Source: a virus
Direction: 5' to 3' (one strand)
Virus record (IMG/VR): IMGVR_UViG_3300029787_000281
Coordinates: 1-26,125 of that record
Length of the DNA: 26,125 bases
The translations under genes and the position numbers were made by a program. Positions 1 to 26,125 of this stretch are shown one piece after another. Numbering within the stretch: the first letter of the stretch is position 1; each line of letters opens with the position of its first letter. The notes under the pieces are model-generated. The model was not told where the DNA came from. It did no database searches and worked only from the letters and a program-made list of their open reading frames with translations.

Positions 1-1250
1 GGATTATAGGTAAATGTATGATGGGCTCAACATCAAATTCATTAGACAAAGGTGGAGAAAACTTCAAAAGACTATACAACGCATCCGACGTTACGAAGCG
101 AAACAGAAATGGACAAACAGCGTCTGGACTATATTCTCTTTTTATCCCAATGGAGTGGAACTACGAAGGATTTATTGATGAGCACGGAAGCCCAGTCTTC
201 AATACTCCGAGTGATGAAGTCTTTGACCCCCATGGAGAGTTAATAGACGTAGGTGTAATAGACAATTGGCAAAATGAAGCTGATGGTTTAAAAGGTGATC
301 AAGATGCTTTAAACGAGTTTTACAGACAGTTCCCAAGAACTACAGAGCATGCATTTAGAGATGAAACAAAAAATAGTATATTTAACTTAGTAAAAATATA
401 CGAACAAATAGATTATAACGAAGAAATGTCTAGAACACTAGGTATTTCAACAGGTAATTTTCAGTGGGTTAACGGTGTAAAAGATTCAAGTGTTATATTT
501 TACCCAGATCCAAAAGGTAGATTTAAAATAAGTTGGGTACCACCAACAAACATACAAAATAAAGTTATAATAAAAAATGGTATTAAATATCCTGGTAATG
601 AACATATGGGCGCCTTCGGTTGTGACTCATATGATATATCAGGAACTGTAGATGGTAAAGGCTCCAAAGGTGCTTTACATGGCTTAACTAAGTTTAGCAT
701 GGAAGACGCACCAGCAAATACTTTTTTCTTAGAGTATATAGCTAGACCACAAACTGCAGAAATATTTTTTGAAGATGTGTTAATGGCTTTAGTGTTTTAC
801 GGTATGCCATTACTTGCAGAAAATAACAAGCCACGATTATTATATTATTTAAGAAGACGTGGTTACAGAGGTTTTAGTATGAATAGGCCTGATAAAATAT
901 GGAATAAATTATCTACTGCAGAAAAAGAAATAGGTGGTATACCAAACTCAAGTGAAGATATAAAACAAGCTCATGCTGCTGCAATTGAGATGTATATTCA
1001 AAGCCATGTAGGTATGAACGCTCAAGGTCAATTTGGTAATTGTTATTTTAATGAACTATTAAACGACTGGGCTAAATTTGATATAAACAAAAGAACAAAA
1101 CATGATGCTTCTATTAGTTCTGGTCTTGCTATAATGGCAAACAACAGGCATCTTTATAGACCGAACGCAACAATAGAAAAACCAAAACTAAATATAAATA
1201 TTGCTACTTATTCAAACAAAGGTAATATGTCAAAATTAATTAAAAAATAA
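1..1250 (+). CDS. terL: Terminase large subunit, C-terminal part (gene starts before the window)
   Basis: This protein is the motor and nuclease that cuts and pumps phage DNA into the capsid through the portal. The frame is open to the left window edge, reading IIGKCMMGSTSNSLDKGG, so the Met at 18 is internal and the Walker ATP-binding part lies upstream. The GKCMMGST segment looks like the late part of the ATPase domain. The rest fits the RNase H-fold nuclease. There is an Asp-rich stretch, FGCDSYDISG (catalytic Asp candidates at 624-635), then the segment FFLEYIARPQTAEIFFEDVL, and a late Asp in KHDASISSG near 1104. The stretches MGAFGCDSYD, MNRPDK and GGIPNSSEDIKQAHAAA are, from memory, strongly conserved in terminases of uncultured marine phages. 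It lies 2 bases before the portal gene, the usual order. Assignment of individual catalytic residues is inference. Confidence 0.9.
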   Translation, partial: IIGKCMMGSTSNSLDKGGENFKRLYNASDVTKRNRNGQTASGLYSLFIPMEWNYEGFIDEHGSPVFNTPSDEVFDPHGELIDVGVIDNWQNEADGLKGDQDALNEFYRQFPRTTEHAFRDETKNSIFNLVKIYEQIDYNEEMSRTLGISTGNFQWVNGVKDSSVIFYPDPKGRFKISWVPPTNIQNKVIIKNGIKYPGNEHMGAFGCDSYDISGTVDGKGSKGALHGLTKFSMEDAPANTFFLEYIARPQTAEIFFEDVLMALVFYGMPLLAENNKPRLLYYLRRRGYRGFSMNRPDKIWNKLSTAEKEIGGIPNSSEDIKQAHAAAIEMYIQSHVGMNAQGQFGNCYFNELLNDWAKFDINKRTKHDASISSGLAIMANNRHLYRPNATIEKPKLNINIATYSNKGNMSKLIKK

Positions 1251-1252
1251 AT

Positions 1253-3661
1253 ATGATTGTAAAAAGTTATTTTCCTTCTCAAGTTGTAAGTGATGTGGAA
1301 AAAATGAGCTATGATTACGGTTTGAAAGTTGCTAAAGCTATTGAAGCTGAGTGGTTTCATACTGAAAGAGGTAGCAATAGGTATAGAACAAATCACAATA
1401 ACTTTCATAATTTAAGATTATACGCTAGAGGCGAACAATCAATACAAAAGTATAAAGATGAATTATCTATCAACGGCGACTTGTCTTATCTTAATTTAGA
1501 CTGGAAACCAGTACCTATTATACCTAAGTTTGTTGATATAGTTGTAAATGGTATTGCAGAAAGAACTTACGACATAAAAGCATATTCACAAGATCCTTAT
1601 GGTGTAGAAAAACGCACGCAATATATGGAGTCTATATTAGCTGACATGAGATCAAAAGAATTAAATGATTTTGCAGGAGAAGCTTTTGGAATAGATTTAT
1701 ATGAAAATGATCCTGACACTCTTCCTATATCAGAAGAAGAATTAAAGTTACATATGCAATTAACGTATAAACAAGCTGTTGAAATAGCAGAAGAACAAGC
1801 TATTAACGTTTTGCTTGATGGTAGTAAATACGAATTAATAAAGAAACAATTTTACTATGATATTACAGTTTTAGGTATTGGCGCTGTAAAAACTAGTTTT
1901 AATACATCTGAAGGTGTTGTTATTGATTATGTTGATCCAGCTGACTTAGTTTATTCATATACTGAATCACCTTATTTTGATGATATATATTATGTAGGTG
2001 AAGTTAAAAATATACCTATTAATGAGCTTTTAAAAGAATTTCCTCATTTAGACGAGTCTGATCTTGAGGATATTGTAAAAAATAAATATTACGAAAAAAC
2101 TAATTATAATCAAGGTTATAATTATAGCGAGCAAGACAATAATAAAGTTCAAGTTTTATATTTTAATTATAAAACGTATATGAATGAAGTTTATAAAGTA
2201 AAAGAAACTGGTACTGGTGCAGATAAAATATTAGCAAAAGACGATACGTTTAACCCGCCAGAAAACTCTGATAATTTTGGTAAGCTACATAGGTCAATAG
2301 AGTGTTTATATGATGGAGCTATGATTTTAGGAACAGACAAGTTGTTAAAATGGGAAATGGCTAAAAACATGATGAGGCCTAAAAGTGATTTTACTAAAGT
2401 AAAAATGAATTATGCTATAGTTGCACCGCGTATGTATAAAGGTAGAATAGAATCTTTAGTGCAGCGTATTACTGGTTTTGCTGACATGATACAGCTAACA
2501 CATTTAAAACTACAGCAAGTAATGTCTAGATTAGTGCCAGACGGTGTTTACTTAGATGCTGATGGTTTAGCCGAAATAGATTTAGGTAACGGAACAAATT
2601 ACAACCCGCAAGAAGCCTTAAACATGTTTTTCCAAACAGGTTCGGTAATAGGTAGATCATTTACGAGTGAGGGTGATATGAATCCAGGTAAAGTACCTAT
2701 ACAAGAAATACAGTCAAGTAATGGTGGCGCTAAGATGCAAAGTTTAATTGGTACTTACAATTACTATTTACAAATGATAAGAGATACTACCGGACTTAAT
2801 GAAGCTAGAGATGGTAGTACGCCTGATAAAAATGCTTTAGTTGGTGTACAAAAATTAGCTGCAGCTAACAGCAATACAGCAACAAGGCATATATTGCAAG
2901 CTGGTTTGTTTTTAACTCAAGAAGTTGCTGAAAGTTTATCGCTTAGAATATCTGATATATTAGAGTATTCGCCTACTGCAGACGCTTTTGTTCAAGCTAT
3001 TGGTGCTCACAACGTTGCTACGCTTGATGAAATGTCAAACTTACATTTATATGACTTTGGTATATTTATAGAACTTATGCCTGATGAAGAAGAAAAAGCA
3101 ATACTTGAAAACAATATTCAAATGGCTTTACAACAACAGCTAATAGAATTAACAGATGCTATTGATCTTAGAGAAATAAAAAGTATAAAACTAGCTAATC
3201 AGTTGTTAAAAATACGTAGACAACAAAAATTAGGTAGAGATCAAGCAATAGCTCAACAAAATATACAAGCACAAGCGCAGGCTAATATGCAAACACAACA
3301 AGCATCTGCTCAACTTGAAGTTCAAAAAGAACAAGCTAAATCGCAAGCAGAAGCACAGCTTGAACAAATGAAAGCACAAATGGATGCACAAAAAATGGAA
3401 CAAGAAGTTTTACACAAAAAAGAGTTGATGCAGTTAGAGTTTCAAATGAATATGCAGCTTAAGCAATTAGAAAATGAAAGCGTTAGAGCAAAAGAAAAAG
3501 AAAAAGAAGATCGTAAAGACGAAAGAACTAGAATACAAGCTACACAACAAAGTGAGCTTATTGATCAAAGAAAAAGTGAAAAACCACCTAAAAACTTTGA
3601 GTCTGCAGGTAATGATATATTAGGGGGCGGATTTGATTTAGGTGCATTTGATCCTAGATAA
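1253..3661 (+). CDS. Portal protein with long Gln/Lys/Glu-rich coiled-coil tail
   Basis: This is the dodecameric ring at one capsid vertex through which DNA enters and leaves. The call rests on position directly after terminase, the length of 802 residues (within the range of large podovirus and crAss-like portals), and the layout. An N-terminal alpha/beta region contains WKPVPIIPKFVDIVVNGIAERTY, split here as WKPVPIIPKF and VDIVVNGIAERTY, typical of portal wings. A central region holds DTTGLNEARDGSTPDKNALVG, that is DTTGLNEARDGS followed by TPDKNALVG, a stretch conserved in this portal group. The last part, about residues 660-772, is almost uninterrupted Gln, Ala, Lys and Glu and should be a long coiled coil or barrel helix. 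The end is Gly-rich (GGGFDLGAFDPR). P22-type portals also have a C-terminal helical barrel pointing into the capsid. The gene starts 2 bases after the terminase stop with no Shine-Dalgarno site. Confidence 0.88.
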   Translation: MIVKSYFPSQVVSDVEKMSYDYGLKVAKAIEAEWFHTERGSNRYRTNHNNFHNLRLYARGEQSIQKYKDELSINGDLSYLNLDWKPVPIIPKFVDIVVNGIAERTYDIKAYSQDPYGVEKRTQYMESILADMRSKELNDFAGEAFGIDLYENDPDTLPISEEELKLHMQLTYKQAVEIAEEQAINVLLDGSKYELIKKQFYYDITVLGIGAVKTSFNTSEGVVIDYVDPADLVYSYTESPYFDDIYYVGEVKNIPINELLKEFPHLDESDLEDIVKNKYYEKTNYNQGYNYSEQDNNKVQVLYFNYKTYMNEVYKVKETGTGADKILAKDDTFNPPENSDNFGKLHRSIECLYDGAMILGTDKLLKWEMAKNMMRPKSDFTKVKMNYAIVAPRMYKGRIESLVQRITGFADMIQLTHLKLQQVMSRLVPDGVYLDADGLAEIDLGNGTNYNPQEALNMFFQTGSVIGRSFTSEGDMNPGKVPIQEIQSSNGGAKMQSLIGTYNYYLQMIRDTTGLNEARDGSTPDKNALVGVQKLAAANSNTATRHILQAGLFLTQEVAESLSLRISDILEYSPTADAFVQAIGAHNVATLDEMSNLHLYDFGIFIELMPDEEEKAILENNIQMALQQQLIELTDAIDLREIKSIKLANQLLKIRRQQKLGRDQAIAQQNIQAQAQANMQTQQASAQLEVQKEQAKSQAEAQLEQMKAQMDAQKMEQEVLHKKELMQLEFQMNMQLKQLENESVRAKEKEKEDRKDERTRIQATQQSELIDQRKSEKPPKNFESAGNDILGGGFDLGAFDPR

Positions 3662-3678
3662 CAATTATTAATTATTAT

Positions 3679-3700
3679 TATATTATATTATGGCAAAAAA
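3679..3700 (+). repeat. 22-base start-region repeat, copy 1
   Basis: The bases around the start codon at 3690 are identical over 22 bases to those around the start at 6520. Each copy has an A/T-only leader of 11 bases ending in TATTATATT, then ATGGC and a run of six A. Both proteins begin MAKK. It may be a shared translation-initiation leader. The A/T-only composition means chance cannot be excluded. Confidence 0.6.
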
Positions 3701-4907
3701 GAAAAAAGAAAAAGTAGTAGAAAAGGCTACTGAAGACAACGTAACTAAAGTTAGTCTTAAAAAACAAACAAACGAAGATGATAATATCATCAAAGTAGAT
3801 TTAACTAAAAAACCAGAAACAGATGCCGTTCCAGAGCAAAGCACAGATGAGGTTCCTGTACGCGACGAATCCGAAACTAGCGAAAAAGTACTCGAAGAAA
3901 ACGTCAAAGAAACAGATGAAAAACTTACCGGAGAAGAAGTCTCCGACACAGTTCAAGATGAACAACCCGCTCTTGAAGAAGTAACTGAAGAAGAAGTTGA
4001 AGAAAAAATTGAAGAGCAAGTAGAAAATTTAGCCGAACAAGCTCAAGATGCTATGGCAGAAGCTCAAAAAACTGGTCAGGCAATACCTGAAAATTTACAA
4101 AAAGTTGTAGATTTTATGGAAGAAACTGGTGGTACATTGGAAGATTATGTACGTCTTAATCAAGACTTTTCTAGTTATGACGACATGACAGTTCTTAGAG
4201 AGTACTACAAACAAACAAAGTCTCACTTGACAGATGATGAAATTAGTTTTTTAATAGAAGACTCGTTTTCATACGATGAAGAAGAAGATGATGCAAGAGA
4301 GATTAAAAAGAAAAAAATAGCGTTAAAAGAGCAAGTTGCCAACGCTAAAAGCCACTTAGACGGGCAAAAGTCTAAATACTATGAAGAAGTTAAAGCTGGA
4401 AGCAGACTCACTAGTGAGCAGCAAAAGGCGGTTAACTTCTTTAATAGATACAACAAAGAAAGCGAAGAGAATAAAAAAATAGCGGACAAACAAACTAATA
4501 CTTTTAAATTAAAAACCCAACAAGTTTTTAACGATAAATTCAAAGGTTTTGAATATAACGTCGGAGATAAAAAATATCGGTTTAACGTGAAAAACGCTGA
4601 AGAAACTAAAGAAACTCAAAGCGACATTAATAATTTTGTCAAGAAGTTCTTGAATAAAGAAAATGAAATGTCAGACGCTAAAGGTTATCACAAGTCTCTA
4701 TTTACAGCAATGAATCCCGACGCTATTGCTAAGCATTTTTACGATCAAGGTAAAGCTGATGCTATGAAAGAAAGTGTTGCTAAGGCTAAAAACGTAAGTA
4801 TGGATCCAAGGCAAGCGTTTTCAAACGATAACACAAGCGGCCCTAAAGTAAGAGTGCTTAACGATGATACTTCTCCAACTTTTAAGTTTAAAATTAAAAA
4901 TAAATAA
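3690..4907 (+). CDS. Probable capsid scaffolding protein
   Basis: No enzymatic motif is visible. The protein has 405 residues and is highly charged. After a Lys-rich start (MAKKKKEK), residues about 35-115 are dominated by Glu and Asp with Thr and Val, predicted disordered or helical. The middle and the second half are Lys/Glu/Gln-rich helix, and the C-terminus is short and basic (FKFKIKNK). Acidic helical proteins between portal and major capsid protein are usually the scaffold that guides shell assembly, and a basic C-terminal tip is typical for binding the capsid protein. This is inference from position and composition. No protease motif is seen here, so it is not obviously a scaffold-protease fusion. 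Bases about 3841-3960 have roughly 44% GC and use codons such as TCC, CTC, GTC and CGC that are rare around them. Confidence 0.65.
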   Translation: MAKKKKEKVVEKATEDNVTKVSLKKQTNEDDNIIKVDLTKKPETDAVPEQSTDEVPVRDESETSEKVLEENVKETDEKLTGEEVSDTVQDEQPALEEVTEEEVEEKIEEQVENLAEQAQDAMAEAQKTGQAIPENLQKVVDFMEETGGTLEDYVRLNQDFSSYDDMTVLREYYKQTKSHLTDDEISFLIEDSFSYDEEEDDAREIKKKKIALKEQVANAKSHLDGQKSKYYEEVKAGSRLTSEQQKAVNFFNRYNKESEENKKIADKQTNTFKLKTQQVFNDKFKGFEYNVGDKKYRFNVKNAEETKETQSDINNFVKKFLNKENEMSDAKGYHKSLFTAMNPDAIAKHFYDQGKADAMKESVAKAKNVSMDPRQAFSNDNTSGPKVRVLNDDTSPTFKFKIKNK

Positions 4908-4928
4908 CAAATTTAAAATTACAAAATT

Positions 4929-6428
4929 ATGGCAATTACAGGAGGTAGTAATTTAAATAGCACGCCTGCTACTACAAAGCAGACTTTTGCTACAAATTAC
5001 TTAGACTTTACGGGTTCTGCAAACTCGTGGGGACAACAATACCTGCCAGACTTGATGGAAAAAGAAGCTGAGGTTTTCGGACCTAGAACAATTTCTGGTT
5101 TCCTTTCTCAAGTTGGTGCAGAAGAGGCTATGACGTCTGATCAAGTCGTATGGTCTGAACAATCAAGACTACATTTATCATATACTGGTAACATGTCTGG
5201 AGAAAACGTTTTTACAATTACAAAGAACATAGATGGTTTGGCAATATCAGGACAAACGCACGGTGTTAGAATTAATGATACTGTTATAATAGCAAATGCT
5301 AACGGTGTTTTTAAAGCTATCGTTGTTGCTGTTTCTGGAGCTGCTTGTACAGTTCGTTCTTATAACGCTGGAGCAATAGCTGCGCTTACGACTGCTAACG
5401 CATCTACGTTGTTAGTTTATGGTTCTGAATATGGAAAAGGTACTGCTTACTATACTAGTACTGGTGCTACTCCATCTAGTGTAACTACAGAAAGACACCA
5501 AGCTAACGAGCCTCAGTTTGAAACTTTTACTAACAAACCAATTATTATGAAAGACTTTTACGAAGTATCAGGATCTGATGCATCTAGAATTGGTTGGGTT
5601 GAAGTATCTGCTGAAAACGGGCAATCAGGTTACTTATGGTATCTAAAAGCTGAAGCTGATACAAGAGCTAGATTTACTGACTACATTGAAATGGCAATGT
5701 TAGAAAGTGAAGTTGCATCTGATTCTGCTCACAATATTGGTGGTGGTGGATCTGGTGCTGCTAACGACGTTGATGATTATTTACGTACTGATGCTGATGT
5801 TGTAGGTACTGAAGGTTTATTTGCTGCTATTGAAGACAGAGGTAACGTAACTACTGGTGTAACTGGTGTTAACGCTTCTACTGATTTAGCTGAGTTTGAT
5901 GCAATTTTAGCTGAATTTGATAAGCAAGGTGCTATTGAAGAGTACATGATGTTTGTTAACAGATCTACTAGCTTAGCTATAGATGATATGTTAGCTGCTA
6001 TGAACTCTTACGGAGCTGGTGGTACATCTTACGGTGTATTTAACAACTCTGAAGATATGGCGTTAAATTTAGGTTTCACTGGTTTCAGAAGAGGTTCTTA
6101 TGACTTCTACAAGTCTGACTTCAGATACTTAAATGACTTAGCTACTAGAGGTGGTATTAACGCTGCTAGTTCTGCTAACGCTCTTAGAGGAGTTATGATT
6201 CCTGCTGGTACTTCTTCAGTTTATGATCAAACTGTTGGACAAAGCATGAAAAGACCTTTCTTACACGTAAGATATAGAGCTTCACAAACTGATGACCGAA
6301 GATTAAAAACTTGGGTTACTGGTTCTGTTGGTGCTGCTACGTCTGCTTTAGACGCGATGCACTTACACTTCTTAACTGAGAGATGTTTAATTACTCAAGG
6401 TGCTAACAATTTCATGTTAATGAAATAA
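4929..6428 (+). CDS. Major capsid protein (HK97-fold, inferred)
   Basis: This is the main shell protein. Evidence is its place after the portal and scaffold genes, a length of 499 residues, and a composition rich in Ala, Gly, Ser, Thr and Asn with hardly any Lys runs. The N-terminal segment (TNYLDFTGSANSWGQQYLPDLMEKEAEVFGPR, here abbreviated to its ends TNYLDF and AEVFGPR) looks like the N-arm and start of the fold. Residues about 90-200 are beta-rich and may be an inserted surface domain. The C-terminal half has segments such as YMMFVNRSTSLAIDDMLAAM and ends HFLTERCLITQGANNFMLMK. Codon use differs from neighbours: AAC exceeds AAT roughly two to one by my count, and TTC and GAC are frequent, as expected for a very highly expressed gene. 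It is followed by a strong terminator. The fold assignment is by analogy and could be confirmed by structure prediction. Confidence 0.85.
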   Translation: MAITGGSNLNSTPATTKQTFATNYLDFTGSANSWGQQYLPDLMEKEAEVFGPRTISGFLSQVGAEEAMTSDQVVWSEQSRLHLSYTGNMSGENVFTITKNIDGLAISGQTHGVRINDTVIIANANGVFKAIVVAVSGAACTVRSYNAGAIAALTTANASTLLVYGSEYGKGTAYYTSTGATPSSVTTERHQANEPQFETFTNKPIIMKDFYEVSGSDASRIGWVEVSAENGQSGYLWYLKAEADTRARFTDYIEMAMLESEVASDSAHNIGGGGSGAANDVDDYLRTDADVVGTEGLFAAIEDRGNVTTGVTGVNASTDLAEFDAILAEFDKQGAIEEYMMFVNRSTSLAIDDMLAAMNSYGAGGTSYGVFNNSEDMALNLGFTGFRRGSYDFYKSDFRYLNDLATRGGINAASSANALRGVMIPAGTSSVYDQTVGQSMKRPFLHVRYRASQTDDRRLKTWVTGSVGAATSALDAMHLHFLTERCLITQGANNFMLMK

Positions 6429-6441
6429 GCACTTATTATTT

Positions 6442-6495
6442 TAAAAGGGAGGACGGCATACACGTAAACGTTCTCCGTCTTCCCTTTTATTTTTT
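6442..6495 (+). terminator. Intrinsic terminator after the major capsid gene
   Basis: Bases 6442-6456 pair with 6475-6489 in a 15-base-pair stem whose only non-Watson-Crick pair is one G-T. The core is AAAAGGGAGGACGG against CCGTCTTCCCTTTT. The loop of 18 bases may fold a further 3-pair helix (ACG 6462-6464 with CGT 6469-6471). Six T follow at 6490-6495. This is a textbook rho-independent terminator. Placed 14 bases after the capsid stop, it would lower transcription into the tail genes and give more capsid mRNA. An A-tract precedes the stem, so weak function on the other strand is possible. Confidence 0.88.
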
Positions 6496-6508
6496 ATTAA
6501 TTTTATTA

Positions 6509-6530
6509 TATATTATATTATGGCAAAAAA
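6509..6530 (+). repeat. 22-base start-region repeat, copy 2
   Basis: This is the second copy of the A/T-only leader plus ATGGCAAAAAA found around the start at 3690. It lies directly after the capsid terminator, so it belongs to the 5' untranslated region of any transcript that restarts or reads through here. Confidence 0.6.
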
Positions 6531-7338
6531 ACAAAAAACAAAAGAGGTAGAGGTGCCTGTTGTTGAAACACCGGTTGTTGAAACACAAAAACCTAAAAAA
6601 GTTGAACCTGCAAAACCAAAGTGGGATGTAAAAGACAGAGTTTATAACTTAACATCAAGAAGTAAACCTATATCGTACATGCTAAAAAGTTCTGGTATTT
6701 ATTGGTTTGATGAAGAAAAAGGTTACGAAAGAGAACTAAAATATTGTGAAAATCAAAGAACACCGTTTGTTGATGAAATGCAAGGTGATCAAAGACTAGC
6801 TCATGTTATATTTAGAAATGGAAGTTTATACGTAGAAAAAGAAAAAACAGTTTTACAAAAGTTTTTATCATTATATCATCCGCATAGAGATAAAATATAT
6901 ACAGAGTATAAACCTGCTGAAGAAGCCGCTAATGAAATAGAAATATTAGAATTGGAAGCAGATGCAATATTAATGGCTAGAGAACTTGATATTGATATGG
7001 CAGAGGCTATTATGCGTGTAGAAAAAGGTTCTAACGTGTCTAAGATGAGTTCTAAAGAACTTAAAAGAGATTTACTAGTATTTGCTCGTAACAACCCAGC
7101 TTTATTCTTAGAATTAGCTGCTGATGATAACGTTCAGCTTAGAAACTTTGGTATTAAAGCTGTAGAGCTTGGTATTATTAAGCTATCACAAGATCAAAGA
7201 AATTTTTTATGGGGATCAAATGATAGACCTATAATGACAGTTCCTTTTGACGAGCATCCATATACTGCTTTAGCGCATTGGTTTAAAACTGATGAAGGTA
7301 TGGAAATATATTCAAATATAGAAAAAAGATTAAATTAA
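6520..7338 (+). CDS. Conserved phage protein of unknown role, between capsid and connector genes
   Basis: I recognise no functional domain. The protein has 272 residues. Residues 1-35 are a Lys/Val/Pro/Glu low-complexity linker (repeated VVET) and probably disordered. Residues 36-110 look like a compact domain with KDRVYNLTSRSKPISYML, YWFDEEKGYERELKYCENQ and HVIFRNGSLYVEKEKTVLQKFL. Residues 125-200 are helical and acidic, and the rest is also helical with a Trp-rich end. The family-like stretch YWFDEEKGYERELKYCENQ resembles proteins I recall from other marine phages, always unnamed. Its location after the capsid gene would suit a head decoration, assembly or head-completion factor, but nothing in the sequence proves that. 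It sits between two strong RNA hairpins and so may be controlled separately. Confidence 0.6.
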   Translation: MAKKQKTKEVEVPVVETPVVETQKPKKVEPAKPKWDVKDRVYNLTSRSKPISYMLKSSGIYWFDEEKGYERELKYCENQRTPFVDEMQGDQRLAHVIFRNGSLYVEKEKTVLQKFLSLYHPHRDKIYTEYKPAEEAANEIEILELEADAILMARELDIDMAEAIMRVEKGSNVSKMSSKELKRDLLVFARNNPALFLELAADDNVQLRNFGIKAVELGIIKLSQDQRNFLWGSNDRPIMTVPFDEHPYTALAHWFKTDEGMEIYSNIEKRLN

Positions 7339-7344
7339 TCAAAC

Positions 7345-7383
7345 TGTAGGAGCGGTCGCCCTACGGGGCGATCGCAAACTACA
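7345..7383 (+). other. GC-rich RNA hairpin with UACG tetraloop upstream of the 7394 gene
   Basis: Bases 7352-7361 pair with 7366-7375 in ten base pairs with one G-T. They close a TACG loop next to a C-G pair, which in RNA is the very stable cUACGg (UNCG class) tetraloop. A second helix, TGTAG at 7345-7349 with CTACA at 7379-7383, extends it across a small internal loop. No T-tract follows. Instead an A-rich run leads directly to the start codon at 7394, about ten bases away. It could be a terminator without a U-tract, an mRNA 5' stabiliser or processing site, or a translation-control element. The structure is seen; the role is not known. Confidence 0.75.
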
Positions 7384-7393
7384 ATAAAAAAAT

Positions 7394-8080
7394 ATGGTAA
7401 ATATAGACGATGTATATCAAAAAGTATTAGCTATAGCTAATAAAGAGCAAAGAGGGTATGTAACTCCACAAGAGTTTAACTTATTTGCTAACCAAGCTCA
7501 AATGGATATATTTGAGCAATATTTTTATGATATAAACCAGTTTAATAGAATACCGGGTAATCACACTGAGTATTCTGACATGTTAACTTTACTAGAAGAA
7601 AAAATAAGTATATTTAAAAGTCAAGTTGCTTTAAATTACAACGGTACTGTTTTTCAAAATCCTCAACAACAAAATTTATATAGACTAGGTACTGTTTTGT
7701 ATAGAGGTATAGAATTACAAAGAGTTGATTATGCAGAGCTTTTGCAAATAAGCAAATCACCTTTAGTTAAACCTACTGAGTCACAACCTGTTTTTTACGA
7801 AAGAGCAGATGGTTTAATTGTAAAACCAAACACTATAATAAATAAAGTTATATGTACATTTATTAAGAAACCTGCTAAAGTTTCTTGGGGGTATAGTGTT
7901 ATTGGTGAAACAGCTTTATACGACGCTACAAAAGCACAAAACTTTGAACTTCATATTTCAGAAGAAAATAACTTAGTTTTAAAAATATTAGCTTTAGCTG
8001 GAATTATGTTGCAAGATCCTGGAGTTTATCAAATAGCTACAGCTGAAGATCAAAAAAATATTCAACAACAAAAATCATAA
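7394..8080 (+). CDS. Probable head-tail connector (ring/adaptor) protein
   Basis: The protein has 228 residues and no enzymatic motif. The N-terminus, YQKVLAIANKEQRGYVTPQEFNLFANQAQMDIFEQYFYD, given here as its parts GYVTPQEFNLFANQAQ and DIFEQYFYD, is helical. It matches a start that I recall from unnamed structural proteins of Bacteroidota phages. The centre has short beta-like stretches (LYRLGTVLYRGIELQRVDY, FYERADGLIVKP) and the C-terminal third is helical again with a Gln/Lys tail. Adaptor and ring proteins under podovirus portals are of this size, helical, and encoded between capsid and tail genes. The gene follows a GC-rich hairpin and runs 3 bases before the next gene. Connector role is inferred from order. 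Confidence 0.55.
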   Translation: MVNIDDVYQKVLAIANKEQRGYVTPQEFNLFANQAQMDIFEQYFYDINQFNRIPGNHTEYSDMLTLLEEKISIFKSQVALNYNGTVFQNPQQQNLYRLGTVLYRGIELQRVDYAELLQISKSPLVKPTESQPVFYERADGLIVKPNTIINKVICTFIKKPAKVSWGYSVIGETALYDATKAQNFELHISEENNLVLKILALAGIMLQDPGVYQIATAEDQKNIQQQKS

Positions 8081-8083
8081 TAA

Positions 8084-9580
8084 ATGGCATTAATAGACAA
8101 AACAGCAAGAGAATATTACGAGGGTATTGATGGCGTTCAAAATAGTGGTGTTAATAACTACGGAGAATATCAATTTATTTCTTTGGAAACTATAATAAAT
8201 CAGTTTTTAATTTCTTATGTTGGTGAAAACAAAATAATAAGTAAAGCAAAAAAAACAGATGTTTCTTTTCACGCGCAAAGAGCACTTCAAGAGTTAAGTT
8301 TTGATACTTTAAAATCTATTAAGTCTTTTGAAATGGAAGTACCACCTTCGTTAAAAATACCATTACCACAAGACTATGTTCATTACACAAAATTATCTTG
8401 GGTTGATAGCTCTGGTATAAAACATCCTATATATCCTGTTTCAAAAACTTCTAACCCTATAGCCTACCAACAAAACACAGATGGGAGCTTTAAATTTGAA
8501 ACAAATAGTTATATTAGAACAACAGCGGGTGGTGGTAATGAGTATGTTGTTACGTATACAAAAACAGATCCATTAACTGGAGAGTTGATGCAAAAAACAA
8601 AAACATTTACTACAGGTGTAATTCCAGCTTCTAATCAATATGAACAATACGGTATAACTCAAAGCGGTGTGCAAACATCAAAAGAAGGGTCTGGTGATGT
8701 AAAGTCTGACAATTTATTGCCTAAGTTTGCAAAAGAAACTAGAATTAATATTACTAATGCTAGCGGTTATCAAAATAAAGAAATTTCATATGGACCTGGT
8801 AGTGGCATGCAAATGAATTTTTTTACTGCAAATCACGATATAGAGGTTGGTATGACTATTTTTGGTCCTGGTATTCCGCCAAATACCACTGTAAAAACTG
8901 TTGGTAGCTCTAATAGTGGTAATTATCCGGGTATGGGTATAACAATGACAAACCCTGTTTATGAGCAATGGCTTTTAGACGGGCAACCTGGAACAATTAA
9001 TGATCCAGAAGCCACAATAACTATAGAAGGAGCTACTAGCACTATTTATGGCGCACCTACTAATAATGGTTATCCATTTGATACTCAAATACTAGGTGAA
9101 GAAGTTATATTTGTAGATTTAAATCTAGAATCTAGTACGTGGTCAAATTACAAATCACATACATCAATAACTACAACTGATGATTACGAAGATGATACAG
9201 AGTGGATTAACGAGGGGCAAAGATACGGTATTGATCCTCAATACGCGCAAAACAATGGCTCTTATTATATAGATGCTAACGCTGGATTAATACACTTTAG
9301 TTCTTTTATTTCTGGTAAAACTATAATCATAGATTATTTAAGTGATAGTTTAGGTACTGATGAAGAAATGAAAGTTCACAAGTTTGCTGAAGAAGCAATG
9401 TATAAGTGCATAGCATACGCTATGATGTCTACAAGAGCTAATATTCCAGAGTATTTAGTTCGTAGATTTCAAAAAGATAAATTTGCAGCTGTAAGAAAAG
9501 CAAAACTAAGATTATCAAATTTAAAAATAGAAGAATTAACTCAAATACTTAGAGGTAAATCTAAGCACATAAAACACTAA
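8084..9580 (+). CDS. Tail tubular/adaptor-like connector protein with inserted beta domain
   Basis: The N-terminal 120 residues (SLETIINQFLISYVGENKI, FHAQRALQELSFDTLKSI, LPQDYVHYTKLSWVDSSG) look like the helical gp4/gp11-type adaptor fold that joins portal to tail nozzle. The C-terminal part, from about residue 360, has RYGIDPQYAQNNGSYYID, then FAEEAMYKCIAYAMMSTRAN and a basic helical end. Homologues of this start are, from memory, common in uncultured marine phages. Between them, about residues 150-345, sits a Thr/Ser/Asn/Gly-rich beta-like insert. It contains VGMTIFGPGIPPNTTV (residues 255-270, bases 8846-8893), a motif seen in many phage surface proteins and also in the 15125 gene. The insert may form an exposed decoration on the tail. 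The gene starts 3 bases after its predecessor. Confidence 0.65.
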   Translation: MALIDKTAREYYEGIDGVQNSGVNNYGEYQFISLETIINQFLISYVGENKIISKAKKTDVSFHAQRALQELSFDTLKSIKSFEMEVPPSLKIPLPQDYVHYTKLSWVDSSGIKHPIYPVSKTSNPIAYQQNTDGSFKFETNSYIRTTAGGGNEYVVTYTKTDPLTGELMQKTKTFTTGVIPASNQYEQYGITQSGVQTSKEGSGDVKSDNLLPKFAKETRINITNASGYQNKEISYGPGSGMQMNFFTANHDIEVGMTIFGPGIPPNTTVKTVGSSNSGNYPGMGITMTNPVYEQWLLDGQPGTINDPEATITIEGATSTIYGAPTNNGYPFDTQILGEEVIFVDLNLESSTWSNYKSHTSITTTDDYEDDTEWINEGQRYGIDPQYAQNNGSYYIDANAGLIHFSSFISGKTIIIDYLSDSLGTDEEMKVHKFAEEAMYKCIAYAMMSTRANIPEYLVRRFQKDKFAAVRKAKLRLSNLKIEELTQILRGKSKHIKH

Positions 9581-9583
9581 TAT

Positions 9584-12500
9584 ATGCCTGAGATTAAGCA
9601 TGTTTTCAATCAAGGTAAAATGAACAAAGACCTTGACGAAAGACTAGTAGAAAATGGTCAATATAGAGACGCAATGAATATACAAGTGTCGACTTCAGAA
9701 GGTTCTGACGTTGGTGCTGTTCAGAATATATTAGGTAATTTAAATTTATTTGAAAATAGTAAGTTGGCGCCTAGCGCAAAATGTGTTGGCGCTATTGCTG
9801 ATGAAAAAAATAATTGTTTTTACTGGTTTGTTTATCATGATACAAAAAACTTAATACTAAAGTATGATAATAGTGTTAAGTTTGTTTTTGTAGATATACA
9901 TGGTATTTTAAAATTTACTGAAGAATTAATAACTGGTATAAATATAGTTGATGATTTTTTATTTTGGACAGATAACAATTCAGAACCTAAAAAAATAAAT
10001 ACTATTCTTTGCGAAGAAGGTACTGATCAATCGGGATTTTACCATACAAATTTAGTTGTACCAAAAAAATTTATTACAAAAAGCAATTGTATAAAAATAC
10101 AAGAAGAACATATAACTGTTATTAAAAAATCACCTAAAACTAAACTTGTATTAGATCCGGTTTTTGAAAAAAATATAAAATCTAAAACTGAGTTTAATTT
10201 TTCATCAATAAACGTCGGTGATATTGTACAAATTACTTTTTTTGATTTTCCTGTTTTTATTTCAGGTTATAAAATTAACGATATACTTACTATTACAAAT
10301 ACTAGCGGTGATCAAGCTGCTAGAGTTAAAGTAACAGAAGTAGTACTTGCTTCAAATGGTGATTATAAAGTTGAAATATTATCAATAGTACCTGAAAATA
10401 TAACAAGCGGTAAATTTTCATATGATGTTGAAAAAGAAGATGCAAGTGATTTGTTTAAAAGAAAGTTTATAAGGTTTGGTTATAGGTATAAGTATGAAGA
10501 TGGTGAGTATTCTAGCTTTTCACCTTTTACTGATGTTGTTTTTAAACCAGATCTTTTTGAATATTCAGCTAAAGACGCTTACAACAAAGCAATGGAAAAC
10601 AATTTAATTTCTTTAAAATTAAGAAATTTTGTTACTGCGGAAATGCCTGAAGACGTTGTACAAATTGATATTCTTTATAAAGAATCAAATTCACCTATAG
10701 TTTATATTGTTGATAAATTAAAATATCAAGATCCAACACAAGTAACAACTGGTGGTGTTGAGAAAAATTATATAAATGCTAATTTATATGAAATTACTTC
10801 AGATCTTATATTTACTGTTGTTAGTTCTAATCAATTATTAAGAGCTTGGGACAATGTGCCTAGAAAAGCAAAAGCACAAGAAATTACCGGCAATAGATTA
10901 GTTTATGGTAATTATGTTCAAAACTACGATGTGATTAAAAAACCTATTTTACAAGCTGGTTTTGTAGATAGATTTAATAATGACATAACTTTTATAAACA
11001 ACTATTTAGATAATCAAACTGAAATTATCACACCAGCACAACAAGTTGTCTTACCTTTGTACGGTCAAAAATCTTTAAAATCAATAAGAAACTATCAATT
11101 AGGAGTGACTTATTTAGATAAATATAACAGAGAAACTCCTATATTTACAAGCTCTGAATCTATATTTAAAATTCCTAAAAAATATGCTGACAATGAATTA
11201 AAAATTACTGGTCAAGTTAGAACTTTAGCGCCTGACTGGGCAGAGTCTTTTAAAGTATATATTAAAGAAACATCTACAGAGTATTATAATTTAGCCATGA
11301 GTAGAGTTTACAATGCTGAAGATGGTAATGTTTGGCTTGCTTTTCCTTCTGCTGAAAGAAATAAAGTAGATGAAGAAACTTTTTTAATATTAAAAAAATC
11401 TATAGGCAATAACAGTTTAGTTGAAGAAGAAGCTAAATATAAAGTGTTAGCAATAGAAAACGAAGCACCTGAATATATAACTGAAGAAACTATTTCAATA
11501 GCAGAAATAAGTTGTGGTGGTTCAACTAGTTCTACAAATGTTTTTGGTATATATAGCCCTGTTGTTAACTCAAGAGAATTTAGAATAGTAGAAGGTGCTT
11601 GGCAAAATACTACTGCAGAGCCTTTAAATGAAATTACAGAAGATTTAGTGTTTTATTTCAAAAACACGTTAACTAACGAGCACACAAAAACTTATGAAAT
11701 TAAATCTGTTTCTTTAGATAATTCATATTATAAAATAACTTTAGATAAAGTTTTTGAAACTCAAGACGCTGAATTAATTTATCCTAATTACCCAACAACA
11801 ACAAGCGGTGGTGTTTTAGATTTAGACACTAACTTGCAAATAATTATTTCTAAAAAACAAAGTATTACTGAAAGCTCTCAGTTTAAGGGTATGTTTTTTG
11901 TAAAAATTAATAGAGATGCTGTAGTTGAAGAAAATGTTTTAATTAATCAAAATTTTAATGATTACGAAATATTTAACAGCATGCCAACTCATTATTTTGC
12001 TGATAACTATGCAATGCCAGGTTTTACTGGCGGAAACACGTCAACAGTATTAAATTTGTCAATTACTAATTGGCCACAACTTCTTGATTATGGTGGAGAA
12101 TCAAACGCTTTATTCCCAGAAAATCACGAGTTTGCAAATCCTGGAGATCCTATGGGTGGGTTTTTTATTGACAAAGCTTGGCACGCTGGTATTCAACCAG
12201 GTGGAGGTACTAGTAATGCAAACATTAATTCTAGTTCTCACGTATGGGGAAGTGCTCGTAATTTAATACAAGCTTGGAGAGACGAAACTTTTGTTGCAAT
12301 AGGTAGTCCTTCTTCTCAACTTAATCCTAGCATGAACGTATTTCCAACTGCGTTGCAGTGGGAAAATTCTTTTTCTTCTGTTTTTGAAAAATTTAAATTT
12401 TACAATTTTGTTCATAATTGGTTTTCAAACACAAGAAAAGATCTTAACAATCAACCTGGGACAATTGTAAACGTAGGAGTGCCTAGTGTTGTTCAAAATG

Positions 12501-15112
12501 TAACGTGGTATAATCCTGACACTGGCCAACAAGACTCTCTTCCAGCAAGTATCGATTATGCTCGTAATCCAGCTTTTGGTAAAGGGATATATACAGGTCA
12601 AAACGGCGGTCATTTTGTAGAAGTTTCTTTTTCAGGTATTTCACCTGACACTAACATCGGATCATCTTTAGGTGGAACAAATGGCAATCAATTGCAATAC
12701 GGTAATTTTAATAACACTAGTGCTTTTGATATTAGAGTAAATCAAATTACTCAAGAAGAATACGCGCAAAACTACAGCACAACAAATGACAAGTTATTGT
12801 CTATAGCAAACAACATGGTTGTTGGTAAACGTTTTAAAATAAGATCTGATGATAATTTTGAAAATATTTATAAAATAATAGGTGTTGAAAGAATTAGAAG
12901 ATATAACAGCATACCTTTTTTACAAATTGTTAAAGCTTATTATCAATATAGAAATGATAATAATTATGAAACTACTTTTACACAACAGTGGGGTCAATTT
13001 GGTAAAAAATGGAATAGAAGATATACTTTTAGATTACAACTAGACCACAGCTTAGAAGATGTTCAAATAAATAACAAAAGCATAACACACGCAGATAATT
13101 CAGGTATAGAAAAAAGTGTTTCATTTCAGTTTTTAGAGCCAAAATATAACACTACAACAAAACAAAAAATATCTGAAAATCCAGCAATATGGGAAACAGA
13201 ACCTAAAGAAACTGCTGATTTAGACATTTATTATGAAGCTAGCGAAATAATACCTTTGAAATTAAACGAAAAAAACAATCAAAGTTTTATACCATTGGGT
13301 AGTGTTGTTACTTGTCCAGCTAGACCTAACACTATAAACGGTCTTGTTTATGTTGTTTCTTGGAATAGTAATAAAATAACTTTTAACGCACCGATAGATT
13401 TAGATGAGTATCTTCCAATTGGAGCAAGTTTAGTAAGATTATATTTTACAAGGCCAGATAACTCATACACAACTTTAGCTATAGATGTAGAAGCTACACT
13501 AGCGACTTCACCAACTGGACTTATGTCTGACAGTTCACTACCACCTAATACTTATATAGTAAAAACAAATGTTAGTAAAAATCCATTTGCACTTTCCTGG
13601 TACAACTGTTATTCTTTTAGTAATGGTGTAGAATCAAATAGAATACGTGATGATTTTAATCAACCAATTATAGATAAAGGAGTAAAAGTTAGTACTATTT
13701 TAGAAGAAAATTATGAAGAAGAAAGAAGAAGTAGTGGATTAATATATTCTGGTATATACAATACTAACAGTGGTATTAATAATTTAAATCAATTTATACA
13801 AGCAGAAACAATTACTAAAGATTTAAATCCAACATATGGTAGTATACAAAAGCTATTTAGTAGAAATACTGATTTAGTTACTTTTTGTGAAGATAGAGTT
13901 ATAAGAATACAAGCAAATAAAGATGCAATATTTAATGCTGATGGTAATCCTCAGTTAATAGCTTCTAATAGAGTTTTAGGACAAACAATGCCATTTGCTG
14001 GTGATTACGGTATAAGTAAAAATCCAGAAAGTTTTGCTGTAGATAATTATAGAGCTTATTTTACAGATAAACAAAGAAGTGCTGTGTTAAGGCTTTCTAT
14101 GGATGGTATAACGCCAATATCTGAGTATGGTATGTCTGATTATTTTAAAGATAATCTTAAGCTTAATGATAAACTAATAGGTAGTTTTGATATTAAAAAA
14201 GGCGAGTACAACTTAACAATGCCTAATATTGATAAAAGTGTTTCTTTTAAAGAGTCCGTTAATGGTTGGGCAAGTTTTAAGTCTTTTGTTTTAGAGCAAG
14301 GTGTTAGCATGTCTGGTAATTATTATACTTTTAAAAATGCTTTACCACATCAACACCACAGTGAAGAAGTTGATAGAAATACTTTTTATGGAAAATATGT
14401 TTCCTCTTCTATAAGTGTTTTATTAAACGATGTGCCTAGTGCAATAAAAATGTATAAAACATTAAATTACGAAGGATCACAATCTAATATTGATCAAAAC
14501 ATTACAGGTGTAGAAACTGGTTATTACAATTTAGAAAATAAAGATGGTTGGAAATCAAAAATAAAAACAGACAAACAGGTTGGTTCTGTTTCAGAATTTA
14601 TAGAAAAAGAAGGTAAATGGTTTAATTTTATTAAAGGTAATAATTTTAATAAAGTTGTTGATTTAAAAACTAAAGAGTTTTCTTTTCAAGGTGTAGGTAG
14701 ACCAACTGAATTTGAAATTGATATTAATAAATACAAACCAATTACAGGTTGTACTAATCCAAAAGCAACTAATTATAATCCCGAAGCTATAATTGATGAT
14801 GGAAGTTGTTTTTTAACGCCGCCTGAAACTGATATAGTTGTTGGTGGTTGTATGGATCCAAATTCTAGCAACTATAATCCTGACGCTACTTATGATGATG
14901 GTAGTTGTAACGTTTTATGTGACGCTATTCTTGGCTGTACAAATCCAAATGCTATTAACTTTGATCCTAATGCAACTCAAGATAATGGCTCTTGCATATT
15001 ACCAATATACGGTTGTACAAATCCAAATGCTAGTAATTACGATGCCTCTGCTAACGTTGATGATGGCACATGTTTATTTGAAGACATTGATGATCCAGTT
15101 GGTGGAGCGTAA
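9584..15112 (+). CDS. Giant tail nozzle protein (P22 gp10-like stabilisation protein) with C-terminal Cys repeats
   Basis: The protein has 1842 residues. The start HVFNQGKMNKDLDERLVENG and QYRDAMNIQVSTSEGSDVG matches what I recall of proteins named stabilisation protein in marine phages, similar to P22 gp10, which forms the nozzle below the adaptor ring. The segment at about bases 13720-14230 (LFSRNTDLVTFCEDRVIRIQ, AYFTDKQRSAVLRLSMDGI) has the beta-rich look of a propeller. Residues about 600-1300 are Asn/Ser/Gly-rich beta sequence, probably added domains, since P22 gp10 is only about 470 residues. The last 120 residues carry four Cys-pair repeats, listed separately, that could bind the host surface. 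No signal peptide is seen. It follows the adaptor gene by 3 bases. Nozzle identity is fairly sure; the host-binding idea is inference. Confidence 0.75.
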   Translation: MPEIKHVFNQGKMNKDLDERLVENGQYRDAMNIQVSTSEGSDVGAVQNILGNLNLFENSKLAPSAKCVGAIADEKNNCFYWFVYHDTKNLILKYDNSVKFVFVDIHGILKFTEELITGINIVDDFLFWTDNNSEPKKINTILCEEGTDQSGFYHTNLVVPKKFITKSNCIKIQEEHITVIKKSPKTKLVLDPVFEKNIKSKTEFNFSSINVGDIVQITFFDFPVFISGYKINDILTITNTSGDQAARVKVTEVVLASNGDYKVEILSIVPENITSGKFSYDVEKEDASDLFKRKFIRFGYRYKYEDGEYSSFSPFTDVVFKPDLFEYSAKDAYNKAMENNLISLKLRNFVTAEMPEDVVQIDILYKESNSPIVYIVDKLKYQDPTQVTTGGVEKNYINANLYEITSDLIFTVVSSNQLLRAWDNVPRKAKAQEITGNRLVYGNYVQNYDVIKKPILQAGFVDRFNNDITFINNYLDNQTEIITPAQQVVLPLYGQKSLKSIRNYQLGVTYLDKYNRETPIFTSSESIFKIPKKYADNELKITGQVRTLAPDWAESFKVYIKETSTEYYNLAMSRVYNAEDGNVWLAFPSAERNKVDEETFLILKKSIGNNSLVEEEAKYKVLAIENEAPEYITEETISIAEISCGGSTSSTNVFGIYSPVVNSREFRIVEGAWQNTTAEPLNEITEDLVFYFKNTLTNEHTKTYEIKSVSLDNSYYKITLDKVFETQDAELIYPNYPTTTSGGVLDLDTNLQIIISKKQSITESSQFKGMFFVKINRDAVVEENVLINQNFNDYEIFNSMPTHYFADNYAMPGFTGGNTSTVLNLSITNWPQLLDYGGESNALFPENHEFANPGDPMGGFFIDKAWHAGIQPGGGTSNANINSSSHVWGSARNLIQAWRDETFVAIGSPSSQLNPSMNVFPTALQWENSFSSVFEKFKFYNFVHNWFSNTRKDLNNQPGTIVNVGVPSVVQNVTWYNPDTGQQDSLPASIDYARNPAFGKGIYTGQNGGHFVEVSFSGISPDTNIGSSLGGTNGNQLQYGNFNNTSAFDIRVNQITQEEYAQNYSTTNDKLLSIANNMVVGKRFKIRSDDNFENIYKIIGVERIRRYNSIPFLQIVKAYYQYRNDNNYETTFTQQWGQFGKKWNRRYTFRLQLDHSLEDVQINNKSITHADNSGIEKSVSFQFLEPKYNTTTKQKISENPAIWETEPKETADLDIYYEASEIIPLKLNEKNNQSFIPLGSVVTCPARPNTINGLVYVVSWNSNKITFNAPIDLDEYLPIGASLVRLYFTRPDNSYTTLAIDVEATLATSPTGLMSDSSLPPNTYIVKTNVSKNPFALSWYNCYSFSNGVESNRIRDDFNQPIIDKGVKVSTILEENYEEERRSSGLIYSGIYNTNSGINNLNQFIQAETITKDLNPTYGSIQKLFSRNTDLVTFCEDRVIRIQANKDAIFNADGNPQLIASNRVLGQTMPFAGDYGISKNPESFAVDNYRAYFTDKQRSAVLRLSMDGITPISEYGMSDYFKDNLKLNDKLIGSFDIKKGEYNLTMPNIDKSVSFKESVNGWASFKSFVLEQGVSMSGNYYTFKNALPHQHHSEEVDRNTFYGKYVSSSISVLLNDVPSAIKMYKTLNYEGSQSNIDQNITGVETGYYNLENKDGWKSKIKTDKQVGSVSEFIEKEGKWFNFIKGNNFNKVVDLKTKEFSFQGVGRPTEFEIDINKYKPITGCTNPKATNYNPEAIIDDGSCFLTPPETDIVVGGCMDPNSSNYNPDATYDDGSCNVLCDAILGCTNPNAINFDPNATQDNGSCILPIYGCTNPNASNYDASANVDDGTCLFEDIDDPVGGA
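14747..15073 (+). repeat. Four Cys-pair repeats encoding the C-terminus of the tail protein
   Basis: Four 63-base units lie at 14747-14809, 14846-14908, 14933-14995 and 15011-15073, coding residues starting at 1722, 1755, 1784 and 1810. Each encodes 21 residues of pattern GC-x-[ND]-P-x(3)-[NI/SN]-[YF]-[ND]-x(2)-A-x(2)-D-[DN]-G-[ST]-C. Acidic residues and Asn sit at positions that resemble a calcium-binding loop, and the two Cys could form a disulfide. Repeats of this kind are frequent in secreted and surface proteins of Flavobacteriia. Linkers shorten from 36 to 24 to 15 bases. Confidence 0.9.
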
Positions 15113-15124
15113 TAAATATATAAT

Positions 15125-16396
15125 ATGAAATTAATAAATAATATAACAATAGATACTTCACCAATGCCTTCTGCTGTAACAACAAGAATTTTTACAGTTA
15201 CAGGAGATCCAGGCGCTGTTTTTACAATAACAGTTACAAATGAAGATGATCATTTTTATAATTTTTCAGAAGACACTGACGTTGCTTTAGCATTTTCTTC
15301 TAATGCTGCAAATTTAAAACAAAAAACTATTGATAGCACGGGTATTTATAGTGGTATTATAGAGTTTCCAGCTATAACAGATGATGATTACTATATTATT
15401 ACTTTATATGCAGATAGTGCTAGTGAAACAACTTTAAGTAAAGATCTTTCTAGTAATCAAGTATATATATTACCAAAAATACATAAGTATCATGATACTA
15501 CTGTTACTTTTGCCGTAGCTTCTGCTGGTAGTTCTGGAACTTATACGGCAAATCCACCCGCTAGCAACGTTACTTTTACAAGGCCTAGTTATTTAGTAAA
15601 AGAAAGTAGTAAACAAACAAAAACAATTAACTGGCCAGTAGCACTTAGTTCTAGTCAGTTTGTAATAGCTAGGCAACCAAAAGTTACAGATTTTGAATTT
15701 ACAACAACTAAAGTTTCAAAAACAGCTGGTTCTAGCACAACGTCTGTTGAGTTGACAGATATATCAAATCTTTCTGTTGGCATGGTAGTTTCTGGTACAG
15801 GTATAGCTTCTGACTCTGTTATTACTGAAATAATTGAAGGTTACTTAGATGATAACAAGTCTTATGATAATAACAACGTTTACGTTATACCGAAAGCTAT
15901 TAGTACTGATGTTAATGGTGTTCAAAGTATTGGTGATGATGTTGGTGGTACAATAATAATTGACAAGTCTTCTACTTTTAACGCAGGTATAACTGTTACT
16001 TTTACAGGAAAAGGATCAGTAAATTCTAATGATTTTAATAATACTAGTTTTTCTATTAAAAACTTTACTTTAACTATTGATCCTGTTGTTACAACTACAG
16101 ATTCTGCTGTTAGTAGCAGTACAACAATACCTATAACAAGTACAAATGGTATAAAAGCAGCTGAAACTGTTATAATGTCTGGCGTTGGTGTTATTGGAAC
16201 TCCGCATGTTGACGCTGTAAGTGCTGGTGTTAATATTACAGCAAGTGCTGCGCAAACAATAGAAAATGGTCAAACTGTTACTTTTACAGGTAGTAGTAGA
16301 TCTGCAACAATAAGTGCTGATATAACAGTGTTGCAACACGGCACAGATGATATGACATTAACTTTAGCTTTAGATAATATTTTAACAGTAGGATAA
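15125..16396 (+). CDS. Beta-rich structural protein with a duplicated domain, probably tail or surface appendage
   Basis: The protein has 423 residues with very high Thr, Ser, Val and Ile and few Arg or Trp, typical of exposed phage beta-sandwich or fibre proteins. Residues about 15-110 form one unit (FTVTGDPGAVFTITVTNEDD, DDYYIITLYADS). From about 195 to the end the protein contains two divergent copies of one domain. Copy one has SSTTSVELTDISNLSVGMVV followed by SGTGIASDSVITEI and ends ITVTFTG; copy two has SSSTTIPITSTNGIKAAETV followed by IMSGVGVIGTPHVDAV and ends QTVTFTG. The core VGMVVSGTGI is shared with the insert of the 8084 protein. Its start is 12 bases after the nozzle gene and its stop is 1 base before the next start. 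A role in the tail is inferred from position only. Confidence 0.55.
   Translation: MKLINNITIDTSPMPSAVTTRIFTVTGDPGAVFTITVTNEDDHFYNFSEDTDVALAFSSNAANLKQKTIDSTGIYSGIIEFPAITDDDYYIITLYADSASETTLSKDLSSNQVYILPKIHKYHDTTVTFAVASAGSSGTYTANPPASNVTFTRPSYLVKESSKQTKTINWPVALSSSQFVIARQPKVTDFEFTTTKVSKTAGSSTTSVELTDISNLSVGMVVSGTGIASDSVITEIIEGYLDDNKSYDNNNVYVIPKAISTDVNGVQSIGDDVGGTIIIDKSSTFNAGITVTFTGKGSVNSNDFNNTSFSIKNFTLTIDPVVTTTDSAVSSSTTIPITSTNGIKAAETVIMSGVGVIGTPHVDAVSAGVNITASAAQTIENGQTVTFTGSSRSATISADITVLQHGTDDMTLTLALDNILTVG
15992..16290 (+). repeat. Shared 17-base ends of the duplicated domain
   Basis: The identical 17-base string ACTGTTACTTTTACAGG occurs at 15992-16008 and 16274-16290, at the end of each domain copy in the 15125 gene. 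The copies are otherwise diverged in nucleotide sequence. This supports an old internal duplication and is not a recent slippage event. Confidence 0.6.
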
Positions 16397-16397
16397 T

Positions 16398-16760
16398 ATG
16401 CAAATAACATTAACATTTAGCGAGCAATTAAATAGTTCTTTACAAATAGGAGATACAATTTGGTATTTAAAAACTAATAGCACTGGTGGATATGATGCTG
16501 CAGAATCTTCGCTTGCAAAAAAGCTAGGTATTGTAGAAGAAATAATTAATACAATTGAAAACAATAAAATTATTATTAGTAATAATTTTAATACTCAAAC
16601 TCCCGATTTAAATAATATTTTTATTATGTTTTCTAAAGACAATAAAGCCAACACCTCTAGTTTAGTTGGTTACTACGCAGAAGTTTCTTTAGAAAATAAT
16701 TCAAAAGAAAAAGTTGAGCTATTTTCAGTTGGCTCTGAAATAGTACGAAGTAGTAAATAA
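16398..16760 (+). CDS. Small conserved phage structural-region protein, function unknown
   Basis: The protein has 120 residues, is probably all beta and globular, and has no Cys. Features are ITLTFSEQLNSSLQIGDTIW, then a variable middle, then FIMFSKDNKANTSSLVGYYA and EVSLENNSKEKVELFSVGSE. I recall closely similar sequences with the conserved FSKD, SSLLGYYAE and KAELFAVGSE stretches from many marine phages including myoviruses, without a named function. The opening QIGDTIWYL resembles a small barrel. It could be a tail or baseplate-like small component. It starts 1 base after the 15125 gene stop, so is very likely cotranslated. A gap of 49 A/T-rich bases follows, with no hairpin or clear promoter. 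Confidence 0.6.
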   Translation: MQITLTFSEQLNSSLQIGDTIWYLKTNSTGGYDAAESSLAKKLGIVEEIINTIENNKIIISNNFNTQTPDLNNIFIMFSKDNKANTSSLVGYYAEVSLENNSKEKVELFSVGSEIVRSSK

Positions 16761-16809
16761 TACATAAAAAGTGTAATTATAATAAGTATAAATAAAAAAA
16801 ACAAACATT

Positions 16810-17658
16810 ATGCCAGTAGGTAAAAAGAAAAGTCCGGCAAAATTTTTAGGTGCTGTAGCTCTTGGTTTAGGAGTTGTACAAGGCGCTAGTCAAATTATTG
16901 GTGGTATAAGTGAAAGAAGAAGACTAGCAAAAGAAGGTGATAGGGCTAAACGACAATTTAAAAGAAATTTAGGTGATTTACAAGGTATGAAATTTGAAAA
17001 TCCATATGCAGATTTGCAAACTCAATTTGAAAATCCATATGAAGATTTAACTGTAAATCAACAACAAGCTCAGTTTCAAGCTGAACAAGGCGCGCAAGCT
17101 AGAGCTAATATATTACAAAGCTTACAAGGTGCTGCTGGTGGTAGTGGTATTGCTGGTTTAGCACAGTCTTTAGCTAATCAACAACAACTACAAACACAGC
17201 AAATATCTGCTGATATAGGAAGACAAGAATCAGCTAATCAAATGGCAACTGCACAGGGTGCTGCTAACGTTCAAGCTGCAGAAGCTCAAGCGCAAATGAA
17301 CGTTCTTAAAGGTGAAGACATAAGACAGTCAAGAGAAAGACAAAGAACAATGGATATAATGAGCTTAAGATCTGGCCAGCAAGCACTGCAAAGAGATATA
17401 AGACAACAAAGAGCAGAAGCATCACAACAAATAATTGGTGGTGTAGGTACTTTAGGTGGCGCTGCTTTTGATGCTTACACAGGCGGTGTATTTAGCGGTA
17501 GTAACAAAAGTGTTACTGGAGGTTTAGGTTCTCAAAGCGGCGGCTTTGGAAATGCTGGTTTTGGAGCAAGAGTATCTGATTTTGATCCAACTGTTAGAAT
17601 AGATCAGTTTGGAAAAACTCAATTTAAAGATTTAAGTAATTTAAAAATAGGAGGATAA
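16810..17658 (+). CDS. Probable internal (ejected) virion protein
   Basis: The protein has 282 residues. A basic start (MPVGKKKSPAKF) is followed by a hydrophobic Gly/Ala segment at about residues 12-30 that could insert in a membrane. Next come a charged helix with ERRR, a tandem FENPY repeat (residues 62-83), and a long Gln/Ala-rich helix to about residue 200 (QQQAQFQAEQGAQARANILQ). The tail is Gly-rich and ends VRIDQFGKTQFKDLSNL. This architecture, a hydrophobic N-terminus plus a Gln-rich helix, is that of small podovirus ejection proteins such as T7 gp14 or P22 gp7, which leave the virion first and form a channel in the cell envelope. The sequence SLQGAAGGSGIAGLAQSLAN is one I recall from many marine phages. 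The gene overlaps the next by one base (TAATG), so they are probably translationally coupled. Confidence 0.65.
   Translation: MPVGKKKSPAKFLGAVALGLGVVQGASQIIGGISERRRLAKEGDRAKRQFKRNLGDLQGMKFENPYADLQTQFENPYEDLTVNQQQAQFQAEQGAQARANILQSLQGAAGGSGIAGLAQSLANQQQLQTQQISADIGRQESANQMATAQGAANVQAAEAQAQMNVLKGEDIRQSRERQRTMDIMSLRSGQQALQRDIRQQRAEASQQIIGGVGTLGGAAFDAYTGGVFSGSNKSVTGGLGSQSGGFGNAGFGARVSDFDPTVRIDQFGKTQFKDLSNLKIGG
16993..17058 (+). repeat. Tandem 33-base FENPY repeat
   Basis: Two adjacent 33-base units at 16993-17025 and 17026-17058 begin with the same 16 bases, TTTGAAAATCCATATG, and encode FENPYADLQTQ and FENPYEDLTVN. The NPY-D-L units may be a short binding motif used twice. Confidence 0.7.
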
Positions 17659-18959
17659 TGGCAAATTTATTTCAAATAGGATATGGTGGTGGACCACCAA
17701 AAGCAATAGACTACTCAAAGGCGTTAGATCCTTTGGCTGAAAAAATTACTACTAGAGTAAAAGAAAGCAAAGCTAAAACTGATGTTTTAATTAACAATAT
17801 GCCTCAAGGTGTACCTATTGATAAAGTACCTGAACAATTACGTGGTCAAGTTACAGATTTTTTAACTCAAAATAAACAGGCATATGTAGACGCATCTAAA
17901 GTTATTGCTAGTGGTATACCATCTACAGATCAAAGATACATCGATGCCGTATCAACTATAAATCAAGTCGATGCTAAATTTAAAAACTTAAGTAACACGC
18001 TTGAAGATATTGCTTTAAAAAGACAAACCGCGTTAGATAATAGAGATCACTCTAGTGGTTCTCTTGATTGGGAAATAGGTGACCATGAAGATTTAGCAAA
18101 CGGAGACATGTACTCTAAGTTTCAAATACAAGATGACGGTGGTTTTACTTATCAGTCTAATGACAATGTAACTAAAAACTGGAAAGATTATTCTAATACT
18201 TTTCAAACTAACAACGCTGGTCAAGAAGGATTTTTTAGTTTAGAAGAAATGGCATTAAAAGATGGTGATAATGGTAGAGATTTTAATAGACGTAGATTTG
18301 AAAATAGATTTGATTCCTTAACAAAAGGTTTAAAAAATAAAGGAGCTAGAGATTTTGTTTTTGCTGATGATGATTTTATTGCTCAAAAAACTGGTACTGA
18401 AGTTGGTACTGAAGAGTTTGAAACTGCTAAAAAACAATTAGTAAACAAAGGTAATTTTGATGAGTTATTAGTTGAATATAAAAAGTACGGCGTTAATGAA
18501 CTTGAAAAAATACACAAATTAGCAGTAGGTGAATATAATAAAAAGCTAAACAAAACTACTCCTGGTAGAGATAACTTTCCAACAAGTTATGGGCAAGGTT
18601 ACATTACAAGAAATGCTGCAGAAAATATATTAAACGATATAAAAAACAAAAAACCTACTCAAACTTTTGACAAAACAGCTATTTCTTATGACAAAGATAA
18701 TAAATTATACGTAGATGCAGAAGGCACCACTTATACTAATTACGATATTTTAAGAGGTCATGAAATATGGGATCAAGGTTACAGAATTGAAGAGTTTGAT
18801 CCTGAAAACACAAGACAAAAATACGATTTTCTACCTGAAAACGATATAAAAGTACCTGAGCCAATTGAATCCCAAGGTTTATACAACGTTCCTGGTGGTG
18901 ATTATGGCCCTCAAGGACTGCAACAGCTTGATGATCAAATAGAAAATTTAGAAAAATAA
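17658..18959 (+). CDS. Unknown protein in the internal virion protein cluster
   Basis: The protein has 433 residues. I recognise no domain. The start MANLFQIGYGGGPPKAIDYS is Gly-rich, followed by a helical stretch to about 130 (DPLAEKITTRVKESKAKTDV), then mixed Asp/Asn-rich sequence (DNRDHSSGSLDWEIGDHEDL) and a long charged helical part (residues 200-330). The C-terminus is Gly/Pro then helical (NVPGGDYGPQGLQQLDDQIE). It has no membrane segment and no Cys. Between a probable ejected protein and the giant polyvalent protein, it is best guessed as a second internal or ejection protein. Its ATG overlaps the stop of the previous gene. The GGAGG string at 17650-17654 is too close to the ATG (3 bases) for a normal Shine-Dalgarno site and codes for Gly-Gly in the previous gene. 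Confidence 0.5.
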   Translation: MANLFQIGYGGGPPKAIDYSKALDPLAEKITTRVKESKAKTDVLINNMPQGVPIDKVPEQLRGQVTDFLTQNKQAYVDASKVIASGIPSTDQRYIDAVSTINQVDAKFKNLSNTLEDIALKRQTALDNRDHSSGSLDWEIGDHEDLANGDMYSKFQIQDDGGFTYQSNDNVTKNWKDYSNTFQTNNAGQEGFFSLEEMALKDGDNGRDFNRRRFENRFDSLTKGLKNKGARDFVFADDDFIAQKTGTEVGTEEFETAKKQLVNKGNFDELLVEYKKYGVNELEKIHKLAVGEYNKKLNKTTPGRDNFPTSYGQGYITRNAAENILNDIKNKKPTQTFDKTAISYDKDNKLYVDAEGTTYTNYDILRGHEIWDQGYRIEEFDPENTRQKYDFLPENDIKVPEPIESQGLYNVPGGDYGPQGLQQLDDQIENLEK

Positions 18960-18962
18960 TTG

Positions 18963-21900
18963 ATGGCTAGATATAGAGACGCTACAGGTATTTACAATAT
19001 AGACGAAAGAGATGTTGATCGTTTTGAACAACAATTTCCAAACGCTGTGCGTTTAGATAGCGATTATTTGTTAAGAAAACAAGAAGAAGAAATATCTGCT
19101 GGTGAATTTTTTACTGACTTAGCAACAAGCGTACCTCAAGCTCTTTTAAAAACAGCTGGTGGTGTTGTTAATTATTTAGAGGCTGGTGAAAGAACTTTAA
19201 GAGATTACATTTATAGAGATTTAGACGAAAAAGAAAAAGCTGAAAGAATTTCATATATAGAAGAAAATGGCTTTTCACTATTATCTAAAGGTAATGATAA
19301 TATTTTTTCTAATGCAGGCGCTTATTTTGATCAATTTGATATAAAAGCTGATAAGTCAATAACAGAAGAACTAGATCTTACAGACCCTTCAACTTGGGGT
19401 AGAGCTGGTGCTAGAGCTGTTGTGGCTGGTATAGAGTCTTGGCCATCTATAGCTGCTGCTTTTTTAGGCGCCCCCGCAATGATTGCACTAGGTGTTTCTT
19501 ACGCTGGAAATAAATTTGAAGAAGAGCTAGCTAAAGATCCAACAAAAGGTATGGGTGAGCTTTTGTTAAACGCTACTGGTACTGGGGCTATTGAAGCTGG
19601 TTTTGAAATGGCTACAAGAGGTTTGTTTAAATACGCTGGTATTGTTGGTAATCAAAGTGGTGCTGCAGCCGCAAAAGAAGTGTTAAAAGGTGGTTTTGTA
19701 GAAGTGTCAAAAAAATTAAGTGGTGGTTTTGTTTTTGAAGGTGCTTCAGAAGCTGCTACAGAACTCGCTAATAATGTTTGGGATAGTATGACTATAGAAG
19801 GTAGAGAAATGCCTACTATAGCTCAAATGAAATATCAACTTGGAGATGCGTTTTTAGTTGGTGGTTTAGTTGGTGGTACAATAACAGGTTTTGGGCAAAT
19901 AAACAATAAAAGCAAAGCAGTTGTTGACAGAGCTAATATAACTTTAATGCCACTTGAAGACAAAGGCCAAATACAAGAAAAAGCCGAGCAAATAAAAAAA
20001 TTATATATAGATAGATCAAGAGCTAAAAGAGTAAAGAATAACGAGAAAGTTTTGCGGAAAATAGACACGCAAATTACTTTTTTAAAATCAGATATTCAAA
20101 GAATACAAGACAAAAATCTTAACGCTTTACAAAACATGAGTAATGAAAAGCTAAAAGATTACGCTACAAATGTTACAGAAATAAATACTTTAGTACAAGA
20201 AATAAAAGATAATCCAGGCAACTCTACTGTAAAAAATTTAAATCAAGAAAACATACGTTTGCTTTCTGAACAAAACAAAAACTTGCGTAACGAAAGTTTA
20301 CAAAATATAGTTGGCAAACAACTTGACTCTGTTGAAACTTTAATTCAAAAAGCAGAAGAAAAAGGATTAAAAATAACAGTGCAAAAGGGTGATAATGAGG
20401 CAATGCAAAAGTTTGCTCAAGAAAGAGGTCAAGATGCGGATTTGAAAGGTAGTACTAAATATGGTGGTTTTATACCTGTTTTTGACAAAAAAGGTAATAT
20501 TACAAGTTTAGATCTTTTTATTAATGAAAAAAATTCTATTAAAAATGGCTTTTTAAATACCGCGGCTCATGAGTTTTTTCATGCGGCAATATTCTCTACT
20601 TTAAAGCAGAATATAAGTGCTCAATCATCTTTAGGCGATGCTTTAGTAAGAGCTTTAAAAGCTAAAGGTGCTACTATTAAAGAAAGCAGTGATCTTAACG
20701 AAAGAATAGCCTCTTACACACCAGAGCAAGGTCAAGGTGAAGAAGTTTTAGCTTTAATAATAGAAGCTTTAAAAAATAACGAAATAAATATTAACGAAGG
20801 CTTTGTTCAAGGCTTAAGAGATGCTTGGAGAAGATTTGGCCAGCAATATTTAGGCGTTGAAATAAGGTTTGATACTGATCAAGATGTTTTAAATTTTGTA
20901 AAAGATTATATTAAAACTATAGACAATCCTGCAAAGTTAAACGACGCTATGCTTGGTTTAATTACTAAGGGCGCTGAAGGTAAACTTTTAGAAGTTGCTA
21001 AAGGTGAAGACGCGGAAGTTCAAGCTTTTTCAAAAGAAGCTTCTGACAATGTACAGCAATTGTACGAAAATAGAGCTGATAACGCAAGTTTTGAGTTTGA
21101 TATTATAGAACAATTCAAACCTATTGTAGGTAAAATAGTTGATAAGCGTAAAGATGCTCCTAATTTTGACAGACAGTTATTAACTGATGAAATAGAAACT
21201 GGACAACGTGGTATATTAGATTTAATTAGAGAATATAAACCAGAATCTGACGTGCCATTAGCAGCATATATAAATAAATTTTTACCAGCAAGAGCTATTG
21301 AAGCATCAAGAAGAGTTTTAGGTGAAGAGTTTACAGAAGATGTAACAGAAGCTAGAGGTGTTATTGCTGAAGAAACCGCAGATGTAGAAGTTGAAACTAA
21401 AAGAGAGCAAAAAGAAACTGTAGTTGCTGATAGACTAGACGTTAGTGAACAAGCTGCAAAAACTATTGAAAAAGTAGCACCTGATTTAGACTTTGAAAAC
21501 TTAAATTATAAAACATTAAAAAATCAATTACCTGATATAGTAGGTGAGTTGTTTGGTATAAAACCAGAAAAACTAACAACACTAGCTAATTTAACTAAAA
21601 AAGAAATACAAGCAGCACAAATGTTTATTAATAAGAATGCAGATTTATTAATAGCGTTATTACCTGAAGGTGCTACAGCTAGTGGTACCGCTACAGGCGT
21701 GCCTAATACTTTATTAAAAGCTTTTTATACTAAAACTGATAGAGCTAAAGCAGCTACAACTGGTAGTAGAGCAGGTTTAGCAATACAACAAAAAAATGAT
21801 ATAGATAGGGAAATATTTTTAGAAACATTTGGTATTATTAACGGTAAGCCAGATCGTACTGATAGAAATATATCCGCTAGAATTTTAGCTATAGCAAATG

Positions 21901-24900
21901 TTACTGGTCAAGTTATAACAAACCAAACAGTTAGACAAAATCAAAAAGCTTTAGATATAACGCAAAAAGCTATTGATAGAATAAAAGATGGTAAGTCTAA
22001 AATAATGTTTAGTCAAGCTGGTATAAGAAAGCTTGCTGTAGAAGCTGGTTTGCCTATAGCACCAACAAATATAAAAACTAAAGATAGAAAATCTTTAAAA
22101 AACTTTTTAATAGATTTTTTTGGAGAACAAGGCATACCGCTACCTGGAAGATTACATAGGGCTACATATGCTAGAGGAAGTAAAAGCAAAGGTAACGACT
22201 TTGTTGTAAAAAACTACTATATGTCTGCAAACGAAGCAACTATATTAGCTAAAAAAATACAACAAAAACAATTAAGTCGTAAAAAACCTTTTACTAAAAA
22301 AGAACGAGCATTAATAGAAGAAGTTTTTAGATCTAAAATAGACGATTTTAATAAACTTGGTAATAACTTAGAATTATTAAAAAAAGGAGTTGTTTATTAT
22401 ATAAAAAATTGGGATAAATTTATTAATAGCAATAAATTTGGAAACAAAAGAAATTTACTTGAGTTTGAAAAGCTTTTACAATCTTCTTCTGTAGCAAAAA
22501 CACATGTAATGAGAATGATGGCTTCTGCGCTTGGAAAAACAAATGTTGATAAAATTGTTGAAAAAGAACACCCTTTTGTTCAAAACAAAGCGGGTGAATT
22601 TATATTTAGTGCTCTTGCTAGCGACAATGTTGATTTAGTTTTACCTTGGTTTATTGAAAACTATTATATGATAGGTTTAAGTCAATCTCAAAATGCTTTA
22701 TTAAATAAATATAAACAAAGCATGCCTGAGGTTTTTTATGAAAACTTACAAAAAGCAATAGAAGCTGGTGATATGTCTTTAGCTAGTGATCCGTTAATAA
22801 GGTATACAATTTCTAATATAAATTTATCTGAAATAAACTGGCATAGTGGTGGGAATTTATTACAACACATAGATAAAAAATATGGCTTTGATGGTAGCTT
22901 AAGTTATAGTAATGGTAACGCTACTACTGTAGAGCAAGTAAACGAAGTGTTAACAGAGTTTTTTGCTAAAAGAATAACACTACAACAAGCTAAAGATCAA
23001 GTTAGTGTAATATCAAATGTAAATTACACTAAAGACATTAAATCTACTGAGGTGTTAAACAAAGCCGTTAACAAAAATAGGATGGCAGCTTCTAAAGATC
23101 CTAGAGGTATTACTGTTTTAGATTTTGATGACACTTTAGCTACAACTGAATCTTTAGTTAGATACACTGGTCCTGATGGGGAAACCGGTACTTTAAATGC
23201 AGAGCAATTTGCTAATACATATCAAGATTTATTAAATCAAGGTTATAAATTTGATTTTTCAGAATTTAACAAAGTAGTAAAAGGTAAAATAGCGCCGTTG
23301 TTTCAAAAAGCTTTAAAGTTGCAAAAAAAGTTTGGTCCAGAAAACATGTTTGTATTAACTGCAAGGCCACCTCAAGCGGCTAAAGCTATATTTGATTTTT
23401 TAAAAGCTAATGGTTTAAATATACCTTTAAAAAACATAACTGGATTAGGTAATAGTACAGCAGAAGCAAAAGCCTTGTGGGTTGCCGGTAAAGTTGGTGA
23501 AGGTTATAATGATTTTTACTTTGCAGACGACGCATTACAAAACGTACAAGCTGTAGAAAATATGCTTGAGCAATTTGACGTTAAACGTAAAGTACAACAA
23601 GCTAGAATACAGTTTAGCAAACCAGCTGATTTAGACAGAATATTTAACAATATAATACAAGATGTAACTGGTATTGAATCTCAAAAACGTTTTGAAAGAA
23701 CTAAAGCTAGAAAGCGTGGGGCTAGTAAAGGAAGATTTAGATATTTTATACCACCATCACATGAAGATTTTGCCGGTTTACTTTATAATTTTATGGGTAA
23801 AGGCAAACAAGGCGACAAACATAGAGACTTTTTAGAACAAGCTTTAATAAGACCTTTGAATAGAGCTAATAGAGAATACGATACAGCTAGACAATCAATA
23901 GCAACCGATTATAAAAATTTAAAGAAAAAATTTCCAGATATTAGATCAAAGCTTAGAGAAAAAACTCCTGATGGTGATTTTGTTTATGAAGATGCTGTAA
24001 GAATATATTTGTGGGATAAACACGGTTATGATATACCAGGACTTAGCCCCGTTGATCAAAAAAACTTAGTTAATCTTGTTAAATCTGATGGAAAATTAAA
24101 AGCTTACGCAGACGCTGTAAACATTATATCAAAACAAGATAATTATGTAGATCCTACAGATGGTTGGGAATCTGGAGATATACGTATGGATTTAGATGAC
24201 GCGACTGGTAGAGTTGGTAGATCACAGTTTTTTGCAGAATTTATTGAAAATGCTGACATAGTATTTTCTACACAAAACTTAAATAAAATAGAAGCTGGTT
24301 ACGGCAAAGGCGTGCGAGAAGCTTTAGAAGACATGTTGTACAGAATTAAAACAGGTAGAAATAGACCTGTTGGTACAAACTCACAAGTAAATAGATTTAT
24401 GAATTGGTTAAACGGTGCTGTTGGATCTGTGATGTTTTTTAATATTAGATCAGCCGTGTTACAGCAAATGTCTTTAGTAAATTATATAAATTTTGCAGAT
24501 AATAATATATTTGCTGCGGCCAAAGCTTTTTCTAATCAAAAACAATATTGGACTGACTGGGCTTTTATATTTAACTCTGATATGCTAAAACAAAGAAGAG
24601 GTGGTATACAGACTGATGTTAATGGTGCTGAGCTTGCAGAAAATATTAGTAAATCAAAATATCCCGCTAGAGCATTAATAAGACAGTTGTTGCAAATAGG
24701 TTTTTTACCTACACAAATTGGTGATAATATTGCTATTGCAACTGGTGGTGCTACGTATTATAGAAATAGAATAAATAAATATTTAAAAGACGGTTTAAGT
24801 CAAAAAGAAGCTGAAGCAAAAGCTTTTACTGATTTTCAAAATATAACACAGTCAACACAACAGTCTGCTAGACCTGATATGATTTCACAGCAACAAGCAT

Positions 24901-25709
24901 CTGTATTAGGTAGACTAGTTCTTGCTTTTCAAAATGTAACGTCTCAATTTAATAGGCTTGGTAAAAAAGCTGCTCAAGATATATACAATAGAAGAACAAC
25001 ACCTCCTAATTCAACTTTATTACAAAGTGATGTTTCTAATACAGCTAGAATAGCTTATTATTTTGGTATACAAAATTTAATATTTTATAGCTTGCAAACA
25101 GCTTTATTTGCCGCCATGTTTGATGAAGATGAAGATCAAGAGTTTTTAACTACTAAAGGACAAAGATCTTTAAACGGCGCGTTAGATAGTATACTTAGAG
25201 GTATAGGTGTTGGAGGTGCTGTAGTGTCTACATTAAAAAACATGGGTATAAAGTTTTTAAATGAAAGAGAAAAAGGTTATAATTTTGACGAATCAGCAGT
25301 TATAGGTGAATTAACTAATTTTTCTCCACCAATTGGTATTAAAATTAGAAAAGTTGTTAACGCTGAGAAAACTCTTAATTGGAACAAGAGCTTAATAGAA
25401 GACATGAGCAAAGGTAACTTTGACAATCCACAGTGGTCTGCTGTTACAAATTATGTTGAAGGTTTAACTAATATTCCTTTAAATAGACTTTACAACAAAA
25501 CTAATAACGTTAGGCAATCTTTAAATAATAATCACGAAGCTTGGCAAAGATTTTTAATGTTTTTTGGTTGGAGTCAGTATAATTTAGATATAAAAAACGA
25601 AGAAGTAGAAAAAGCTAAAGAAGAATTAAAAATTAAAAAACAAAGCAAAAAAAGAGGTTCTAAAGGTTCAAAAAGAAAAATAACAAAAAGAAAAATAACA
25701 AAAAGATAA
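18963..25709 (+). CDS. Giant polyvalent virion protein with zincin-like and HAD phosphatase-like domains
   Basis: The protein has 2248 residues from the ATG at 18963. A TTG directly before it is a less likely start. Order: conserved-looking start (GIYNIDERDVDRFEQQFPNA); Gly/Ala-rich amphipathic helices at about 150-310 with GASEAATE, as in ejected proteins; HEFFH at residues 536-540, an HExxH zincin motif with E593/E594 downstream as a possible third zinc ligand; charged helical regions; HAD-like domain at about 1380-1540 with LDFDDTL (Asp1387, Asp1389), Thr1466 in VLTAR, Lys1503 and FADD (Asp1522, Asp1523), so all four HAD motifs are present; helical region with IPPSHEDFAGLLYNFMGKGK; hydrophobic-helical region about 1810-2010 like phage polyvalent-protein-associated domains; Lys/Arg tail. 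It probably enters the host with the DNA and acts there. The substrates are unknown. The architecture fits polyvalent proteins described in phages. Confidence 0.8.
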   Translation: MARYRDATGIYNIDERDVDRFEQQFPNAVRLDSDYLLRKQEEEISAGEFFTDLATSVPQALLKTAGGVVNYLEAGERTLRDYIYRDLDEKEKAERISYIEENGFSLLSKGNDNIFSNAGAYFDQFDIKADKSITEELDLTDPSTWGRAGARAVVAGIESWPSIAAAFLGAPAMIALGVSYAGNKFEEELAKDPTKGMGELLLNATGTGAIEAGFEMATRGLFKYAGIVGNQSGAAAAKEVLKGGFVEVSKKLSGGFVFEGASEAATELANNVWDSMTIEGREMPTIAQMKYQLGDAFLVGGLVGGTITGFGQINNKSKAVVDRANITLMPLEDKGQIQEKAEQIKKLYIDRSRAKRVKNNEKVLRKIDTQITFLKSDIQRIQDKNLNALQNMSNEKLKDYATNVTEINTLVQEIKDNPGNSTVKNLNQENIRLLSEQNKNLRNESLQNIVGKQLDSVETLIQKAEEKGLKITVQKGDNEAMQKFAQERGQDADLKGSTKYGGFIPVFDKKGNITSLDLFINEKNSIKNGFLNTAAHEFFHAAIFSTLKQNISAQSSLGDALVRALKAKGATIKESSDLNERIASYTPEQGQGEEVLALIIEALKNNEININEGFVQGLRDAWRRFGQQYLGVEIRFDTDQDVLNFVKDYIKTIDNPAKLNDAMLGLITKGAEGKLLEVAKGEDAEVQAFSKEASDNVQQLYENRADNASFEFDIIEQFKPIVGKIVDKRKDAPNFDRQLLTDEIETGQRGILDLIREYKPESDVPLAAYINKFLPARAIEASRRVLGEEFTEDVTEARGVIAEETADVEVETKREQKETVVADRLDVSEQAAKTIEKVAPDLDFENLNYKTLKNQLPDIVGELFGIKPEKLTTLANLTKKEIQAAQMFINKNADLLIALLPEGATASGTATGVPNTLLKAFYTKTDRAKAATTGSRAGLAIQQKNDIDREIFLETFGIINGKPDRTDRNISARILAIANVTGQVITNQTVRQNQKALDITQKAIDRIKDGKSKIMFSQAGIRKLAVEAGLPIAPTNIKTKDRKSLKNFLIDFFGEQGIPLPGRLHRATYARGSKSKGNDFVVKNYYMSANEATILAKKIQQKQLSRKKPFTKKERALIEEVFRSKIDDFNKLGNNLELLKKGVVYYIKNWDKFINSNKFGNKRNLLEFEKLLQSSSVAKTHVMRMMASALGKTNVDKIVEKEHPFVQNKAGEFIFSALASDNVDLVLPWFIENYYMIGLSQSQNALLNKYKQSMPEVFYENLQKAIEAGDMSLASDPLIRYTISNINLSEINWHSGGNLLQHIDKKYGFDGSLSYSNGNATTVEQVNEVLTEFFAKRITLQQAKDQVSVISNVNYTKDIKSTEVLNKAVNKNRMAASKDPRGITVLDFDDTLATTESLVRYTGPDGETGTLNAEQFANTYQDLLNQGYKFDFSEFNKVVKGKIAPLFQKALKLQKKFGPENMFVLTARPPQAAKAIFDFLKANGLNIPLKNITGLGNSTAEAKALWVAGKVGEGYNDFYFADDALQNVQAVENMLEQFDVKRKVQQARIQFSKPADLDRIFNNIIQDVTGIESQKRFERTKARKRGASKGRFRYFIPPSHEDFAGLLYNFMGKGKQGDKHRDFLEQALIRPLNRANREYDTARQSIATDYKNLKKKFPDIRSKLREKTPDGDFVYEDAVRIYLWDKHGYDIPGLSPVDQKNLVNLVKSDGKLKAYADAVNIISKQDNYVDPTDGWESGDIRMDLDDATGRVGRSQFFAEFIENADIVFSTQNLNKIEAGYGKGVREALEDMLYRIKTGRNRPVGTNSQVNRFMNWLNGAVGSVMFFNIRSAVLQQMSLVNYINFADNNIFAAAKAFSNQKQYWTDWAFIFNSDMLKQRRGGIQTDVNGAELAENISKSKYPARALIRQLLQIGFLPTQIGDNIAIATGGATYYRNRINKYLKDGLSQKEAEAKAFTDFQNITQSTQQSARPDMISQQQASVLGRLVLAFQNVTSQFNRLGKKAAQDIYNRRTTPPNSTLLQSDVSNTARIAYYFGIQNLIFYSLQTALFAAMFDEDEDQEFLTTKGQRSLNGALDSILRGIGVGGAVVSTLKNMGIKFLNEREKGYNFDESAVIGELTNFSPPIGIKIRKVVNAEKTLNWNKSLIEDMSKGNFDNPQWSAVTNYVEGLTNIPLNRLYNKTNNVRQSLNNNHEAWQRFLMFFGWSQYNLDIKNEEVEKAKEELKIKKQSKKRGSKGSKRKITKRKITKR
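25671..25709 (+). repeat. 15-base tandem repeat encoding a basic tail
   Basis: Two identical 15-base units (AAAAGAAAAATAACA) at 25671-25685 and 25686-25700, plus a partial third to the stop, encode KRKIT KRKIT KR. With the preceding KKRGSKGSKRK they make a strongly basic C-terminus likely to bind DNA or packaged genome. The repeat is prone to slippage, so copy number may vary between related phages. Confidence 0.8.
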
Positions 25710-26125
25710 ATGAAAAAACTTCTGACACTTCTTTTATTAGTTTCATGCGTAAAAGAAGTTGATGATCTTGGCTTTAGAGTTTATACAATACCAGCTGGTG
25801 AACATAGCTCAGGTAGTTTTTTAAATCACCCAGATAATTCAAGAATAAATTTTAAGTTTATTTTAGATGAGTCAGCTATATACACTAGTGAAATACCAGA
25901 AAACCAACATGATGTAAATAAAATATACGGCATGAGCGACTTTGGCGTAAGACATCAAAAATATTCTATACGTTTAGGTTGGAGGTACATAAATAACGAA
26001 CTAGAGCTTTGTTGGTTAAGACACGAAGAAGGTAGACATAGCTCTGCTACAATAAGAAATATAGAGCCAGATGTAATTTATAACGCTACTATTGATATAA
26101 AAACGTTTTATTATGTAATAGTAAT
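25710..26125 (+). CDS. Small lipoprotein of unknown function (cut by the window end)
   Basis: The ATG at 25710 abuts the stop of the giant gene (TAAATG). 138 codons are in the window and the frame is open at the end. The start MKKLLTLLLLVSC is a lipoprotein signal with Cys13 in a lipobox (L-V-S-C), so the mature protein would be lipid-anchored in the host envelope. The rest is beta-rich: FRVYTIPAGEHSSG, INFKFILDE, DVNKIYGMSDFG, YSIRLGWRYINNELELCW. I recall uncharacterised small proteins from Bacteroidota with the same pattern (IPAGEH, DxNKLYGFSD, ARFGWR). No function is known to me. In phages, host-directed lipoproteins sometimes block superinfection or act at lysis. Both are only guesses here. 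The gene is not in the virion-protein style of its neighbours and may be transcribed on with them. Confidence 0.75.
   Translation, partial: MKKLLTLLLLVSCVKEVDDLGFRVYTIPAGEHSSGSFLNHPDNSRINFKFILDESAIYTSEIPENQHDVNKIYGMSDFGVRHQKYSIRLGWRYINNELELCWLRHEEGRHSSATIRNIEPDVIYNATIDIKTFYYVIV

Follow-up and report, generated by a model that had tools for sequence, protein, structure and literature searches.

Tandem two-cysteine units behind the muzzle core of a crAss-like phage: a candidate exchangeable C-terminal attachment

What does a phage gain from a short string of small cysteine repeats at the end of its tail nozzle protein? The question is raised by the window, the whole stretch of 26,125 nucleotides of IMG/VR virus record IMGVR_UViG_3300029787_000281, which comes from an uncultured, probably marine, crAss-like phage.

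The muzzle protein and its four units

The repeats belong to a protein of 1842 aa (9584..15112, on the plus strand, as are all features below) that the sequence-only reading had rightly named a tail nozzle, or muzzle, protein. The crAss_MUZ_C domain, PF25729, scores 29.2 bits against a cut-off of 27 in a Pfam search, PHROG 14478 (phrog_14478, virion structural protein) matches the ORF with E 7e-136, and the modelled propeller blades align to residues 1132-1251 of the phicrAss001 muzzle (7qok_A) with a Z of 12.3 and 2.0 Å over 105 residues. A tblastn search with the muzzle leads to structural proteins of Cellulophaga and Flavobacterium phages (87 records), and the gene lies in a head/tail neighbourhood, with PHROGs for terminase, portal and virion structural proteins on its upstream side. 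The 513-residue model, with a mean pLDDT of 56.9, is poor except in the blades and the units. No PDB relative of the muzzle core was found by sequence, and the kinship is visible from the fold only. PF25731, the full-length muzzle model, matches phicrAss001 but neither the window protein (E up to 1) nor the muzzles of phi38:1 and elemoF (at 0.01), which places the window muzzle on a distant branch.

The last beta-propeller blades (residues 1488-1603; 14045..14392) are followed by crAss_MUZ_C (residues 1597-1685; 14372..14638), whose phicrAss001 gp44 equivalent suggests that it is the ring-joining side, and by a strand, FSFQGVG (residues 1699-1705; 14678..14698), that is conserved in the alignment and marks the point where the gene is split in some relatives. 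Behind it, exactly four 21-residue units of the form GC-x17-[ST]C occupy 14747-15073 at the muzzle C-terminus, as had been claimed: GCTNPKATNYNPEAIIDDGSC (residues 1722-1742; 14747..14809), GCMDPNSSNYNPDATYDDGSC (1755-1775; 14846..14908), GCTNPNAINFDPNATQDNGSC (1784-1804; 14933..14995) and GCTNPNASNYDASANVDDGTC (1810-1830; 15011..15073). The linkers measure 36, 24 and 15 bases, also as reported, or 12, 8 and 5 residues. All four units open with the GC-x-[ND]-P described earlier; the DDGSC ending described with it is present in units 1 and 2, while unit 3 ends in DNGSC and unit 4 in DDGTC. The protein closes with an acidic end, LFEDIDDPVGGA (15074..15109), comparable to the LT[IV]QDxNDDD in which the muzzles of relatives often terminate.

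As a gauge of chance, 1,025 of 200,000 shuffles of the 132-residue tail contained at least one GC-x17-[ST]C and none contained more than one, against four observed. The protein has 17 cysteines, nine of them in the tail and eight of these inside units; the ninth, Cys1779 (14918..14920), is unpaired and lies in the linker of units 2 and 3, so that the cysteine count of the tail is odd. No recognisable receptor-binding domain was found in the window tail, which consists of units only.

Position in the virion, disulfides and fold

The units had been placed at the tip, or free end, of the nozzle. They are C-terminal in sequence but probably not distal in the virion, because they come after the propeller and crAss_MUZ_C, which is by homology the ring-joining, barrel-side end. 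On the basis of homology to phicrAss001 gp44 rather than of coordinates, the units would sit at the barrel side of the muzzle and project outward, in six copies per tail, one for each muzzle subunit.

A model of the unit array (mean pLDDT 86.8, pTM 0.41) has firm units in a loose arrangement, and a disulfide joining the two cysteines probably closes each unit. Cysteine makes up 5.5% of the tail as compared with 0.5% of the core, and its number is even in 52/57 complete Cys-bearing tails vs 40/78 cores (binomial p 3e-11 and 0.91, respectively, for rows that are not independent; ten tails running off their contigs were treated separately when parity and presence were counted). This nearly constant evenness speaks for paired disulfides. 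The same evenness would suit a structural staple, in which the beads stabilise the virion by locking muzzle subunits, tail fibres or the products of the two neighbouring genes, with no host contact. Disulfides stabilise the tail barrel and the fibre hubs of phicrAss001, according to PMC10172136, and Cys1779 could link to another chain. The neighbours, which come after the muzzle in most relatives examined, are a 423-aa protein (15125..16396), conserved beside the extension and 74% identical in the sister locus L002, and a 120-aa protein (16398..16760), which blastp and phrog_18548 identify as a homologue of the C-terminal domain fused to the L074 and L077 muzzles. It is worth noting that phrog_18548 matches both the 120-aa ORF and the muzzle, and that the ends of the phi38:1 and elemoF muzzles are related to this protein by way of L074/L077 and phrog_18548. 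We nonetheless consider a purely structural role unlikely: wholesale tail replacement between sisters (L002) and a range of 0 to 14 units are ill-suited to a structural part, and another muzzle clade and the named phages manage without units.

The suggestion of calcium-dependent stability found no support. The acidic DDG/DNG turns would have to bind calcium like thrombospondin type 3 repeats, and positions 17-18 are indeed rich in Asp and Asn and conserved across 311 units. Against this, no thrombospondin type 3 or EF-hand family is matched by Pfam in the window tail, and a term search of the perforin-2 structure paper PMC6989145 returns the word "calcium" 0 times. Calcium binding is thus very unlikely in our estimation.

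No curated family of the searched libraries covers the unit. In Pfam it stays below the curated cut-offs, Fn1_2 reaching 20.2 vs 27 in the window tail and PsaN 19.9 vs 21 in the L004 tail; PsaN also matches 9/10 A1 members, at best with E 8e-9 and with no cut-off given for these matches, and does not match the window. PsaN, Fn1_2 and DUF4468, which gave weak or sub-threshold matches in Pfam, NCBIfam and PDB sequence searches, were rejected as spurious because the matches were read as cysteine or DDG resemblance. A classical EGF is likewise not matched in the tail (Pfam), and the units have two cysteines, not six. The best PDB match of the unit profile is perforin-2 (E 0.004), with a GC-x17-SC signature of the same spacing. 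Perforin-2 chains are also the only PDB matches in a structural search with the unit model (0.6-0.7 Å over 24 columns, E 3.9-7.5); VIA-align found no Z as high as 2.

Distribution and exchange among muzzle relatives

The relatives analysed are the 80 best-ranked among 315 in the muzzle search; the ranking query contained units, and unit-bearing loci are therefore over-represented. Before the tail counts L003, L020 and L061, all cut before the C-end, and L001, which is the window, were dropped; L003 is the nearest relative and stops short of this tail. Among these best 80, 54/68 complete muzzle relatives carry units, 1-14 each, always behind the conserved core, and all 311 21-mers in the 78 relatives with a C-end (window included) lie behind the core and 0 inside it. 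A second sample of 18 loci, drawn with a unit-free query, yielded 17 complete muzzles from another clade, 0 of them with units. Among phage records, the 87 that have a muzzle and the 14 that have units do not overlap. The unit is thus not universal in the tail protein family but is a clade-specific, swappable extension of the muzzle. Modules of adhesion type also occur in the tails, with fn3 in 9/72 and Lcl_C in 1/72 in a Pfam scan.

Comparison of sister pairs shows that modules were replaced, that two units were cleanly inserted or deleted, and that the extension also exists as a separate gene. The core of L002 is 77% identical to that of the window and its tail is unrelated, being homologous to the post-unit part of a distinct protein encoded downstream in L005 (E 5e-15) and L009 (E 2e-11). 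For L047/L069, dS is 0.00 in the cores and 0.10 in the tails. L031, L032 and L066 encode the extension as the next gene, a separate unit-bearing protein that begins at the FSFQGVG strand (in L032 only the start of this ORF is visible). A programmed frameshift, which the overlap of this ORF with the muzzle stop could suggest, was set aside in favour of a plain gene split, the simpler reading because the ATGA overlap supplies the next ORF with its own ATG.

At least nine unit gains or losses are required on the core tree, from which L070 was omitted. The gain and loss proposed earlier is supported, as the difference between L011 and L022 illustrates; the uneven linkers that had been taken as its sign are inherited, since L005, at 56% core identity to the window, has the same 12, 8 and 5 residues and L004, L008 and L015 start with 12, 9 and 5. 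The units are under purifying selection, with dN/dS of 0.05 (L011/L022) and 0.17 (L004/L008). That the window phage retains a functionless remnant of a longer adhesin would fit its short tail and its lack of the downstream unit protein present in L005 and L004. Such decay is highly improbable given that the consensus is kept in 4/4 units, that the linkers equal those of L005 and that dN/dS is below 0.2 in related bead-only tails.

Swapped, lost and multiplied among relatives, the tail ending suggests an exchangeable host-contact attachment. Based on the above data, we lean, by a modest preference, towards a muzzle that bears a clade-specific, exchangeable C-terminal bead extension, likely serving as a stalk of beads or an adhesin of low affinity in contact with the host surface; the exchange, the fn3 and Lcl_C modules, the purifying selection and the confinement of units behind the core all favour it. 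In the window phage, four disulfide-closed beads on short linkers would be the whole extension, and six such stalks would project sideways from the tail at the muzzle-barrel joint, where they may contact host surface material. In relatives this port bears a larger number of beads, or beads together with FN3, Lcl_C (C-type-lectin-like) or other modules, or none at all, and the phage would re-tool it through recombination. As a counterpoint to adhesion, bead stalks may merely space or stabilise.

The unit outside muzzles and comparison with known systems

The description of the units as host-like and flavobacterial is correct in part. They are abundant in secreted Flavobacteriales proteins, with arrays in 61/61 genomes of one family; of 61 unit-protein C-termini, 29 match Por_Secre_tail and 9 match CHU_C, type IX sorting domains that Pfam did not find in the window protein. 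"Flavobacterial" is at once too wide and too narrow, because only 3/149 Flavobacteriaceae genomes have arrays and because Kyanoviridae cyanophages, perforin-2 and a maize chloroplast protein carry the unit as well. The viral collection holds 91 unit ORFs in 80 loci, of which 15 are muzzles and 76 others; the latter were excluded as phage evidence, since 7/10 of those scanned have sorting domains for type IX secretion and resemble host DNA within viral contigs. Muzzle contigs occur in 1/114 genomes of the unit-rich family, 0/299 of Flavobacteriaceae and 1/399 of the order (the same genome).

These arrays, often with type IX sorting domains, could point to mimicry, in which the phage bead equals the bead of the putative host's secreted coat and binds bead-to-bead or to the same partner. 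The scarcity of arrays in Flavobacteriaceae, whose phages are without units, would agree. Mimicry is improbable in our view, as L253, the only muzzle contig that the genomes of the unit-rich family yielded, has no units, and as cyanophages possess the unit too. We give equally little credence to a broader proposal: an undescribed disulfide mini-module would be used across life, the phage lineage would use the type IX coat bead of its host family, at a recombination port beside the barrel, to dock on that coat through bead-to-bead or shared-partner contact, and the beads would serve as seams where receptor-binding modules pass from the muzzle to the gene behind it or back.

If the attachment that we favour is real, the muzzle, otherwise viewed as a conserved gate, carries an exchangeable part, and both the tail fibres and the barrel-muzzle joint could determine host range. 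The unit would then connect the tails of phages with proteins secreted by uncultured Flavobacteriales and with an immune pore-former, and it would allow the prediction of phage-host pairs in the sea. No description of the unit in a muzzle was found in the literature searched; a UniProt entry from Virus NIOZ-UU157, already deposited, combines a muzzle C-terminal domain with a structural resemblance to the unit model.

Four known systems invite comparison. Gp44 of phicrAss001 (7QOK/7QOL; described in PMC10172136) shares the propeller blades and the C-terminal PF25729, there at 1244-1333 of 1371; it ends 38 residues past this domain with no unit, whereas the window protein has an added extension. 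Proteins from the tail region of crAss-like phages also include one with a tandem repeat that is shared with Bacteroidota proteins, varies through duplication and transfer, and has a proposed part in host binding; that repeat, however, has an Ig-like fold, a larger unit and another gene, as opposed to 21-residue disulfide beads on a muzzle. The unit-array proteins that Flavobacteriales export by type IX secretion have tandem units of the same consensus and are matched by the A1 unit-array profile, but these host proteins are long, and Por_Secre_tail or CHU_C, both absent from the phage protein, terminates many of them. Lastly, the small EGF-like linker module of perforin-2/MPEG1 (PMC6989145, PMC7593815) has the signature and spacing of the unit; it is a single copy in a hinge of an animal immune pore-former, whereas the phage has tandem copies, and the fold E is not significant.

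The muzzle gene and its neighbours

The ORF at 9584-15112 (+) of the 26,125-base record encodes 1842 residues and, on sequence grounds, is the gene for a crAss-like phage muzzle (nozzle) protein, because its product matches PF25729 above the cut-off and PHROG 14478 (E 7e-136), and because the ORFs upstream of it match terminase, portal and virion structural PHROGs. Its tblastn relatives include 87 named records (68 Flavobacterium, 15 Cellulophaga, 2 Tenacibaculum, 1 Maribacter, 1 other), all below 60% identity to the window muzzle.

The adjoining 423-residue product (15125-16396), a beta-rich, cysteine-free muzzle neighbour conserved up to 74%, gave no Pfam hit and may be a tail adhesin. The 120-residue protein at 16398-16760 is a homologue of a domain fused to the muzzle end in two relatives (L074 and L077). 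Because the fused end of L074 in turn matches the muzzle ends of phi38:1 (E 4e-6) and elemoF (E 1e-10), and PHROG 18548 is common to the window muzzle and the 120-residue ORF, the tail, the extension behind the conserved core, seems to occupy the place where a fused terminal domain formerly came next. The separate 120-residue gene would reflect an apparent gene fission in most relatives; direct comparison of the 120-residue protein with phi38:1 gave nothing past E 1e-3. Further downstream, a 2249-residue protein (18960-25709) carries HEFFH and LDFDDTL motifs, recognized by eye, gave no Pfam hit when scanned as three pieces, and may be an ejected cargo protein. The ORF at 25710-26123 runs off the end of the record; judged by eye, its product opens with a signal resembling that of lipoproteins (LLLLVSC).

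Distribution and exchange of the units

The sequence-only reading had described four 21-residue units of GC-x-[ND]-P ... DDGSC type with uneven linkers at 14747-15073. Units (here also called beads) and linkers were confirmed exactly, and none of 200,000 shuffles of the window tail contained more than one GC-x17-[ST]C unit, versus four observed. The best 80 of 315 IMG/VR loci reach the C-end in 77 cases; these proteins and the window (78 in all) have tails of 3 to 1296 residues and contain 311 21-mers (consensus GCTDPxAxNYDPxAxxDDGSC), every one behind the core and none inside it. Within this sample, 54 of 68 complete tails bear 1-14 units and 14 bear none, and all ten tails cut by a contig end bear 1-5. 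On a tree of 77 cores, unit presence switches at least nine times. A unit-free query retrieved a second sample of 18 loci, whose 17 complete muzzles contain no units; eight muzzles of this sample end in a phi38:1-type terminal domain (likeness judged by eye). A similar end peptide, LT[IV]QDxNDDD or LTVQDDPNDH, or a related acidic end, closes differing tails (L004, L005, L008, L009, L014, L015, L071 and L078-L080) and is possibly a C-terminal signal.

Close relatives reveal how such tails differ. L002, the sister of the window, is 77% identical in the core and 74% in the next protein, but its tail bears no relation to the window beads. L005 and L009 each encode a separate downstream protein with a single unit, and the L002 tail matches the stretch immediately following this unit (E 5e-15 and 2e-11, respectively). 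The module is therefore part of the muzzle in one phage and a separate gene product in another, and a unit marks the seam. Between L011 and L022, whose cores are 96% identical, the difference is a clean 204-base, two-unit block. In the pair L047/L069, dS is 0.00 for cores and 0.10 for tails, a contrast that fits the pattern recombination would leave. Three muzzles (L031, L032, L066) stop after KWFNYIKGKKL, and the next ORF starts at an ATGA overlap; in L031 and L066 it opens with the muzzle's last conserved strand (AFNIQGVG) and continues for ~1080 residues, which include 37 cysteines and two strict units. The uneven linkers had been taken to suggest ongoing gain or loss of units; they are instead inherited, because the window's 12, 8 and 5 residues recur in L005 and L004, L008 and L015 have 12, 9 and 5.

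Nature of the unit and its probable place in the virion

The bead array is predicted as firm beads in loose order (mean pLDDT 86.8, pTM 0.41). Three perforin-2 chains are its only PDB matches at E <=10 (0.6-0.7 Å rmsd, 24 columns, 46% identity, E 3.9-7.5), and the unit sequence profile likewise finds perforin-2 alone (E 0.004); VIA-align gave no Z >=2. Comparison with predicted viral structures gave 23 matches, 13 of them at E <=0.001, with Virus NIOZ-UU157 proteins among these; four proteins of this virus match, one named for a muzzle C-terminal domain, and two giant-virus MACPF proteins match more weakly (E 0.04, 5.8). No Pfam model passed the cut-off on the tail wherever a cut-off was displayed; PsaN matches 9 of 10 members of the unit-array profile family (best E 8e-9, cut-off not displayed there). 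The unit signature also occurs in a table entry for a maize chloroplast phosphopeptide (PMC4650667).

Cysteines number 1,911 among 34,773 tail residues and 740 among 148,966 core residues. Of 57 complete tails with any cysteine, 52 have an even number, compared with 40 of 78 cores, the window tail, with nine, being one of the five exceptions; non-unit cysteines are even in number in 44 of 49 complete tails. This parity agrees with paired disulfides, the rows being related sequences and not independent.

In a model of window residues 1330-1842, residues 1488-1603 superpose on the phicrAss001 muzzle 7qok_A at residues 1132-1251 (Z 12.3, 2.0 Å, 105 residues; Foldseek E 6e-7). PF25729 lies directly behind this stretch in both proteins (1597-1685 in the window, 1244-1333 of 1371 in phicrAss001). 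The distal part of the phicrAss001 muzzle is described as the crass domain, an insertion far upstream, and its ring-joining domain and propeller as resembling the T7 nozzle (PMC10172136), whose C-terminal domain is described as a platform touching the adaptor (PMC6702177). By homology, the muzzle C-terminus and its beads thus most likely exit on the barrel side rather than at the tip, where they had been placed. Six bead copies per tail would be expected from the hexameric phicrAss001 muzzle.

Units in other genomes and a possible function

With the array profile at E <=1e-10, positive genomes number 61/61 in one Flavobacteriales family, 97/199 in its order, 4/247 in the phylum sample and 3/149 in Flavobacteriaceae. 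In one assembly of this family (L082, genome G003) the array is greatly expanded, to 177 matches at E 1e-6, and bears no curated family name. The end of the unit protein is present in 61 of 80 genome loci; Por_Secre_tail matches 29 of these ends and CHU_C 9. Fourteen phage records match the unit (12 Synechococcus phage, 1 Marine virus, 1 uncultured phage), with no organism overlap with the 87 named muzzle records. S-CAM1 and S-CAM4 proteins carry one canonical unit each and the Kyanoviridae record AG-345-P14 two; the strict pattern is absent from the S-CAM3 protein. The label "flavobacterial" thus holds for that one family, but not for Flavobacteriaceae at large, and the units extend to Synechococcus phages. 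The sole muzzle contig found within a genome of the unit-rich family (L253, 1-3951) has its muzzle split over two ORFs and no units, which counts against a simple phage-host unit match.

Read from sequence, the beads are an exchangeable, probably disulfide-stapled muzzle extension. Relatives carry adhesion-type modules at the same port (fn3 in 9 and Lcl_C in 1 of 72 tails). The L007 tail (12703-15000) ends in an Lcl_C/C-type-lectin-like sequence (E 1.5e-5, but below the cut-off) and the L029 tail (17141-18688) in one judged C-type-lectin-like by eye. Such Lcl_C/C-type-lectin-like sequence also occurs in variable proteins of diversity-generating retroelements. Given this exchange, the constraint in two bead-only pairs (dN/dS 0.05 and 0.17) and these modules, our best guess is that the beads contact the host or form a stalk for host contact; the calcium-dependent stability suggested earlier found no support. 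Of the published precedents we found, the BACON repeat in tail-associated proteins of crAssphage (PMC6949934) is the nearest.

Follow-up and report, generated by a model that had tools for sequence, protein, structure and literature searches.

A 2248-residue polyvalent-type phage protein with zincin-type and HAD phosphatase-like domains, exchangeable modules and a peptide recurring at its module joints

The window (the whole stretch of DNA analysed here, a virus record of 26,125 bases) belongs to a marine phage with affinities to Bacteroidota viruses. A terminase large subunit, a portal and a virion structural protein, recognised with PHROGs, are encoded upstream of one very long gene, whose product is called the giant below. 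Its reading frame is single and open, encodes 2248 aa and starts at an ATG, although the mechanical ORF list places the start one codon earlier, at a TTG. The portal shares 53% identity with that of an uncultured podovirus, 46.5% with that of Maribacter phage Panino and 44% with those of Flavobacterium elemo phages; these values, between 44 and 53% for Flavobacterium, Maribacter and related phages, support the flavobacterial-type podovirus structural module proposed earlier from the letters alone (the sequence-only reading). The structural module is common to Cellulophaga phages phi38:1 (Pervagoviridae) and phi13:2 (Pachyviridae). In the phages just named a giant gene ends the module. The same holds in the window, where the giant closes a structural module of crAss/Pervagoviridae-like type. 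The main genes of this region are the following.

9584–15112, plus strand: muzzle-like tail protein with a crAss_MUZ_C domain (PF25729, E 1.3e-6, above its cut-off)
16810–18959, plus strand: two genes directly upstream of the giant (16810–17658 and 17658–18959), by position candidate ejection or cargo genes
18963–25709, plus strand: giant modular (polyvalent-type) protein of 2248 aa, a single open frame with hundreds of IMG/VR relatives, last gene of the structural module

In 85 of 96 loci, a homologue of gene 16810–17658 precedes the giant. Downstream, positions 25710–26123 hold the start of a short gene with a lipoprotein-like signal (MKKLLTLLLLVSCVKE), truncated by the end of the window, and homologues of this gene come after the giant in 14 relatives. 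The muzzle-like protein (9584–15112) ends in repeated 'GCTNPKATNYNPEAIIDDGSC'-type segments at its C-terminus.

Single-sequence scans of the giant against Pfam, PHROG and NCBIfam gave no match. Likewise, tblastn with the full-length sequence found no match in a collection of 50,697 phage records, and therefore no isolate among these records carries a close relative. In contrast, scans of IMG/VR recovered 38 relatives with the whole protein as query and 247, at least 553 and at least 580 relatives with module profiles. The loci that were fetched yielded 156 unique full-length proteins (2068–3620 aa) for comparison, and these were reduced to 147 representatives. The modules recognised in the giant are listed below in order.

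19350–19892, plus strand: N-terminal helical module (residues ~130–310), including the hydrophobic helix 163–181
20460–21032, plus strand: zincin-type metallopeptidase domain (residues ~500–690)
21036–21362, plus strand: sigma-70 region-2-like module (residues ~692–800), from PDB profile search, Foldseek and hhalign
21396–22001, plus strand: conserved companion module (residues ~812–1013), with 54% mean column identity in the A9 alignment
22020–23042, plus strand: exchangeable region (residues ~1020–1360), 286–1335 aa long among relatives, few of which align, at low identity
23100–23606, plus strand: HAD phosphatase-like domain (residues ~1380–1548)
23640–25592, plus strand: C-terminal helical module (residues ~1560–2210), the most constant part of the protein
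25587–25706, plus strand: basic tail, the last 40 residues

These modules are not kept equally. The C-terminal module is present in all 156 full-length unique relatives, the HAD profile matches 136/147 representatives and the zincin profile 113/147; the sigma-like and companion modules are often replaced among relatives, and the remaining regions vary freely. In their N-terminal parts, family members are homologous, with E from 1e-7 to 2e-26, to the giants of cultured phages (phi38:1 gp101, phi13:2 gp127, Panino, elemo and MW202828); the elemo giant shows homology in the zincin as well. For two of these cultured giants, phi38:1 gp101 and phi13:2 gp127, the annotation reads structural or virion structural protein; gp101 is not mentioned in the phi38:1 proteomics paper. 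The 'ejection-like helices' of the sequence-only reading were confirmed in part only, by one strong hydrophobic 19-mer (residues 163–181) and by this N-terminal homology to virion-module giants. The basic tail described in that reading is present, with 18 K/R against 6 D/E in the last 40 residues of the giant, and the net charge over the last 25 residues is at least +5 in 122/147 representatives. A Cys/His knuckle such as QCSHIKTSGDRCKMKTTNKSGKCYYHD replaces the plain basic tail at the C-terminus of 46/147 representatives (e.g., the giants of L169, L138, L194, L100 and L065), and a basic tail free of cysteines, as in the 2248-aa giant, is found in 93 others. Both the knuckle and the basic tail could bind DNA or serve as a packaging tag.

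The C-terminal module has no Pfam match, and PDB searches with its sequence or profile gave nothing significant. With Foldseek against BFVD, its matches (E 1e-12 to 1e-4, probability 1.00) fall in the C-terminal parts of numerous phage proteins, which bear names such as large polyvalent protein, PolyVal ADP-ribosyltransferase, ART-PolyVal and MuF C-terminal. Because of these matches, we file the giant with the phage-type polyvalent proteins, as the sequence-only reading had suggested. It is a very large protein with several unrelated domains, it is encoded beside virion genes, and it has a domain in common with known polyvalent proteins. The proteins of the polyvalent survey (Iyer et al., 2017; PMC5512222) are likewise very large, multidomain and encoded beside virion genes, with zincins built on an HEXXH and helices carrying Glu. 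The giant differs from these surveyed proteins by its HAD phosphatase domain and its sigma-region-2-like module; none of the words 'phosphatase', 'haloacid' and 'sigma' appears in the main text of the survey.

The zincin-type domain contains the following putative active-site positions.

20568–20582, plus strand: HEFFH motif, residues 536–540 (H536, E537 and H540 invariant in 120/120)
20742–20744, plus strand: E594, candidate third zinc ligand, invariant in 120/120

H536–H540 is the sole HExxH of the giant and lies where it had been located from the sequence. The Glu pair proposed about 53 residues further on holds for one member only: E594, 54 residues past H540, is invariant, but the neighbouring E593 varies. 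H536, E537, H540 and E594 are identical in 120/120 zincin domains of IMG/VR relatives, and in the most diverse zincin alignment they are the only invariant columns. At least one HExxH is present in 143/147 representatives and exactly one in 142/147, against 0.01 per protein expected from composition. Among the 34 representatives missed by the zincin profile, 30 still carry at least one HExxH, and the HExxH of representatives without a profile match is mostly of a different flavour, such as HExxHxxD. Weak Pfam matches among relatives point to M78, DUF3267, SprT, M4 and M90, zincin families being the commonest of the weak matches. In the AlphaFold2 model of residues 490–1020 (mean pLDDT 85, pTM 0.47), both the HExxH helix and a later helix bearing the third-ligand Glu are seen, in keeping with a putative zinc site in the 530–600 region. 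This modelled arrangement fits that of polyvalent-protein zincins, for which the survey gives an HEXXH helix, then variable inserts, then a helix with the Glu ligand (PMC5512222). PDB searches with the zincin sequence or profile gave no significant match; no zincin was matched by the profile, and none is among the Foldseek PDB hits shown for the 490–1020 model.

The second putative enzyme of the giant carries the complete set of HAD motifs, DxD, Ser/Thr, Lys and DD in order, at exactly the residues named in the sequence-only reading. Each motif is invariant in all 144 aligned rows; 10 proteins occupy two rows each because of an insertion located between motif I and motif II.

23121–23135, plus strand: HAD motif I, DFDDT, residues 1387–1391 (D1387 and D1389; T1391 is also invariant in every aligned row)
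23358–23360, plus strand: HAD motif II, T1466 (LTAR)
23469–23471, plus strand: HAD motif III, K1503
23526–23531, plus strand: HAD motif IV, D1522–D1523

The AlphaFold2 model of residues 1363–2218 (pLDDT 79, pTM 0.67) displays the alternating strand and helix order of the HAD core. With this two-domain model as query, Foldseek retrieved the class C acid phosphatase 3pct (probability 0.99, E 0.08) and Legionella Ceg4 (6aok; probability 0.97, E 0.17), and it also links the region to other HAD phosphatases; strand order and Foldseek together indicate that a Rossmann-type core is present. The Pfam DUF2608 profile matches 25/25 members (best E 3e-5). Since PDB searches with the HAD sequence and profile gave no significant match, the assignment is based on fold and motifs. 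Class C acid phosphatases and Legionella Ceg4/DUF2608 proteins have the same HAD fold and motif set; in contrast to the domain embedded in the phage giant, they are stand-alone enzymes or effectors. Stand-alone HADs of about 200–280 residues, with 20–29% identity, also exist in phages and are a possible source of the embedded one. Judging from the alignments, the zincin and HAD sites are not due to chance, as argued for the zincin by the invariance of its catalytic residues in 120/120 domains and by an HExxH frequency far above the 0.01 expectation. The conservation of both sites among IMG/VR relatives supports the earlier proposal of two separate enzyme sites in one polypeptide.

Between these two domains lies a module that was absent from the sequence-only reading. 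The sequence around residues 729–760 (EIETGQRGILDLIREYKPESDVPLAAYINKFL) reads like sigma-70 region 2. When a profile of residues 675–806 was compared with all PDB chains, sigma factors took the top four places (SigK, E 0.042; 8b3z, E 0.049; FliA, E 0.83 and 0.92), none significant alone, and nearly all top Foldseek matches of the 490–1020 model were sigma factors with E of 0.2 or above. An hhalign comparison with 42 sigma sequences scored 27.1 in the register of regions 2.1–2.3, against a mean of 12.7 and a maximum of 23.0 for 100 column shuffles. Single members had no match to a sigma family of Pfam, including Sigma70_r2, and the sigma-like profile recovered no sigma factor from seven bacterial genomes. 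Taken together, we consider it probable that the module at ~690–800 is homologous to sigma-70 region 2. The companion module (812–1013) has highly conserved stretches, e.g., AQMFINKNADLLI and SGTATGVPNTLLKAFYTK, and no recognised fold.

In the variable regions, a scan for known effectors retrieved only a few LPD14, GH108 and SLT matches. The cell-wall enzymes (Glyco_hydro_108, SLT transglycosylase) or LPD14 occur in a few relatives, namely in the N-terminal region of L243 and in A7 members, LPD14, itself a link to known polyvalent proteins, contributing two variable-segment matches, both from relatives. The SLT and GH108 matches could suggest that the giant is mainly a DNA-ejection channel whose enzymes serve entry rather than takeover, the protease acting on the envelope and the HAD on periplasmic or membrane phosphate. 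The position at the end of the structural module and the hydrophobic helix 163–181 are compatible with such a channel. Nevertheless, the cell-wall enzymes are rare, with three protein-level matches in all, and a sigma-like module makes little sense outside the cytoplasm; an entry device of this kind therefore seems improbable.

A further feature that was absent from the sequence-only reading is a short peptide, FS[KR], that recurs at the module joints, usually preceded by one or two residues that are hydrophobic or basic. In the giant, three sites are of interest.

21027–21035, plus strand: joint motif FSK (residues 689–691) at the zincin/sigma-like joint, beside a low-pLDDT linker (residues 680–687)
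22008–22016, plus strand: joint motif variant FSQ (residues 1016–1018), at a joint where 27/60 relatives have FS[KR]
23613–23621, plus strand: joint motif FSK (residues 1551–1553) at the HAD/C-terminal joint, overlapping a segment with pLDDT below 50 (1550–1552); FS[KR] is nearby in 101/147 relatives

FS[KR] is densest at the HAD/C-terminal joint, with 15.2 occurrences per 1000 residues, followed by the HAD start (11.3), the companion end (9.0), the zincin end (4.5) and the sigma-like start (3.2). Inside the modules the frequency is 0–0.75, with 0.38 expected from composition. Linkers were clustered in order to separate recurrence of the motif from shared descent. Mutually unalignable clusters contain FS[KR] in 18/46 cases before the HAD and in 11/43 after the zincin, against 1/41 control clusters taken 100 residues upstream, which rules out chance or shared descent at these two joints; at the HAD/C-terminal joint the linkers form a single cluster, where shared descent is inseparable. 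The serine of the motif is encoded by AGY in 52% and by TCN in 48% of cases (39% and 61% for all serines of the giants). The use of both codon families indicates that the protein sequence is what is kept, and a DNA recombination site was discarded on this ground. Overall, FS[KR] is enriched 3-fold, and FSE and FSD 2.6-fold, the latter probably because of conserved HAD positions. The motif is not universal: it is found in 22–69% of proteins at the four main joints and is absent from all four in 29/147, and in the giant itself one joint has FSQ and another lacks the F.

In principle, a head-maturation protease from another gene of the phage could cut the joints in trans, as a separate head protease is used by many tailed phages. 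However, the other structural proteins of these phages have just 0.24 FS[KR] per 1000 residues, and the major structural protein and the portal of the window have none; this scarcity counts against a general head-protease site. With no such protease noticed in the fragmentary window either, cutting in trans appears very improbable.

A protease acting in cis is suggested by other features. A single HExxH is kept in 142/147 representatives, whatever the cargo, and the combination of a sigma-like module with FS[KR] joints favours a protease that mainly processes the giant itself. A self-cleaving virion polyprotein best accounts for a single protease in each polypeptide, delivery ends that stay constant, cargo that changes and a peptide that recurs at the joints. 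We thus propose, with slightly better than even confidence, that the giant is a virion-borne, self-cleaving cargo polyprotein of the phage polyvalent class with exchangeable effectors. The N-terminal helical part and the constant C-terminal module would probably take it into the particle and then through the tail and across the host envelope, as crassvirus cargo proteins do. Between these ends would lie one zincin protease and a changeable effector set, which in the 2248-aa giant may comprise the sigma-region-2-like module with its partner, a variable stretch and the HAD phosphatase with its intact active site. Most likely, the zincin would cut the polypeptide at FS[KR]-type joints, in the head or just after delivery, and the cut-out effectors would act as separate proteins: the freed sigma-like piece could bind host RNA polymerase, and the freed HAD could dephosphorylate a nucleotide, a nucleic-acid end or a protein.

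The location of the gene also favours this polyprotein. The giant follows the muzzle-like gene as the crAss001 cargo follows its muzzle gene, and it has N-terminal family homology to phi38:1 gp101 and phi13:2 gp127, which carry a structural or virion structural annotation and likewise stand last. Against it, FS[KR] is absent from part of the family, the cultured-phage giants are without HAD (those of phi38:1, phi13:2 and Panino also without HExxH), the link to sigma factors is weak and the zincin profile has no zincin match in the PDB. Moreover, the N4 virion RNA polymerase, which also has an MPTase domain, is packaged uncut according to the survey (PMC5512222).

This last example supports the main rival, in which the giant is a polyvalent cargo protein that stays unprocessed. 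In that view, FS[KR] would serve as a linker or as a docking motif, either keeping the modules joined or binding a common partner (e.g., the portal), and the zincin would be directed at a host target. The motif indeed lies in or beside predicted flexible linkers, and zincins can be effectors themselves, as noted in the same survey (PMC5512222). In contrast, a docking motif needs no protease in nearly every member, and the single HExxH is kept while the effectors are swapped. We therefore regard an uncut cargo protein as unlikely. Release of domains by polyvalent zincins was already proposed by Iyer et al., with P1 DdrB as the processed and N4 RNA polymerase as the unprocessed example (available text of PMC5512222), where the joint motif is not described and the word 'linker' is not found. 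To this, the present analysis adds a HAD phosphatase, a candidate site for the cut and a possible cargo of sigma-like type.

Comparison with the closest known systems shows which parts of the giant are common and which are its own. The cargo proteins of crAss001 (gp45, gp46, gp47, gp49 and gp50) are encoded after the muzzle protein, and the muzzle domain is common to both modules (PMC10172136). The two systems are likened here by position and content: crAss001 cargo includes RNA polymerase proteins, whereas the 2248-aa giant combines a zincin with a HAD and, at most, a piece resembling a sigma factor. Callevirus phi38:1 gp101 (1691 aa) and Baltivirus phi13:2 gp127 (1990 aa) are also last in the structural module and show N-terminal homology to the relatives (E 3e-17 and 2e-12, respectively), but they are shorter, lack HExxH and HAD, and have no joint-motif array, with FS[KR] totals of 1 and 0. 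The giant structural protein of Flavobacterium elemo phage (3694 aa) is encoded at the same position, is homologous in its N-terminal part and has a related zincin (E 3.4e-9 by HMM); it differs in having no HAD and only three scattered FS[KR]. The N4 virion RNA polymerase (gp50) resembles the 2248-aa giant as a virion-packaged giant that ends the structural genes and has an MPTase domain (PMC5512222), whereas it has an RNA polymerase in place of the sigma-like module and no FS[KR] in the 1675 aa examined.

Self-processing of polyvalent proteins being an existing proposal, the FS[KR] joints, if they are cut sites, would provide a concrete rule for where it occurs. Splitting the giants at the tag would then be a way of listing the effectors encoded in hundreds of genomes of uncultured marine phages. 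A tentative extension, which we consider more doubtful than the polyprotein itself, is that FS[KR] is a portable tag marking cuts throughout the marine giant family, that exchanged effectors are freed by whichever zincin is present, and that the injected sigma-like module captures host RNA polymerase. A virion-delivered sigma-like domain would let the phage seize host transcription at once, and the HAD adds a phosphatase to the activities carried by the polyvalent class.

Some relatives (L274–L289) lie in MAGs from unrelated bacteria and archaea (Maricaulis, Aliivibrio, Woesearchaeota, Ilumatobacteraceae and Bacteroidota), and these are probably misbinned phage contigs. A further contig (L327) of the Ilumatobacteraceae MAG that holds L282 contains an open frame of 2238 aa that weakly matches the sigma-like module (E 0.038) and may be a further phage giant.
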